This document shows, piece by piece, positions 1 to 64,000 of a stretch of DNA of 64,000 nt. The DNA lies in assembly GCA_021404785.1 (NCBI GenBank), contig QWHH01000005.1:124001-188000 (forward strand), given 5' to 3'. Numbering within the stretch: the stretch's first letter is position 1; the number at the start of each line of letters is the position of its first letter. Made by a program: the position numbers and the translations under genes. This DNA comes from Lysobacterales bacterium PRO7. Its GTDB lineage: Bacteria; Pseudomonadota; Gammaproteobacteria; Xanthomonadales; Rhodanobacteraceae. Under the pieces are notes generated by a model, which was not told the origin of the DNA, did no database searches, and saw only the letters and a list, made by a program, of their open reading frames with translations.

Positions 1-2997
1 GCGAACGAGCATCGGCTGCCGTCCGCGCGTCCGGCCAAGGTCGCGCTGGATGACGAAATTTCGGTCGGCAAGATGCTCACCGCGATCGAAGAAGGCGCAT
101 TCGACGATGCGGAGCTCACGCGCCTGCGCAAGGAGTGGCAGCTCGCCGGCGGCAAGACGCCCGTGCTCGGCATCACCGGCACCGGCGGCGCGGGCAAATC
201 CAGTGTCGTCGATGAATTGGTGCTGCGCTTCCTGCACGCCTTCCCGCACATGCGCATCGCCGTGCTCGCGGTCGATCCTACCAGACGTCGCTCGGGTGGC
301 GCATTGTTGGGCGACCGCATCCGCATGAACTCGCTGCGCAGCCATCGCGTCTATATGCGCTCGATGGCCACGCGCCGCCAGCACGCGGCAACCAGCATCG
401 TGCTCAAGGATTGCATCGGTTTCCTGAAAGGGCAGGGCTATGACCTCGTCATCGTCGAGACCGCCGGCATTGGTCAGTCTGATTCGGAGATCGTCGACCT
501 GGTCGATTTCCCGATGTACGTGATGACCAGCGATTACGGTGCGGCCTCGCAGCTGGAGAAGATCGACATGCTCGACTTCGCCGATCTCGTGGTGCTGAAC
601 AAGTTCGACCGCCGCGGCGCCGAAGACGCCCTGCGCGACGTGCGCAAGCAGTGGCGGCGCAACCGCGTCGCGTTCAAATTGCCGGACGAGCAGGTACCGG
701 TGTATCCCACCATCGCCAGCCAGTTCAACGATCCGGGCGTGACCTGGATGTTCGCGAACCTGTGCCGCCTGCTGCGCGAGAAGCTGCACCTGGACGAGTC
801 GAAATGGACGCCGCAAGTCGATACGACATTGAAGGAACCGCGCGCCACCGTGCTGATTCCCGGCGCCCGCGTGCGTTATCTGGCCGAGATCGCCGAGCAG
901 GGCCGCGGCATCAATTCGTCCATCGGCAAGCAGGCCGAAGCCGCGAACCGCGCGCAGAGTTTCTGGGAAGCGCTGCGCGAGATCGGCGACACCAAGCTGC
1001 ACCGCGAACTGGATTTGTATGATGCGGCGGATTTGAGCGGCGTCGACCGCTCGCTGATTACCCTGCGCCAACGCTACAACGATGCGGTGAAATCGCTGTC
1101 GTCCGAGGCGATCCACCTGCTGCGCGAGTGGCCGGCGCGGCTGAAATCCATCACCGATCCGCATTACCTGTACGAAGTGCGCGGCAAGCCCGTCGAGGGC
1201 GACAACTACGTCGAATCGCTGTCGCACCAGAAGGTGCCGAAGATCGCCGCGCCCACGTACACGAGCTGGGGCGAGCTGCTCACCTTCCTGATGAAAGAGA
1301 ATTTACCGGGTGCGTATCCCTACACCGGCGGCATCTATCCCTACCGCCGCACCGGCGAGGATCCGCTGCGCATGTTCGCGGGCGAGGGCACGCCCGAGCG
1401 CACGAACCGGCGTTTCCACTACCTGTCGCAGGGACAAAAGGCCACGCGCCTGTCCACCGCGTTCGATTCGGTCACGCTCTACGGCGAAGACCCGCATCCG
1501 CGCCCGGACATCTACGGCAAGATCGGCAACTCCGGCGTCAACATCCCGACCCTGGACGACATGAAGAAGCTGTATTCCGGCTTCGACCTGTCCTCGCCGA
1601 CGACGTCGGTGTCGATGACGATCAATGGGCCCGCGCCGATCATCCTCGCCATGTTCATGAACACGGCGATCGATCAGAACGTCGAGAAGTATCTGCGCGA
1701 AGACCAGAAACGCTGGGATGCCGCGCACGCGAAGATCGAAAAACTCTATGCGGGCAAGAAACGCCCCATGTATTCGGGTCCGCTGCCGGACGGCAACGAC
1801 GGCCTCGGCCTCGGCCTGCTCGGCGTCACCGGCGACCAGCTCGTCGATGCGGAAACGTACGCGAAGATCAAGGCAGCGACGCTGTCGGCCGTGCGCGGCA
1901 CCGTCCAAGCCGACATCCTGAAAGAGGACCAGGCGCAGAACACCTGCATCTTCTCCACCGAATTCGCGCTGCGCATGATGGGCGACATCCAGCAGTATTT
2001 CGTCGACCACAAGGTGCGCAATTTCTACTCCGTGTCGATCTCGGGTTACCACATCGCCGAGGCCGGCGCGAATCCGATCTCGCAGCTCGCGTTCACGCTG
2101 AGTAACGGTTTTACGATTGTCGAGTACTACCTTGCGCGCGGGATGAACATCGACGACTTCGCGCCGAACCTGTCGTTCTTCTTCAGCAACGGCATGGACC
2201 CGGAATACTCCGTCATCGGCCGTGTCGCGCGGCGCATCTGGGCGCGCGCCATGCGCGAGCGCTACGGCGCGTCGCCGCGCAGCCAGATGATGAAGTACCA
2301 CATCCAGACGTCCGGGCGTTCGCTGCACGCGCAGGAAATCCAGTTCAACGACATCCGCACCACGCTGCAGGCCTTGTACGCGCTGTTCGACAACTGCAAC
2401 TCGCTGCACACGAATGCCTACGACGAGGCGATTACCACGCCGACTGAGGAATCCGTGCGCCGCGCCGTGGCGATCCAGCTGATCATCAACCGCGAGCTGG
2501 GCCTGAACTTCTGCGAGAACCCGTGGCAGGGCAGCTTCATCATCGACAAGCTCACCGACATCGTCGAAGAAGCCGTGTACAAGGAATTCGAGGCGATCAG
2601 CGAGCGCGGCGGCGTGCTCGGAGCGATGGACACCATGTACCAGCGCGGCAAGATCCAGGAAGAATCGCTGTACTACGAACACAAGAAGCACGACGGCAGC
2701 CTGCCGCTGATCGGCGTCAACACCTTCCTGCCGAAGGAACACGCCGGCGAAACTGCGACGACGATCGAACTGATCCGCTCGACCGAAGAAGAAAAGGGCC
2801 AGCAGATCGCCAATGTCGAAGCCTTCCGCGCCAACCGCAATTCACTGGCGCCGGAAAGCCTAAAGGTGCTGCAACAGACCGCGCGCGACCGCAAGAACGT
2901 GTTCGCGCAGCTGATGGAAGCGGTGAAGTACAACAGCGAAGGGCAGATCAGCCACGCGTTGTACGATGTGGGCGGGGAGTATCGGAGGAATATGTAG
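1..2997 (+). CDS. icmF: Fused acyl-CoA mutase with GTPase chaperone (IcmF), 5' end outside window
   Basis: The frame is already open at base 1 and stops at TAG 2995-2997, so about 998 residues of a protein of roughly 1,100 are visible. A P-loop GTPase comes first (GTGGAGKSS near visible residue 60, NKFD near 200), then a linker, then the TIM-barrel mutase domain ([13 protein letters not shown] near 437 is the typical acyl-CoA mutase entry motif). The N-terminal cobalamin-binding domain of IcmF must lie to the left of the window. The family interconverts isobutyryl-CoA and n-butyryl-CoA with adenosylcobalamin, and the GTPase part loads and repairs the cofactor; substrate range cannot be read here. 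The C-terminus ([12 protein letters not shown]) resembles a short fragment at 10,291-10,341. It faces a lower-GC cassette on the opposite strand. Confidence 0.93.
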
Positions 2998-3076
2998 CCG
3001 ACTACGCTGCTGCGTACTTCGGGAATTCTTGCTTAGCTAGTGCTTTATCGAAGACGGCGTGCTGGTGTGGCCGAGC

Positions 3077-3820
3077 TTAGAGTTTATTAGCGTAGTTGCA
3101 ATGGTGCAGTAGTTCTTCTGCCGCAATTCTAAATCCGTGCTTGATTTCGTCGACATCGGTAAGCTGAGCCGTGAAACGCTGGTTGTGAGCGCTTTGGTCA
3201 CCAAATTTCTTTAGCGCTGCTAGTGATTTCTTTGTTTCTCGGGTGATGTTAATCGCATTGTCTGAGGAAATTTTCCCAGACAGATCTTCAAGCGGGAGGA
3301 AGGCTCCGTCGGCCCGCTTGATCTCTGCTGAACGTCCGTTTTGCGCGTAGACCTCAATGACTAGCGTCTCGAGCAACTTGCGCCCAAGTACCATCACTCC
3401 GTCGAAATACCCGTTTTGATAGCACCCATTTACTTGATCTATGAGCCTGAGTAAGTAGCCACGTCTGGCCGGTTCAAAAATCGCACGCGGGACTACCTCC
3501 AGAGTGCTATGAATCTTTGGCGCAGAAGGTGACGCGAGTAGGTTTTGGTACTGCTGGGTCAGGGCTTTTAACGCGTTAGGCTTGAGACGGAATCCCTCGC
3601 CATATTTCGCAGTTCTACGATCGCTGCGAAGTTGTTGGGACAGTCTGTTGATATTCTGCTGAGGATGCCCACAGTCGTTCTCAACTATGGAGGCGATTTC
3701 CTTTGCCGTCATGCCTTCAATTCTGTTGACAACCTTTCCAAGCCAAAGCATGGCGACAGCCCGATCAATGGAACTTATCCGATTTTCGCTGATGGCGAGA
3801 TCAAAGGCTTGGTATTCCAT
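3077..3820 (-). CDS. Winged-helix plus HEPN/DUF4145-like protein of unknown function
   Basis: 247 residues with an ATG start at 3820, preceded by AGGA at 8 nt. I do not recognise a named family. Residues about 20-95 read like a winged helix (helices around MTAKEIASIV and NINRLSQQLR, then a G-rich wing before LKPNALKAL). Residues about 125-245 read like a helical HEPN/DUF4145-type domain (LGRKLLETLVIEVY, then GDQSAHNQRF, then DVDEIKHGFRIAAEELLH). Some members of that fold occur in abortive-infection proteins, but the usual arginine of the catalytic RxxxxH motif is not obvious here. It starts 10 nt after the stop of the 212-residue gene upstream, so the two are probably one operon. Codon use and base composition are clearly more AT-rich than in the neighbours, suggesting transfer. 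Confidence 0.75.
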   Translation of the reverse strand: MEYQAFDLAISENRISSIDRAVAMLWLGKVVNRIEGMTAKEIASIVENDCGHPQQNINRLSQQLRSDRRTAKYGEGFRLKPNALKALTQQYQNLLASPSAPKIHSTLEVVPRAIFEPARRGYLLRLIDQVNGCYQNGYFDGVMVLGRKLLETLVIEVYAQNGRSAEIKRADGAFLPLEDLSGKISSDNAINITRETKKSLAALKKFGDQSAHNQRFTAQLTDVDEIKHGFRIAAEELLHHCNYANKL

Positions 3821-3830
3821 TTATTAATTC

Positions 3831-4469
3831 CTACTTGCCAGATTTCCACTCGGTCCAATTCTTCAAGCAAAAACACCTTGCGAACTGTTTGGCTTTCGTG
3901 AATTTTGCGGGGTTCAGAATGATCTGTCCTCCGGCGCGCGGTTGGAGCCATTCAGAACGTCGTATCCCACGAGCGCTGTTGGAGTCGCGGACATTTATCG
4001 ATCGGAGTACTGCCTGTGCCTGTGCTTGCGTAGCGTTTGCTTGTCCATTGCTGGTTTTAAACCATAGCGCGAGTAACGTTGCAGCCGCTGCCGCCGGCGC
4101 TACTGCGGATGGTCCGCGATCTCCAAGTTGAGTCTTAAAAGCTTCCCAGCATGTATGGTCCAGGATCAAGAAGGGCTCGTCGTGTTTAGGGTCGCATGCC
4201 GCTTGTAACTCTTCGGTACTGACTCCGATTTCTGTGGCGAACTTTCCCAGAGGATCTCTTGAGGCAGGCTTTTTCGCCAATGATTCGTCCTCCTCGTCCT
4301 CGGTTTCGCCTTCATCGCTCTCAGGCTTTATTTCAATTTTTCCAAACGCGGCTGGATTTCCATTGATCACACCAAGTACCTTCTGCCAGAGCTGTGGATC
4401 TTCGGACTCAGCTACGACAACTTTTTCAGCGTAAAGCACTACTTTGAGTGAAGCCTTTAGACTGCTCAC
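3831..4469 (-). CDS. Unknown protein, first gene of AT-rich two-gene cassette
   Basis: 212 residues from a GTG at 4467-4469, which has GAAAGGAAA just upstream. A longer in-frame ATG at 4526 is rejected because it would overlap the -35 box of the promoter seen at 4498-4526. An acidic patch (EGETEDEEDES) lies near residue 55-65. A hydrophobic stretch (VAPAAAAATLLALWF, about residue 125-140) could be a membrane segment or a buried helix. The C-terminal 65 residues look like a small helical, possibly winged-helix domain (SARGIRRSEWLQ, then GGQIILNPAKFTKAKQFA). No catalytic motif is visible and no function is claimed. It is probably co-transcribed with the winged-helix/HEPN-like gene. Confidence 0.7.
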   Translation of the reverse strand: MSSLKASLKVVLYAEKVVVAESEDPQLWQKVLGVINGNPAAFGKIEIKPESDEGETEDEEDESLAKKPASRDPLGKFATEIGVSTEELQAACDPKHDEPFLILDHTCWEAFKTQLGDRGPSAVAPAAAAATLLALWFKTSNGQANATQAQAQAVLRSINVRDSNSARGIRRSEWLQPRAGGQIILNPAKFTKAKQFARCFCLKNWTEWKSGK

Positions 4470-4497
4470 GTAGGTTTCCTTTCTAGGACGTACTCGA

Positions 4498-4526
4498 AGT
4501 AAATCACAATGAATTAGAGGTGTCAA
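4498..4526 (-). promoter_or_regulatory. Sigma70-like promoter of the AT-rich cassette
   Basis: On the minus strand TTGACA (4521-4526) is followed after exactly 17 bp by TTTACT (4498-4503). The -35 box is perfect and the -10 matches four of six consensus bases. The start codon at 4469 lies 28 nt after the -10 box. An 8-bp inverted repeat (TAGGACGT 4484-4491 and ACGTCCTA 4542-4549) flanks the promoter, and CCTACGTAGG at 4546-4555 is a perfect 10-bp palindrome, so a regulator may act here. Confidence 0.6.
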
Positions 4527-4560
4527 ATAGTGACTTCATTAACGTCCTACGTAGGTGAAC

Positions 4561-4583
4561 GTCAAAAAAGGTGTCCGACCCCG
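4561..4583 (-). repeat. Degenerate dispersed tag (GGGGTCGGACACCTTTT)
   Basis: Read on the minus strand this is a diverged member of the GGGTCAGAGTACACTTT tag family seen also at 5288, 5351, 6010, 7481, 13935 and 17147. It lies between the AT-rich cassette and the next gene. It is the weakest match of the set. Confidence 0.4.
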
Positions 4584-4661
4584 TTAATTTGATAGATTGT
4601 GCGGGCACGCTGCTCGCCGTGGTTTCGGAGCTCGGCTTCATTCACAGGACCCGCAGAACCC

Positions 4662-5288
4662 ATGCTGTCCGAACTCCCACGCGCCATCCTCGAAATCGGT
4701 TTGCCGGTAGCGGTGCTGAGCTGGCTGCTGTTCTACCGGCTGTACAGTCGCGGCGAGCTCGCGCGCGACGCGGACCGCAAGGCGATCGGCGCGAGCCTCA
4801 AGTCGATCCGCAAGGCGCAGAAGGAATCCAAGCAATCGTCGGACAGCCTGCTGCACGCGAAATGGATGAAATTCGGCGGCGGCTTCTACGGCGTGGCCGC
4901 GGCCTGGACGCTGCTCTACATCGAAGCGAGCGGCGTCATCGGCGTCATTGCCCACCCCTCGACCGTGCAGGACATGTTCCGCAACGGCATCGGCGGTTTC
5001 ATCGCCCAACAGATATCCGGCCAGGTCAGTACCTTCGTCGATGCCGTGACCTGGTTCAACTGGTGGCCGGGCAGGGGCCATAACCCCATCGTGTGGTTCG
5101 GTGTGGCCTATGCCGCCTACATCGCCGGACTCGAGCTCGCGCGCTTCGAGACCCGTATCGGCAGCCGCGCCGTCGAACTCGATTCGCGCGAACGCTGGGC
5201 TTCCATGGTGCCGTTCCGCAAAGACAGCGCATCGGCACCCAAGGAAGAAGAAGCGGCACGACCGGGTGAAGCAGACGAAATAAAATAG
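4662..5288 (+). CDS. Hypothetical inner-membrane protein
   Basis: 208 residues from ATG 4662; upstream in-frame codons are possible but lack a good ribosome site. An N-terminal hydrophobic segment (residues about 8-24) is followed by a basic, coiled-coil-like stretch rich in K, R, S and E (about 28-60). Two further hydrophobic stretches follow, around FYGVAAAWTLLYI and IVWFGVAYAAYIAGL. The C-terminus is charged and probably cytoplasmic. No known domain is recognised. The gene is bounded on both sides by copies of the dispersed tag (4561 and 5288), which suggests an accessory acquisition. Confidence 0.7.
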   Translation: MLSELPRAILEIGLPVAVLSWLLFYRLYSRGELARDADRKAIGASLKSIRKAQKESKQSSDSLLHAKWMKFGGGFYGVAAAWTLLYIEASGVIGVIAHPSTVQDMFRNGIGGFIAQQISGQVSTFVDAVTWFNWWPGRGHNPIVWFGVAYAAYIAGLELARFETRIGSRAVELDSRERWASMVPFRKDSASAPKEEEAARPGEADEIK

Positions 5289-5310
5289 GGGTCAAAGTGC
5301 CATTTCCGGC
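5288..5310 (+). repeat. Dispersed tag (GGGGTCAAAGTGCCATTTCC)
   Basis: Member of the GGGTCAG-n-GTACACTTT family. It starts on the last base of the stop codon of the preceding membrane-protein gene. Confidence 0.5.
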
Positions 5311-5350
5311 AAAAGCAAACGCGGAAGACAGTGATTAGCAAAAAGCAGTG

Positions 5351-5370
5351 CTCAGGGTACACTTTTCAGC
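5351..5370 (+). repeat. Dispersed tag (CTCAGGGTACACTTTTC)
   Basis: Second tag in the same gap, closer to the family core (CAGGGTACACTTT). It lies 57 nt before the likely TTG start of the 188-residue gene. Confidence 0.5.
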
Positions 5371-5426
5371 ATTAGCGCTGGCTGACACCCGAAAATCCAC
5401 CTGATCCTGATTTTTCTCCATTTTTC

Positions 5427-5993
5427 TTGCATGACAATCGGAGACGTGTCCTGAGCACGAGACGTATTCCATGGAGGCTCCTGCGCGAGGTGCTGGCCGT
5501 CATCGGCGTCATTGGTTCGATGGCGTTTGTCGGATGGCAGGTCCGGGAAAGCAACCGGCAGGCGCGCGCCGCTGCGTATCAGGCGATCGGCATCGCGACG
5601 TCGGAATTCCATCGTTCGTTCGACGCGCATCTCAATCGTTTGGCGACGGAATCGGACTACCCGGAAGCCGTCAAGCGCTGGTCGCTTGCCGATTGGGAAG
5701 CGTCCGAGCGGATCACGATTGCCGACCTGCGCATGCTCGAGACCGTGCTGCTGGAGGTCGACCAGGGCCAGCTGCCCGAGGACGCGGTCAAGCGGCTCGG
5801 CTACAACTGGGGACCGGCGCTCGCCAGTCCGGCTTTCGCGTGCATGTGGCCCGATCTGAAGCCAGGCGTCGGCGAGTCGCTGCGGCGCTACATCGAAGAG
5901 ACCTCGCCGCCCGACAAGCGCTTCGCCTGCGAGGTCGATCTCAAGGCTTTGCGCGATGCGACCGTCCTCCACCGTGGCGCAACCGGAGGATGA
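5427..5993 (+). CDS. Hypothetical membrane-anchored protein
   Basis: About 188 residues if the TTG at 5427 is used; no ATG occurs in frame before the membrane segment, so the start is uncertain. After a basic N-terminus one transmembrane helix is visible (LREVLAVIGVIGSMAFVGW, residues about 18-37), followed by QVRESNRQARAAAYQA. The pattern of one N-terminal helix followed by a glutamine/arginine-rich stretch recurs in many small uncharacterised proteobacterial proteins. The rest is soluble and has no recognised catalytic motif. Dispersed tags at 5351 and 6010 bracket the gene. Confidence 0.6.
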   Translation: MHDNRRRVLSTRRIPWRLLREVLAVIGVIGSMAFVGWQVRESNRQARAAAYQAIGIATSEFHRSFDAHLNRLATESDYPEAVKRWSLADWEASERITIADLRMLETVLLEVDQGQLPEDAVKRLGYNWGPALASPAFACMWPDLKPGVGESLRRYIEETSPPDKRFACEVDLKALRDATVLHRGATGG

Positions 5994-6009
5994 CTTGCCG
6001 GGAAAAACC

Positions 6010-6030
6010 GGAGTCAGAGTACACTTTCTC
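6010..6030 (+). repeat. Dispersed tag (GGAGTCAGAGTACACTTTC)
   Basis: The copy closest to the core of the family, between the 188-residue gene and the 3' end of the LamG gene. With the inverted copy at 7481 it brackets the LamG gene. Confidence 0.6.
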
Positions 6031-6099
6031 GCAAATCAGGCGCCGTCTAAACTCTGGCGTATCCATAATCCGCCGTCACAGCCACCGCATCTTTCCTGC

Positions 6100-7395
6100 T
6101 CAGTTCCACGTGGGATCGGTCGTGGTGGGACACCCGCAGCCAACAGTGCTGTAGTTGACATGGCCTGCGGCCGCGCCGCCGAATCGCCAGACCGCACATG
6201 CCGTGCCGGTGCGCGCGGGATTGACGTAGACGTTGTTGGTCGTTCCGGAACCGCAGACGGCCTCATAGGAATTGGCCGGGAAACTTCCACCGGGCCACGC
6301 GGCGGCCGCTGCTTCCGCCTGCGTCAGGCTGATGGTTCCGGGCGCGATATAGTCTTCGAACGTCTGGCCGAGCGTCCAGCCGCTGCACGCCGCGCCGATG
6401 CAATTGGTGTGGACCGTATCGAAATTCGCCGTGACGGACGTGGCGGCGCGCATGACGACAGTGCACGGCCCAGGACCGCTGCAGGCACTACTCGTCCAGG
6501 CCACAAATGCGCTGTTCGCGCCGGGTGTGGCCGTGAGCTGAACTACCGAATCGAGCGGCAAATCGGCGCTGCAGGTCGTGCCGCAGTTGATGCCCGCCGG
6601 ATTGCTGGTCACCGTTCCGGGAACGCTGCCCGACACCGAAGCCGTGAGGGTCGCGTAATCCCCGTAACCGTTGCGAAACAGCACGTCCTTGCAGATTCCG
6701 GCCGGGCCCGCGGCGACCAGCGTGGCAATTTCCGATTGCGACAACGCGCGGTCGTACACCTCGACCTCGTCGATCAACCCGTTGAAGGCATTGCCGGATA
6801 CGATGTTGCGGCCGATCTTCGCGTCGGCGGCGATCGCCGTCAGCGGCCGCGGCAGGTTGAGCGTGAGTTCGAGGTTGCCATTGAAATACAGCGTTGCCTG
6901 GTAGCCGTCGAAGGTGGCCGCCACGTGCGTCCACTGTCCCGTCGCCAGCTTGTGGGCCGACACCAGCGTATTCAGGCCCGTGGTGGTGTAAAAGTTCCAC
7001 TCCACCAGGCCCGTGCCGTTGCCGTCGATGTTCAATTGAATGCCGGTCGTATTCGTGGCCGGGCGCCAGTCGAAGATCGAAGCGCCGGCGACGAACGCGG
7101 TCGGGTTCACCCAGGCATCGATCGTGACGGCCTGCGGCGTTGCGACCGCGCTGTAGGGAATGTCGACGGAGCCCGCGCTCGGGAAACTGAAGGCTTGCAG
7201 CACTTTGCCGGAAGCGTAGGTCGCCGCGCCGGACAAGGTACCGTCGTTGCCCGCGGCGATATCCTTCGCATCGCCGTCGCCGGGCCACCAGCCGGTCAAC
7301 GAGGGAGGCGGCTGCACGCAGACCTGGGCGAATGCCGGTGCGGCGATTGCGAACAGGACGATGGCGTGGAGAGACTTGCCGAGTGGTCGTTTCAT
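6100..7395 (-). CDS. Exported LamG (concanavalin A-like) protein with bacterial repeat domain
   Basis: 431 residues from ATG 7395, which has GGAGG 5 nt upstream. A signal peptide is clear (MKRPLGKSLHAIVLF, cleavage after AFA). Residues about 30-225 form a LamG/concanavalin A-like jelly roll (GWWPGDGDAKD, IDAWVNPT, WTHVAATFDG, ATLYFNGN, FNGLIDEVEVYDRALS). Next comes VLFRNGYGD, which resembles the C-terminal tail of two other exported proteins in this window but is internal here. Residues about 250-330 match the InlB-B-like bacterial repeat pattern (VTSNPAGINCG, LTATPG, FVAWT, VTANF). The cysteine-containing C-terminus is unrecognised. It is probably surface or extracellular and may bind glycans; no catalytic residues are visible. 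Confidence 0.85.
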   Translation of the reverse strand: MKRPLGKSLHAIVLFAIAAPAFAQVCVQPPPSLTGWWPGDGDAKDIAAGNDGTLSGAATYASGKVLQAFSFPSAGSVDIPYSAVATPQAVTIDAWVNPTAFVAGASIFDWRPATNTTGIQLNIDGNGTGLVEWNFYTTTGLNTLVSAHKLATGQWTHVAATFDGYQATLYFNGNLELTLNLPRPLTAIAADAKIGRNIVSGNAFNGLIDEVEVYDRALSQSEIATLVAAGPAGICKDVLFRNGYGDYATLTASVSGSVPGTVTSNPAGINCGTTCSADLPLDSVVQLTATPGANSAFVAWTSSACSGPGPCTVVMRAATSVTANFDTVHTNCIGAACSGWTLGQTFEDYIAPGTISLTQAEAAAAAWPGGSFPANSYEAVCGSGTTNNVYVNPARTGTACAVWRFGGAAAGHVNYSTVGCGCPTTTDPTWN

Positions 7396-7480
7396 CCATC
7401 CCTCCGCAGACTGCAACGAAGGAGTACGCGCGCCACCGGCAGCGCGTGAATCGCGCCACGACATGCTCATATCGACTCCC

Positions 7481-7503
7481 CGTGTTGACCTGACCCCTTT
7501 CCC
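7481..7503 (-). repeat. Dispersed tag, inverted orientation (AAAGGGGTCAGGTCAACACG)
   Basis: Upstream of the LamG gene and in the opposite orientation to the copy at 6010, so the two copies flank that gene as inverted repeats. Confidence 0.5.
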
Positions 7504-7568
7504 GCACGCCTAGTCTACGTGAAACGAGGAGCCTTCGTGTGGGGGAGCGATGTGCGCTTTCTGGCGCC

Positions 7569-8651
7569 TCACGCGCCTTCGAAATGCGCCGTCGTGCCTC
7601 GCGCCCGCACCGCGCGCGGATCCATGATCCGTCGCCACAGCGGCGGCACCAGCGCCAGCACGAACATCGTCGCGTAGCCTGCCGGCAGCTGCGGACTGTC
7701 GTCGTGATGCTGCAGCAGCTGATAGCGGCGCCGGGCATTGGCGTGGTGATCGGAATGGCGCTGCAGGTTGAACAGCAGCCAGTTGCCGACACGCTGCGGC
7801 GCGTTCCAGGAATGCAGATGCGTCACGCGCTCGTAGCGGCCGGGCGTGACCGCGCGGCGCTCGAGGCCGTAGTGCTCGACGTAGTTGATGATTTCCAGCG
7901 TGCTCGCCGCGGCGAGTCCCTGGGCGACGAAGAACAGCGCACCCGCCACGCCCAGCCACAGCGCGAACGCGGCGAGCAGCACGAGCCACAGGGCGGTCCA
8001 GCGCAGCATCTCGTTGTCGAGCGACCATACGCGCCGCCCGCCTTGTCGCAGGCGTTGCGCTTCCAGGCGCCAGGCATTGCGCACGTTGTCGCGCAGCGCG
8101 CGCGGCACGAAGGCGTAGACCGATTCGCCGAAGCGGGCCGACGAGGAATCGGCGGGCGTGGCAACATTCACGTGATGCCCGCGCACGTGTTCGATCTTGA
8201 AGCCGTGGTAGCCGACGCTGGTCAGCAGGAACCCGCCGCAGAACCGCTCCAGGCGGCTCGTCTTGTGCACGAGCTCGTGCGCCGGATTGATCGCGAGGAC
8301 GCCGCCGAGCACGCCGGTGGACACGATCCAGGCCAGCAGGCCGAACGGCCCGAGCGGCAGCCGCGTGAATTCCCAGGCGCAATAGACGAGGACGGCCGGC
8401 CAGACAAGCACCGTGAGCAGCGTGAGCGCGCGGAAATACCCGTGCCGTTCGATCGCGGCGTCGCCTGCATCGAGATTGGCGGTATCGATGCCGCACAAGA
8501 AGTCGATGACCGGCAGCGCGCCGAAAATCACCAGCAGCGGAAACGCCGCGCCCCCGGGCGCCGGCCAACCGGCCGCGATCAACGCGACGGCGCCGGCCGG
8601 AAGCAGGGCCAGGCCGAACGGCAGGAAGAAACCAAGATCGCGCCAACGCAT
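7569..8651 (-). CDS. alkB: AlkB-type membrane di-iron alkane 1-monooxygenase
   Basis: 360 residues from ATG 8651; the longer form from a GTG at 8708 has no better ribosome site. The histidine boxes of integral-membrane fatty-acid-desaturase-like hydroxylases are present in order: NPAHELVHK (about 145), EHVRGHHVNV (about 175), NYVEHYGL (about 275) and LQRHSDHHANARRRY (about 316), the last being the box typical of AlkB. Hydrophobic segments surround them. The family hydroxylates the terminal carbon of medium-chain alkanes using electrons from rubredoxin. No rubredoxin or rubredoxin reductase gene lies next to it, so its electron donor must be encoded elsewhere and its substrate is uncertain. 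Confidence 0.9.
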   Translation of the reverse strand: MRWRDLGFFLPFGLALLPAGAVALIAAGWPAPGGAAFPLLVIFGALPVIDFLCGIDTANLDAGDAAIERHGYFRALTLLTVLVWPAVLVYCAWEFTRLPLGPFGLLAWIVSTGVLGGVLAINPAHELVHKTSRLERFCGGFLLTSVGYHGFKIEHVRGHHVNVATPADSSSARFGESVYAFVPRALRDNVRNAWRLEAQRLRQGGRRVWSLDNEMLRWTALWLVLLAAFALWLGVAGALFFVAQGLAAASTLEIINYVEHYGLERRAVTPGRYERVTHLHSWNAPQRVGNWLLFNLQRHSDHHANARRRYQLLQHHDDSPQLPAGYATMFVLALVPPLWRRIMDPRAVRARGTTAHFEGA

Positions 8652-8776
8652 GAAATTAGTGTAGACCGGAATTGCCAGAATGGGGCGGATTCCGTCAATT
8701 CGACGCACGGCTGAATCGCCGGACTTTGGCGGCGCGGTTGTCGAGATCGCCTCTATTCGGTTACGCGCATATTCGA

Positions 8777-8818
8777 TTGAGCATTGAACGGGTCGGCTTC
8801 GACGGCGACGACGCGTTG
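8777..8818 (+). pseudogene. Short copy of the 5' end of the HAD hydrolase gene (copy a)
   Basis: About 40 bp matching the first 13 codons of the intact HAD gene at 11,055, with 6 differences. It starts at a TTG and reads MSIERVGFDGDDAL in the same frame. It then breaks off directly before the 3' end of the opposite-strand exported-protein gene. Confidence 0.65.
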
Positions 8819-8823
8819 ACGGG

Positions 8824-10107
8824 CTACGGCCCCTCGAAACCGTCGGCGAACAGTGGTGGCTCCAGGTTCTTGGTCAAGTCGAACACCAGGTACTCGAGCA
8901 GCTTTTCCTGCGGCGTCATGGCGCCTGCCGAGCATTCCGCCGGGAAAACCAGTGAAGTGGTGTTACCCGTGCTTTCCACATGGTAGTCCATGTACTGGAC
9001 GCGGCCGCACTGCTTGGTCGGTGCAGTGCCGACCGGCGTTCCGAACGAGTATTGAACCGACATGGTGCCGAAGTTGGCGTCGTTCACGCTGATCCACGAT
9101 TGCGATGGCGGGATCACTCCGTCGTAGTCGTGGCGCAGGAGTTGAAGCGGTATCTGTCCCTGAGTCGTGGTTGCCCCGACGAATTGCAACCATTGCGCCA
9201 GTTGCAGCCCGTCCGTGGTCGATTGATTGATGAAAGCCGTCTGATCGGCAGGTATTGGACTCTGCTGCACGTTCCATGATGCCGTTCCCGAGAACGGCGC
9301 GACGTTGTAAAGCCAGGTGTATTCATAGTGCGTGGCCATCACGCGGCCGCCGGCATTGGCGTAACCAATCAGATTTTGTTGTGCGAAGGGTGTTTGGGCG
9401 AATTGATTGGCCTGGCAGGCAAACATCACCATGTCGTAGGCGCCGAGCGTGGCTGTACTCGCCTCGAGCGCCGTTTCGGAAACGCTCCCGGACGCTTGCG
9501 CTCCCGCACTTCCGGCGCCGGTGAACAGATGGATGCGTCCCGTTCCGCTCGACGCGGAAACCTCCGCGTCGTCGATGCCCACCTTGCGGAAGATGCACTC
9601 CGCTGCGTCGCCGTTGCCGGTGACGACGGCGATTTGCGGGATATCGCCTTCGGTCTTGTTCCTCGGAAAGCGTGCCGCGTTGCTGGCTAACGCCGTGTTC
9701 GTGCATTGGGCGACGTTCGGGATGACGATCTGCCTGCGCCATTTTCCGGATTGGATGACCAGCGGGATATTCGCGCCCGCCGGCATGTTGGCCACGGTGA
9801 ACGATCCATCGATTCCCGTGATTGCCTGCACGAGCGGCGAGGTGGGCGGCGTTCCGCCGTTCCGGCAGCTCGCTCCCGCAGCGAATGCTGAAACGGGGGC
9901 ATTCGGAACGTACACCAACACACCCGGTAGCGGATCCACCCCGTTTGGCGCATAGACCCTGCCGCTGACTGTCGTCGTCACGGCGGGATTCGGACAAGTG
10001 ACTTGCTGCAGACACAAGCCCGTGCACGTTTGTGCAAGCGCAAGCATTGGTGCGAGCCCGAGCGGCAACGCGGCGGCACGCAAGAAAAATCTTGAGGCAT
10101 GGCGCAT
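8824..10107 (-). CDS. Exported protein with carboxypeptidase-regulatory-like domain and GFE tail
   Basis: 427 residues. The N-terminus is a signal peptide (MRHASRFFLRAAALPL, cleavage after ALA). Residues about 45-130 resemble a carboxypeptidase regulatory-like (transthyretin-fold) domain (VSGRVYAPNG, PLPGVLVYV, TGIDGSFTVANMPAG, IPLVIQSGKWRR). The middle has a Rossmann-like glutamine-amidotransferase/ThuA flavour (KTEGDIPQIAVVTGNGDAAEC, YDMVMFACQ, LIGYANAGGRVMATHYEYTW), but no catalytic triad can be assigned. The protein ends in LFADGFEGP, a tail resembling that of the beta-propeller protein at 12,869. It sits between two partial copies of the HAD gene start, which suggests it was inserted there. 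Confidence 0.75.
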   Translation of the reverse strand: MRHASRFFLRAAALPLGLAPMLALAQTCTGLCLQQVTCPNPAVTTTVSGRVYAPNGVDPLPGVLVYVPNAPVSAFAAGASCRNGGTPPTSPLVQAITGIDGSFTVANMPAGANIPLVIQSGKWRRQIVIPNVAQCTNTALASNAARFPRNKTEGDIPQIAVVTGNGDAAECIFRKVGIDDAEVSASSGTGRIHLFTGAGSAGAQASGSVSETALEASTATLGAYDMVMFACQANQFAQTPFAQQNLIGYANAGGRVMATHYEYTWLYNVAPFSGTASWNVQQSPIPADQTAFINQSTTDGLQLAQWLQFVGATTTQGQIPLQLLRHDYDGVIPPSQSWISVNDANFGTMSVQYSFGTPVGTAPTKQCGRVQYMDYHVESTGNTTSLVFPAECSAGAMTPQEKLLEYLVFDLTKNLEPPLFADGFEGP

Positions 10108-10197
10108 GGAATCCCCTAGAATTGGTAGTGCAGTACCCCTCCGCGAAGCATATCCCTTTCCGGCCCTGAATTCGCTTCCTCATGTAGGATGCGGGAA

Positions 10198-10335
10198 TGA
10201 ACATCGGACTGGTCGGCTTCGACGGTGACGACACGCTGTGGCACAGCGAGGGTTACTACCAGAACGCCGCCGCCGAGTTCGGACGCTGTCGATGCCGGCC
10301 ATACCTTGTACGATGCGAGTGGAGAGTATCGTAGG
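10198..10335 (+). pseudogene. Truncated HAD hydrolase 5' end joined to foreign sequence (copy b)
   Basis: From ATG 10198 the first 28 codons (MNIGLVGFDGDDTLWHSE and onward to AAAEF) are nearly identical to the intact HAD gene at 11,055, about 92% over 86 bp. The similarity stops near 10,284, after which the frame runs into unrelated sequence and ends at TAG 10333-10335. Several differences are synonymous, so this copy may once have belonged to a working gene. Confidence 0.75.
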
Positions 10336-10341
10336 AGCATG
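10291..10341 (+). pseudogene. Fragment resembling the 3' end of icmF
   Basis: In the frame of the following gene this reads LYDASGEYRRSM. That parallels [12 protein letters not shown], the last residues of the mutase at 1-2997, with roughly 79% nucleotide identity over about 43 bp. No other part of a mutase gene is present. It directly precedes the start of the nucleotidyltransferase-like gene, so it probably marks a recombination junction. Confidence 0.55.
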
Positions 10342-10347
10342 CAACCG

Positions 10348-10878
10348 ATGACGCGCCTCGTCGATCAAATCAAGGAAGCGTTGGCGGCATTCGCCAGTCT
10401 GCGAACGCAGCCGGCGTTGATCGGCGGGTTGGCGCTGGCAGCGCACCATGTCGTGCGTGCGACACAGGACGTCGATTTCCTGGCCGATGCTGCAGACGCA
10501 GAAAAGATCGACACGCTCCTGCGCGGCCTCGGTTATCGCTGCCTGCATCGCAGCGAGGACGCGGCCAACTACCTGCGCGGCGACGAGGGCATGGATTTCC
10601 TGTTCGCGCACCGTCCCGCTGCGGCGAATCTGCTCGGCAATGCCGAAGTGAAAGAGACCGGGCTTGGCCGTTTGCGTGTCGTGTCGGCGGAAGGCTTGAT
10701 CGGATTCAAGCTGCAGGCGTTCGTCAACAATCCAAAACGCACGCAGGACATTGAGGACATTCGTTCGCTGTTGCGCGTCAACGAACACTCGCTCAATATG
10801 GTGGAAGTGAAAGGTTACTTTGCCCTGTTCGGACGCGAGGCTCTGCTCGATGAAATCATCGCCGATCTCGACCGCTGA
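10348..10878 (+). CDS. Nucleotidyltransferase-like (AbiEii/MNT superfamily) protein
   Basis: 176 residues from ATG 10348, with AGGAG 10 nt upstream; ATG 10339 is an alternative but lies only 1 nt from that site. The pattern is that of the polymerase-beta-type nucleotidyltransferase fold: GGLALAAHHV (about 25-34), then a DVDFL metal-binding pair (about 42), then MDFLF (about 77). The C-terminal part (GLIGFKLQAFVNNPKRTQDIEDIRSLL) is the typical helical end of AbiEii-type and antitoxin-like nucleotidyltransferases. Some members of the superfamily act in toxin-antitoxin or abortive-infection systems, others in housekeeping, so the role is open. It overlaps a 64-residue gene that could be its partner. 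Confidence 0.75.
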   Translation: MTRLVDQIKEALAAFASLRTQPALIGGLALAAHHVVRATQDVDFLADAADAEKIDTLLRGLGYRCLHRSEDAANYLRGDEGMDFLFAHRPAAANLLGNAEVKETGLGRLRVVSAEGLIGFKLQAFVNNPKRTQDIEDIRSLLRVNEHSLNMVEVKGYFALFGREALLDEIIADLDR

Positions 10879-11044
10879 CGATTCACGACGCGGATTCTTC
10901 GTGCGCGAGGCCGGCATTGCGTATCGGCCTTCGTCCGCGCGCGATCCGATCGATGCATGGATTTCGTTGATGGAAGCCGTCGAAGCGCTGTGCCCGCGCT
11001 GGCCCGCGCGCGAGCACCGGCTGACGGGCGAATTCAAGTTGTGA
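10850..11044 (+). CDS. Small conserved-looking hypothetical protein
   Basis: 64 residues from ATG 10850, which overlaps the end of the nucleotidyltransferase-like gene by 29 nt and has GAGG about 9 nt upstream. The sequence (GFFVREAGIAYRPS, DPIDAWISLMEAVEALCPRWP, LTGEFKL) has a compact mixed strand/helix look and ends 10 nt before the HAD gene. I recognise no family. The overlap suggests translational coupling with the nucleotidyltransferase-like gene. Confidence 0.55.
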   Translation: MKSSPISTADDSRRGFFVREAGIAYRPSSARDPIDAWISLMEAVEALCPRWPAREHRLTGEFKL

Positions 11045-11054
11045 GCGGATCGGA

Positions 11055-11768
11055 GTGAGTATCGAATTGGTCGGCTTCGACGGCGACGACACGCTCTGGC
11101 ACAGCGAGGGTTACTACCAGAACGCCGCCGCCGAGTTCGAGCGCATCGTCGGTGCGTGGATCGACGTCCGCGACGCGCGCGTGCGCGAACGCCTGCATGC
11201 GGTCGAGCGCCGTAATCTGAAATTGTTCGGCTACGGCGCCAAGGGCATGACGCTGTCGATGGTCGAGGCGGCGATCGAACTGACCGACAGCCGCATCGGC
11301 GCGCAGGACATCCACCGCATCGTCGCGCTCGGCCGCCGCGTGCTCGAACATCCGGTCGAACTCTTGCCCGGCGTCCGCGCCGCGGTCGAAGCGGTCGCGC
11401 GCGACCATCGCGTCGTGCTGATCACCAAGGGCGACCTGTTCCACCAGGAAAGCAAGGTCGAGCGCAGCGGACTCGGCGATCTGTTCCATCGCATCGAGAT
11501 CGTGTCGGAGAAGAACGAGGCCAGCTACGCGCGCGTGCTCGACGAATTCCAGGTCGCCGCGCCCGCGTTCGCGATGATCGGCAACTCGCTGCGTTCGGAC
11601 ATCGAGCCGGTCATCGGCCTCGGCGGCTGGGGCATCCACATGCCGTATCACGTGACCTGGGCGCACGAACTCGAACACGGCATCGAAAGCGGCCATCCGC
11701 GCGTGATCGCGATCGGATCGGCCCCCGAAATCGCGGATGCGGTTGCGCGCTGCGGCCACGACACATGA
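11055..11768 (+). CDS. HAD-superfamily phosphatase-like hydrolase
   Basis: 237 residues from a GTG at 11055. All four HAD motifs are visible: FDGDDT with nucleophile D9 and acid D11; LITKGD with T124; a lysine in SEKNEASY near 153; and GNSLRSDIEP with D182. A helical cap lies between motifs I and II (about 15-100). This is therefore a type I HAD fold with a C1 helical cap, likely acting on a small phosphorylated substrate or acyl halide that cannot be named. Two truncated copies of its 5' end lie upstream at 8,777 and 10,198, each followed by unrelated DNA. This is the only complete copy. Confidence 0.88.
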   Translation: MSIELVGFDGDDTLWHSEGYYQNAAAEFERIVGAWIDVRDARVRERLHAVERRNLKLFGYGAKGMTLSMVEAAIELTDSRIGAQDIHRIVALGRRVLEHPVELLPGVRAAVEAVARDHRVVLITKGDLFHQESKVERSGLGDLFHRIEIVSEKNEASYARVLDEFQVAAPAFAMIGNSLRSDIEPVIGLGGWGIHMPYHVTWAHELEHGIESGHPRVIAIGSAPEIADAVARCGHDT

Positions 11769-11788
11769 CGGATTGCGGAGAAGATCGC

Positions 11789-11942
11789 ATGCGCAAGACA
11801 TCAACCCAATCGTCATCGGCAGGGAAACTCACCCCCGAAGAACGCGCCGCCATGAAGGCGCGCCGACCGCTTTCGCGCTGACAAACTGACCGCTGCCGAG
11901 CAGACGCGAATCGCCGCGCTGGTCGGGAAGGCGGTCGGTTAG
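11789..11942 (+). pseudogene. Small gene split by a frameshift
   Basis: A strong ribosome site (GGAG, 8 nt) precedes ATG 11789. The first frame reads LTPEERAAMKAR and then meets a TGA at 11879-11881. In a neighbouring frame the sequence continues convincingly as DRFRADKLTAAEQTRIAALV up to TAG 11940-11942. One added or lost base around 11,861-11,866 explains both halves, which together would give a lysine/alanine-rich helical protein of about 50 residues. A sequencing error or programmed shift is possible. The family is not recognised. Confidence 0.5.
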
Positions 11943-11953
11943 GTCTCGTCCCG

Positions 11954-12487
11954 TTACGCCGCGCCAGCGTGCGTGCGCAGGCTGGCGTCGTATTCGCGGC
12001 GATCGCGCACCTGCGGCAGGACGAAGGCCAGCAACAGGTAGCCCAGGATCAGGGCGCCGCCGGTGAAGAAGGTCCCGATGATGAAGATCACCCGCACCCA
12101 TTCCACGGCGATGTCCGAATAGGCGGACAAGCCCTGGCAGACGCCGAAGAACCATTTGTCTTCGTCGATGCGGCAGAAGCGGCGCGGGCGGTCGAATGCG
12201 GTCGTCTCCGCGGCGGCATCGCCGTTGCCGGTATCGACCGTGCCGATCTCGTCGAGCACGACCTCGACTTCCTTGCGGCTGACGACGCGATCGTCGCCGC
12301 GCAGGGACTTGGAAAGCTTCTCGCCGATGGATTACTCCAGATCGCGAAGCACTTCGTCGTGGTCCGGATCGCGGCGCAGGCGCGCACGCGCGCGATCGAG
12401 GTAGGCCTGCAACGCCTGGCAGGCTTCTTCCTCGAGCTGGAAGGTCTTCGCATGCCCGCTCAGGCTGACGTGAATGACGGTTTTCAT
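11954..12487 (-). pseudogene. PspC-domain membrane protein gene with in-frame TAA stop
   Basis: Translation from ATG 12487 gives VIHVSLSGHAKTFQLEEEA up to LRDLE, then TAA at 12332-12334. It then continues in the same frame with SIGEKLSKSLRGDDRVVSRK and onward to the stop at 11954. The downstream part holds the PspC domain (WFFGVCQGLSAYSDIAVEW, then a transmembrane helix IIGTFFTGGALILGYLLL). Intact homologues I know of this type read straight through with a glutamine or arginine at the stop position, so one C-to-T change of CAA would explain it. The second half could restart at a GTG at 12259 (101 residues). It overlaps the PadR gene by 4 nt, as expected for a PadR-PspC operon. Confidence 0.7.
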
Positions 12488-12810
12488 GATGGCTTACCCA
12501 ACTCCTCGATGAGACCGGTGAGGGATTTCCAGTAGTCGCGAAACTCGGCGAGTTGCTCGCGGCCGGTCGCCGCCAGCTTGTAATACTTGCGCGGCGGGCC
12601 GCTGTCGGACTCCTGCCATTCGTAATCCAGCAGCTCATCGCGGCGCATCCGGCTGAGCAAGGGATAGAGCGTGCCTTCCTGGGTGGCGAAGTCGGTCTTG
12701 CCCAGGCGCTGCATCATGTCCGCGACGTAGACGCGGCCGGAAGAGACCATGCTCAGTATCAGGAATTCGAGCAGCCCCTTGCGCAGCGCGTTGAACTTGT
12801 CGGGATCCAT
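12484..12810 (-). CDS. PadR-family transcriptional regulator
   Basis: 108 residues from ATG 12810. The PadR winged helix is clear: FLILSMVSSGRVYVADMMQRL, then TQEGTLYPLLSRMRRDELLDYEW, then a wing with PPRKYYKLAATGREQL. It is a short PadR protein without a long dimerisation tail. The stop overlaps the start of the PspC-type gene (ATGA), so the pair is an operon in which PadR probably regulates itself and its membrane partner. An 11-bp perfect inverted repeat lies just before the start codon. Confidence 0.9.
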   Translation of the reverse strand: MDPDKFNALRKGLLEFLILSMVSSGRVYVADMMQRLGKTDFATQEGTLYPLLSRMRRDELLDYEWQESDSGPPRKYYKLAATGREQLAEFRDYWKSLTGLIEELGKPS

Positions 12811-12815
12811 TTGTG

Positions 12816-12845
12816 CCAGCTACCTTGTGCAAAAAAGGTAGCTGG
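12816..12845. promoter_or_regulatory. Inverted repeat, likely PadR operator
   Basis: CCAGCTACCTT (12816-12826) and AAGGTAGCTGG (12835-12845) form a perfect 11-bp inverted repeat with an 8-base spacer. It begins 6 nt upstream of the padR-like start codon. Its position and symmetry fit an autoregulatory operator; an RNA hairpin in the leader is an alternative. Confidence 0.55.
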
Positions 12846-12868
12846 GATTGATGCGGGTGTCAAGCGTG

Positions 12869-13846
12869 CTATTCGAAGCCGGTACGAAACAGGCAATAAC
12901 TCGTCGTCTGGCCTTCGCCGCATGCGTAGGCCTGGGAAGTCGCGACTCCCCAGGAGACGCGCTGAAGCGGTGCGGCGAAATTGATGTCGATGACCGGCGA
13001 TGCGTTGCCGTTCTGCGTGCGCGGAAAACCGAAGACGGCGTCGGGTATCGAGCTGGAACGGTACTGGTTGCCGACGAGCAGGATGCCGTCCCGGCGCAGC
13101 GCAAGGCCCGCCGTCTGCGTCAGTCCCGAGGTTGTGCCGTCAATGGTTCGCAGTGCGGCGCCGCTGCGATCGAAGGCGCGGACGTAGCCCGTTCCGGTCG
13201 CGAGGAAGACCTCGTTGGCGCGTGCATCGACGACCAGACCGAATGGATTGGTCGAGTTGGTGAAAAGTCGCGATGGCGCCGCATCGCCATTGGCCATGCG
13301 ATCGAACACGACGACACTGCCGCCATAGTTGACGGCGTAAAGCTCGTTGTTGACGCGGTCGACGAAAAGCCCGACGACGTTGCCCAGGGTGGTCTGGTCG
13401 CCCTGGATGGTGCGCAGCGGCGCGGGACTGCCATTGCCGGTACGCGCAAAGACGAAAATGCCGCCTCCTCCGGGCGTCCCCACGTAGACTTCATCGGCTT
13501 CGACGTCGACGGCGATGCTCGTCGCAAACAGGCCGGGTGCGGTGATCGTGCGCAGCGGAGCAACGTCGCCGTTCGCGCGCGCCGGAAAGACCCGAACCGT
13601 GCTCTGGGTCGTCACCCACAATTCGCCGTGCAGGTTGTCGAGGGCGATCGCGTAGCATTCGGCAACACCCGCGGTCGGTCCGGTAATCGTTCGAATGGGC
13701 GATGAGCCCAGCCCAGCGTCATCAGCGAAAACACCGATCGAGTCACCGGCGCAGACGTAGGTATCGGCGAGCGCGTTGGTTGCGCTCAAGGAGAGAAAAA
13801 TCACAAGCAGGAAATGGGGAAATCGGAAGACCGACGCCGAATTCAT
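12869..13846 (-). CDS. Exported beta-propeller-like protein with GFE tail
   Basis: 325 residues from ATG 13846 (GGAG 6 nt upstream). The signal peptide spans MNSASVFRFPHFLLV to NALA. The mature part is a run of about 40-residue repeats of the type RTI-G-tt----aiaVD---nE-yVa----sv-vF, for instance NELYAVNYGGSVVVFDR and NEVFLATGTGYVRAFDR. This is typical of an NHL/YVTN-like propeller. The C-terminus is CLFRTGFE, close to LFADGFE of the protein at 8,824. It is probably periplasmic or secreted, and no enzyme motif is visible. Confidence 0.8.
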   Translation of the reverse strand: MNSASVFRFPHFLLVIFLSLSATNALADTYVCAGDSIGVFADDAGLGSSPIRTITGPTAGVAECYAIALDNLHGELWVTTQSTVRVFPARANGDVAPLRTITAPGLFATSIAVDVEADEVYVGTPGGGGIFVFARTGNGSPAPLRTIQGDQTTLGNVVGLFVDRVNNELYAVNYGGSVVVFDRMANGDAAPSRLFTNSTNPFGLVVDARANEVFLATGTGYVRAFDRSGAALRTIDGTTSGLTQTAGLALRRDGILLVGNQYRSSSIPDAVFGFPRTQNGNASPVIDINFAAPLQRVSWGVATSQAYACGEGQTTSYCLFRTGFE

Positions 13847-13934
13847 GATTTTCTCCCGCTGCAAATTACCTGCTCATACAATTGCCGCGTAAGGGCACAG
13901 TAGCACGAAATGCGTGGTGTTGACCGGGAAAACA

Positions 13935-13955
13935 CGGGGCAGGGTACACTTTCCC
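13935..13955 (+). repeat. Dispersed tag (CGGGGCAGGGTACACTTTC)
   Basis: Good copy of the tag family in the gap between the divergent propeller-protein and trmY-like genes, about 25 nt before the trmY-like start. Its TACACT could serve as a -10 element for that gene. Confidence 0.55.
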
Positions 13956-13978
13956 ATTCCTGGAGAGCACTGACTGTC

Positions 13979-14602
13979 ATGCGCGTGTTTGTACTCAGGG
14001 CAAGGTCCGCGCCGACGGACAGCCGGCTGCTACTGGATGCGGTCGGCAAGGAGGCCCATACCGAAATCCTCGCCCACACGCTGATGAACGCGATCTTCGT
14101 GGCGCAGTCGCATCGTGCCGATGTCGTGGTGCATCTGGTGCTCGAAAGCACTCCGGACTACACGCGAACGATCAGTTTCAGCTCAAACGAAATGCGCGAC
14201 ATCGGCGGCTTCCACGAGCAGGCCTTGCTCGGCCAGATCGCCGACGCACTAGATGCGTCGAGGGGCATGGGCAAGGAAGAAAGCCGTGCGGTCGTGCCGG
14301 GCATCACCGTGCGCACGATCAGTTTCGAGAAGCTGGTACAGGAATTGGTCCAGGATCATCGATTGTTCGTGATGGACCCGAAGGGCGGACCCTTCCGCGG
14401 CAAGGCGATTGCCGGCAACCCATGCTTCATCCTCACTGACCACATGCCGATGCCGAAGAAGAGCTTCGGCACGTTGGATCGCCTGGGTGCCGAGAAGATC
14501 AGCCTCGGCCCGACCATGCTGTTCGCGTCGCAGTGCGTCCTGCTCATCCACCATGAGCTGGATCACGGGATCGCCGAGGAGCCATGCGCCGCTTCCGTCT
14601 GA
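13979..14602 (+). CDS. trmY: TrmY-like tRNA pseudouridine-54 N1-methyltransferase (SPOUT family)
   Basis: 207 residues from ATG 13979 with GGAG 12 nt upstream. The sequence follows TrmY/DUF358 along its whole length: RARSAPTDSRLLLDAVGKE, LAHTLMNAIFVAQSHR, VHLVLESTPDYTRTISF, GGFHEQALL, PGITVRTISFEKLV, FILTDHMPMPKKSF, LGAEKISLGPTMLFASQC. The last blocks form the SPOUT knot that binds S-adenosylmethionine. In archaea TrmY makes N1-methylpseudouridine at tRNA position 54. Bacterial members exist (a structure from Vibrio is known), but bacteria usually carry 5-methyluridine at this position, so the target here is uncertain. It overlaps the channel gene by 19 nt. Confidence 0.88.
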   Translation: MRVFVLRARSAPTDSRLLLDAVGKEAHTEILAHTLMNAIFVAQSHRADVVVHLVLESTPDYTRTISFSSNEMRDIGGFHEQALLGQIADALDASRGMGKEESRAVVPGITVRTISFEKLVQELVQDHRLFVMDPKGGPFRGKAIAGNPCFILTDHMPMPKKSFGTLDRLGAEKISLGPTMLFASQCVLLIHHELDHGIAEEPCAASV

Positions 14603-15939
14603 CCGAACCACTGGTGATGCTGGCCACTGTGCTGCAGTGGCTGGTGCTGGCGACATTCACCGGCGTCGTGGTCGGCCTGGGTTGCACGATCTTCCTGCGC
14701 GCACTGTTCGCGACGGAAGGCCATGCCTACGCGGCGCCGTGGTGGATGCTGGCGCTGGCATTGCCCGTTGGCGGCTTCGCCAACGGCTTGCTGCTGCACT
14801 ACGGCTACCGGCTGCGCCGCAGCACGTTCGTGGACAACGCCATCGTCGCGGTCAACGAGCAGCAGGGCAAAATGCCGTTCCGCACGATGTGGATCAAGCC
14901 GCTCGCGGCGCTGGTCACGCTTGCCTGCGGCGGTTCGGCCGGCAAGGAAGGCCCGTGTTCGCATATTGGTGCCAGCTTCGCCGCGGTGATCGGGCGCCTG
15001 CTGCATCTGAATCCCGAGATGCGCAAGCGCCTGCTCGCGTGCGGTGTGAGCGCGGGATTCTCCGCCGTATTCGGCACGCCGATCGCGGGCGCGATCTACG
15101 GCGTCGAGATGCTGGCGATCGGCCGCATCCGCCACGATTTCCTCTTCCCCGGCATCGTCGCGGGGGTCACCGCGTTCGAGGTTTCGCGCTGGCTCGGCGT
15201 GCCCTATCCGCAATACGCCATCGACTTCAGCGGCCAGTTCACGGAAGTCCTGTTCCTGAAGACGGTTCTGATCGGCGTGCTCTGCGGTGCGGTCGCGTGG
15301 CTGTTCGTGGAATTGCTGCGGCAGGCGAAGAAGGCATTCGGCGCATTGCAGCGGCAATTCGACCTGTGGCAACCGCTCGTGCCCGCCCTGGGTGGCGTCG
15401 CATTGGCAATCTTGATCATCGCGGTCCCGACGCAGTACCTCGGCCTCAGCCTGCCGATGATGGAACGTGCCCTGCACGGCGACACCATGCCGTATCTGGG
15501 ATTCCTGTGGAAGGCAGTGCTGGTCGCCATCACCCTGGGCTCGGGTTTCTACGGTGGCATCGTCACTCCGCAGTTCGTGATCGGGGCAGTGACCGGCGGC
15601 GCGTTCGCGCATGCGTTCGGCCTCGCGCCGGCGCTCGGCGCGGCGGTGGGATTTGTTGCGGTCGCGGCATCGGCCTCCAACGCGCCGATCGCGGCAATCC
15701 TGATGGGCGTCGAATTGTTCGGCGCCGACTCCACGCTGTACGTCGCCGGCGCCTGCGTGGCGGCGTATCTCATCATCGGCCACCGCAGCGTGTATCCCGA
15801 ACAACAGATTGCGTTCAGCAAATCGTCGTGGATCTTCGCCCACGCCGACCTGCCGGTCGGCGAGGAAAAGGTGCGGCTGTCATACGGCATGATGCGCTGG
15901 CTGCGCATGCGGCGCAGGCGCGCAAAGAAGGACGCCTAG
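14584..15939 (+). CDS. ClC-family chloride channel/antiporter
   Basis: 451 residues and about ten or more hydrophobic segments. The ClC signatures GSAGKEGPCSHIGAS (about 118-131, with gating glutamate E122) and GSGFYGGIVTPQFVIG (about 319-334) are present. The usual GSGIP serine motif is not obvious near residue 85, so ion selectivity may differ from the Escherichia coli exchanger. There is no C-terminal CBS pair; the protein ends in a basic tail. The start lies inside the trmY-like gene with GAGGAG just upstream, so translation is probably coupled. Confidence 0.88.
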   Translation: MRRFRLTEPLVMLATVLQWLVLATFTGVVVGLGCTIFLRALFATEGHAYAAPWWMLALALPVGGFANGLLLHYGYRLRRSTFVDNAIVAVNEQQGKMPFRTMWIKPLAALVTLACGGSAGKEGPCSHIGASFAAVIGRLLHLNPEMRKRLLACGVSAGFSAVFGTPIAGAIYGVEMLAIGRIRHDFLFPGIVAGVTAFEVSRWLGVPYPQYAIDFSGQFTEVLFLKTVLIGVLCGAVAWLFVELLRQAKKAFGALQRQFDLWQPLVPALGGVALAILIIAVPTQYLGLSLPMMERALHGDTMPYLGFLWKAVLVAITLGSGFYGGIVTPQFVIGAVTGGAFAHAFGLAPALGAAVGFVAVAASASNAPIAAILMGVELFGADSTLYVAGACVAAYLIIGHRSVYPEQQIAFSKSSWIFAHADLPVGEEKVRLSYGMMRWLRMRRRRAKKDA

Positions 15940-15960
15940 CCAGGTACGGTATGCGGCGTG

Positions 15961-16398
15961 CTAAGCGCCGTTCGCGCGAGCCCATTGCACGATACCGGCG
16001 CTGCTCGTCGCGCCGGCCTGCCGCGCCACTTCGCGCCCGCCGCGAAACAGGGCGAGCGTAGGGATGCTGCGAATGGCGTAGCGCGTGCCGAGCGCCGGCT
16101 CGGCGTCGGTGTCGACCTTGAGCAGACGCACGCGCGGTTCGAGTTGCGAGGCAGCCTGCACGAAGTGCGGCGCCATCATCCGGCATGGGCCGCACCACGG
16201 TGCCCAGAAATCCACCAGCACCGGAATGTCGTTGCGCGTGAGGTGTTTCTCGAACGTGACTTCGCCGGCCTCCAGTGGATGGCCGGTGAACAGTGGTCGA
16301 TGGCATCTGCCGCAAGTCGGAGCAGCACCCAGGCGTTCGGACGGCACACGATTCACCGCTTCGCAGTGGGGACACACGATGTGCAGGGAATCGCTCAT
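15961..16398 (-). CDS. trxC: Thioredoxin 2 with N-terminal zinc ribbon
   Basis: 145 residues. Two CxxC pairs at the N-terminus (C9/C12 and C29/C32) form the zinc finger that marks TrxC. The thioredoxin fold follows with WAPWCGPC (C69, C72) and the cis-proline segment IRSIPTLALF. TrxC is a cytoplasmic disulfide reductase, often used under oxidative stress. It follows the FrnE-like gene by 13 nt on the same strand, so the two redox proteins probably share a transcript. Confidence 0.95.
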   Translation of the reverse strand: MSDSLHIVCPHCEAVNRVPSERLGAAPTCGRCHRPLFTGHPLEAGEVTFEKHLTRNDIPVLVDFWAPWCGPCRMMAPHFVQAASQLEPRVRLLKVDTDAEPALGTRYAIRSIPTLALFRGGREVARQAGATSSAGIVQWARANGA

Positions 16399-16411
16399 GG
16401 CCTAGCCTGGC

Positions 16412-17095
16412 TCAATGCATCGCGGACCGGGGCGTCCGTGCCGCGGTGGCGATTTCGCGCAGCGCCTGTTCGAAGACTTCCGGCGGCTGTCCGCCGGAAA
16501 TCAGGTACTGCCCGTTGACGATGGTCGCCGGCACGGAATGGATGCCGGCCTGCTGGAATTGGCGCTCCTGCGCGCGCACCGCGTCGGCATATTCGCCGCT
16601 TTCCAGCACGCGGCGGGCTTCGTCGGCGTTCAGGCCCGCTTCCCTGGCGATGCCGACCAGGATTTCGCGCTCGGCTACGTTCTTGCCATCGGTGAAATAG
16701 GCGCGCAGCAGCGCCTGTTTCAGCGCCAATGCGCGGTCGCGGCTGTCGAGTTCGGCCCAATGCAGCAGCCGGTGCGCGTCGAAGGTGTTGTAGATGCGGC
16801 TGCCCTTGCGCATGTTGAAGGCGAACCCGAGCGCCGCGGCACGCTCGCGGATCGCGGCACGATTGGCCTCGAGCTGTTCCTCGCCCATGCCGTACTTGCG
16901 CATCAGGTGTTCGTTGGCGTCCTCGCCCTCGGGCTGCAGTTGCGGATTCAGCTCGAACGGCTGCAAGTGGATTTCCGCCTGCACGGTTCCGTCCAGCTGC
17001 GCGAGTGCCTGCTGCAGGCTGGCCAGGCCGATGGCGCACCACGGGCAGGCGACGTCGGAAACGAAGTCGATGCGAAGCTGGGCTGGGGCAGTCAT
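16412..17095 (-). CDS. FrnE-like DsbA-family oxidoreductase
   Basis: 227 residues from ATG 17095; ATG 17110 is in frame and possible. The thioredoxin-fold motif CPWC is at residues 17-20 (FVSDVACPWCAIG), followed by the helical insertion typical of FrnE and 2-hydroxychromene-2-carboxylate isomerase relatives. The conserved end is GIHSVPATIVNGQYLISGGQPPEVF. With CPWC and no signal peptide, a cytoplasmic disulfide isomerase/oxidoreductase is more likely than an isomerase of aromatic degradation. It is adjacent to trxC. Confidence 0.88.
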   Translation of the reverse strand: MTAPAQLRIDFVSDVACPWCAIGLASLQQALAQLDGTVQAEIHLQPFELNPQLQPEGEDANEHLMRKYGMGEEQLEANRAAIRERAAALGFAFNMRKGSRIYNTFDAHRLLHWAELDSRDRALALKQALLRAYFTDGKNVAEREILVGIAREAGLNADEARRVLESGEYADAVRAQERQFQQAGIHSVPATIVNGQYLISGGQPPEVFEQALREIATAARTPRSAMH

Positions 17096-17146
17096 GGGTG
17101 TTTTGCCATCTGGGAAGCTCTGGATCTGGGGCCGATGGCGCAGAAG

Positions 17147-17170
17147 AAAAGGGTCAGATTCCGACTTGCC
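17147..17170 (+). repeat. Dispersed tag (AAAAGGGTCAGATTCCGACTT)
   Basis: Diverged copy of the tag family (GGGTCAG core kept) in the gap between the divergent frnE-like and metallopeptidase genes. The latter starts at 17,228. Confidence 0.45.
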
Positions 17171-17227
17171 CTCCGGTTCGGAGTAGACTCGCCGCGACAC
17201 CCGTCTCCCAGAGCCTGATCCGCGCGA

Positions 17228-18271
17228 ATGTCGAGTCCGCAGGATGCCGCCGAGCCAGCCATCGACCTGGCGACGATTCCCGAAGACGAACTGCTCGGGC
17301 TGCGCCTGTCCGAGTTGCCGTTGCGCATCGAAGGCACATGGCTGGAAGCGTGCATTGCGCAGCTTTACGAGGAATTGAAAGCGCGCAATATCCCGTTCGC
17401 GCCGCGCTGTTATCTGGCCGATGAATGGCTGACGCCGGAGAACGAGCCGGTGATCGGCGTGCCGTTTTACCTGGCCCACCCACGCCTGATCAAGTTGCAG
17501 ACGAAGATGCTGCTCGAGGCCGAGGGCGACAACCCCGGCTGGTGCATGAAACTGTTGCGCCACGAGTGCGGCCATGCACTCACCTATGCCTACGATCTGA
17601 ATCGCAAACGCAGCTGGCAGCGCGTGTTCGGGCATCCGTCGGCGCCGTACGAGGATACCTATCGCTTCCGTCCGTACAGCAAAAGCTTCGTGCGGCACCT
17701 GGATTACTACTACGCGCAGTACCACCCGGATGAGGATTTCGTCGAAACGTTCGCGGTCTGGCTGACTCCAGGCCTGGACTGGCGTAGCAAGTACAAGGGC
17801 TGGAAGGCGCTCGATAAACTGCTGTTCGTCGACAAGCTCATGGCGAGCATCGCCGGCAAGCCGCCGCTGCGCGCGACGGGAAGGCAGTTGTGGAAGGCGG
17901 CGACCATCCGCAGCACGCTCAAGCACTATTATCAAAAACGCCGCGCGGTGGAAGCGGAGGATTTTCCGGAATTCCATGACGCCAACCTGTTGCGCATGTT
18001 CGTCGCCGCGAAACCAGAGGGCGAGACACGGCAGTCGGTCGCCAAGTTGCTGCAAGCACACCGCAAGACACTGTTGACCACGGTGGCGAACTGGACCGGC
18101 GAACGGCGCTTCATGGTGAACGAGGTCTATACCGCGGTGCTCGCGCGCAGCCGCGCACTGCGTCTGGTCAGCGACGAGACCGATGCGGTGGCGCTGCTGA
18201 AGCTCGCCACCTACCTCACGACGTTGATGATGAACTACCGTTACACCACGCGTTTACGTGGAGAGCTATAG
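17228..18271 (+). CDS. Putative zinc metallopeptidase (Peptidase_Mx type)
   Basis: 347 residues. The HECGH zinc motif (112-116, in LLRHECGHALTYAYDL) lies in a fold typical of the 'putative zinc-binding metallopeptidase' group. A likely third ligand region is DEDFVETFAVWLTPG about 65 residues later. There is no signal peptide, so it acts in the cytoplasm. Its stop lies 2 nt before the start of an ATP-grasp ligase gene, a tight pair implying that one protein makes and the other processes a peptide-like bond. The substrate is unknown. Confidence 0.8.
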   Translation: MSSPQDAAEPAIDLATIPEDELLGLRLSELPLRIEGTWLEACIAQLYEELKARNIPFAPRCYLADEWLTPENEPVIGVPFYLAHPRLIKLQTKMLLEAEGDNPGWCMKLLRHECGHALTYAYDLNRKRSWQRVFGHPSAPYEDTYRFRPYSKSFVRHLDYYYAQYHPDEDFVETFAVWLTPGLDWRSKYKGWKALDKLLFVDKLMASIAGKPPLRATGRQLWKAATIRSTLKHYYQKRRAVEAEDFPEFHDANLLRMFVAAKPEGETRQSVAKLLQAHRKTLLTTVANWTGERRFMVNEVYTAVLARSRALRLVSDETDAVALLKLATYLTTLMMNYRYTTRLRGEL

Positions 18272-18273
18272 CC

Positions 18274-19287
18274 ATGTCCACTCGCGTACTTATGGTGTTC
18301 GACCTGCCGTACACGGTAAAACCCGACTACGACTTCGCCACCGAGTTCGCCGATCCGGACGGCAGCTATACCGAGAACGATGTGTGGAAGGCGCTGCTCG
18401 AATGCGGCTACGAGGTGCATCGCCTGAGTCTGTACGATGACATCAGGCCGCTGCTCGATGCGGTGCGCGACATCAAGCCGGATGTGATCTTCAATCTGTG
18501 CGAGACCTTTCGCAACGCGCCGCATTGGGACAAGAACATCGTTGCGACCATGGAACTGCTCGGCGTGCCGTGCACGGGCGCAAGCTCGCATTCGCTGTTC
18601 CTGTGCAACGACAAGAGCCTGTGCAAGAAGATCCTGCGCTTCCATCGCGTGCGCACCCCGCGCTTCCATGTCTATTATCGCGGACACAAGGTCTGGCTGC
18701 CGAAGACGCTGAAGCTGCCGTGCATCATCAAGCCATTGACCGAAGAGGCTTCACGTGGCATTTCGCAGGCCTCGATCGTCGACGACGAAGCCGCGTTCCT
18801 CGCGCGCATCGCGATGATCCATGAGCGCATGAACTTGGACGCGATCGCCGAGGAATACATCGACGGACGCGAGATGTACGTCAGCATCATCGGCGATCGC
18901 GCGATGCGCGTGCTGCCCGCGCGCGAGATGACGTTTGGCCAGATGGATGAGGACGAACCGCGCATCGCCACCTACAAGGCCAAATGGGACGACGCCTATC
19001 GCAAGCGCTGGGGCATCAAGAACCATTTCGCCAAGGCGCTGGAGCCGGAACTGGAAAAACACATCGATGATGTGTGCAAACGCGCCTATCGCGCGCTCAA
19101 CATCCGCAGCTACGCACGTTTCGACCTGCGCGTTACCGCTGCCGGCAACGTCTACGTGATCGAGCCCAATGCCAACCCCTGCATCGCGAAAGAGGATGAG
19201 TTGGCGCAATCAGCGCTGAAAGCCGGCATCGATTATCCCGGCCTGATCCGCAAGGTGGTCAATCAGGCGTTGCGGCGCGAGAGCTGA
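18274..19287 (+). CDS. ATP-grasp ligase related to D-alanine--D-alanine ligase
   Basis: 337 residues with GGAG upstream of ATG 18274. The N-terminal domain (VLMVFDLPY, VIFNLCETF) and the ATP-grasp core are visible: LPCIIKPLTEEASRGIS for nucleotide binding, IAEEYIDGREMYVSIIG, and the metal ligands in YARFDLRVTAAGNVYVIEPNANPCIA. It has the fold of Ddl but lacks clear Ddl substrate residues and sits outside any cell-wall cluster. It probably ligates an amino acid or peptide in a pathway with the adjacent metallopeptidase. Confidence 0.85.
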   Translation: MSTRVLMVFDLPYTVKPDYDFATEFADPDGSYTENDVWKALLECGYEVHRLSLYDDIRPLLDAVRDIKPDVIFNLCETFRNAPHWDKNIVATMELLGVPCTGASSHSLFLCNDKSLCKKILRFHRVRTPRFHVYYRGHKVWLPKTLKLPCIIKPLTEEASRGISQASIVDDEAAFLARIAMIHERMNLDAIAEEYIDGREMYVSIIGDRAMRVLPAREMTFGQMDEDEPRIATYKAKWDDAYRKRWGIKNHFAKALEPELEKHIDDVCKRAYRALNIRSYARFDLRVTAAGNVYVIEPNANPCIAKEDELAQSALKAGIDYPGLIRKVVNQALRRES

Positions 19288-19312
19288 CGCGCCGCATACT
19301 GCGATCCGGTAG

Positions 19313-19867
19313 TCAGTGTGCCGGCTTCGGCAGTGCCTTCAGTGCCGCGAGCATTTCGCTGACGTGCTCTTTCGGGCTCATCGCCGAGTAGGCCGCGGCG
19401 ACCTTGCCGGACTGGTCGATCAGGTACGAGGTTCGGTTCGACCAATCGGGTTTCATCGTCAGGATCGAATCGTATTGCTTGGCGACCGTGGCGCCCTTGT
19501 CGGCTGCGACCGCGAACTTGCCGCTGCAATGGTCGGTTTCCTTGGAAAAATCCGAAATCTGGTCGAGGTTGCCGGCGGTCACGCCGATCACGGTGGCGTT
19601 GTAGGCCTTGAACTGGTCGATGGCCTCGGAAAACAGATGCGCCTCGACATTGCAGCCCGAGGTGTGCGGAGCGGGGAAGAAGTAGACCACGACCGGGCCT
19701 TTTTTCAACGCGGCGTCCAGATCAAACGTAAAAGGATTGCCGGCCAGCCAGGCCGGCAGGCTGAATTCGGGTGCCTGTGCGCCGATTTTCAGTTCGGCCT
19801 GCGATGCGGGCGAAAAAGCAGCTAGCGCGATGGCGGCGGCAGCGGCGAGGGCAGTCAATGATTTCAT
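19313..19867 (-). CDS. Exported peroxiredoxin (AhpC/TSA-Bcp type)
   Basis: 184 residues with a signal peptide (MKSLTALAAAAAIALAAF, cleavage after SQA), so it acts in the periplasm. The thioredoxin-like peroxiredoxin core shows YFFPAPHTSGCNVEAHLF with the peroxidatic cysteine and a second cysteine in TDHCSGKF that may resolve it. The threonine two to three residues before the cysteine and the later arginine (SNRTSYLID) are conserved. Ribosome site GGAGG lies 9 nt before the start. It converges with the ATP-grasp gene and shares no operon with visible genes. Confidence 0.88.
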   Translation of the reverse strand: MKSLTALAAAAAIALAAFSPASQAELKIGAQAPEFSLPAWLAGNPFTFDLDAALKKGPVVVYFFPAPHTSGCNVEAHLFSEAIDQFKAYNATVIGVTAGNLDQISDFSKETDHCSGKFAVAADKGATVAKQYDSILTMKPDWSNRTSYLIDQSGKVAAAYSAMSPKEHVSEMLAALKALPKPAH

Positions 19868-19996
19868 GGCGAATCCTCCGTGGGAGTTGGGACGATACTA
19901 TGGGAAACGTTCACGTCCTGTGAGCGACCGGCGCAATGGGGTTTTCCTGACGCGAAATCATGAGAAACTTCGCGTTCCGGTCCATGTGGAATCGAA

Positions 19997-20926
19997 ATGA
20001 CGACGCAATCCTTGGCAGCCATCGGCATGCCCGGCAAACCCTGGGGCTATAGCGAGAAACTCGAATGGCGCTCGCGCCAACGCAAGCAGCGCAGCTATGC
20101 CGAAGAAGTGTTGGCCAGGGTCGAGACGCTGCGTTCGCGTTTCAATGTGGCGGAATACGCGCGGCTCGATTATGCGTCGGATGGCGCCTATCCCCTGTTT
20201 GCCATCCGCAGCCGCGCTTGGAACGATGCTTATCCGACCGCGCTGGTCACAGGCGGCGTGCACGGCTACGAAACCAGCGGCGTACACGGCGCCTTGCAGT
20301 TCGCCGAGCAGCATCTGTCGGACTATGCCGGACGCATGAACGTGCTGGTCGTGCCGTGCGTGAGCCCGTGGGCTTACGAATGCATCCAGCGCTGGAATCC
20401 GTTTGCGATCGATCCGAATCGTTCGTTTCGACAGAACAGCCCGGCGCCTGAATCGGCGGCCCTGATGGAATTGGTCGCGCCACTGCGTGATCGCATCGTC
20501 GTGCATATCGATCTGCACGAAACCACCGATTCCGACGAATCGGAATTCTGTCCCGCGCTCGCTGCGCGCGACGGCAAGAAATTCGAGCCGGAGGGGATTC
20601 CGGATGGCTTCTACCTATGCGCCGACGCGGTGAATCCACAACCGGAATTCCAGCAGGCGATCATTGAAGCCGTTGCAAAGGTCACCCACATCGCGCCGGC
20701 GGACGCGAAGGGCGAAATCATTGGCTCGCCGTTGGTCGCTCCCGGTGTGATCGAATATGACTACGCGAAATTGGGACTGTGTCCTGGCATCACCGGCGCG
20801 CGCTACAAGACCACGACCGAGGTTTACCCGGATAGCCCGCATGCGACACCCGAGCAGTGCAACGCCGCACAATCAGTTGCCGCGCGCGCGGCGCTGGATT
20901 ACGTGCTGGCGCAACCGGCGCATTGA
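19997..20926 (+). CDS. M14-family metallocarboxypeptidase
   Basis: 309 residues. Zinc ligands of the M14 family are visible as GGVHGYETSG (H89, E92) and HIDLHETTD (H174). A late TTTEVYPD supplies the likely catalytic glutamate (about 283), and IDPNRSF the carboxylate-binding arginine. No signal peptide is seen, so it is cytoplasmic. M14 enzymes release C-terminal amino acids or deacylate amino acids; this one resembles the succinylglutamate-desuccinylase-like cytosolic branch. It is followed within 46 nt by an ATP-grasp and a methyltransferase gene, which may be a common pathway. Confidence 0.85.
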   Translation: MTTQSLAAIGMPGKPWGYSEKLEWRSRQRKQRSYAEEVLARVETLRSRFNVAEYARLDYASDGAYPLFAIRSRAWNDAYPTALVTGGVHGYETSGVHGALQFAEQHLSDYAGRMNVLVVPCVSPWAYECIQRWNPFAIDPNRSFRQNSPAPESAALMELVAPLRDRIVVHIDLHETTDSDESEFCPALAARDGKKFEPEGIPDGFYLCADAVNPQPEFQQAIIEAVAKVTHIAPADAKGEIIGSPLVAPGVIEYDYAKLGLCPGITGARYKTTTEVYPDSPHATPEQCNAAQSVAARAALDYVLAQPAH

Positions 20927-20972
20927 AGTATCATCGGCATCGGCGCGACCAGCCCGCGCCTACTGGGGCAAT

Positions 20973-21803
20973 GTGGCTCGCATCGTTGTCATTACGCACG
21001 CCTACGACAATTTCCGCGGGCGCAAACCGCTGCTCGGCAGCCTTGCGAAATTCTGGATCGACGCCGGTCATTCGGTGGAGGTGGTCGCAGGTATTGGCGA
21101 TTGGCCGGATGCCGATGTGTCGATCCTGCACGTCGACCTTTCCGTCGTTCCGGATACGTATCGCGAAGCGGCGAAGCGTTATCCGGTCGTGATCAACGGC
21201 GGTGCACCCGACGTCCGCAAGACTCGTGTCAGTCGCAATTTGCTCAAGCGCGGTGATGAGTGGGATGGACCGGTCGTCGTCAAGACGGATCTGAATTATT
21301 CCGGCATTCCGGAACGTCACGCGGCCGAATGTTTCCGTCGCGATGGCGGGGCCCCGGACCTGGCGCCGGTGCCGCTCGTCAGCACGGACAGGCCGTATCC
21401 GATCCTGCGGTCGATGGCCGAGGTACCGGACACGATCTGGAACAATCCCGGCCTCGTCGTCGAGCGCTTCTTGCCGGAACGTGATGAATGCGGCTTCTGG
21501 ATGCGTGCATGGGTGTTTTGTGGCGATCGCGAACGCTGCACGCGTTATCGCGGCGCGCATCCGATCATCAAGACAGCAGATATCGTCGCGCGCGAACCCG
21601 CGACGGTTCCGGACGAATTGCGCGCCGAGCGCGAACGCCTCGGATTCGATTACGGCAAGTTCGATTTCGTCATGCGCGAGGGCAGGGCGATCCTGTTCGA
21701 CGCCAACCGCACCCCGTCCGCGCCGCCTGCCAGTCCCACCATGGATGCTTCCAACGCGCAGTTGGCGGTCGGACTCGATGCCTTGCTGGGGAAAGCGCAA
21801 TGA
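20973..21803 (+). CDS. ATP-grasp-like protein, partner of a methyltransferase
   Basis: 276 residues from a GTG at 20973, preceded by GGGG. The N-terminus (ARIVVITHAYDNFRGRKPLL) looks Rossmann-like. The centre has GPVVVKTDLNYSG (lysine for ATP), then LVVERFLPERDECGFWMRAWVF. The end has FDYGKFDFVMREGRAILFDANRTPSAPP, carrying the aspartate and asparagine metal ligands of ATP-grasp enzymes. The fold is clear; the substrate is not. Its stop overlaps the start of the methyltransferase gene (ATGA). Confidence 0.75.
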   Translation: MARIVVITHAYDNFRGRKPLLGSLAKFWIDAGHSVEVVAGIGDWPDADVSILHVDLSVVPDTYREAAKRYPVVINGGAPDVRKTRVSRNLLKRGDEWDGPVVVKTDLNYSGIPERHAAECFRRDGGAPDLAPVPLVSTDRPYPILRSMAEVPDTIWNNPGLVVERFLPERDECGFWMRAWVFCGDRERCTRYRGAHPIIKTADIVAREPATVPDELRAERERLGFDYGKFDFVMREGRAILFDANRTPSAPPASPTMDASNAQLAVGLDALLGKAQ

Positions 21804-22633
21804 ATGCATGCATGCCGACAGCACCGCGCGACCATTTTTCGCAGATCGTGCCGAAGTGGTCGCAGTTTGGGCCGCCACTGCGACCGTGGCCCGATAACAC
21901 GGCGGTGGTACAACGTGCGGCGACCAGGTTGAACGCAGATGCGCATGTCGTGGTGCTTGGGCTGACGCCGGAAATCATTGCCTGCGACTGGCCGGTCGGC
22001 GTAACGCTTTCGGCCGTCGACCACAGCCCGGCCATGATCGAACAACTGTGGCCGCCGGCGAAAGGCCCAATCAACTCAGAGGTGATTTTGGCCGATTGGG
22101 CAGCAATGCCGTTCGAGTCCTGCACGATCGACCTGGTTGCCGGTGACGGTTGCTATGTGCTGCAGACCTGGCCGGATGGCTATGCGGCGCTGACGCGGGA
22201 AGTTGTCCGGGTGCTGCAGCCCGGCGGGCGCTATGTCATCCGCGTGTTCTTGCGACCGGATGCAGCGGAATCCGTCACCGACGTTGCAACCGACCTGGCC
22301 GCAGGCCGCATCGGCAGTGTGCATGCGATCAAGCTGCGTCTGCTCGCGGCGGTTCATGGCGCAAGCGGTGCAGGCAGCCGGCTCGACGACGTCTGGCAAG
22401 CCTGGAAAGCCATGCCGGCGTTGCCGCGGGCGCTGGCAGGAAAACGCGGCTGGACTGCGGAAGAAATCATGGGGGTCGAGTCTTATGCCGGCATGGGCGC
22501 GCGCTACTACCTGCCGACCTTGGCCGAGTTCCGCCGCAGCCTGGGGCCCGGTCTGCACGAACTGGAATGCGCTTTCGGCCAGAACGAGTTGTCGAATCGC
22601 TGCCCTACCTTCGTGCTGGAGCGTCGAGCCTGA
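21800..22633 (+). CDS. Class I SAM-dependent methyltransferase
   Basis: 277 residues, start overlapping the ATP-grasp stop. The Rossmann core shows VVVLGLTPEIIAC in place of the standard glycine-rich motif I, then LSAVDHSPAMI (acidic ribose-binding residue), ILADWAAMPF, IDLVAGDGCYVL and VVRVLQPGGRYVIRVF. The 'LG-TPE' variant occurs in a group of uncharacterised methyltransferases. Because it is translationally coupled to an ATP-grasp protein, it may methylate the product of that enzyme. Confidence 0.78.
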   Translation: MNACMPTAPRDHFSQIVPKWSQFGPPLRPWPDNTAVVQRAATRLNADAHVVVLGLTPEIIACDWPVGVTLSAVDHSPAMIEQLWPPAKGPINSEVILADWAAMPFESCTIDLVAGDGCYVLQTWPDGYAALTREVVRVLQPGGRYVIRVFLRPDAAESVTDVATDLAAGRIGSVHAIKLRLLAAVHGASGAGSRLDDVWQAWKAMPALPRALAGKRGWTAEEIMGVESYAGMGARYYLPTLAEFRRSLGPGLHELECAFGQNELSNRCPTFVLERRA

Positions 22634-22705
22634 TTCGTTCGATTCGCACCTTGTTTGCCGCCGGGATCGGCCGCATCATCTGAATTACTTCAGCGAACTT
22701 TTCCC

Positions 22706-22972
22706 ATGGCAACCGGCTGGGCAGGCGACAACGCGGTACAGGACCAGATTGACGCGACCATCAAGGATGCGATCAAGCGTGCGCGCGCAAATGCGCCAAA
22801 GGGGCCGAGCCGCAAGCGTTGCGAGGAATGCGACGCACCGATTCCCGAGGCACGGCGAAAAGCCGTGCCGGGCGTGCGCTTGTGCGTGGCTTGCCAGTCC
22901 GAACGCGACAAGGAACTGGCAGCGGTGAGCGGCTACAACCGGCGCGGCAGCAAGGACAGCCAGTTGCGTTGA
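22706..22972 (+). CDS. ybiI: DksA/TraR-type zinc-finger protein (YbiI-like)
   Basis: 88 residues, the same length as Escherichia coli YbiI and matching it at both ends (start ATGWAGDNAVQDQI, end GYNRRGSKDSQLR). The four-cysteine zinc finger is CEEC (39-42) with CVAC (60-63). Such short DksA-like proteins lack the coiled-coil needed to reach the RNA polymerase secondary channel in full, and their role is unsettled. The gene converges on yebC with only 3 nt between the stops. Confidence 0.92.
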   Translation: MATGWAGDNAVQDQIDATIKDAIKRARANAPKGPSRKRCEECDAPIPEARRKAVPGVRLCVACQSERDKELAAVSGYNRRGSKDSQLR

Positions 22973-22975
22973 GGG

Positions 22976-23692
22976 TCAGGCTGCAAGCTCGGCGTTGTGG
23001 AAGACGTTCTGCACGTCGTCGAGGTCGTCGAGCTTGTCGAGCAGGTCGCGCAGGGTTTCGGCGACTTCGGCATTGACCGGCGTGCGGTTGTCGGGGCGCC
23101 AGATCACGTCGGCTTTCGACGGCGAGAATCCAGCCGCCACGAGCGCCTTCTTCACTGCCTCGAAATTCTCCGGCGACGCGATCACGATGCTTTCGCCGGC
23201 ATCGCTTTGGACATCATCGGCGCCGGCATCCAGTGCGGCTTCGAGCAGCTTGTCCTCGCTACCGGGTTTGCTCGTGTCGATAAGGAATTCGCCGACGTGC
23301 TTGAACTGGAACGCGACCGAACCCGAAGTGCCGAGATTGCCGCCGTGCTTGCTCAGGGCGCTGCGTACATCCGCGACCGTGCGTTGCGAGTTGTCGGTCA
23401 TGCAATCGATGATCAGCGCGACACCCGACGGGCCATAGCCTTCGTAACGGATTTCCTCCATCTTCGCAGCATCCTCGCCGCTGGCGCGCTTGAGCGCACG
23501 CTCGATGGTGTCCTTGGTCATGTTCGCCGTCAGTGCCTTGTCGATGCCCGCGCGCAGGCGCGCGTTGCTTGCCGGGTCCGCACCGCCGCTACGCGCGGCA
23601 ATGGTGATCTCGCGGATAAGCTTGGTAAAAAGTTTGCCGCGACTGGCGTCGGCAGCGTTCTTGCGGCCTTCGATGCTGGGGCCTCTGCCCAT
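22976..23692 (-). CDS. yebC: YebC/PmpR-family protein
   Basis: 238 residues from ATG 23692 with AGGA upstream. Full-length match to the family: MGRGPSIEGRKNAADASRGKLF, NARLRAGIDKALTANMTKDTIERAL, YEGYGPSGVALIIDCMTDN, HGGNLGTSGSVAFQF. Members were annotated as DNA-binding regulators, and later work links them to relieving ribosome stalling. The N-terminal 'GRGPSIEGRK' form is the shorter-named subtype seen in many Lysobacterales. Confidence 0.93.
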   Translation of the reverse strand: MGRGPSIEGRKNAADASRGKLFTKLIREITIAARSGGADPASNARLRAGIDKALTANMTKDTIERALKRASGEDAAKMEEIRYEGYGPSGVALIIDCMTDNSQRTVADVRSALSKHGGNLGTSGSVAFQFKHVGEFLIDTSKPGSEDKLLEAALDAGADDVQSDAGESIVIASPENFEAVKKALVAAGFSPSKADVIWRPDNRTPVNAEVAETLRDLLDKLDDLDDVQNVFHNAELAA

Positions 23693-23814
23693 GGCGATTC
23701 CTGCACTGTGCGTGAAAGGCGGCCATTTTAGCGGCCAAGCGCCTTCCACGCGAGATGGCGCCAAGGATCGGATGCTACCATCCAGCCTACGACCATGTCC
23801 GAGGAAGCCATCCC

Positions 23815-24414
23815 GTGAGCAGCACGCTCGTCATCATCGCCGTCACCAGCATCGTCTCGATCATGGCGTTCAGCAATTCGCGGCTGATCGACCAGTTGAT
23901 TCTGTGGCCACCGGCGATTTCGCGCGACAAGGAGTACTTCCGTCTGGTCAGTTACGGATTGGTGCATGCCGACCCGATGCATCTGTTCTTCAACATGTTC
24001 ACGCTGTATTTCTTCGGCCGCGCAATGGAGCCCCTATACAACATGGTGCTCGGTCCGTTTGGATTCGTGATCTTCTACTGTGGCGGACTCATCGCATCGA
24101 TCCTGCCGACCTACCTGCGCAATCGCGGCAATTCGCGCTATCGCAGCTTGGGTGCGTCCGGTGCGGTGTCAGCAACCTTGTTCGCGTTCATCCTGCTGCA
24201 GCCGTGGGCGCAGATCCTCGTGTTCGTGGTTCCGATGCCGGCGATTCTGTTTGCGATCTTGTATGTCGTTTACGAGTTCTGGCAGGAACGACAGGCGTCG
24301 GACAACGTCAACCACGGCGCGCATCTGTGGGGCGCGGCGTATGGCGTGCTTGTCACCATCATTCTGGAGCCGCGCGTACTCGGGCTGTTCCTGTCGCAAT
24401 TGCTGCCGCACTGA
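23815..24414 (+). CDS. Rhomboid-family intramembrane serine protease
   Basis: 199 residues from a GTG at 23815 with GAGGAA 8 nt upstream. Six hydrophobic segments fit the bacterial six-helix core. The catalytic serine is in GASGAVS (S115) and the catalytic histidine in NHGAHLWGAAYG (H170); YGLVHADPMHLFFNMF carries the conserved HxxxN-type segment. It cleaves transmembrane proteins in the inner membrane, with unknown substrates. An extended -10-like TGCTACCAT lies at 23,773. Confidence 0.92.
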   Translation: MSSTLVIIAVTSIVSIMAFSNSRLIDQLILWPPAISRDKEYFRLVSYGLVHADPMHLFFNMFTLYFFGRAMEPLYNMVLGPFGFVIFYCGGLIASILPTYLRNRGNSRYRSLGASGAVSATLFAFILLQPWAQILVFVVPMPAILFAILYVVYEFWQERQASDNVNHGAHLWGAAYGVLVTIILEPRVLGLFLSQLLPH

Positions 24415-24478
24415 CCGCTCAGCCGCGATTCAACATTTCGGTACTAGATTCGAGGCGGTCAATGGCGGAGGTGAAGCC

Positions 24479-24832
24479 ATGAAACATCTAATTCGGATCC
24501 TGCTGGCGCTTGGCGCGCTGCTCGCTCTTGGCGGTTGCGTCTATTCACCGGGCTACTACGCACGCCCGGGTGTGGTGTACGACGACGGCACGACGGACTA
24601 TGCGCCGGTCGATGGCTACGTCGGCGGCTATTACGCGCCCGGGTACTACTATTCCGATCCGTGGTGCTGTTATGGCAGCGCGTGGCCATGGTTTGGTGTT
24701 GGCGTTTACGGCAGCTATTACTACGGTGGCCATGGCCATTGGCACGGTGGCCGCGGCGGCTGGCAGGGCGGTAACACGCATGTCGCCCCACGTCCGTTAC
24801 CCGGTGCGGGTGCGCCGCGTCCGCGCAACTGA
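24479..24832 (+). CDS. Glycine/tyrosine-rich lipoprotein
   Basis: 117 residues with GGAGG 9 nt upstream. A lipoprotein signal is clear (LLALGALLALGGC, cysteine about 20). The mature part is low-complexity, dominated by G, Y, H and W (GYYAPGYYYSDP, GGHGHWHGGRGGW). It is probably outer-membrane anchored. No domain is recognised; similar short YxG-rich lipoproteins are common and uncharacterised. Confidence 0.75.
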   Translation: MKHLIRILLALGALLALGGCVYSPGYYARPGVVYDDGTTDYAPVDGYVGGYYAPGYYYSDPWCCYGSAWPWFGVGVYGSYYYGGHGHWHGGRGGWQGGNTHVAPRPLPGAGAPRPRN

Positions 24833-24872
24833 TCGCGGCGTCTGCGGGGCTGGCCACGTTCGGTGCGGATGC

Positions 24873-24884
24873 TATGATCGGTGC
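24873..24884 (+). promoter_or_regulatory. Extended -10 promoter placed for a leaderless transcript
   Basis: TGCTATGAT ends at 24878, exactly 6 nt before the ATG at 24885, and there is no Shine-Dalgarno sequence. Transcription would begin at or next to the start codon. Confidence 0.5.
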
Positions 24885-25364
24885 ATGCCTGCCGTTGCCG
24901 CCATCCATGTCGATCCGTTGCCGGGACGCTTTGCGTACCTGATGGGTCTGTACGCGGAAAACTACCATCGCCTGGCGCGATTGTTCGCACCGCAGGAACT
25001 AGGGACCGGCAGCTACGTCTCTTCAGTCGATGATGGACTCGATGTCCGCCTGGAAATCGTCGAGCGGCATCGCTACACACTCGAACTGCACCTGACCTAT
25101 TGCATCACCGATGCGTGCACCGGCGGACCGTCGCCGGCGGCGTGGCTGCGCATGTATCGCGACGCGCATGTCGCCGAAGTGACGCATTGCCATCCCGGAC
25201 AGCGGCTGTGGCGCGAACTGGGGCCCTTCGCGCCGGCCAAGACCGTATTTCAGCACCGCATGCGCATGGCGACCTTTCTCAACCGTTGGCTGGAATACCT
25301 GGCCGAGCAGGGCCATTCGCGCGCGACGCTCGTGGCGCTTTCTCCGTTGCCGGCCTGCGCCTGA
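24885..25364 (+). CDS. DUF1249-family protein
   Basis: 159 residues. The sequence (YLMGLYAENYHRLARLF, LEIVERHRYTLELHLTY, PAAWLRMYRDAHVAEVTHC, NRWLEYLAEQGH) follows DUF1249, the family of Escherichia coli YqiB. It is cytoplasmic and of unknown function; the family often neighbours cAMP phosphodiesterase genes, which is not the case here. It ends 3 nt before pgi, so the two are probably co-transcribed. Confidence 0.85.
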   Translation: MPAVAAIHVDPLPGRFAYLMGLYAENYHRLARLFAPQELGTGSYVSSVDDGLDVRLEIVERHRYTLELHLTYCITDACTGGPSPAAWLRMYRDAHVAEVTHCHPGQRLWRELGPFAPAKTVFQHRMRMATFLNRWLEYLAEQGHSRATLVALSPLPACA

Positions 25365-25367
25365 CGC

Positions 25368-26981
<1,614 letters not shown>

Positions 26982-27034
26982 AAAAGCCGAGCGATCGGCG
27001 CATACTCGACGCGTTCATCGTCAAGGAGAATGTC

Positions 27035-27457
27035 ATGAAGCTCGAAAAAGTCGTCTATACCGCGCAAGCCACCGCCACCGGCGGCCGCGACGGCCGCGCC
27101 AAAACCTCCGACGGCAAGCTCGATCTCAAACTCAATCCGCCGGTGGAAATGGGCGGCAAGGGCGAGGGCACCAATCCAGAACAATTGTTCGCCTGCGGCT
27201 ACTCCGCCTGTTTTCTCGGGGCGATGAAATTCGTCGCCGGCCGCGACAAGATCGCGATGCCCGCCGATACCTCGATCACGGGTTTGATCGGCATCGGCCC
27301 GATTCCGAACGGTTTCGGCATCCAGGCGGAACTGAAAATCTCGTTGCCCGGCATGGATCGCGTCGCGGCAAAGGCGCTCATCGACAAAGCGCATATCGTG
27401 TGCCCGTACTCGAATGCGACGCGCGGCAATATCGAGGTGACGCTGACCTTGGTCTGA
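27035..27457 (+). CDS. OsmC/Ohr-family organic hydroperoxide resistance protein
   Basis: 140 residues with AAGGAG 8 nt upstream. The two active cysteines are in [13 protein letters not shown] (C54 to C59 region) and [13 protein letters not shown] (about 128), the arrangement of Ohr thiol peroxidases. The length and ending [13 protein letters not shown] favour Ohr over OsmC. It reduces organic hydroperoxides through lipoylated partners. A flavin-dependent reductase gene follows 18 nt later. Confidence 0.92.
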
Positions 27458-27475
27458 GCCGCAACGGAGCCGCCG

Positions 27476-28663
27476 ATGCAACACGATTTCGATTACCTCA
27501 TTGTCGGCGGCGGCATGACCGCCGACGCCGCGGCCAAGGCGATCCATGAAGCCGATGCCGAGGCGCGTATCGGCATGGTCAGTGACGAGTCGCACGCGCC
27601 CTACGAGCGCCCGCCGCTGTCCAAGGCGCTGTGGAAGGACAAGGCCGTCGAGGCCATCGACCTCGGCACAGCAAAATCGGGCACAACGCTGCATCTGGGA
27701 ATGCGCATCGTGGCGCTCGATCGCGTCGCACACACTGTGCGCGACGACCAGGGCGACACGTATCGCTATCGCAAGCTGCTGCTTGCCACCGGAGCCACGC
27801 CGCGCAAGCTGCCGTTCGCCGGCGAGCGCGTGATCAATTTCCGCACCCTGGATGATTACCTTGCGTTGCGTCGCTTCGCCAAGCCGGGTGCGCGCATCGC
27901 CGTTGTCGGCGGTGGCTTTATCGGCAGCGAACTGGCTGCATCACTGGCAAGCAACGGCAGCAAGGTCACGATGATTTTCCCTGGCGAGGCGATCGGGGCA
28001 GGGCGTTATCCCGCTGCGCTCAGCGACTTTCTCAATAGCTACTACCGCGAGCACGGAGTCGAGTTGCGCACGGGCGCCAAGGTCGATGACGGCAAGGCGG
28101 ACGCGAATGGTGTCGATCTTTTACTATCGGATGGATCGACGCTGCGTGTGGACGCAGTGGTTGCTGGACTCGGCGTGATACCCAATGTCGAATTGGCGCA
28201 GCAGGCTGGATTGAAAATCGACAACGGCATCGTTGTCGATGATCGACTGCGCACTTCCGATCTCGACATTTTTGCGGCCGGCGATGTCGCCAATTTCCAC
28301 AATGCCGCATTGGATACGCGCATGCGCGTGGAGCATGAAAACGCGGCGATCAGCATGGGTCATCACGCCGGACGCGTCATGGCCGGAGCAGACGAGGCAT
28401 ATACGACGCTGCCGTTTTTCTATTCCGACCTGTTCGATCTCGGTTACGAAGCAGTCGGCATGCTCGACGACCGGCTCGATGTGATCGAACACTGGACCAC
28501 GCCGTTCCGCGAAGGCGTGGTCTACTACCTCGACGATGACCGCGTGCGCGGCGTGCTGCTGTGGAACGTTTGGGGCCAGGTCGATGCCGCGCGCGAACTG
28601 ATCGCCGAGCGCGGACATCACGACGCCGAAAGCCTGCGAGGCAGGTTACCGAAGGCAGTTTAG
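27476..28663 (+). CDS. FAD-dependent pyridine nucleotide-disulphide/ferredoxin reductase
   Basis: 395 residues. The N-terminal FAD-binding fold shows YLIVGGGMTADAAAKAI and LLLATGATPRKLPF. The NAD(P)-binding fold has AVVGGGFIGSELAASLASNG, and a late FAD motif DIFAAGDVANF follows. The C-terminus has the reductase domain of the AIF/ferredoxin-reductase branch. The EARIGMV and YERPPLSK segments are typical of reductases for dioxygenases and P450s. No ferredoxin gene is adjacent. It probably shares a transcript with the Ohr-like gene, hinting at an oxidative-stress role. Confidence 0.88.
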   Translation: MQHDFDYLIVGGGMTADAAAKAIHEADAEARIGMVSDESHAPYERPPLSKALWKDKAVEAIDLGTAKSGTTLHLGMRIVALDRVAHTVRDDQGDTYRYRKLLLATGATPRKLPFAGERVINFRTLDDYLALRRFAKPGARIAVVGGGFIGSELAASLASNGSKVTMIFPGEAIGAGRYPAALSDFLNSYYREHGVELRTGAKVDDGKADANGVDLLLSDGSTLRVDAVVAGLGVIPNVELAQQAGLKIDNGIVVDDRLRTSDLDIFAAGDVANFHNAALDTRMRVEHENAAISMGHHAGRVMAGADEAYTTLPFFYSDLFDLGYEAVGMLDDRLDVIEHWTTPFREGVVYYLDDDRVRGVLLWNVWGQVDAARELIAERGHHDAESLRGRLPKAV

Positions 28664-29346
28664 CGAAGGGTTTTTACAAATCGGTCACCGCGCGGGCGAT
28701 ACCAGCGGTCGGCGTCCAAGGACCAGGCTACGGCAAAGGCCCTGCCGACGATGCTCTCGCGCGGTACGAAGCCGATGTAGCGCGAGTCCTTGCTGTTGTC
28801 ACGATTATCGCCAAGTACGAGGTACTTGCCTGCAGGCACGGTCATCGGCCCGAACGAGCGGTCGGCGTGGCGATTGGGCAACAGCATGATCGGATGCGAC
28901 TTGCCGGGCAGGTCTTCGCGCAGGTAATCGTGATCGAGCGTGCGCGTGACGCGAGGCAGGTCGGCATCGGCAGTTGCCGCCATCGCCGCGTACTCGACCG
29001 GCTTGCCGTTGATCGACAACTGTTCGTTTTGCATCTGAACCACATCGCCCGGCAATCCGATCACGCGCTTGACCAGGGTCATGCCGTCCTCGGGCGATGG
29101 GAAAATCACGATGTCGCCGCGCTGCGGATCGGCGCCGTGGGTCAGCCGAATCGTGGTGAACGGGATGCGCAGCCCATAGGCCTCCTTGTCGACGACGATG
29201 CGATCGCCTTCGATCAAGGTCGGGTTCATCGAACCACTAGGTACATACATCCAGTCCGCGACAGCGGAACGGAACACGAGCATCAGGCCGATAAAGAGAA
29301 ACAGCGAATGGTATTCGACAAGCAGGCGGCGTAAACGCGAATGCAT
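28660..29346 (-). CDS. lepB: Signal peptidase I
   Basis: 228 residues from ATG 29346 with GGAG 7 nt upstream; longer in-frame starts are rejected. One N-terminal membrane helix (SLFLFIGLMLVFRSAV) precedes the catalytic serine in MYVPSGSMNPTL (S39). The general-base lysine is in TLVKRVIGLPGD (K93), followed by GDNRDNSKDSRYIGFV. The S/K dyad is complete. It removes signal peptides on the outer face of the inner membrane. With a single helix and 228 residues it is shorter than the Escherichia coli enzyme and may be a second paralogue; it is not next to lepA or rnc here. Confidence 0.93.
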   Translation of the reverse strand: MHSRLRRLLVEYHSLFLFIGLMLVFRSAVADWMYVPSGSMNPTLIEGDRIVVDKEAYGLRIPFTTIRLTHGADPQRGDIVIFPSPEDGMTLVKRVIGLPGDVVQMQNEQLSINGKPVEYAAMAATADADLPRVTRTLDHDYLREDLPGKSHPIMLLPNRHADRSFGPMTVPAGKYLVLGDNRDNSKDSRYIGFVPRESIVGRAFAVAWSLDADRWYRPRGDRFVKTLR

Positions 29347-29500
29347 CGGCAGGCTCCGGCAAAAATTACCGATGCTTGACCCGTTTGGATTCCACGAGTT
29401 CCCCGTTGGCCAACGGACATGTGCGCGCACATGCCCTTGCAACGCGGCCGAAAAACCTGCGTGGCCGGCACGGCTCACGCAGGCTTGATGCGACATGGAA

Positions 29501-30025
29501 TCAGGAGGATCCCTTGCTCCGCCTGTACTGGCCGAAGCCAAGTCCGAGTAGGGCGAGCAGGGATGCGAGCCCGACGATTCCCCACATGCCCAGTGCAGGC
29601 GTTGCCGCCGTTGCGACGCACGCAGCAGTCAAGGTTACGTTGCCTGAGCCGGCGTCAAAATAGAAGCCAACGCCTTGCGAGAGTGTCGTTGAACCCGTAA
29701 TCGTGTATGACAGTGTCCCTGGCACGGATGCCGGGCCGGCATATGTCGTCGCACCGGTGCTGTCACCGACAAGGCGGAAACTGCCAGTGCCAGGACCGCT
29801 GACATTGATCGTGTAGATTTCGCCAACCTGGGGCGTGCCGGGTATCCCGTTGGTGTCGCCTGGCGCTACTGCGCCGGTAAACGAGATGGCTGAAAAATTC
29901 GTGCAGACCGTGCTTGCGGCTGTTGCCGACGGTTTTGCAGCAGCGTTCCAGTTTGCGTAGGCGCACAGCGGTGCGAGTACAGCAACTATTGCGGTGGTGA
30001 TGAGCTTCGAACGAACGGACTTCAT
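29501..30025 (-). CDS. Exported protein with sorting-type C-terminal membrane anchor
   Basis: 174 residues with a signal peptide (MKSVRSKLITTAIVAVLAP, cleavage after AYA). The mature part is rich in G, T, S and V and beta-strand-like. The C-terminus TPALGMWGIVGLASLLALLG followed by QYRRSK has the layout of exosortase-type signals (short motif, helix, arginine cluster) and most resembles IPTL-CTERM, with TPAL replacing IPTL. No exosortase gene is in the window. The function of the mature domain is unknown. Confidence 0.65.
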   Translation of the reverse strand: MKSVRSKLITTAIVAVLAPLCAYANWNAAAKPSATAASTVCTNFSAISFTGAVAPGDTNGIPGTPQVGEIYTINVSGPGTGSFRLVGDSTGATTYAGPASVPGTLSYTITGSTTLSQGVGFYFDAGSGNVTLTAACVATAATPALGMWGIVGLASLLALLGLGFGQYRRSKGSS

Positions 30026-30080
30026 GACGATCCCCTCAGTTGCGTGGTGGTGTGCTGCGCTGAATCCGGTTGCGATCCTA

Positions 30081-31277
30081 TCACATGCTCTCGAAAATCC
30101 CGGCCGCGCCCATGCCGGTACCGATGCACATGGTCACCATGCCGTACTTGAGCTTGCGCCGGCGCAGGCCGTGAACGAGCGTCGCCACGCGTACCGCGCC
30201 GGTGGCGCCGAGCGGATGGCCCAGCGCTATCGCGCCGCCGAGCGGATTGACCTTGGCGGGATCCAGGTTCAAGTCTTTCATCACGGCGAGCGATTGCGCG
30301 GCGAAGGCTTCGTTGAGCTCGATCCAGTCGAGTTGATCCTGCTTGATGCCGGTCTGCGCGCAGACTTTCGGAATCGCGGCCTTCGGGCCGATGCCCATGA
30401 TCTCCGGCGGTACGCCGGCGACGGAAAAACCAAGAAAGCGCGCGAGCGGTTTGAGGTTGTAATCCTTGAGCGCCTGTTCGCTCGCCAGCAACACCGCGCC
30501 GGCGCCGTCGGACATCTGCGATGAATTGCCGGCAGTGACGCTGCCACCCGCGCGGAACACGGTCTTGAGCTTCGCCAGCACCTCGAGCGTGGTGCCCGCG
30601 CGCGGACCTTCGTCGATCGTGATCGTGCGCGTGTCGTCAGCGGTGCCGCGTGTGGCGAGATTGGGGTAGTGGTCGGCGAGCGTGAACGGCGCGATCTCGT
30701 CAACGAATTCGCCTGCTGCGATTCCCGCCAGCGCCTTCGCGTGACTCGATACCGAGAACGCATCCTGTTCCTCGCGCGACACCTTCCATTGCTCGGCGAC
30801 TTTCTCGGCGGTGATGCCCATGCCGTAGGCGATGCCGATATGCTCGTTGTCGAACACACGCGGATTGAACACCGGGTGATAGCCCATCATCGGCACCATG
30901 CTCATGCTCTCGGTGCCGCCGGCGAGCATCAGATCGGCTTCACCGAGGCGGATGCGGTCAGCCGCCATCGCCACCGCTTGCAGGCCGGACGAACAGAAGC
31001 GGTTGACCGTGACCGCGGGAACGCCGTTTGGCAATCCCGCGAGCAGCACGGCGATGCGCGCCACGTTCATGCCTTGCTCGGCCTCGGGCATGGCGCAGCC
31101 GATGATGGCGTCGCTGATTTTCGATTTGTCGATGGAGGGGCATTGCGCCAGCGCAGCGTCAATGGCGAAGGCGAGCATGTCGTCCGGACGCGTGTTGCGG
31201 AACACGCCGCGCGGGGCCTTGCCGACCGGCGTGCGCTTGACGGCGACGATATAGGCGTCTTGGGTTTGTTTGGTCAT
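30081..31277 (-). CDS. fadA: Acetyl-CoA acyltransferase (3-ketoacyl-CoA thiolase)
   Basis: 398 residues, typical thiolase length. The acyl-enzyme cysteine is in [12 protein letters not shown] (about 93), [11 protein letters not shown] follows, the histidine is in [17 protein letters not shown] (about 352), and the second cysteine in [16 protein letters not shown] (about 385). It carries out the last, thiolytic step of fatty-acid beta-oxidation. It lies downstream of the fadB-type gene in the same orientation, with a 124-nt gap that holds a palindromic repeat element. Confidence 0.95.
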
Positions 31278-31296
31278 GGAATTCTCTCTCTTTGCT

Positions 31297-31397
31297 CGTC
31301 ATTCCGGCATGGAATGCCGGAATCTAGAGCGCATGGATGCCGATCCAACCTTTCCGTCCATGGAATCTGGATTCCGGCAGTCCCTGCCGGGATGACG
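31297..31397. repeat. Palindromic intergenic repeat (REP/MITE-like)
   Basis: About 101 bp whose ends are inverted repeats (CGTCATTCCGGCA at 31297 and TGCCGGGATGACG ending at 31397). Inner hairpins include TTCCGGCAT facing ATGCCGGAA and CCGGCAG facing CTGCCGG. It lies between fadB and fadA and can form a strong RNA hairpin, which may influence relative expression of the two genes. Similar CGTCATTCCGGCA elements are scattered in many proteobacterial genomes. Confidence 0.7.
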
Positions 31398-31401
31398 TTA
31401 T

Positions 31402-33783
31402 TCAGTTCCTCAATGGTTTTCCCGTGTTCAGCGTGTGAGCGATGCGTGCCTGCGTCTTCTGATTCAGCGCCAGCGCGACGAAATGCTTGCGCTCCAGATC
31501 CAGCAACCACTGCTCGTCGATCAGTGAACCGCGTTCGATCTGACCGCCACACAGGGTGTCGGCGATGCGTGTGGCTATCTCCATGTCGTGCTCGGAAATG
31601 AAACGGCCTTCGAGCATGTTGACGAGGTTCGCCTTGAACGTCGCCGTGGCGACATCGCCGGCGGCCACGATCTGTCGATCCGGCAGTGGTGGCCGCCAGC
31701 CGGATTCGGCAAGCGCATTCGCCTCGGCTTTCGCCACGTAGAGCAATTCGTCGGCGTGGAATACGACAACGTCGCTCCAGCGCAGCAATCCCATTTCCTT
31801 GGCTTCGAGTGCGCTGCCAGACGTCTTTGCCATTGCCACGGTTTCGAATACACCCTTCAATGCAGTGAACACGTCGCCGCCGAAGGCATGCTGCGATGCG
31901 CGCAGGGCAAGCTCCTTCAAACCGCCACCTGCGGGCAACAGGCCGACGCCGGCCTCGACGAGGCCGATATAGCTTTCCAGTGCCGCGACCGTGCGCGCGC
32001 TGTGCATCTGCAATTCGCAGCCGCCGCCGAGCGCCATGCCACGCACCGCGGCGACAACCGGCACCAGCGCGTGCTTCACGCGCATGGTCGCTTGCTGGAA
32101 GCGCGCGATGAAACCATCCAGGTCCGTAGCCTTGCCGGACTGCAACATCGCGGCGGCTTCCTTGAGATTGGCGCCAACGCTGAAGGGCTCCGAATCCTGC
32201 CAGATCACCAGCGCCTTGCAGCCGCGCTCGGCCTCGTCCACTGCGCGCATGATCGCATCGAGCACGCCGGCGCCGATGGTGTGCATCTTGGATTTGAACG
32301 ACAGGATGCCGATGCCGTCTCCGCCGAGAGTCCACAGGCGCGCATCGTCGGTTTCGAAAATCGTGGTGCCGGTGTCGGGTCGTTTCGCTCCGAGTACGGT
32401 TTGCGGGAACAACTGGCGTTCGTATACGGGCGCATCGGATGGCGGCACCTGCTTGCCGGTGGATGCGGAATACGAACCGGATGCATCGTGTACACCGGCG
32501 CGTTTTGGATCCGCCGCCCATGCGGGTAGGGGCGACTTACTCATGGCCTTGCCGGCGGCGATGTCCTCGGCGATCCATTGGGCGACATCCGTCCATCCGG
32601 CCGCCTGCCAGGTCTCGAACGGGCCGAGTTTCCAGCCGTAGCCCCAGCGCATGGCAAAGTCGACGTCCCGTGCGCTGGCGGCGATGTCGCCGAGCCAATA
32701 CGCCGCGTAGTGGAAAAGATCGCGGTGTATCGCCCACAGGAATTGTGCCTGCGGATCGCTGCTCGTACGCAGCTTGGCGAACTGCTCGGCGGGGGATTTC
32801 AGTTTCAGGATTGCGGCGACCTCGTCGCTGACCTTGCCCGTCTGCGGTGCATAGTCGGCTTTGGCGGGATCGAGCACCAGAATGTCCTTGCCGACCTTGC
32901 GGAAGAACCCGGCGCCGGTTTTCTGGCCGAGCGCGCCCTTGGAAATCAGCGCGTCGAGCACGGCCGGATTCTTGAAGTAGGTATGCCAGGGATCGTTGGG
33001 CAGGGTGTCCTGCATGGTCTTGATGACGTGGCCCATCGTATCCAGACCGACGACGTCGGCGGTGCGATAGGTCGCGCTCTTGGGGTGTCCGATGGCCGGG
33101 CCGGTCAGCGCATCGACCACGTCGTAGCCGAGCTTGAACGCATCGGTGTGGTGCATCGTGGCCAGCATCGAGAACACGCCGATGCGGTTGCCGATGAAGT
33201 TCGGCGTGTCCTTGGCAAACACCACGCCCTTGCCGAGCGTGGTGGTCAGGAATGCTTCCAATCCAGCAAGAACCGCCGGATCGGTCTTGGCGCAAGGGAT
33301 GACTTCGACCAGATGCATATAGCGCGGTGGATTGAAGAAATGCACGCCGCAGAACCGGTGATGAAGTTTTTCATCAAGGACATCCGCCAATGCATTGATA
33401 CTCAGGCCAGAAGTATTGCTCGCCAATATGGCATTCGGAGCCACAAACGGAGCGATTTTGGCGTACAAATCCCGTTTCCAGTCCAGGCGTTCGGCGATGG
33501 CCTCGACAATGAGGTCGCAGCCCTTGAGCCATTCCAGGTTCGCATCGTAGTTGGCCGGCGCGATCGCACCGGCGCGGGTCTTGTCCGCCAGCGGCGCGGG
33601 CGACAATTTTTTCAAATTGTCGATGGCTTTCAGAACGATGCCGTTGGCATCGCCGTCCTTCGCGGTCAGGTCGAACAGGATCGTATCGACTCCGGCATTG
33701 GTCAGGTGCGCGGCAATCTGTGCGCCCATGACACCGGCGCCAAGCACCGCGGCCTTGCGGATCAGTAATGGTGAATTACTCAT
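31402..33783 (-). CDS. fadB: 3-hydroxyacyl-CoA dehydrogenase / enoyl-CoA hydratase bifunctional protein
   Basis: 793 residues from ATG 33783. The NAD-binding dehydrogenase domain is N-terminal (KAAVLGAGVMGAQIAAHLTN; HHRFCGVHFFNPPRYMHLVEVIP) and followed by its helical C-domain (FIGNRIGVF). The enoyl-CoA hydratase/isomerase domain is C-terminal (GANLKEAAAML; VVAAVRGMALGGGCELQMHS; LVEAGVGLLPAGGGLKELAL). This order is the reverse of Escherichia coli FadB and the same as in FadN-type proteins. It catalyses the second and third steps of beta-oxidation. It stands between a TetR gene and fadA in one apparent operon. Confidence 0.94.
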   Translation of the reverse strand: MSNSPLLIRKAAVLGAGVMGAQIAAHLTNAGVDTILFDLTAKDGDANGIVLKAIDNLKKLSPAPLADKTRAGAIAPANYDANLEWLKGCDLIVEAIAERLDWKRDLYAKIAPFVAPNAILASNTSGLSINALADVLDEKLHHRFCGVHFFNPPRYMHLVEVIPCAKTDPAVLAGLEAFLTTTLGKGVVFAKDTPNFIGNRIGVFSMLATMHHTDAFKLGYDVVDALTGPAIGHPKSATYRTADVVGLDTMGHVIKTMQDTLPNDPWHTYFKNPAVLDALISKGALGQKTGAGFFRKVGKDILVLDPAKADYAPQTGKVSDEVAAILKLKSPAEQFAKLRTSSDPQAQFLWAIHRDLFHYAAYWLGDIAASARDVDFAMRWGYGWKLGPFETWQAAGWTDVAQWIAEDIAAGKAMSKSPLPAWAADPKRAGVHDASGSYSASTGKQVPPSDAPVYERQLFPQTVLGAKRPDTGTTIFETDDARLWTLGGDGIGILSFKSKMHTIGAGVLDAIMRAVDEAERGCKALVIWQDSEPFSVGANLKEAAAMLQSGKATDLDGFIARFQQATMRVKHALVPVVAAVRGMALGGGCELQMHSARTVAALESYIGLVEAGVGLLPAGGGLKELALRASQHAFGGDVFTALKGVFETVAMAKTSGSALEAKEMGLLRWSDVVVFHADELLYVAKAEANALAESGWRPPLPDRQIVAAGDVATATFKANLVNMLEGRFISEHDMEIATRIADTLCGGQIERGSLIDEQWLLDLERKHFVALALNQKTQARIAHTLNTGKPLRN

Positions 33784-33824
33784 GAAAACCTCGTGATTCG
33801 AAACAATGACTTGCGAGAACTGCT

Positions 33825-34445
33825 TCAACCGGCTTTCAAACCGGCGGCAGCAAATTTGATCAGGTGTTCGGCCGCCAGATCGCGGTGTTGCAGCTCGGAC
33901 ATGCCCGGGCGACGTTTGATCACGCCGAAGTCGGCCATGGCGTAAGTCAGGGCGCCGCTGACGATATCCAGGCGCCAGTAGAGCTCTTGCTTGTCCAGAT
34001 GCGGCAACGCCTGGCCGAACGCGGCAACGAACTGTTTGAGGACATGACTGTAATTGTCATGCAGAAACTTGCGCAGGCGCTCGTTGTGCTCGGCGAAGGC
34101 GCGCGCCAGCACGCGCACGAAGCCGGCGCCGCCGTCGTCGGCCATCGAAAGCGCCAGGGCTGGGCGCACAAAGGCGCCAAGTACATCTTCCAATGTAAAT
34201 TTCGACTGTTTCATTACCGCCGCCAGCGCCGCCAGCCGCTCTTCGTTCAGGCTGTCCAGGCGCCGTCGGAAAACCTCGTTGACGAGGTTTTCCTTGGACC
34301 CGAAATGGTAATTGACTGCGGCCAGGTTCACGTTGGCCGATGCGGTGACCTGGCGCAGCGATGCGCCGGCAAAGCCGTGGCGTGCAAAAAGCGTTTCGGC
34401 AGAGTCGAGGATGCGCTGTTTGGTGGAAAAATGCGGGGCGTTCAA
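33825..34445 (-). CDS. TetR-family regulator of the beta-oxidation operon
   Basis: 206 residues from a TTG at 34445, with AGGA 7 nt upstream; no ATG fits the N-terminus. The TetR helix-turn-helix is standard (RILDSAETLFARHGFAGASLRQV, NVNLAAVNYHFGSKENLVNEVF). The C-terminal ligand domain resembles FadR/PsrA-type regulators that sense fatty acyl molecules, which suits its position 41 nt upstream of fadB. It probably represses the tetR-fadB-fadA transcript. Confidence 0.88.
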   Translation of the reverse strand: MNAPHFSTKQRILDSAETLFARHGFAGASLRQVTASANVNLAAVNYHFGSKENLVNEVFRRRLDSLNEERLAALAAVMKQSKFTLEDVLGAFVRPALALSMADDGGAGFVRVLARAFAEHNERLRKFLHDNYSHVLKQFVAAFGQALPHLDKQELYWRLDIVSGALTYAMADFGVIKRRPGMSELQHRDLAAEHLIKFAAAGLKAG

Positions 34446-34674
34446 ACGGATTTCCTGAATGCGGCGCCGGTTAGTCGAGCCCGGCGGAGGAGGCGATGGA
34501 ACGAGCGTTTGAATTCTAGTCGCGCCTGCGAATGCCGGTCAACGCGGATCGAAATGCAGATCGTGCGACGACCCTAGAATCCTTCGGCGTTTTGTGACGT
34601 AACCCCTCGGATTCCCGCGAAATTGGTGTTAACATTCACATCCTTTGCACAATCCCGAATTCGGAGAAAAACCC

Positions 34675-35103
34675 ATGGCGCTGGAGCGCACCCTATCCAT
34701 CATCAAGCCCGATGCAGTTGCAAAAAACATCATCGGCAAGATTTATTCGCGTTTCGAGACGAACGGCCTGACCGTCGTCGCCGCGAAGATGAAGCAACTC
34801 TCGCGTGCCGAAGCCGAAGGTTTTTATGGCGTGCATCGCGAGCGTCCGTTCTTCAAGCCGCTGGTCGAGTTCATGATCTCCGGTCCGGTGATGATCCAGG
34901 TGCTTGAAGGTGAGAATGCGATTGCCAAAAACCGTGACTTGATGGGTGCGACCGATCCGAAGAAGGCGGCGGCTGGAACGATTCGCGCTGATTTCGCGCA
35001 ATCGATCGACGCGAATGCCGTGCATGGTTCCGATGCCGTCGAAACTGCAAATGTGGAAATTGCGTACTTTTTCTCCGGGACTGAACTTTGCGTTCGTCCG
35101 TGA
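34675..35103 (+). CDS. ndk: Nucleoside diphosphate kinase
   Basis: 142 residues from ATG 34675 with GGAG upstream. Landmarks: [50 protein letters not shown], and the phosphorylated histidine in [12 protein letters not shown] (about 117). It transfers the gamma phosphate between nucleoside triphosphates and diphosphates. It opens the rlmN-pilF-rodZ-yfgM-bamB-der series. A 228-nt gap upstream holds the divergent promoter region shared with tetR. Confidence 0.97.
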
Positions 35104-35157
35104 ACGCGAAGATCAAAAAGCGGCCATCCGTGGCCGTACTCTTCGAAATGAGCGGGC

Positions 35158-36276
35158 ATGGAACCAGGTAATTCCAAACTGAATTTGCTCGATTACGACC
35201 GCCACGGCTTGCGCGACCTGTTCGTGCAACTCGGCGAGAAGCCGTATCGCGCCGAGCAGGTGATGAAGTGGATTTACCATCGTCACGCAACCGATTTTGC
35301 GCAGATGACTGACGTCGGCAAGGCGCTGTGCGCCAAGCTTTCCGATGTTGCTCAGATCGTCCCGCCGAAGGCGATGTTCGAGAAGCAGGCCGCCGACGGG
35401 ACCTACAAATGGCTGCTCGGGTTGGATGGTGGCAGCGCTGTGGAAACCGTGTTCATTCCTGAATCCAGCCGCGGCACGTTGTGCGTTTCATCGCAGATCG
35501 GTTGCGGCTTGAATTGCACGTTTTGTTCGACCGGCACGCAGGGATTCAATCGCAACCTGTCCACGGCGGAAATCATCGGCCAGGTGTTCGTCGCGGCGAA
35601 ACATCTCGGCAACGTTCCGCACCAGCAGCGCAAACTCACCAATGTCGTGATGATGGGCATGGGCGAGCCGTTGCTGAATTTCGACAACGTTGTGCGCGCA
35701 ATGAGCGTGATGCGTGACGACCTCGGTTTCGGCCTCGCCAACAAGCGCGTCACGCTGTCCACCGCCGGCCTGGTGCCGATGATCGACAAGCTCGGCGAAG
35801 TCGCCGACGTGTCGCTGGCGGTGTCGCTGCATGCGCCGAACGACGAACTGCGCACGCAGATCGTGCCGCTCAACAAGAAATATCCGATCGCGGAATTGCT
35901 CGGCGCCTGCCAGCGTTATGCCGCGCGCAAGCCGCGCACGTCGATCACCTTCGAATACACCATGCTCAAGGGCGTCAACGACAAACCCGAGCACGCGCGC
36001 CAGTTGGTCAAGCTGATGCGTCAGCTGCCGAGCAAGGTGAACCTGATCCCGTTCAATACGTTTGTCGGTACGCAGTACGAGCGTTCCGACGAAGCCACGA
36101 TTCGCAGCTTCCAGAAAACCTTGCTCGATGCCGGTGTGTTGACCATGGTGCGACGCACGCGTGGCGATGACATCGACGCCGCCTGCGGCCAGTTGAAGGG
36201 GCAGGTGCTGGATCGCACACGGCGACAGGCGGAATTCCGTCGCCGCATTGAAGAAGGAGCTCGCCATGCTGCGTAA
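35158..36276 (+). CDS. rlmN: Dual-specificity rRNA/tRNA adenine C2-methyltransferase RlmN
   Basis: 372 residues. The radical-SAM cluster motif [11 protein letters not shown] is near residue 117, preceded by the N-terminal accessory domain ([19 protein letters not shown]). [14 protein letters not shown] is present, and the C-terminal [15 protein letters not shown] carries the methyl-carrying cysteine. It methylates A2503 of 23S rRNA and A37 of some tRNAs. The last 11 nt overlap pilF. Confidence 0.97.
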
Positions 36277-37087
36277 TATCCTGCAAACGTTTGGCATGGT
36301 TGCCGCCTGCATCGCTTTCGCGTCGTGTTCGTCGAACAACAAAATCGTCAAATACCGGCAGGACGACAATAGCCAGAGCCCCAACGAATCCAGGGCCGAA
36401 AAGCGCCAGGATGCGGCGCAAGTCCGGGTCGAGCTTGGCCAGCGCTACATGGAGCAGGGAAAGCTGGAAATCGCGATGGACAATTTGCAGAAGGCGCTTC
36501 AGTACGATGACAAGTATGTCGACGCGCACACTGTCATAGCAGTGCTGTACGAGCGCATTGGCAACGTCGAGGAAGCGGGCAAGCATTACAAGCGCGCGGT
36601 CGAACTGGCGCCGAAATCCGGCGACACCAATAACAACTACGGCCAGTTCCTGTGCGCCGCGGGTCGCTACGACGAGGCGCAAAAATACTACGCCCAAGCG
36701 ATGCGCGATCCGTTCTACAAGACACCAGGCGTGCTTTATGCCAATGCCGGCATCTGCCTGGTCGATCACGGTGGCGGCCAGCGCCTCGACGAGGCGCAGC
36801 TCGATTTTCGCCGTGCGCTCGAAGTGGATCCGCACAACGCGCTGGCGTTGTTCTACATGGCCAAGTTGCTGTACCTGAAGAACGATTTTTTCCATGCCCG
36901 CGCTTTCATCCAGCGCTTCGAATCGCTCGGGCACCCGGATCCGGCAGCTTTGCTGCTGGCGCGCAATATCGAAGTGAAGCTCGGCCATGCGGATTCGGCT
37001 CGCGCCTACGCCGATCGCTTGCGCAAGGATTTCCCGGATTCCGACCAGACCCATTCGCTCGACGCCGTCGCCCCCCAATCGCCGTAG
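36266..37087 (+). CDS. pilF: Type IV pilus biogenesis lipoprotein PilF/PilW
   Basis: 273 residues from ATG 36266 with AAGGAG 6 nt upstream. Lipoprotein signal with cysteine near residue 21 ([10 protein letters not shown]). The mature part is a chain of tetratricopeptide repeats ([62 protein letters not shown]). PilF pilots the PilQ secretin to the outer membrane. The start overlaps rlmN, as in other gammaproteobacteria. Confidence 0.93.
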
Positions 37088-37091
37088 TCCC

Positions 37092-38162
37092 ATGAGCAAG
37101 CGCAAAAACAAGAACAAGTATCGCCATCTGTCGCAAATGTCGGCATCGGAAGTGGCCCTGGATCAACAGGCCGAGTTGCCGCTGCCACAGTCGATGGAAA
37201 CGTGCACTGCAGACTCCGCAGCGAATCCGTACATGGATGCGCATGTGCTCGCACTACCGGTTCCTGTAGAAACACTTCCCGATGGCGCGCAAGCTCCACC
37301 AATCACGATCGAGGTCGACACTTCACTTGGTCAGCGACTGCGCGCCGCTCGCGAAGCGCGTGGACTCAGTCGCGAGGAAGCCGCGCGCGCGTTGAAGTTT
37401 CCGCTTACGACATTGGCCGCGCTGGAAGCCGAGCAGTTCGAGCGCATCGGACACGGTGTTTATCTGCGCGGCTATTTGAGCAAGTACTTGCAATTGCTGG
37501 ACCTTCCACAAATCCTTTGCGAACGCGTCGTGCAGGATCATTCCGCGCCGCCGCCGCTGACGATGAGCGGCACGATTTCGCGTCCGCGCTATCTGTTCGA
37601 ACGCTACTCGGGGTCGGCGCTTTACGTGATTTTGACCGGCGTCATCGTCGTGCCGGCCGCCTTGCTCGCACTGCGCGCCGGCTTCGACCAGAACCTTGCC
37701 CAGATCACCCCGCTGGATGCGCCAGCTGCCGTCTCCGCCCCGGCACCAGAGACGATCAGCCGTAATCCGGCGCCGGCAATCACAACTGATCTGCCAGCGT
37801 CCGAAGTGCCGCTGGCTGCCTCGATGACGCCATTTCCCGCGACACCTGCAAACAAAGCGATTGCGCCGTCGCTCGCTGTCGCCACTGATGCCGAGAACCG
37901 CATCCGCCTGACCCTGGCGCAGACCAGCTGGGTGGAAATCATCGATGCCGATGGCAGGAAGCTCGAGTACAGCCTGCTGCCCGCGGGCAGCGTGCGCGAA
38001 TACGCGAGCGATGTGGCGCTGGACATCCGCATCGGCAATGCCGAAGGCGCCACGCTTTCGATCGATGGCAAGCCGCAGGACCTGACCGAGTATCGTCGCG
38101 CCAATGTCGCCCATCTCAAGGTGGCTGATGGCGCGGCAAGTCCCGGGCATAACGCCGGCTGA
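37092..38162 (+). CDS. rodZ: Cell-shape protein RodZ
   Basis: 356 residues. An unusually long basic/polar N-terminal extension of about 75 residues precedes the helix-turn-helix domain (LGQRLRAAREARGLSREEAA, about 79-145). A membrane helix follows (ALYVILTGVIVVPAALLAL, about 176-194), then a proline/alanine-rich linker, and a C-terminal DUF4115-like periplasmic domain (LAQTSWVEIIDADGRKLEYSL to the end). RodZ binds MreB in the cytoplasm and helps keep rod shape. It lies 4 nt after pilF. Confidence 0.92.
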   Translation: MSKRKNKNKYRHLSQMSASEVALDQQAELPLPQSMETCTADSAANPYMDAHVLALPVPVETLPDGAQAPPITIEVDTSLGQRLRAAREARGLSREEAARALKFPLTTLAALEAEQFERIGHGVYLRGYLSKYLQLLDLPQILCERVVQDHSAPPPLTMSGTISRPRYLFERYSGSALYVILTGVIVVPAALLALRAGFDQNLAQITPLDAPAAVSAPAPETISRNPAPAITTDLPASEVPLAASMTPFPATPANKAIAPSLAVATDAENRIRLTLAQTSWVEIIDADGRKLEYSLLPAGSVREYASDVALDIRIGNAEGATLSIDGKPQDLTEYRRANVAHLKVADGAASPGHNAG

Positions 38163-38279
38163 CCGGCATAACGCGCCTTGAACGCAGCTTGAGGCGCTTC
38201 CTGTTACCCTACGCACCCTCGCGCCAGCCGCCAGGGTCGACGCAGCGCGAACTTTTCAAACTTTTTTCGGATACCACCA

Positions 38280-38930
38280 ATGGCTTTCGAAGTACTGGAC
38301 GAACACGAACAAGGCGAGCTTGTACAAAAGTGGCTGCGCGAAAATGCGCTATCGATCCTGATTGGCGTTGGCCTCGGACTGGTCCTGATTTTCGGCTGGC
38401 AGCAATGGCGCCGGCATAAAACCATGCACAGCCTGGATGCGGCGACGCAATACCAGGTATTCAGCGACGACCTGGCCAAGAAGGACAACGACGGCGCCAA
38501 GGCCATCGCCGCGAAATTGCAGAGCGACTTTGCCGATACGCCCTACGCCGTACTCGCCGCCATGCGCCTGGCCAGCGACGAGGCCGCCAGCGGTGATCCC
38601 GCGGATGTGAACAAGGCCTTGCGCGATGCGTATGACCACGCCAGCATCCCTGCGCTCAAGACCCTGGCCGGACTCAATCTTGCCCGCGCCGAAATCTCGC
38701 AGAACAAGGCCCAGGATGCGTTGAAACTGCTCGATGTGCTGCCGCAGGACGGCTACACCGCCTTGCGCGACGAATTGCGTGGCGATGCATTGTCCGCGCT
38801 GGGACGCAGCGACGACGCGCGCAAGGCTTATACCGACGCTCTGACACATCTGGATGCGAATGCCGCCAATCGCGCGTTCGTACAGATGAAGCTCGATGAT
38901 CTCACCGGTGCGGAGAAGAAGGGCTCATGA
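38280..38930 (+). CDS. yfgM: YfgM/AncA-like membrane tetratricopeptide protein
   Basis: 216 residues. Start region FEVLDEHEQGELVQKWLREN is typical of the family. A single membrane helix follows (ALSILIGVGLGLVLIFGW, about 24-41), then a periplasmic helical repeat domain. YfgM associates with the Sec translocon chaperone PpiD. Its stop overlaps bamB (ATGA), the conserved arrangement. The homologues of ispG and hisS that often precede it are not present in the 117-nt gap after rodZ. Confidence 0.9.
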   Translation: MAFEVLDEHEQGELVQKWLRENALSILIGVGLGLVLIFGWQQWRRHKTMHSLDAATQYQVFSDDLAKKDNDGAKAIAAKLQSDFADTPYAVLAAMRLASDEAASGDPADVNKALRDAYDHASIPALKTLAGLNLARAEISQNKAQDALKLLDVLPQDGYTALRDELRGDALSALGRSDDARKAYTDALTHLDANAANRAFVQMKLDDLTGAEKKGS

Positions 38931-40132
38931 AGCGCATCGCAATCGTGTTGTCCGTGGCCGTCGCCATGAGCGGCTGCGCCACCATCAAGGGCTGGTTCAA
39001 CGACACCAAGAAAGAAAACATCCAACCGCCCACGCCGCTGACCCAATTCGAGTCGACGCTCAACGTGCAAAAGCTCTGGGATGCGCACGCAGATGCCGGC
39101 GCTGGCGAAAGTGGCGCCCGCATGGCGCCCGCATTCGCCGACGGCAAGATCTTTGTCGGCGGCGTCGATGGTGGCGTCTCGGCGCTGGATGCCGGCACCG
39201 GCCGCAGCGTGTGGAGCCGGCATTTCGGCAAGCGCGGTGGCTTCATCCTGCACCACGGCAACAATTCGTTGCGCTGGTCGGGCGGGCCGGCCGTGGACGG
39301 GGGTCTGCTCGTGATCGGCTCGCTGGAAGGCGAGGTGCTTGGGCTGGACGCCGGCACCGGCGCGGATCGCTGGCATGCGCAGGTTTCCTCCGAAGTCATC
39401 GCCGCGCCTGCGATCGCCGATGGCATGGTTGTGGTACGAACGGATGACGGACGCGTGTTCGGCCTGGATGCGACCGACGGTTCGCGCAAGTGGGTTTACG
39501 ATCGTTCCACGGTTCCGGCGCTGAGCTTGCGCGGCAACGCCGTGCCGCGCATTGAGAATGGCATCGTCTACGCTGGCGAAGACAACGGCAAAGTCGTCGC
39601 CTTGCGCCTCAAGGACGGCAATGTAATGTGGGAACAGACGATCGCGCCCGGCGAAGGCCGCACCGAACTGGCGCGCCTGCAGGACGTCGACGGCGGCATC
39701 GCCGTGGCCGATGGCGTCGTGTATGCCGCGGGTTACCAAGGCATGACGGTCGCGCTGATTGCAGACTCGGGCCGTCCGCTGTGGACGCATGCCTTGTCGA
39801 GCTACTCCGGTGTCGCGCTCGCGCCAACGCAGATCTATGCCGTCGATGCCGATTCACAGGTATGGGCCCTGGATCTACGTACCGGCGCATCGGACTGGAA
39901 GCAGGAAGGCCTCAAGTACCGCTGGCTCGGCGAACCGGCTACGGTCGGCGATTACGTCGTCGTCGGCGACAGGGAAGGCTGGGTGCACTGGATGGCATCC
40001 GCCGACGGCAAATTCGTCGCGCGCGTGCGCTTGTCCAAGCATGCGATCCAATCCGCGCCGCTGGTTGTCGGCGATACCGTCTATGTCGAAGACGTGGATG
40101 GAGTCGTCGGCGCATACCGCGTCGGCAAGTAA
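38927..40132 (+). CDS. bamB: Outer-membrane assembly lipoprotein BamB
   Basis: 401 residues. Lipoprotein signal with VAVAMSGCATIKGWF (cysteine about 17). Eight-bladed beta-propeller of PQQ-like repeats (LWDAHADAG, VSALDAGTGRSVWSRHF, VLGLDAGTGADRWHAQV, VFGLDATDGSRKWVYDR, VWALDLRTGASDWKQEG). BamB is part of the BAM complex that inserts outer-membrane proteins. It sits between yfgM and der as in other gammaproteobacteria. Confidence 0.95.
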   Translation: MKRIAIVLSVAVAMSGCATIKGWFNDTKKENIQPPTPLTQFESTLNVQKLWDAHADAGAGESGARMAPAFADGKIFVGGVDGGVSALDAGTGRSVWSRHFGKRGGFILHHGNNSLRWSGGPAVDGGLLVIGSLEGEVLGLDAGTGADRWHAQVSSEVIAAPAIADGMVVVRTDDGRVFGLDATDGSRKWVYDRSTVPALSLRGNAVPRIENGIVYAGEDNGKVVALRLKDGNVMWEQTIAPGEGRTELARLQDVDGGIAVADGVVYAAGYQGMTVALIADSGRPLWTHALSSYSGVALAPTQIYAVDADSQVWALDLRTGASDWKQEGLKYRWLGEPATVGDYVVVGDREGWVHWMASADGKFVARVRLSKHAIQSAPLVVGDTVYVEDVDGVVGAYRVGK

Positions 40133-40140
40133 CGTTTTTG

Positions 40141-40162
40141 CCTCTCCCGCTGGCGGGAGAGG
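40141..40162. repeat. Short palindromic intergenic repeat
   Basis: CCTCTCCCGC and GCGGGAGAGG form a perfect 10-bp inverted repeat with a 2-base loop, 8 nt after bamB. Downstream GGGTGAGGGTGG (to 40,259) is part of the same widespread CTCTCCCGC-type intergenic repeat. It may act as a terminator-like or RNA-stabilising hairpin, though no T-run follows. Confidence 0.6.
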
Positions 40163-40262
40163 TTGAGGTCGCGGAAGCGACCGATGGTGAGCGCAGGATG
40201 CGCTAACGGATGCGGAGCATGGAGTGCGAAGCCGTGCCGCAGGCGCGGGTGAGGGTGGTTCA

Positions 40263-41660
40263 ATGCTTCCTGTAGTTGCACTCGTCGGCCGCCCCAACGT
40301 CGGCAAATCCACGATCTTCAACGTGCTTACGCGTACACGCGACGCGCTCGTGCACGATCTGCCCGGGCTGACGCGCGATCGCCAATACGGCGTGTGCCGC
40401 ATGGGTGGGCGCGAGTTCGTGGTCGTCGATACCGGCGGCCTGACCGGCGATAAGGAAGGCATCGGCGCGCTGACCGCGCGCCAGGCGCAAGTCGCCGTGG
40501 CGGAGGCCGACCGCGTCGTATTCGTGGTCGACGCGCGCGAAGGACTCATGCCTGCGGATCGCAACATCCTCGATGCCCTGCGCCGCAGCGGCAAACCGAT
40601 CCTGCTGGCGGTCAACAAGACCGATGGCCTGGATGAAAATGCAGCTCTTGCGGAATTTTCCACAATGGGATTTTCCGCGCCTCTGGCGCTTGCCGCGTCA
40701 CATGGACGCGGTGTGCCGGCGTTGGTCGAAGCCGTGCTGGCGGGCTTGCCGCAGGCCGATCCGGATGCACTGGTCGCAGAAGGCGCGGATGGCGGCGTGC
40801 GCGTGGCCATCGTCGGCCGCCCGAACGTGGGCAAGTCCACGCTCGTCAACCGCCTGCTCGGCGAGGACCGTGTCGTTGTCTCCGACATCGCCGGTACCAC
40901 CCGCGATTCGATCAGCGTTGCACTGGAGCGTGACGGCAGACGCTACACACTCATCGACACTGCCGGCGTGCGCAGGCGCGCGCGCGTGGAAGAGGCAATC
41001 GAGAAATTCAGCGTCATCAAGACCCTGCAATCCATCGCCGCCGCGAACGTCGCCGTCGTTTTGCTGGATGCACACGAAGGCGTATCCGAGCAGGATGCCA
41101 CCCTGATCGGGCATGTACTCGACGAAGGCCGCGCGCTGGTGATCGCGGTCAACAAGTGGGACGGACTCCCGACTTACGAACGCGAGCAATGCCGCGTCTC
41201 GCTGGCGCGCAAACTCGACTTCGTCGGCTACGCCCGCGTGGTCACGATTTCCGCGCTGCACGGCAGCGGCATCGCCGAGCTGATGAAGGCGATCAACCGC
41301 GCGCACGCCTCGGCGACGCGCGAATTCGGCACCGCCGAGTTGACGCGTGCACTGGAAGCCGCCTACAAGGCTTACCAGCCGCCGCTGGTGCGCGGGCACG
41401 CGCCCAAACTGAAATTCGCCCATCCGGGCGGCACCAACCCGCCGGGCATCGTCATCCACGGCAGCCGCACGCGTCACGTCGCCGAAGGCTATCGCCGCTA
41501 TCTGGAAAACTTTTTCCGCAAGCGCTTCAAGCTCGAGGGTACGCCGGTGCGCATCGAGTTCCGCGAGAGCGAGAACCCGTTTTCCGGGCGCAAGAATGAG
41601 TTGACCGAGCGCCAGGTCAAAAAGCGCAAGCGCCTCGTGCGCAACGCCAAGAAGCGGTAG
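40263..41660 (+). CDS. der: Ribosome-assembly GTPase Der (EngA)
   Basis: 465 residues from ATG 40263. Two GTPase domains in tandem, each with a P-loop (GRPNVGKST near 9 and again near 184) and an NK-D motif (AVNKTDG, AVNKWDG). A KH-like C-terminal domain follows ([30 protein letters not shown]), ending in a lysine/arginine-rich tail. Der is needed for 50S subunit maturation. The last of the conserved series that starts at ndk. Confidence 0.97.
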
Positions 41661-41661
41661 C

Positions 41662-42258
41662 GTGGCTGCCTTCGACCCTTCTGCCATTACCGCCGCGATA
41701 CTTTCTGGCGGAGAAGGGCGCCGGGTCGGCGGCGCGGACAAGGGTCTGCTCTCGCTGGCTGGACGCCCGCTTGTTGCACACGTAGTGGCGGCGTTGCGTG
41801 GACAAGTCGGTCAGATTGTGATTTGCGCCAACCGCAATGCCGATCGCTACGTGCAATTCGCGCCAGTGATTGCCGATGGCGGATCCGGTTTTCGCGGCCC
41901 GCTCGCCGGTATCGCCGCCGCATTGCGCGCGTGCTCTGGCGAATGGCTGCTGACGGTTCCCGTGGATTGCCCGCATCCGCCGCGCGATCTTGCCGTGCGC
42001 CTGCACGATGCGGCACTGGCCGAAAACCGCGATGTCGCAGTGGTCTACGACGGTACGCGCGTGCAACCGATGTTCGCTTTGTACCAAAGCACCTTGGCGG
42101 CCAACGCCGAACATGCGTTGAGGAAGGATATGCCGGTAGTTCGCTGGCAACAAAGCCTGAATCGGGCGCTCGTCGACTATTCGACGCGCACGCCGGAATT
42201 CGGCAATCTGAATACACCCGAAGAATTCCGGCAATGGGAGCAAGCCGCACATGGCTGA
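41662..42258 (+). CDS. mobA: Molybdenum cofactor guanylyltransferase MobA
   Basis: 198 residues from a GTG 1 nt after der. Nucleotidyltransferase start ITAAILSGGEGRRVGGADKGLL, then GPLAGIAAALRACSGEWLLTVPVDCP with the metal-binding aspartate, and a late NLNTPEE. It attaches GMP to molybdopterin to give the guanine-dinucleotide cofactor used by DMSO-reductase-type enzymes. Overlaps moeA by 8 nt. Confidence 0.93.
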   Translation: MAAFDPSAITAAILSGGEGRRVGGADKGLLSLAGRPLVAHVVAALRGQVGQIVICANRNADRYVQFAPVIADGGSGFRGPLAGIAAALRACSGEWLLTVPVDCPHPPRDLAVRLHDAALAENRDVAVVYDGTRVQPMFALYQSTLAANAEHALRKDMPVVRWQQSLNRALVDYSTRTPEFGNLNTPEEFRQWEQAAHG

Positions 42259-43510
42259 AGAGGGCGACATCTTCCCGACCGGTCTTGGCGTCGCCGAAGC
42301 GCGTGCGCTGATTGTCACAATTGCGCAGGCGCGCCGCGTGCCCGCGGAAAGCATGCCGCTGCCTGCGGCCGCAGGCCGCATTCTGGCGACGGATGCGATC
42401 GCACCGCACGATGTACCCGGCTTCGCCAATTCGGCAATGGATGGATTTGCGCTGCGTGGCGCGGACTTGCCAGAGTCGGGCGAGAAGCGCTTTCGCCTGA
42501 TCGGTGAAATTCTTGCGGGTGGAAAAGCCGCGCCAGTGGTTGAGACGGGCACCTGCGTGCGCATCACCACCGGTGCGCCAATTCCACCAGGTGCCGACAC
42601 CGTGGTGATGAAGGAAAATACCCGCATGGAAGCAACGCGCAGCGAAGGCGATCGCGTCATCGTCATGCCAGGCACGATGCCAGGGGCGAACGTTCGTCCG
42701 GCCGGCGAGGATTACCGCACGGGTGATATCGCGCTCAAACGCGGTTGCAGGCTCGGCCCCGCGCAGCTCGGCGTGCTCGCATCGTTCGGCATGACGCACG
42801 CTTGCGTCGTGCAGCGTCCGCGCGCCGTGCTGCTGACGACCGGTGATGAGCTGGTGGCGCCGGGGGATCCGCTCGGCTTCGGCCAGATCCACGACAGCAA
42901 TCGCTACAGTCTTGGCTGCCTGCTCGAATACTGGGGCGTGGAACTCGTTCGCCACGAACGCGTGCGCGACGATCCGGCGGCACTCCGCGATGCGCTGCAA
43001 CGCGCTGGCGCCGATGCCGATTTCATCGTCAGCAGCGGTGGCGTGTCGGCGGGCGAAGCGGATTTCCTGCCGCGTCTCGTCTCCGAAATTGGCAAAGTGC
43101 ATTTCTGGAAAGTTCGCTTGAAGCCCGGCATGCCGTTCCTGTTCGGCCAGATCGGTACAGCGATGTTGTTCGCGTTGCCGGGAAATCCCGTGTCGGGTTT
43201 CGCTACCTGCATGGCCTTGGTGAAACCGGCACTGGATGCGATGCGTGGTGTATCGCAGAAGGGGTTCATGTTGCGTGCGCACCTGCGCACCGGCATCAAC
43301 AAGCGCCATGCGCGCGCCGAATTCCAGCGCGCGCGTTTGCACTGCGACGAAAACGCCGTGCTGTGGGCGACTCCGCACGCGAAGCAAGGCTCCGGCATGT
43401 TGCGCGGCGTTGCCGAGGCCGATGCCCTTGTCCTGCTCCCGGATGGTGCGCGTGAATTTGCGATTGGCGAAGTCGTCGACGTGATGCCGCTACCCGGCTG
43501 GCCCGGATAG
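42251..43510 (+). CDS. moeA: Molybdopterin molybdenumtransferase MoeA
   Basis: 419 residues. MoeA landmarks: PLPAAAGRILATDAIAPHDVPGF, NSAMDGFAL, GAPIPPGADTVVMKE, LTTGDELVAPG, DFIVSSGGVSAGEADF, LKPGMPFLFG, ALPGNPVSGFATC. It inserts molybdate into adenylated molybdopterin. The start lies inside the end of mobA, so the two are coupled. Confidence 0.96.
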   Translation: MAEEGDIFPTGLGVAEARALIVTIAQARRVPAESMPLPAAAGRILATDAIAPHDVPGFANSAMDGFALRGADLPESGEKRFRLIGEILAGGKAAPVVETGTCVRITTGAPIPPGADTVVMKENTRMEATRSEGDRVIVMPGTMPGANVRPAGEDYRTGDIALKRGCRLGPAQLGVLASFGMTHACVVQRPRAVLLTTGDELVAPGDPLGFGQIHDSNRYSLGCLLEYWGVELVRHERVRDDPAALRDALQRAGADADFIVSSGGVSAGEADFLPRLVSEIGKVHFWKVRLKPGMPFLFGQIGTAMLFALPGNPVSGFATCMALVKPALDAMRGVSQKGFMLRAHLRTGINKRHARAEFQRARLHCDENAVLWATPHAKQGSGMLRGVAEADALVLLPDGAREFAIGEVVDVMPLPGWPG

Positions 43511-43516
43511 TCTGCG

Positions 43517-43528
43517 TATAATTCACGC
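43517..43528 (+). promoter_or_regulatory. Consensus -10 box placed for a leaderless transcript
   Basis: A perfect TATAAT (43517-43522) stands exactly 6 nt before the ATG at 43529 and there is no Shine-Dalgarno sequence. The predicted start of transcription coincides with the start codon. No clear -35 box is seen at 16-18 bp. Confidence 0.55.
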
Positions 43529-44650
43529 ATGGCAATCGAACGGATTTCTCCAGCGGATGCTTTGCGGCGCCAGCAGGCCGGCGCGATCCTGATCGACGTG
43601 CGCGAGGACGACGAACGCGCCGCCGGCAAGCCAGCCGGTGCAATCGGAGTTCCGCTCGGCGATATACTCGATCGCATCGAGGCGATCGCGCCCGCCTTCG
43701 ACGCGCCGTTGCTGCTCAGTTGCGCGCACGGCCAACGCTCGTTGCATGCAGCAGTGGCATTGCATGGACTCGGCTATTCACGGCTGGCCTCGGTTGAAGG
43801 CGGCTTCGTGCGCTGGGCCGCGGAAGGCCTGCCGGTGGATCGCGGCGCTCTCTGCGCCGATGCCGCGGAACGCTATTCGCGCCATCTGCAGTTGCCCGAG
43901 GTCGGCGCCGCGGGCCAGCAGCGCCTGCTCGATTCCCGAGTCGCCCTGATCGGCGCCGGCGGCCTCGGGTCTCCGGCCGGCCTGTATCTGGCCGCGGCCG
44001 GTGTCGGCACGCTGACATTGATCGACAATGACGTGGTGGAAAAGTCCAATTTGCAGCGTCAGGTGCTGCACACCGATGCGCGCGTCGGCGTTGCCAAGAC
44101 CGAATCCGCGCGCGTCGCGTTGAATGCCTTGAATCCCGGTGTGCACATCGCAACGCGCCGCGAGAGACTGCAGGCGGCAAATGTAGAAGCACTGATCCGC
44201 GATCATGACGTGGTCATCGATGGCGCCGACAATTTCCCGACACGTTACCTGCTCGATGCGGCCTGTCGTCAGTTGAGGATTCCACTGGTCTACGGAGCCG
44301 TGCATCGCTTTAGCGGACAGGTCAGCGTATTCGACGCGCGCCGCGACGGTTCGCCGTGCTACCGCTGCCTGTTTCCCGAGCCGCCCGCGGCGGCGGATGC
44401 GCCGAACTGCGCCGAAGCCGGCGTGCTCGGCGTGCTGCCCGGCATCATCGGTCTGTTGCAGACGAACGAGGCGATCAAATTGTTGCTTGGCATTGGTGCG
44501 ACACTGGTCGGCCGACTGCTGTGTTTCGACGCGTTGGCCGGCACGTTCCGCGAATTGAAGCTGCCGCGCGATCCGCAATGTCCGGGTTGCGGCGCTAACG
44601 CACAATTCCGCGGCTATGCGGATATCGAACAGGTCTGCTCAGCGCATTGA
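43529..44650 (+). CDS. moeB: MoeB/ThiF-type adenylyltransferase with N-terminal rhodanese domain
   Basis: 373 residues. A rhodanese domain comes first (about 1-100: AILIDVREDDERAAGK, then LLLSCAHGQRS with the persulfide cysteine). The E1-like domain follows: ALIGAGGLGSPAGLYL nucleotide loop near 143, DNDVVEKSNLQRQ, VVIDGADNFPTRY, and zinc cysteines CYRC and CPGC. It activates the C-terminus of a MoaD/ThiS-type sulfur carrier and may also supply sulfur. In the eukaryotic MOCS3 the rhodanese domain is at the other end. Appears to have its own leaderless promoter despite following moeA. Confidence 0.92.
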   Translation: MAIERISPADALRRQQAGAILIDVREDDERAAGKPAGAIGVPLGDILDRIEAIAPAFDAPLLLSCAHGQRSLHAAVALHGLGYSRLASVEGGFVRWAAEGLPVDRGALCADAAERYSRHLQLPEVGAAGQQRLLDSRVALIGAGGLGSPAGLYLAAAGVGTLTLIDNDVVEKSNLQRQVLHTDARVGVAKTESARVALNALNPGVHIATRRERLQAANVEALIRDHDVVIDGADNFPTRYLLDAACRQLRIPLVYGAVHRFSGQVSVFDARRDGSPCYRCLFPEPPAAADAPNCAEAGVLGVLPGIIGLLQTNEAIKLLLGIGATLVGRLLCFDALAGTFRELKLPRDPQCPGCGANAQFRGYADIEQVCSAH

Positions 44651-44655
44651 CGCGC

Positions 44656-44958
44656 TTATTCGCGCGGATGTTTGGTTTCGGCCAAAGCCAGCGCGAACAA
44701 TTGTTCTTGTGTCGCTTCCTTGCCGTACTTTGTCTTCCAGCTCGCGTAGGGCTCGCCGTAGATGCGCTCGCGCGCGGCATCTTTGCTGAGTTCCAGGCCA
44801 CGTTCGGCGGCGGCCTCGCGATACCAGTCGGCAAGACAATTGCGGCAGAACCCGGCCAGGATCATCAGGTCGATGTTCTGCACGTCGGTGCGATCGATGT
44901 TCAGGTGTTGCAGCAGGCGGCGGAAAGCAGCCGCTTCAAGTTCCACGTTGTCGTTCAT
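44656..44958 (-). CDS. DUF1244-family protein
   Basis: 100 residues from ATG 44958 with AGGAG 6 nt upstream. Sequence matches DUF1244: AAAFRRLLQHLNIDRTDVQNID, LMILAGFCRNCLADWY, ERIYGEPYASWKTKYG. The conserved FCRNCL cysteine pair might bind a metal. Function unknown. It converges with moeB (5 nt between stops) and diverges from folD. Confidence 0.88.
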   Translation of the reverse strand: MNDNVELEAAAFRRLLQHLNIDRTDVQNIDLMILAGFCRNCLADWYREAAAERGLELSKDAARERIYGEPYASWKTKYGKEATQEQLFALALAETKHPRE

Positions 44959-45006
44959 GATCAGCTCCTGCGGGGTGCCGATGCGCCATTGTAACGCCGC
45001 TGGAGT

Positions 45007-45034
45007 TTGAGGGATGCATCCGGGACGGTAGAAT
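45007..45034 (+). promoter_or_regulatory. Sigma70-like promoter of folD
   Basis: TTGAGG (45007-45012), a 16-bp spacer and TAGAAT (45029-45034) stand 29 nt before the folD start. The leader lacks a clear Shine-Dalgarno sequence. Confidence 0.5.
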
Positions 45035-45063
45035 GCCGCGCCAATCCCGCCGCGAAACCTCCA

Positions 45064-45912
45064 ATGGCCGCAAGAATCCTCGATGGCAAGCGCATCGCCG
45101 ACGAATTGCTCGATCGTCTGCGCGCGCAAGTCGCGCAACGCGTCGCGCAGGGCAGGGCAGTACCGGGCCTTGCCGTGGTCCTGGTGGGCGACGATGCGGC
45201 CTCGGCCGTGTACGTGCGCAACAAGCGCCGCGCCTGCAAGCATGTCGGTTTTTGCTCGCGCGATTACGACCTGCCGGCGTCGACGACGCAAGCAGAACTC
45301 GCTGCGCTGATCGACAAGCTCAATGTAGATCCGCAAATCCACGGCATTCTCGTGCAGTTGCCGCTGCCCGCACATATCGACGCCAACACCATCGTCAACC
45401 GCATCGATCCGCGCAAGGACGTGGACGGTTTCCATCCGGAAAATATTGGTCGACTCGCGCTGCGCCAACGTGGCTTGCGGCCATGCACATCCAAGGGCGT
45501 GATGACCTTGCTCGCGCATACGGACCGGCCCGTGCGCGGGCGCGAAGCCGTGGTGGTCGGCGCGTCCAACCATGTCGGCCGGCCGCTGGTGCTGGAACTG
45601 ATCCTGGCTGGCTGCACCACCATCTGCTGCCATAAATTCACCCGCGACCTGCCGCACGAAGTGGGCGAGGGCGACATCGTGATTGTCGCCGCCGGCAAGC
45701 CGGGATTGGTCAAGGGCGAGTGGATCAGGCCGGGTGCGGTCGTGATCGACGTAGGGATCAATCGGATGGGCGATGGTTCGCTCACCGGCGACGTGGAATT
45801 CGCCGCCGCCGCGGAACGCGCAGCGTGGATTACGCCGGTTCCCGGAGGCGTAGGCCCAATGACGGTCGCGACCTTGATGGAAAACACACTGGAAGCAGCC
45901 GAATTTTCCTGA
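45064..45912 (+). CDS. folD: Methylenetetrahydrofolate dehydrogenase/cyclohydrolase FolD
   Basis: 282 residues from ATG 45064. Landmarks: [38 protein letters not shown] (catalytic tyrosine and lysine), [32 protein letters not shown], and the NADP site [13 protein letters not shown]. It ends with the late [18 protein letters not shown]. It links methylene- and formyl-tetrahydrofolate. Confidence 0.97.
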
Positions 45913-45979
45913 ATCGCAGCGCAATCAGGCCACGTTTTCACTGCGCATTCTGGGCGACTTGGGCTATCCTTCGCGCCCC

Positions 45980-46852
45980 ATGAATTCGAATTCACTGCCA
46001 ATGCAGCGCCTGCGTTTTGCCGTGCTCGTCTGCGCGGTGCTGTTGGGCGCCTGCGGCAGCGTAATGCGCAAGGCGACTGATCAGTTCGCCGACAACCTGA
46101 CCACGGCCATCCTCAACGAGGACGATCCCGGCACCGTGCGCGACGGCGTGCCGGCGTATCTGCTGCTGATCGACGGCATGATCCAGGGCGATCCGGACAA
46201 TGCCGGGGCATTGCTCGCTGGTGCGAAACTCTACGGCGCCTATGCCGGCGGATTCGTCAACGATCCCGGGCGCGCGCAGCGGCTTGCCAATCGCGCTTAC
46301 GACTACGCGCATCGTGCGCTGTGCCTGCGCGAAAAAGATTTGTGCGAGGCGCTGGACAAACCTTACGACGCCTATGTCGCCGAGTTGGGCAAGACCGAGC
46401 ATGGCGACGTGCCGGTCGTGTACGGTTTCGCCGCCGCCTGGGCCGGCAAGATCCAGGTCAACACTGGCGATTGGAATGCAATCGCCGATCTGCCCAAGCT
46501 GCAATCCACGCTGGAACGCTGTACCGCGCTCGGTCCGCATTACGACAATGGCGGCGCGTATCTGTATCTGGGCGTGATCAATTCCATCCGTCCGGCCTCG
46601 CTTGGCGGCAAGCCCGAGCAGGGCAAGGCGTACTTCGAGAAGGCGCTGGAATTGTCCGGCGGCAAGAACCAGATGGTGCGCGTGCTCTACGCACAATTCT
46701 ATGCGCGCCTCGTCTTCGACAAGGACCTGCATGACAAGCTGCTCAATGAAGTGCTGGCCGCCGATCCACATGCGCCGGGCTTGACGCTCATCAATACCCT
46801 GGCGAAAGAAAAGGCCAGGGCCTTGCTGGCTTCAGGCAAAGACTATTTTTGA
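45980..46852 (+). CDS. TRAP transporter-associated lipoprotein TatT
   Basis: 290 residues from ATG 45980. Lipoprotein signal (VLVCAVLLGACGS, cysteine about 25). The rest is helical tetratricopeptide-like (YLLLIDGMIQGDPDNAGALLAGAKLYGAYAG style repeats; GGAYLYLGVINSIRP; YFEKALELSGGKNQMVRVLYAQFYAR). It matches the TatT family (TRAP-associated T component), trimeric periplasmic lipoproteins that dock the solute-binding protein. It is followed 16 nt later by dctP. Confidence 0.88.
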   Translation: MNSNSLPMQRLRFAVLVCAVLLGACGSVMRKATDQFADNLTTAILNEDDPGTVRDGVPAYLLLIDGMIQGDPDNAGALLAGAKLYGAYAGGFVNDPGRAQRLANRAYDYAHRALCLREKDLCEALDKPYDAYVAELGKTEHGDVPVVYGFAAAWAGKIQVNTGDWNAIADLPKLQSTLERCTALGPHYDNGGAYLYLGVINSIRPASLGGKPEQGKAYFEKALELSGGKNQMVRVLYAQFYARLVFDKDLHDKLLNEVLAADPHAPGLTLINTLAKEKARALLASGKDYF

Positions 46853-46868
46853 TTTACGGAATACGCCC

Positions 46869-47855
46869 ATGAAAAAGTACAAATTGTTCGCTGCAATCCT
46901 GCTGGCAGGTTCTGCGCAGGCGGCCACCACCATCAAGATCGCCACCGTCGCGCCTGACGGCACCGCCTGGATGCGCGAGATGCGCGCCGGCGCCGACGCG
47001 GTGAAGAAAGACACCGACGGCCGCGTCGAGATCAAGTATTACCCGGGCGGCGTGATGGGCGACGAACCGACGGTGCTGCGCAAGATCCGCATCGGCCAAT
47101 TGCAAGGCGGCGCGTTCACCGGCGGTGAGCTGTCACAGGTCGACAAGGATGCACAGATCTACAGCCTGCCGTTCCTGTTCAAGACCCAGGACGAAGTGGA
47201 CAAGGTCCGCGCGCAGCTCGATCCGCTGCTCAAGCAAAGCTTCGACAAGGCCGGGTTCGACGTCGCCGGCATCAGCGGCGGTGGCTTCGCCTACCTGATG
47301 AGCGTGAAGGACATCAAGAACAATGATGATCTCAAGGCCGCCAAGGTCTGGGTGCCGCAGGGCGATCATGTCGCCGAAGCCGGCTTCAAGGCCGGCGGCG
47401 TCACGCCGATTTCGCTGCCGCTGGCCGATGTTTATACGAGCTTGCAAACCGGGTTGATCGACACCGTTGCGAACACGCCGGCCGGCGCAATCGCATTCCA
47501 GTGGCACACGAAAGTACGCCACATGGTCGACCTGCCGATCACGTATGTCGTTGGTATCCTCGTCATCGACAAAAAAGTGTTCGATACGCTGTCGCCCGCT
47601 GACCAGAAAGCGCTGAACGACGATCTCGGCGCTGCGTTCGCGCGACTCGAGAAGATCAATCGCGACGACAATGCGCAGGCGAAAATCGCATTGCAAAAAC
47701 AGGGCGTGCAAATCTTCACGCCGAATGCGGAGGAAACAGCGGCATGGGAAAGCGTCGGCGAACAGGCGCGCAAGCAGTTGCAGGGCGCCGGCGAAATCAC
47801 GCCGGGAATGGCCGCCGCACTGGACAAGGCGCTGGCCGCGGCGCGGACGAAGTAA
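46869..47855 (+). CDS. dctP: TRAP transporter solute-binding protein DctP
   Basis: 328 residues with a signal peptide (MKKYKLFAAILLAGSAQA). The mature protein follows the DctP family (IKIATVAPDGTAWMREMRAGAD, VEIKYYPGGVMGDEPTVLRKIR, VYTSLQTGLIDTVANTP, SPADQKALND). The ligand is probably a carboxylate or an amphipathic molecule; TatT-associated members have been linked to hydrophobic ligands, but none can be assigned here. Confidence 0.92.
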   Translation: MKKYKLFAAILLAGSAQAATTIKIATVAPDGTAWMREMRAGADAVKKDTDGRVEIKYYPGGVMGDEPTVLRKIRIGQLQGGAFTGGELSQVDKDAQIYSLPFLFKTQDEVDKVRAQLDPLLKQSFDKAGFDVAGISGGGFAYLMSVKDIKNNDDLKAAKVWVPQGDHVAEAGFKAGGVTPISLPLADVYTSLQTGLIDTVANTPAGAIAFQWHTKVRHMVDLPITYVVGILVIDKKVFDTLSPADQKALNDDLGAAFARLEKINRDDNAQAKIALQKQGVQIFTPNAEETAAWESVGEQARKQLQGAGEITPGMAAALDKALAAARTK

Positions 47856-47856
47856 C

Positions 47857-48363
47857 TTGCAACGCGCGCTGGAAATCCTGCGCCGCATCGAGGACTTGCT
47901 GCTCGCGGTCCTGGTACTGATCCTGGTCGTTCTCGCGGGCGGCCAGATCGTGCTGCGCGATTTTTTCCACACCGGGATTTCCTGGGCCGATCCGCTGATG
48001 CGCCAGCTCGTGCTGTGGACGGGCATGCTCGGCGCGCTTGCCGCCGTGCGCGATGAAAAGCACATCGCACTCGATGTGCTGAACCATTTTCTGCCGCCGT
48101 TGGTGCAGAAGGTCGCGCGTATCGTCACGTTCGGATTCGCCGCTGCGATCTGCGCGGCGCTCGCCTGGTACAGCTACGTGATGCTGAATGTGGATTACGC
48201 GAGCGCCGCGCCGTCGAGCGCGTTTGCGTCGCTGCCGGCATGGATTCCCGAGACGATCCTGCCGACGGCATTCGGGCTGATGGCCCTGCGTTTCGTCCTG
48301 CGTGCCTTCCTCCCGCCGGCACATACGCCACCGTTGCTGCATCCCATCGAGCCGACACCGTGA
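47857..48363 (+). CDS. dctQ: TRAP transporter small membrane subunit DctQ
   Basis: 168 residues from a TTG 1 nt after dctP. Four hydrophobic helices (LLLAVLVLILVVLAGGQIVL; LMRQLVLWTGMLGALAAV; a third near FGFAAAICAALAWYSYVML; a fourth near ILPTAFGLMALRFVL) and the EKHIALDVL loop are typical of DctQ. It bridges the binding protein and DctM. The end overlaps dctM by 4 nt (GTGA). Confidence 0.9.
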   Translation: MQRALEILRRIEDLLLAVLVLILVVLAGGQIVLRDFFHTGISWADPLMRQLVLWTGMLGALAAVRDEKHIALDVLNHFLPPLVQKVARIVTFGFAAAICAALAWYSYVMLNVDYASAAPSSAFASLPAWIPETILPTAFGLMALRFVLRAFLPPAHTPPLLHPIEPTP

Positions 48364-49637
48364 CCTGGCTGATCGTCGCCGCGCTCGTGATCCTCGCCGC
48401 ACTTGGCGCGCCGCTGTTTGCGATCATCGCGGCAGTCGCGCTGTTCGGATTCCACGCCGCGGGCGAGCCCGGTGCTGCGGTGGCGATAGAATTCTATCGA
48501 TTGGCCGACATGCCGGCGCTGATCGCGATTCCACTGTTTACGCTGGCAGGGTACCTGCTGGCGGAAAGCCAGGCGCCGCGCCGTCTGGTGCGCCTGACCA
48601 ATGCGCTGTTCGGTTGGCTGCCGGGCGGATTGGCGATTGTTTCCGTTTGCGCGTGCACCTTGTTCACCGCGTTTACCGGTGCGACCGGCGTCACCTTGAT
48701 CGCGCTTGGCGCCGTGCTGTATCCAGCATTGCGTCAGGCGCATTACGACGAGCGCTTCTCGCTCGGCCTGCTCACCTGCGCGGGCAGCTTGGGACTTCTG
48801 CTGGTGCCGTCCATGCCGCTGATCTTGTACGGCGTGGTCGCGCAGCAATTCCACACCACGCCGCCGGTGAGCATCGACGCGCTGTTCAAGGCAGGCCTGT
48901 TGCCGTGCCTGCTGATGGTCGTGATGTTGTCGATCTACAGCGCATGGAAGGCGCGCGACCTGCCGCGGCCACCGCCGTCGAGCGCGCGCGAGGTCTGGGC
49001 CGCGCTCAAGGATGCGGCCTGGGAATTGCCGCTGCCTTTCGTCATCCTGATCGGCATCTACACCGGCAAACTCGCCGCATCCGAAGCCGCTGCGGCGACC
49101 GCGCTGTATGTGCTGATCGTGACCGTACTGATCCGCCGCGAAATCAAGTTCGTGGAGTTGCCGCGCGTGATCCGCGAGGCGATGCTGCTGGTCGGCGCGA
49201 TCCTGATCGTGCTCGGATTCTCGTTGGCGCTGACCAATTGGTTGATCGATGGCGACGTGCCCGAAAAGCTGTTCTCGGCCATGCAGGCGGGCATCTCCGG
49301 AAAAATTGCGTTCCTGCTATTGCTCAACGTGTTCCTGCTGGTGTTCGGCATGCTGCTGGAAGGCTTCCCGGCGATCATCATCCTGGTGCCGCTGATCCTG
49401 CCGGTGGCCACGCACTACGGCATCGATCCGGTGCACCTGGGCATCATCTTCCTCGCCAACCTGCAGATCGGCATCTTCCTGCCGCCGGTAGGCATGAACA
49501 TCTTCATCGCCAGCGCGCGTTTCGGCAAACCGGCCACCACGATCGTGCGCGCCAGCCTGCCGTTTTACGCCATCCTGATGGCCGCGGTGATGATCATTAC
49601 CTACTGGCCGGAACTGTCTTTGTGGCTGGCTCGCTAA
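48360..49637 (+). CDS. dctM: TRAP transporter large permease DctM
   Basis: 425 residues from a GTG inside the dctQ stop. About 12 hydrophobic segments and DctM landmarks (IPLFTLAGYLLAES, FTGATGVTLIALGAVLYP, PSMPLILYGVVAQ, IILVPLILPVATHYGIDPVHLGIIF, LQIGIFLPPVGMNIFIA). It is the ion-coupled transport subunit. TatT, DctP, DctQ and DctM together form a complete system. Confidence 0.94.
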   Translation: MTWLIVAALVILAALGAPLFAIIAAVALFGFHAAGEPGAAVAIEFYRLADMPALIAIPLFTLAGYLLAESQAPRRLVRLTNALFGWLPGGLAIVSVCACTLFTAFTGATGVTLIALGAVLYPALRQAHYDERFSLGLLTCAGSLGLLLVPSMPLILYGVVAQQFHTTPPVSIDALFKAGLLPCLLMVVMLSIYSAWKARDLPRPPPSSAREVWAALKDAAWELPLPFVILIGIYTGKLAASEAAAATALYVLIVTVLIRREIKFVELPRVIREAMLLVGAILIVLGFSLALTNWLIDGDVPEKLFSAMQAGISGKIAFLLLLNVFLLVFGMLLEGFPAIIILVPLILPVATHYGIDPVHLGIIFLANLQIGIFLPPVGMNIFIASARFGKPATTIVRASLPFYAILMAAVMIITYWPELSLWLAR

Positions 49638-49676
49638 GCCATGTCGCCTGGAGTGGCACGCGCGACGCGGAGTCTG

Positions 49677-53176
<3,500 letters not shown>

Positions 53177-53218
53177 CGACCCGGATTGACCACGGTACAG
53201 CTGTTGGACAGATTCGTC

Positions 53219-53791
53219 TCAGCCTTCGCGCGGCAGCACCGTCAGCACGCGCTCGACGAACAAAGCGAATTCATGCATGTACTTGCTCAGGAATTCAACG
53301 GTTCGCTGTTCCTTCACGACCCCGGCATCATCTATGAGTCCGGGGGTGAATTGGACATACGCTTCCATGGTATTCATGAGCGGCGAATTGCAGAAACACA
53401 GCACGCCGCGCAAGTGCTGTTGCGCAATCGCAGTGCCGATCGCGCCGGGGGAAGTACCGATTACTGCCGAAGGCTTGCGGGCGAATGCGTTCGTACCCCA
53501 CGGGCGACTGGCCCAGTCGATCGCGTTCTTCAGCGCGCCTGGAATCGAGCGGTTGTATTCCGGAGTGACGAACAACACGGCGTCTACATCGGCAATTGAC
53601 TTCTTGAACCGGCGTGCGACCTCGGGATAATCGACATCGTAGTCGTGGCTATATAACGGCAAATCGCCGATCGCGATTTCATGCAGTGCCAGATTGGCAG
53701 GGGCAAGTTTGGCAAGCGCTTTCGCCAATTTCCGGTTGATCGAAGCCTTCGCCAGGCTGCCGACCAGATAACCGACCTTGTAATTGCTCAC
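53219..53791 (-). CDS. NADPH-dependent FMN reductase (ChrR/YieF type)
   Basis: 190 residues from a GTG at 53791 with GGAG 8 nt upstream. Flavodoxin-like fold: VGYLVGSLAKASINRKLAKAL for the phosphate loop, VLFVTPEYNRSIPGALKNAIDW as the family signature, and AVIGTSPGAIGTAIAQQHL. Such soluble flavin reductases reduce quinones, chromate or azo dyes; the natural substrate is not shown by sequence. Confidence 0.9.
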   Translation of the reverse strand: MSNYKVGYLVGSLAKASINRKLAKALAKLAPANLALHEIAIGDLPLYSHDYDVDYPEVARRFKKSIADVDAVLFVTPEYNRSIPGALKNAIDWASRPWGTNAFARKPSAVIGTSPGAIGTAIAQQHLRGVLCFCNSPLMNTMEAYVQFTPGLIDDAGVVKEQRTVEFLSKYMHEFALFVERVLTVLPREG

Positions 53792-53960
53792 GGGGAAATC
53801 TCCTCAGGATGTACGCCACTGGATCATCGTGACGAATGTTGCACGATACTCGCGAAAATATGTTGCGTGTATTTTACATAATATACAAAGGCGTCGTTTT
53901 GGATCCCGTGAGACAGGGAAAAAATAGCCGATTCACTGTTTCGCTCACCAGAACAATACG

Positions 53961-53966
53961 TTAGAA
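53961..53966 (+). promoter_or_regulatory. -10 box upstream of rpmJ
   Basis: TAGAAT at 53961-53966 stands 37 nt before the rpmJ start. No convincing -35 box is seen. Confidence 0.4.
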
Positions 53967-54003
53967 TGCACGCCTTCCCGACCCTGTAACTGATGGTTTC
54001 GTC

Positions 54004-54129
54004 ATGAAAGTCCTGTCCTCGCTCAAATCCGCCAAGTCCCGTCACCGCGATTGCAAGATCGTGCGCCGTCGTGGCAAGGTTTTCGTCATTTGCAAGAGCA
54101 ATCCGCGTTTCAAGGCACGCCAGCGCTGA
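54004..54129 (+). CDS. rpmJ: Ribosomal protein L36, type 2 (YkgO-like)
   Basis: 41 residues ([20 protein letters not shown] to NPRFKARQR). The start [11 protein letters not shown] and the ending NPRFKARQ are those of the alternative L36 (YkgO). Only two cysteines (C17, C30) remain of the four-ligand zinc ribbon, so it is the zinc-independent 'C minus' type. In other bacteria such forms replace zinc-binding L36 when zinc is scarce. It stands alone with its own -10 box and a terminator. Confidence 0.9.
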
Positions 54130-54149
54130 TTCGCCCACAAGCGACGCGC

Positions 54150-54174
54150 AAGGGCCGCCATGGGCGGCCTTTTT
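54150..54174 (+). terminator. Rho-independent terminator after rpmJ
   Basis: The GGGCCGCC and GGCGGCC arms with a 3-base loop (ATG) are followed by TTTTT (54170-54174), 20 nt after the rpmJ stop. Stem and T-run are both strong. Confidence 0.85.
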
Positions 54175-54302
54175 GCGTTTTTGCTCTTGGCGAACGCGTG
54201 AGAACGATCCGAGCTTTGCAGTCCAAGTCGTGGATTCGCATGGCCGAATCTGCTACAAATCGATTTGAAGCGGCATGCGCCGCGTGAAATGTGGAGTACG
54301 CC

Positions 54303-54635
54303 ATGAAGCATCGTGTCCTCGCCATCGTTGGTGGTGCTGCCGTCGCGGCATTTGCGTTGGGCCAGGTCGCCCAGGCCGAAACCCTGTTGATGAAGCGCGT
54401 CCGTGAGGAACGCGGCATGAATGCCCCACATCGGGGCATGAGCATGGCACAGGTCGAGCGCCGCTTCGGCGCGCCCACAGCCAAACTTTCCCCGGCCGGC
54501 GGCGATGCGCCCCGACATCCAGTGATCAACCGCTGGGAATACCCGAATTACATCGTGTATTTCGAGCACAGCACCGTCATAGACAGCGTGGCTGTGCACG
54601 CGACACCGGGTGAAATCGGACCCAAGTCCCAGTAA
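54303..54635 (+). CDS. Small exported protein, possibly BamE/SmpA-like
   Basis: 110 residues from ATG 54303. Signal peptide MKHRVLAIVGGAAVAAF with cleavage after AQA. The mature part contains GMSMAQVERRFGAPTAKLSP followed by INRWEYPNYIVYFEHSTVIDSV. That pattern (short helix-turn 'M--V---FG-P', then strands) is seen in BamE/SmpA-like periplasmic domains. No lipobox is present. Function not assigned. It ends 6 nt before aguA. Confidence 0.75.
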   Translation: MKHRVLAIVGGAAVAAFALGQVAQAETLLMKRVREERGMNAPHRGMSMAQVERRFGAPTAKLSPAGGDAPRHPVINRWEYPNYIVYFEHSTVIDSVAVHATPGEIGPKSQ

Positions 54636-54641
54636 TCCTCG

Positions 54642-55676
54642 ATGACTTCCGCCGTTTTTCGTCTTCCTGCGGAATGGGAAACGCAGGCGGGCGTGCTGCT
54701 GGCCTGGCCGCACGCACAAACCGATTGGGCGCAGCGCCTGACCGACGTCGAGGCGACGTTCGCGGCACTGATCACGGCTATTTCGCGTTTCGAATCAGTG
54801 ATGATTTGCGTCCCCGATTCCGACGTTCGTGCCCGCGCCGGCCGATGGCTTGATTGCGCCGGCGCAGATTCGACACGCTGCCGCTTCGTGGAAATCGAAT
54901 ACGACGATACCTGGTTGCGCGATTCCGGACCGATTACCCTGCGCGGACCGGACGAATTCCGATTGATGGATTTTCGCTTCACCGGCTGGGGTGGCAAGTT
55001 CCAGGCGAGCCGTGATGATCGCCTGATCGAAGGCCTGGCCGCCCGTGAGATCTTCAGCAACGCCGATCACCGCCGCGTGGACTGGGCGCTGGAAGGCGGC
55101 GCGATCGAATCCGATGGGGCCGGCACGATCCTCACGACCTGGCGCTGCCTGCACCAGCGCCATCCCGAGCAAAGCCGCGAGCAGATGTCGCGCTTGCTGT
55201 GCGACAAACTCGGCGCGCAGCGCGTGTTGTGGCTGGAACGCGGCTACCTGCAAGGCGACGACACCGATGCGCACATTGACACCCTCGCCCGCTTCGCGCC
55301 GGATGATGCCATCGTGTTCCAGGCCTGCGACGATGCGTCCGATCCCCATCACGATGAACTCGGCGCGATGCGTGACGAACTCGCTGCACTGCGCACGACG
55401 GATGGACGTCCATACCGATTGCATGCCCTGCCCTGGGCCAAACCCATCTTCGACGATGGTCGCCGGCTCGCTGCGTCGTACGCGAATTACCTGATCGTCA
55501 ATGGTGCGGTGCTGGTGCCGAGCTACGACGATGCTTCTGATGCGCAAGCTGCGCGTGTCGTCGCGCAAGCGCATCCCGGACGCGCCGTGATTGCGGTACC
55601 CTGCCGATCACTCATTTGGCAAAACGGCAGCCTGCATTGCCTGACCATGCAACTGCCCGAGGGAATTCTGGCATGA
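54642..55676 (+). CDS. aguA: Agmatine deiminase
   Basis: 344 residues. Peptidylarginine-deiminase-type fold: LPAEWETQAGVLLAWPHAQTDW start, DDTWLRDSGPITL, WALEGGAIESDGAGTILTT, ERGYLQGDDTDAHIDTLARF with the catalytic histidine, and the nucleophilic cysteine near the end in WQNGSLHCLTMQ. It converts agmatine to N-carbamoylputrescine. The stop overlaps aguB. Confidence 0.95.
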   Translation: MTSAVFRLPAEWETQAGVLLAWPHAQTDWAQRLTDVEATFAALITAISRFESVMICVPDSDVRARAGRWLDCAGADSTRCRFVEIEYDDTWLRDSGPITLRGPDEFRLMDFRFTGWGGKFQASRDDRLIEGLAAREIFSNADHRRVDWALEGGAIESDGAGTILTTWRCLHQRHPEQSREQMSRLLCDKLGAQRVLWLERGYLQGDDTDAHIDTLARFAPDDAIVFQACDDASDPHHDELGAMRDELAALRTTDGRPYRLHALPWAKPIFDDGRRLAASYANYLIVNGAVLVPSYDDASDAQAARVVAQAHPGRAVIAVPCRSLIWQNGSLHCLTMQLPEGILA

Positions 55677-56557
55677 GCAAGACCTTGCGCGTTGCCTTGC
55701 TGCAGGAGCGCGACCACGGCAGCGTCGCGGCGAATCTCGACGCGATCGAAGCCGGCCTGCGCCGTGCAGCGGCGAAAGGCGCGCAACTCGTGCTGCTGCA
55801 GGAATTGCACAACGGCCCGTATTTCTGCCAGCACGAAAGCACCGCTGAATTCGATCGTGCCGAATCCATTCCGGGGCCATCGACCCAACGCATTGGCGCG
55901 CTGGCCGCGGAACTGAAACTGGTGATCGTGGCATCGCTGTTCGAGCGCCGCGCTGCCGGTCTTTACCACAACACCGCCGTCGTGTTCGATCGCGCAAAAG
56001 ATATTTGTGGAAAATACCGCAAAATGCACATACCGGATGATCCGGCGTTCTACGAGAAGTTCTACTTCACCCCGGGCGACCTCGGCTTCGAACCGGTGCA
56101 GACCTCGGTGGGCAAACTCGGAGTGCTGGTGTGCTGGGACCAGTGGTATCCGGAAGCGGCGCGCCTGATGGCGCTGGCCGGCGCCGACTTGCTGCTCTAC
56201 CCCACTGCAATCGGGTGGGATCCAGCCGACGACGCCACGGAAAAATCGCGCCAGCGCGATGCCTGGATCACGGTGCAGCGCGGTCACGCAGTCGCGAATG
56301 GATTGCCTCTTCTCGCCTGCAATCGCACGGGCCATGAATCCGCACCGGACGGCGGCCGTGGCATCAATTTCTGGGGTTCGAGCTTTGTCGCCGGTCCGCA
56401 GGGCGAGTTCCTCGCTCAGGCATCGACCGACAAGCCAGAACTATTGATCGCCGACATCGATCTCGCGCGCAGCGAATCCGTGCGCCGCATATGGCCGTTC
56501 CTGCGCGACCGCCGCATCGATGCCTACGGCGACTTGCTCAAGCGGTTCCGTGACTGA
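55673..56557 (+). CDS. aguB: N-carbamoylputrescine amidase
   Basis: 294 residues from ATG 55673 (ATGA overlap). Carbon-nitrogen hydrolase triad: glutamate in LVLLQELHNGPYFC, lysine in CGKYRKMHIPDD, cysteine in VLVCWDQWYPEAARLM. GINFWGSSFVAGPQGE is typical of AguB. It yields putrescine from N-carbamoylputrescine, so aguA-aguB form a complete arginine-route polyamine module. Confidence 0.96.
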   Translation: MSKTLRVALLQERDHGSVAANLDAIEAGLRRAAAKGAQLVLLQELHNGPYFCQHESTAEFDRAESIPGPSTQRIGALAAELKLVIVASLFERRAAGLYHNTAVVFDRAKDICGKYRKMHIPDDPAFYEKFYFTPGDLGFEPVQTSVGKLGVLVCWDQWYPEAARLMALAGADLLLYPTAIGWDPADDATEKSRQRDAWITVQRGHAVANGLPLLACNRTGHESAPDGGRGINFWGSSFVAGPQGEFLAQASTDKPELLIADIDLARSESVRRIWPFLRDRRIDAYGDLLKRFRD

Positions 56558-56558
56558 G

Positions 56559-57770
56559 ATGGATGCTCCAACAATCGAATCGGCGCTTGTCGGCCAGCCG
56601 CATGCGCGCGCGTCGCGCGATGGAGTCGAATACACCTTGCTCGGCACCGCACATGTCTCGCGTGCGAGCGTGGACGCGGTGCGCGCGGCCATAGAAACCG
56701 GAAGTTACGATGCCATCGCCGTTGAGCTGTGCGAGTCGCGTTACCGCGCCATGCACGATCCGGAAGCCTGGCGCAATCTGGATCTGTGGCGCGTGATCCG
56801 CGACGGCAAGGCCGGCATGGTCGCCGCGAATCTGGCGCTGTCAGCGTATCAACGCCGCCTTGCCGAACAGTTTGGCATCGAACCTGGCGCCGAATTGAAA
56901 GCGGCGGTGGACATGGCCGCGCAGCGCGGTCTGCCGCTGTGGCTGATCGACCGCGAAATCAGCATCACGCTCAAGCGCGCCTACCACAGCGTGCGTTGGC
57001 GTGACCGTCTCGGCATCGTCGGCGGCCTCATCACCAGCCTGTTCGAGCGCGGCGAAGTCAGCGAAGAAGATATCGAGAATCTCAAGCAAGGCGACATGCT
57101 GCAAAGCGCGTTCAGCGAGTTCGCCGCGCAATCGGAAGGCTTGTATCGCAGCTTGATCGGCGAACGCGACGCGTTCATGGCCGCACGTCTGCGCGAAGAG
57201 ACCGGGAAACATCCGGCCAGGCGAGTCCTTACCGTGGTCGGCGCGGGACACCTCGCAGGCATCGAACGCGAACTCGACGCGCAATCCGACGCATCGGATG
57301 CTGTGCTCGCGCCGTTGAACATCGCCCCGAAGGGTTCGAACTGGCCCAAATGGATTGGTCTCGGCGTGCTGATCGTCATCGCCGCCGCGATCGGTTTCGC
57401 CTTCAGCCGCGGCAACGGCCACGGCGCCAAGGCACTGGAAGACTGGATCGTCTTTACGGCTTCCGGATGCGCACTCGGCGCACTGGCTGGCGGCGGTCAT
57501 CCATTGAGCGTGCTCGCTGCGGCGATTTCCGGACCGTTGAAACCATTCCGGCCGTTTGCTCCGTCTGGCGCGTTCAGTGCCGGCATGGAAATGTGGTTGC
57601 GCCATCCACGCGTAGCCGATTTCGAAAGTCTGCGCGACGACGTGACCCACTGGACCGGCTGGTGGAAAAATCGCGTTTCACGCACCCTGCTCGTGTTCAT
57701 GCTCACTAACATCGGCATGATGATCGGTGAGTGGACGGCAGGGATCCGCATCCTGCATCGGCTGTTTTGA
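56559..57770 (+). CDS. TraB/PrgY-family membrane protein
   Basis: 403 residues from ATG 56559; a GTG at 56550 would add three residues and overlap aguB. The N-terminal TraB domain is clear: YTLLGTAHVSRASVDAV, YDAIAVELCESRYRAM, YHSVRWRDRLGIVGG, VVGAGHLAGIE. Its GTAHVS and GAGHL motifs resemble the metal-protease-like (Tiki/EreA) fold. The C-terminal part has about four membrane helices (WIGLGVLIVIAAAIGFAF onward). In enterococci PrgY limits pheromone activity; the bacterial role here is unknown. Confidence 0.9.
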   Translation: MDAPTIESALVGQPHARASRDGVEYTLLGTAHVSRASVDAVRAAIETGSYDAIAVELCESRYRAMHDPEAWRNLDLWRVIRDGKAGMVAANLALSAYQRRLAEQFGIEPGAELKAAVDMAAQRGLPLWLIDREISITLKRAYHSVRWRDRLGIVGGLITSLFERGEVSEEDIENLKQGDMLQSAFSEFAAQSEGLYRSLIGERDAFMAARLREETGKHPARRVLTVVGAGHLAGIERELDAQSDASDAVLAPLNIAPKGSNWPKWIGLGVLIVIAAAIGFAFSRGNGHGAKALEDWIVFTASGCALGALAGGGHPLSVLAAAISGPLKPFRPFAPSGAFSAGMEMWLRHPRVADFESLRDDVTHWTGWWKNRVSRTLLVFMLTNIGMMIGEWTAGIRILHRLF

Positions 57771-57809
57771 GCGCGCGGATGGCCGATGCGGCGCTACGAC
57801 GTCATGGAT

Positions 57810-58232
57810 TCAGCTCACCACCAGTACCGGAACCTTGCAATTTGACAACACACGCGAGGTGACCGAGCCGAGCAAGACGTTCTGCAGTGCACTGCGCCCG
57901 CGCGAACCCATGAGCACCAGGTCGTAGCCTTCTTTTTCAGCCTTGCGTGCGATGCTTTGCGCAGGATTGCCTATGGCATGCGCCTCATCGAAGGACACCC
58001 CGGCACGCCGCAGAAGCTGGCGCGTGCCCTTCAGATTTGCGTCGGCGTTTTCGCGATGAATCTGCGCTACCCGCTGGACTCCGAGTGCGGCGTTGACGCG
58101 CTTGAGCATTGGCGGATCCACGTAAAATAGCGTCACGCTCAGGGCCTTGGCCTTCGTGTGCAAGGTCTTGGTCATGTAGCGGGCAGCGTGATCCGAATAC
58201 TTGCTGCCATCAGATGCAAATAACACTTTCAT
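57810..58232 (-). CDS. Universal stress protein (UspA family)
   Basis: 140 residues from ATG 58232 with AGGAG upstream. UspA fold: KVLFASDGSKYSDHAARYM, then GNPAQSIARKAEKEGYDLVLMGSRGRSALQNVLLGSVTSRVL, which contains the G-(2)-G-(9)-G-S/T ATP-binding signature, and the end KVPVLVV. Probably ATP-binding and cytoplasmic. The gene converges with the TraB-family gene. Confidence 0.93.
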   Translation of the reverse strand: MKVLFASDGSKYSDHAARYMTKTLHTKAKALSVTLFYVDPPMLKRVNAALGVQRVAQIHRENADANLKGTRQLLRRAGVSFDEAHAIGNPAQSIARKAEKEGYDLVLMGSRGRSALQNVLLGSVTSRVLSNCKVPVLVVS

Positions 58233-58391
58233 GTCGTTCTCCTGCTCAAGCTGCGATGCCGGGAATGATGCAAGCATAGGGATAATATCGCCGCACGCAT
58301 TGACATGGGTCATCAACGCGATCGCTCCCACCTATTTCACGCGCCGGAAATCCAACCCGGCATGCGGTACGCAGATACGGCCAAAAATTGA

Positions 58392-61300
58392 TTATGCGCG
58401 AGGGACGCCAAGCCGCGGAAATGCCCTTGCGCGCGCGTCGGCGAGCACACGGCGCGTGGCCAGGCGCGCATCGTCGAGCAGTGCGTAGATCACGGGCAGC
58501 GCGGCAAGCGTGACCAGGGTGGAGAAGATCAGACCGCCGGCGATGGCGCGTGCCATCGGATAGTACGGCGTGTCGCCGCCGCCGATGGTCGCGTCGCTCA
58601 TGCACAGCGGCACCATGCCCAGGATCGCCGTACCCATCGTCATCAGGATCGGACGCAGGCGATCGCGCGCGCCGCGCACCAACGCTTCGGTGCGCGAAAG
58701 TCCTTCCAGTCGCAACTGGTTGATGTGCACGATCATGACGATGCCGTTGTTGACAACAACGCCCATCAGGATCAGCACACCGATCGACGCCATGATCGAG
58801 AACGTGGTGCCGGTCAGCCAGAACAGCCAGTACACGCCGAGGATCGAGAACACGAACGTGGTCAGGATCGCCGCCGGATAGATCAGCGATTCGAACATCG
58901 CGCACATCACGACATACACCAGCATGAGCGCGATCAGGGTGTTGAAGAGCATCTGCTGGCCGGCTTCGTTCGCGAAATCGAAATTCTGGCCGTAACTCCA
59001 GCGATAACCCGGCGGAAACTGCATCGCGTTCAGCGCTGCTTCGAGCTTCGGAGTGACCTCGTCCAGCGTGGCGCCGGGCGCGAGGTTGGCCTGGATCGCG
59101 AGCGAGGTCTGGCGGTTTTCGCGTTCGATCGCCGATGGCGCCGCGCGATTGTTCAGATCGACCATGGACAGCAGCGGCACCATCGTGCCATCCGCAGCGC
59201 GCAGCTTGTAGTCGGCCAGGTCCGTGAGACTGCGCGTGTCGTCGCTGCCAAAGCGCAGCCACACCGGAATCTGCGTGCCGTTGTCGTGGTATTCCTTGAG
59301 CGGCAAACCGCGCAAGGCAATGGCGATGTATTGCGCGATTTCGTTCGCTGAAAACCCATACGTCCGCGCACGCACGCGGTCGACGTGCACGGCCAGCTCG
59401 CGGTCACCGCCATCCTGCGCAGCACGCACGTCGCGCAACCCGGGCACGTGCTGCAGGATCTGGATCGCGGCCCCGGACAGTTCGCGCAGGGTCGAGCTGG
59501 AATCGCCGTTCAGGAACACCTGCACATTGGTGTTCTGGTTCTGCGACTGGAAATCGAAACTGATCTTGCCGATAGGCACCTTCGGCGCGCCGTCGCGGAT
59601 CTTTTCCATGATCTGCTGCGAATGCCCGCGTCCGGCGTCGTCTTCGGTGAGCAGGACGTTGGTCATGGCGTCGCCCTGCTCGTTGAAGTAGCTGTAGATG
59701 TTCTTGATGTGCAGTTCCTTGCGATGCGCATCCAGCCAGTGTTCGACGGTGCTGATGGATTTGTTCAATTCCTCCAGCCGATACACGCCGTTGAGCTGGT
59801 ATTGCAGATGCAGCTCGCCGGCCTGTCCGGGCGGGAACATGTCGGTCTTGGCGAACTTCATCGGCACGAAGCTGGCAACGAACAGCGCGACCAGTCCCCA
59901 CACCGTCGCCTTGCGATGTGCAAGCGTCCATGCAACGGCGGACTCGTACCTGCGTTGCAGGCGCGCGACCAGGGTATCGCGGCCGATGAAGTGCGGCGGC
60001 GGCAGCCTCGCCGACAGCATTGGCACCAGGCTGATCGCAACCAGCCACGATGCCAGGTGCGCGATCGACATGGCGATCGCGACCTGGGTCAGGAAAATGC
60101 TGATCTGGTTCTTGGCGCCGAAAATATTCGGCAGAAACACCACGATGCTGGTGAACGTGCCAGCGGCAATCGCGACGCCGACGACCTGGGTCCCCTGCAC
60201 CGCGCAGTACCAGGGCTTGTCAGGATACTTTTCGCGGTACTGGTAGATGCTTTCCACCGCGACGACGGCATTGTCCACCAGCATGCCGACCGCGAGCAGC
60301 AGGCCGAGCAGCGACAGCACGTTGAGCGTCATGCCGAGGAAGTACATGCAGCCGAGCGTGATGACCATGCAGATCGGTATCGCCAGCGACACCATCAGCG
60401 TGGATGGCCAGTCGCGCAGGAAGAAATACAGCACGAACACCGACAGCAGGATGCCGATGCCGCCGGCCAGGCCGAGTTCCTTCAGGCTGTCGGTCACCGC
60501 CTTGGCGTCGTTGCCGAGGAAGTACAACTGGATGCCGCGCATTTCCGGATCGCGGCCGATGCGGTCGATTTCGGAGAGAGCGCGGCTGGCGACGTCGACA
60601 AGATTCGCGTTGCGTTCCTTGGAAATGTCGACCGCGATCGCGGGTTTGCCGTCGAGATGGCGGCGATAATCCAGGCGCGCGGGCTTGAGCGTGACGTTGG
60701 CGATGTCGCCGAGCTTGAGTCCCATGGCGTTGACCGGCGTGGCGCGGACATCATCGAGGCTGCGCCACTCGCCTTGTGGCTGCACCTGGTAGCGCAGCTT
60801 GCCGTCCGTGATCTGGCCGGCCGAGGCGGAGAAATTCGCGTCCGAGAGTTTCGCGTACAGATCGTTGAGGCTGACCCCCGCCGCGGTGAGCCGATCGACG
60901 GAGACCTCGATCTGCACTTCCGGCGGCGCCACGCCCTGGATGCTCACCTTCGCCACGCCCGGAAGTCGCTCGAGTGGACGCTTGATCTTGCGATCCAGCA
61001 GGTCGTAGGCGTTGGAAAGATCGCGGTCGCTGGAAATGCGCAATTGCAGCATCGGCTGGTCGGTGGTGGCGAATTTCATCACCGTGTAGCGTTGCATATC
61101 GCTCGGCAACTCGTCGCGGATGGCGTCGATCTTCTCGCGCGCCTGCACCGCCTTGACTGCCGTGTCCTCGCCCCACTTGAGCTGCAGGAAAATCTGCGCG
61201 CCGTCCGCGCGCGACAGCGAATTCATGTGCTCGATGCCGGTCAGTGTCGACAGCGCGTCCTCGACCGGGCGCGTGATCGTGCGCTCGACTTCCGCCGGAG

Positions 61301-61463
61301 TGGAGCCGACATACGGCAGGTTGATCATCATGAACGGGAATTGCACGTCGGGCATGCCTTCCAGCGGCAGGCGGAACGCCGCGATCGCGCCGACCACGAG
61401 CAGCGACACGAAGAACATCACCGCCGTGACGGGCCTCTTGAGGCTGAGCTCGGCGAGTGTCAC
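58392..61463 (-). CDS. RND-family efflux transporter (hydrophobe/amphiphile type), second of a pair
   Basis: 1,023 residues from a GTG at 61463 that overlaps the stop of the upstream RND gene (GTGA). N-terminus LAELSLKRPVTAVMFFVSLLVVGAI is typical of inner-membrane RND pumps. Twelve membrane helices in the 1+5+1+5 order and two large periplasmic loops (PRDAEN-like porter domains) are visible. The helix-4 region GLLLAVGMLVDNAVVAVESI lies near 390 and its counterpart GVLILMGVVVNNGIVMIVHI near 905; the paired acidic residues of proton relay are partly kept (LVDN, VVNN). It may need the first pump gene as a partner. Confidence 0.92.
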   Translation of the reverse strand: MTLAELSLKRPVTAVMFFVSLLVVGAIAAFRLPLEGMPDVQFPFMMINLPYVGSTPAEVERTITRPVEDALSTLTGIEHMNSLSRADGAQIFLQLKWGEDTAVKAVQAREKIDAIRDELPSDMQRYTVMKFATTDQPMLQLRISSDRDLSNAYDLLDRKIKRPLERLPGVAKVSIQGVAPPEVQIEVSVDRLTAAGVSLNDLYAKLSDANFSASAGQITDGKLRYQVQPQGEWRSLDDVRATPVNAMGLKLGDIANVTLKPARLDYRRHLDGKPAIAVDISKERNANLVDVASRALSEIDRIGRDPEMRGIQLYFLGNDAKAVTDSLKELGLAGGIGILLSVFVLYFFLRDWPSTLMVSLAIPICMVITLGCMYFLGMTLNVLSLLGLLLAVGMLVDNAVVAVESIYQYREKYPDKPWYCAVQGTQVVGVAIAAGTFTSIVVFLPNIFGAKNQISIFLTQVAIAMSIAHLASWLVAISLVPMLSARLPPPHFIGRDTLVARLQRRYESAVAWTLAHRKATVWGLVALFVASFVPMKFAKTDMFPPGQAGELHLQYQLNGVYRLEELNKSISTVEHWLDAHRKELHIKNIYSYFNEQGDAMTNVLLTEDDAGRGHSQQIMEKIRDGAPKVPIGKISFDFQSQNQNTNVQVFLNGDSSSTLRELSGAAIQILQHVPGLRDVRAAQDGGDRELAVHVDRVRARTYGFSANEIAQYIAIALRGLPLKEYHDNGTQIPVWLRFGSDDTRSLTDLADYKLRAADGTMVPLLSMVDLNNRAAPSAIERENRQTSLAIQANLAPGATLDEVTPKLEAALNAMQFPPGYRWSYGQNFDFANEAGQQMLFNTLIALMLVYVVMCAMFESLIYPAAILTTFVFSILGVYWLFWLTGTTFSIMASIGVLILMGVVVNNGIVMIVHINQLRLEGLSRTEALVRGARDRLRPILMTMGTAILGMVPLCMSDATIGGGDTPYYPMARAIAGGLIFSTLVTLAALPVIYALLDDARLATRRVLADARARAFPRLGVPRA

Positions 61464-64000
61464 GCGGATTGCTCCACTGTTTCAGGACTCGCATTGCCGG
61501 GATGATTGCGGTGCTGCACGTACCACGCATCCGCGCGCCGGTCGAGCAGGTTGTACACGACCGGGATCACGACCAGCGTGAGCAAGGTGGATACGGCCAA
61601 GCCGCCGATCACCGCGATCGCCATCGGCGAGCGCACTTCGGAACCGTCGCCGAAACTCAACGCCAATGGCAGGAAACCAATCAGGGTGCACAGCGTGGTC
61701 ATCGTGATCGGGCGCAGGCGCGATTCGGCTGCATGGGCAATCGCATCGAGTTTGCCCACGCCTTCCTCACGCAACTGGTTGACGCGATCGATCAGCACGA
61801 TCGCGTTCTTGACCACGATGCCGGCAAGCATGATCAGGCCGATGAACACGACGATGGACAGCGGCGTGAACGTGATCTTCAGCGCCAGCACCGCACCGAC
61901 CAGGGCAAGTGGAATCGAGAACATGATCACGAAAGGATGCAGCAGGGACTCGAACTGCGAAGCCATCACCAGATAAACCAGGAAAATCGCCAGCGACAGT
62001 GCAAAAATCAGCGAACGCAGCGAAGCATCGAGTTCTTCGCTCTGTCCGCCGATGTGCGCACTGACGCCAGCGGCCAGCGGATGGTCGCGCAGGATCTTCT
62101 GCACTTCGGAAACGGCGCTGCCGAGATCGCCGTAATGCAGATTCGCGGTGACGATGGCCACGCGTTCCTGGCCGATGCGGTTGATCTCGTTGGGCCCCAT
62201 CGCCACGGTCACGTCGGCAACCGAAGCCAGGCGTACCGGCGTTGTGGCACCGGGATTGACGATCAGATTGCGGATGTCGTCAACGGATGTGCGCTGGTTG
62301 GGTTGCGCGCGCACCAGCACGTCGATTTTACGATCGCGGAAGTTGTATTGCGTCGCGACTGCGCCGCGGATCTTGTCGACGATCTGATCCGAAATCTGCT
62401 TGGTGGTGAGACCGAGCGCGGCGGCACGGTCCTGGTCGAAATGAATGCGGATTTCGGGAGAGCCGCCCTGCGCGCTGGATTTGACGTCGGCGAAACGCGG
62501 CGAGGCCTGCAAAAGGGCCGCCAGCTTGTTGCCGGCTTTCTGCAAGGCATCCAGATCGTAACCGCGCAAGTCGACTTCCAACGGCGTATCGAAGCTGAAC
62601 AATTTCGGCCGCGAGAACTGCACTTCACTGCCGGGATGGCTGACCATGTCCGCGCGCAACGTGTTCATCGCCTCGCTTTCGCCCTTGTGGCCTACACCGG
62701 GAACAAGCACGACGAGCAGGCGTGCAATATTTTCGCCGGATTCGGTCGGATTGGCATCCAGGCGCGTACCGGTGCCGCTAACGCCGTAGATCATCTTGAT
62801 CAGCGGATTCTTCGCGTTCTTGGCTTGCAGTTCGCGCACAATCGTGTCGGTTTGGACGAGCGGCGTGCCCGGAGCGAGCTTGACCGTCATTTCGAACCGA
62901 CCCTGCGCCAATTGCGGGATCAAGTCGGTTCCCAGGGTCGGGATCAGCGCAACGCTGATGACGAACATCGCGGCGGCGATTCCTAGCACCTTCCATGGAT
63001 GCGCCAATGCCCTGGGCAGGAAACCGTGATAGGCCGCTGCTGCACGGTTGTAACCGGCAAGCAGACCCTTGCCGAGGAAGCGCAAGATGCGGCCGATCAC
63101 GTTTCCGCCAAAACGGCCGAGTGTGAAACCGATCCAGCCGAGTGCGCGAGGCAGCCAACGGAACAGATGGCCGATCGCTGCGAATGCCTTGCCGATTCGA
63201 GTGCGTGGTGGCGCGCGCGGCGGTTTTGTCTCGTCGGCGAATGCCAGCGGCGCCCTGCCCTTCAGCGAAGCCAGCATCGGGATCAGGCTCATCGCCACGA
63301 CCAGCGAGATCAGCATTGCGAACGTGATCGTCAGTGCCTGATCGCGGAACAGCTGTCCGGCTATGCCCTGCACGAACACCAGTGGGAAAAACACGGCAAC
63401 CGTGGTCAGTGTCGAGGCGGTCACCGCCATCGACACCTCGCGCGCGCCCTGCACCGCCGACTCGACAATGCCGATGCCGCGCTCGCGCATGCGCGCAATG
63501 TTTTCCAGCACCACGATGGAATCGTCCACCACCATGCCGGTGGCGAGCGCCAATCCGCCGAGCGACATCACGTTAAGGCTCAATCCGGCTTCGCCCATGA
63601 AGAAGAACGTGGCGATCAACGACACCGGCAGCGACAGCGAGATGATGAACGTGCTCCACGAATCGGCCAGGAAGAAGAAGATGATCAGCACCGCGAGCAC
63701 GCCGCCGATGATGGCGTCGTCGCGCACGTCGTCGAGCGAACTCTGGATGAAGACGGACTGGTCGTCGATCGTGGTCAGCTTGGCGTTCGGCGGCAGGATC
63801 GACGCGCATGGCGGCGGCCGATCCGCGCAGGTGAACTTGTCGAGTTGTTTGCGCACCGCTGCAGCGACAGTGACGGTGTTGGCGTCGCCTTCCTTGTAGA
63901 TCGCCAGTTCAACCGCCTCGTGTCCGTCCACGCGCACCACGCCTTCGCGCTCCTTGTGGCCCTGGTGCACGTACGCGACGTCACGGAGCCGAATTGGAAC
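61460..64000 (-). CDS. RND-family efflux transporter, first of a pair, 5' end outside window
   Basis: About 846 residues are visible and the frame is open to the right edge (it reads VPIRLRDVAYVHQGHKERE at the window end, the standard segment before the second half of the porter domain). Helix-4 region GLALATGMVVDDSIVVLENIARM and the second-half counterpart GLIMLAGIVVKNAIVLIDRVNQLREEG are present. A basic/proline loop near ETKPPRAPPRTRIG lies between the two halves. The membrane-fusion (adaptor) gene of the operon is probably just upstream. Two adjacent RND genes suggest a heteromeric MdtBC-like pump. Confidence 0.92.
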   Translation of the reverse strand, partial: VPIRLRDVAYVHQGHKEREGVVRVDGHEAVELAIYKEGDANTVTVAAAVRKQLDKFTCADRPPPCASILPPNAKLTTIDDQSVFIQSSLDDVRDDAIIGGVLAVLIIFFFLADSWSTFIISLSLPVSLIATFFFMGEAGLSLNVMSLGGLALATGMVVDDSIVVLENIARMRERGIGIVESAVQGAREVSMAVTASTLTTVAVFFPLVFVQGIAGQLFRDQALTITFAMLISLVVAMSLIPMLASLKGRAPLAFADETKPPRAPPRTRIGKAFAAIGHLFRWLPRALGWIGFTLGRFGGNVIGRILRFLGKGLLAGYNRAAAAYHGFLPRALAHPWKVLGIAAAMFVISVALIPTLGTDLIPQLAQGRFEMTVKLAPGTPLVQTDTIVRELQAKNAKNPLIKMIYGVSGTGTRLDANPTESGENIARLLVVLVPGVGHKGESEAMNTLRADMVSHPGSEVQFSRPKLFSFDTPLEVDLRGYDLDALQKAGNKLAALLQASPRFADVKSSAQGGSPEIRIHFDQDRAAALGLTTKQISDQIVDKIRGAVATQYNFRDRKIDVLVRAQPNQRTSVDDIRNLIVNPGATTPVRLASVADVTVAMGPNEINRIGQERVAIVTANLHYGDLGSAVSEVQKILRDHPLAAGVSAHIGGQSEELDASLRSLIFALSLAIFLVYLVMASQFESLLHPFVIMFSIPLALVGAVLALKITFTPLSIVVFIGLIMLAGIVVKNAIVLIDRVNQLREEGVGKLDAIAHAAESRLRPITMTTLCTLIGFLPLALSFGDGSEVRSPMAIAVIGGLAVSTLLTLVVIPVVYNLLDRRADAWYVQHRNHPGNASPETVEQSA

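Follow-up and report, generated by a model that had tools for sequence, protein, structure and literature searches.

Leftover ends of a HAD hydrolase gene and of icmF suggest integrase-free gene turnover at a variable locus of a Lysobacterales bacterium

Integrative elements sit at the 5' or 3' ends of genes, as SXT does in prfC, and direct repeats of a gene end flanking inserted DNA are a hallmark of site-specific integration. Many gene-transfer hotspots are without mobile elements, and the route by which genes enter them is debated. Integrase-less hotspots have been explained by recombination at the flanking core genes (PMC5635113), a process related to the one we propose, and sequential displacement by homology-facilitated illegitimate recombination has been proposed for the effector-immunity genes of the Vibrio cholerae T6SS (PMC5361080). 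Here we describe a locus, in a 64,000-nucleotide stretch of DNA from Lysobacterales bacterium PRO7 (the window), in which short ends of both edge genes, which we call stubs, have persisted beside changing cargo. Such stubs record which end of a fragment joined illegitimately, so at this locus a plain comparison of sequences can tell one-sided joining from normal double recombination, and the order of arrivals can perhaps be read from the stubs as well. Literature searches pairing isobutyryl-CoA mutase with defense island, or methylmalonyl-CoA mutase with hotspot, genomic island or insertion site, returned no paper.

Ends of two edge genes in the window

The features of the locus are as follows.

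73..2997, plus strand: icmF, fused B12-dependent mutase with intact 3' end (ORF; icmF profile match at 2920-2996), left edge of the locus
3077-3820, minus strand: accessory gene, weak DUF4145 match (Pfam)
3831-4526, minus strand: accessory gene (ORF), no Pfam match
4599-5288, plus strand: accessory gene (ORF), no Pfam match
5427-5993, plus strand: accessory gene (ORF), no Pfam match
6100-7470, minus strand: Laminin_G_3/concanavalin-like gene (Pfam)
7569..8708, minus strand: fatty-acid desaturase gene (PF00487, E 1.7e-31; 90% to locus L115)
8777..8818, plus strand: HAD 5' stub 1, about 40 bp, TTG start (blastn and profile matches)
8824..10107, minus strand: exported-type gene, no Pfam match (paralogue G000:C3:112858, 68% DNA identity over part)
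10197..10285, plus strand: HAD 5' stub 2, about 86 bp, ATG start (blastn and profile matches)
10197..10334, plus strand: open frame of 45 codons on translation, made of HAD 5' stub 2 and, in another frame, the icmF stub
10297..10343, plus strand: icmF 3' stub, in register as far as the former stop codon (icmF-end profile, E 1.8e-5, profile positions 31-77 of 78)
10339..10878, plus strand: nucleotidyltransferase-like gene, NT (AbiEii / NTP_transf_5 type, Pfam)
10820..11044, plus strand: small gene of unknown family (ORF listed with 74 aa; by eye, the ATG at 10,850 is the likely start)
11055..11768, plus strand: intact HAD hydrolase gene, 237 aa, GTG start (PF00702, E 2.4e-10), former right edge of the locus
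11789..11942, plus strand: remnant of a DUF1801-like gene, middle missing (alignment to genome G014, whose own copy matches PF08818 just under the cut-off)

The three HAD copies share one orientation and each begins at a possible start codon (TTG at 8,777, ATG at 10,197, GTG at 11,055), as the initial annotation had read them except that it placed the ATG at 10,198; the blocks between them, an exported-type gene on the minus strand and NT with the small gene, also agree with its description. In whole-genome blastn the stub at 10,197 matches the HAD gene at 92% over 88 bp (E 5.9e-30, 128 bits) and the stub at 8,777 at 85% over 41 bp (E 6.2e-6, 48 bits), and no further copy stands out in this genome, the next of the 44 matches reaching only 38 bits. 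A profile built from 81 other HAD 5' ends recovers the two stubs at E 4.9e-21 and 1.1e-4 (1.58 Mb searched), and a full-length HAD profile at E 1.1e-21 and 2.2e-5, with matches that stop at profile positions 83 and 35, respectively; the HAD sequence recurring at 10,197 spans about 83-89 bp. Chance and protein-level convergence, the latter raised in the initial annotation, were rejected as sources of the repeats, because their similarity at the DNA level greatly exceeds the genome background. A weak fourth match, at 13,485-13,511 (E 0.32), lies within another gene, has a counterpart in the related genome G012 (E 0.18) and was taken as chance.

The stub at 10,197 and the HAD gene disagree at 7 of 84 sites, with no codon position favoured (2, 2, 3); all seven lie within the first 45 bp, whereas the following 41 bp are identical (Fisher p 0.013). 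The stub at 8,777 differs from the gene at 6 of 39 sites. Where the HAD genes of the window's genome (G000) and of G012 disagree within this stretch, the 10,197 stub follows G000 at 4 sites and G012 at 2. Overall these two HAD genes differ at 16 of 115 fourfold sites; icmF divergence is 47 of 220 fourfold sites (0.21). On these few sites, the 10,197 stub may be about as old as the split between the two genomes, or younger. No convincing homology was found 5' of the start codons: anchored 20-bp scores were 0 or -2, where the true relative, G012, gives 14. The upstream scores obtained against the window's own HAD gene (20, 30 and 45 bp) were, however, reached by no more than 6 to 58 of 500 shuffles, and faint homology may be present there. 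The left neighbour is different for each of the three copies.

On its 3' side, the 10,197 stub is followed, about 12 bp on, by the stub of the icmF 3' end, and this HAD start joined to an icmF end is a head-to-tail junction between the two edges of the locus. The icmF stub, detected with a profile built from 22 other icmF ends, is identical to the window's own icmF at 31 of 39 sites; the name icmF, which we take to apply to the ORF at 73..2997, was drawn partly from the domains of a related ORF in locus L254 (B12-binding, MeaB, MM_CoA_mutase). The initial annotation had not recorded this stub. Because the HAD stubs (7/84, 6/39) and the icmF stub (8/39) differ from their parent sequences, an assembly artefact is unlikely.

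None of HAD, NT, the small gene and the exported-type gene matches a PHROGs phage family, and three plasmid records match in the HAD part only, at about 65%. A consensus scan for promoters and terminators gave nothing above shuffles.

The region behind icmF in related genomes

Since the NT block carries an icmF 3' stub, it must once have adjoined icmF, and the same order is preserved elsewhere in the family. In 11 of 24 NT-carrying family genomes no more than about 120 bp separate the icmF end from NT downstream of it; counted to the first aligned NT codon, the distance is -5 to 116 bp, and -5 in five of them. Therefore, NT once followed icmF. The small gene adjoins NT in most related loci. 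Between the conserved genes the cargo is variable: content differs among the four genomes found to have icmF and the TrmY-like gene on one contig (G000, G012, G014 and G001). The desaturase gene lies right of NT and the small gene in G014, and the segment 4658-5229 of the window matches DNA 3' of icmF in G001 and G015. A methyltransferase-like gene in G012 is joined to the final 32 NT codons, which is a join at another point. G012 also shows the junction between the small gene and HAD to be at least as old as its divergence from the window's species. No second HAD 5' copy was found at E < 0.1 among 123 other fetched loci, or in the fetched stretches of 90 other distinct HAD sequences.

Second copies of the icmF 3' end are present downstream of NT in 3 of 15 regions examined, in genomes that also contain full-length icmF matches: G201 (stub of about 380 bp), G230 (two, of about 370 and 52 bp) and G237 (about 42 bp, with a further 64 bp beyond the stop). 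Eleven of the 15 regions have the primary icmF end only, and in one, L268, no icmF end was found. Identity of the G201 stub is 90.3% with the icmF of G192 and 85.8% with its own, and a tree holding stub and own icmF together was rejected (AU p 0.009, in a test chosen after inspection of the tree), so that stub and intact end differ in ancestry. Their differences fall mostly at third codon positions (42 of 54), a pattern that looks like that between two working genes. The stub's greater likeness to the icmF of another species than to that of its own genome points to foreign DNA over local duplication as its probable source. The G230 stub groups with its own icmF (support 99/99), even though the left edges of the long stubs in G201 and G230 nearly coincide. 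In G201 the stub is followed, after about 3.8 kb, by an rve-type (IS-like) gene. A stretch in G006 is weakly icmF-like (icmF-end profile, E 0.83); a ParE fragment suspected by eye before it had no Pfam match at E 1, and an icmF remnant likewise suspected before NT in G014 was not detected by the profile.

How the junctions may have formed

Our preferred reading, to which we assign a probability of about 0.58, is that the region 3' of icmF is an integrase-free gene-turnover locus, in which incoming DNA joins homologously on one side and illegitimately on the other and the HAD stubs mark former right ends. Cargo would be swapped by DNA that recombines homologously in one edge gene and is joined illegitimately at its other end. 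An illegitimate join within the recipient's icmF 3' end would leave a short icmF stub before the old cargo, and an incoming fragment ending inside HAD would bring a HAD 5' stub along. In the window, a fragment running from icmF through the exported gene to the start of HAD would have been joined to a resident icmF end followed by NT, the small gene and HAD; the product would read icmF, cargo, HAD 5' stub and then icmF 3' stub, NT, small gene, HAD, as is found. The stub at 8,777, behind the desaturase gene, could stem from an earlier join of the same kind, and similarity would begin at the start codon since the gene upstream of HAD changed from one former version to the next.

Both edge genes are intact, icmF being open to 2,997 and HAD complete at 11,055, as joining by homology would leave them, and the non-homologous joins fall at varying positions (about -47, -51 and -380 in icmF; within NT in G012). 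A foreign ancestry of inserted DNA and anchor has support in G201, while the G230 stub sides with its own icmF and the window's stubs offer too little sequence to test their ancestry; the differences of the 10,197 stub and the sites separating G000 and G012 suit local duplication equally. The postulated parts, desaturase next to HAD or exported gene next to HAD, occur in no genome examined. In experiments, one-sided recombination is reported to be rare, several orders of magnitude below normal recombination (PMC5361080). DprA, sought as a sign of competence, is present in 3 of 3 genomes searched and also in the E. coli control and is therefore uninformative.

The main rival, possible but improbable, is a tandem duplication within one lineage from the icmF 3' end to the HAD 5' end, with the cargo of the first copy later deleted and other genes put in its place; tandem duplication with decay was the second idea of the initial annotation. 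It would yield exactly this head-to-tail junction, it could account for the swapped order, without inversion, of the desaturase gene and the NT-small gene pair between G014 and the window, and it agrees with the lean of the stub sites towards the window's own HAD and with the sister relation of stub and icmF in G230. However, the differing left neighbours of the three HAD copies require that the duplicated cargo was replaced too, no convincing remnant of NT or the small gene was found in 2,998-10,290, and in G201 the stub is not sister to icmF, third positions holding most of their differences. Decay in place of complete HAD paralogues at 8,777 and 10,197, which the initial annotation had named as an alternative, is very unlikely: the DUF1801 remnant at 11,789 does show that internal deletions happen at this locus, but the full-length HAD profile found no later part of HAD at a convincing level downstream of either stub, the 10,197 stub continues into icmF sequence, and the upstream regions of the copies look unrelated. 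It is hardly credible that the 10,197 stub was kept as a translated leader of NT; the 45-codon frame is uninterrupted, with its stop finishing 4 bp short of the NT ATG at 10,339, yet no sigma-70-like promoter appears in 8,650-11,150 (0.7 in shuffles, by consensus scan only), and the copy at 8,777 would be left unexplained.

Site-specific integration is also quite improbable; here the HAD 5' end or the icmF 3' end would have served mobile elements as attachment site, and the integrase would since have been lost. Gene-end direct repeats around inserts are what such elements leave, the shorter icmF stubs are similar in length (47 bp in the window, 52 bp in G230), and the long stubs of G201 and G230 share an edge; but lengths otherwise vary from about 40 to about 86 bp for HAD and from about 47 to about 380 bp for icmF, with no constant attachment-site repeat. 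No integrase family was found among the 7 window ORFs scanned by Pfam, and the tyrosine-integrase family PF00589 has no match on the window's contig (C8) or on contig C171 of G014, in line with the initial annotation, which saw no integrase. The five matches in G000 lie on contigs C1, C2, C13 and C16, and one in G012 is on C33, at the contig edge and more than 50 kb from HAD; G201 was outside this search. The earlier suggestion of repeated integration near the HAD 5' end thus holds in that successive gains of accessory genes left gene ends behind. Site-specific insertion into HAD is unsupported, since copy lengths and left neighbours differ, no second copy reaches E < 0.1 in the fetched stretches of the 90 other HAD sequences, C8 has no tyrosine-integrase match, the NT block once lay next to icmF and the junction of the small gene with HAD is no younger than the G012 split.

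A wider form of our preferred reading, one-sided joining without an integrase, is tentative and rather doubtful: across the family, the region 3' of icmF would be a general stacking site for defence-type cargo (AbiEii-like NT, Thoeris, SIR2-STAND and methyltransferase-like genes), with the newest load directly behind icmF and older loads pushed behind icmF 3' stubs, and the window would also record loads through HAD 5' stubs, one of them maybe now a translated leader. Should icmF stubs turn out to be widespread, successive loads, several of defence type, would be naturally recorded at this locus.

Comparison with described systems

The locus resembles integrative elements such as SXT in prfC in that gene-end direct repeats flank inserted DNA, and differs from them in its varying stub lengths and in that no integrase was found there. 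With the hotspots of PMC5635113 it shares high gene turnover between conserved genes and no recognised mobile element; double homologous recombination, the model given there, should leave no stubs, whereas the stubs here imply one illegitimate end. The closest likeness is to the V. cholerae T6SS arrays, where, as proposed in PMC5361080, incoming DNA is anchored by homology on one side and joined illegitimately on the other, new cargo is added while parts of the old stay, and repeated rounds build arrays of leftovers. Whole orphan immunity genes are kept in those arrays, in contrast to the short ends of two edge genes at this locus, and the cargo here consists of NT with the small gene, desaturase and exported-type genes, and of defence-like genes in relatives. 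The proposed process is of a known kind, but its probable scars are unusually readable in the window, and similar scars are present in some related bacteria.

Partial copies of the HAD gene

The initial annotation described three copies of the 5' end of one HAD hydrolase gene, which own-genome matches and profiles bear out:

11,055-11,768, + strand: intact HAD gene (PF00702)
10,197 (ATG start), about 86 bp, same orientation as HAD: HAD 5' stub, upstream of the intact gene
8,777 (TTG start), about 40 bp, same orientation as HAD: HAD 5' stub, upstream of the intact gene

In the genome itself (2.81 Mb, 19 contigs), these two stubs, or broken-off gene ends, are the only other standout matches (128 and 48 bits, with 38 for the next). 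The 10,197 and 8,777 stubs are recovered at E 4.9e-21 and 1.1e-4 by a profile of 81 other HAD 5' ends (1.58 Mb searched), and at E 1.1e-21 and 2.2e-5 by a profile of whole HAD genes (11.1 kb searched). Similarity starts at the initiation codon and upstream of it amounts to a trace at best; HAD profile searches found no convincing downstream HAD part behind either stub. The initial annotation proposed checking relatives for one, two or three 5' copies; a second copy was not seen outside the window, the best secondary match reaching only E 0.18 among 124 sequences (window included; primary HAD match in 108; 90 distinct HAD genes besides the window's). When each locus's own HAD 5' end served as query, 27 HAD-bearing loci likewise yielded no second copy (matches of at most 25 bp).

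Between 10,197-10,285 and HAD, all seven differences fall in the first 45 bp, the following 41 bp being identical (Fisher p 0.013), possibly reflecting later exchange with the intact gene. A 45-codon open frame (10,197-10,334) stops just before the start codon of the AbiEii-like nucleotidyltransferase gene (NT, 10,339-10,878), for which it could be a coupled leader.

An icmF end before NT and the locus in relatives

Overlooked in the initial annotation, a 3' end of icmF, the fused B12-dependent mutase gene at the left edge of the locus, sits between the 10,197 HAD stub and NT. The match, at 10,297-10,343 (E 1.8e-5), comes from a profile of 22 icmF ends other than the window's and stays in register as far as the old stop codon; 31 of 39 positions are identical to the window's own icmF. 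Its rank in a whole-genome plain blastn search is not above background, so the assignment draws on the profile match and the location. Relatives account for that location: of 234 family genomes, 24 have NT, and 11 of those have an icmF end -5 to 116 bp before the first aligned NT codon. This suggests that icmF-NT-small gene (the last of unknown family) is probably an old gene order in the family, and that the window's NT probably once stood behind icmF. The two are now 7.3 kb apart, and the junction before NT joins a HAD start to an icmF end. In one locus of G006 (L117), a weak icmF-like stretch (6,860-6,906, E 0.83) immediately precedes NT, with no icmF in the stretch examined there.

Measured from icmF to a TrmY-like gene (13,910 in the window), the locus differs among genomes in content and in length: the window has 10.9 kb, G012 about 4.9 kb, G014 6.1 kb and G001 4.1 kb. 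That of G014 holds NT, the small gene, a SnoaL-like gene, a desaturase, a DUF1801-like gene, PspC and PadR; the desaturase lies right of NT there, whereas in the window it lies left. In G012, a 797-residue methyltransferase-like protein, with a weak PADLOC match and without a Pfam match, ends where the last 32 NT codons begin, followed by the small gene and HAD. HAD was found in two of 17 genomes of the genus (threshold E 1e-20; several genomes incomplete), its 5' end was matched in 170 of 234 family genomes (E 0.001), and HAD was absent from the stretch examined in all 11 icmF-NT-small loci checked. The small gene-HAD join is common to the window's genome and G012 (90% over 954 bp) and is therefore not younger than their split. 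The window also carries a DUF1801-like remnant (11,789-11,942) with both ends kept and the middle missing, its G014 counterpart being longer, and an exported-type gene (8,824-10,107) without a Pfam match, whose paralogue at G000:C3:112858 in the same genome is partly 68% identical.

Second icmF ends and their ancestry

We scanned 15 larger regions from 14 genomes with the icmF profile and own-DNA comparison. Three genomes carry a second icmF 3' end downstream of NT and the small gene: G201 has one of 380 bp (85.8%), G230 one of 370 bp (85.4%) plus a third copy of 52 bp, and G237 one of about 106 bp, which includes 64 bp past the stop. Eleven other regions have the primary end only, and the L268 region gave no icmF end. 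In the G237 copy (L256, 7,375-7,491), part of the roughly 64 bp past the stop also matches inverted. Directly behind the 380-bp stub, G201 encodes a SIR2_2-nSTAND protein (L254, 7,090-9,576), possibly a defence protein, without a PADLOC match. In G192, a Thoeris pair (L257, 10,002-11,902; ThsA E 6e-190, ThsB E 1e-62) lies a short distance downstream of icmF-NT-small.

The G201 stub is closer to the icmF of G192 (90.3%) than to its own (85.8%), and a tree that forces it together with its own icmF is worse by 16.2 log units (AU p 0.009, a test chosen once the tree was known). Third codon positions hold 42 of its 54 differences from its own icmF (binomial p 3e-11 for an expected share of one third), a pattern that marks two working genes which diverged before meeting. 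The G230 stub, of unusual base composition, and its own icmF are sisters (99/99), with third positions again prevailing (35/53). Because both stubs begin at nearly the same icmF codon, they may go back to a single old event, followed by gene conversion in G230.

Proposed one-sided recombination and its main rival

One-sided recombination would account most simply for a join that runs head to tail, edge genes that stay intact, stub edges that vary and a G201 stub of foreign ancestry. An incoming fragment would be anchored in icmF, placing its new load directly behind that gene, while its far end would join the recipient at an arbitrary point. A join inside the recipient's icmF end would leave an icmF stub; one further on would cut into older load, the situation in G012. 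The window's fragment would have had its far end in HAD, leaving the HAD 5' stub, and the 8,777 stub, between the desaturase and the exported gene, may be a far end of this sort left by an earlier event. For the window itself, tandem duplication with replaced load remains the main rival, since the stubs there are too short for the ancestry test applied to G201. Of the two processes initially proposed, integration leaving copies behind and tandem duplication with decay, the first is partly supported: arriving load would leave gene ends, and the HAD 5' ends are read as far ends of incoming fragments. The observation itself is confirmed.

Targeted literature searches turned up no paper that treats the icmF locus as a hotspot. 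The boldest reading is a possible family-wide stacking site behind icmF. Related processes appear in the literature: homology-facilitated illegitimate recombination, proposed for Vibrio cholerae immunity-gene arrays (PMC5361080); many hotspots without mobile elements, whose flanking core genes recombine more (PMC5635113); and a one-sided process (PMC3240628). Set beside these, the window reads as a further case of the same kind, its stubs an unusually clear record of a known kind of process.
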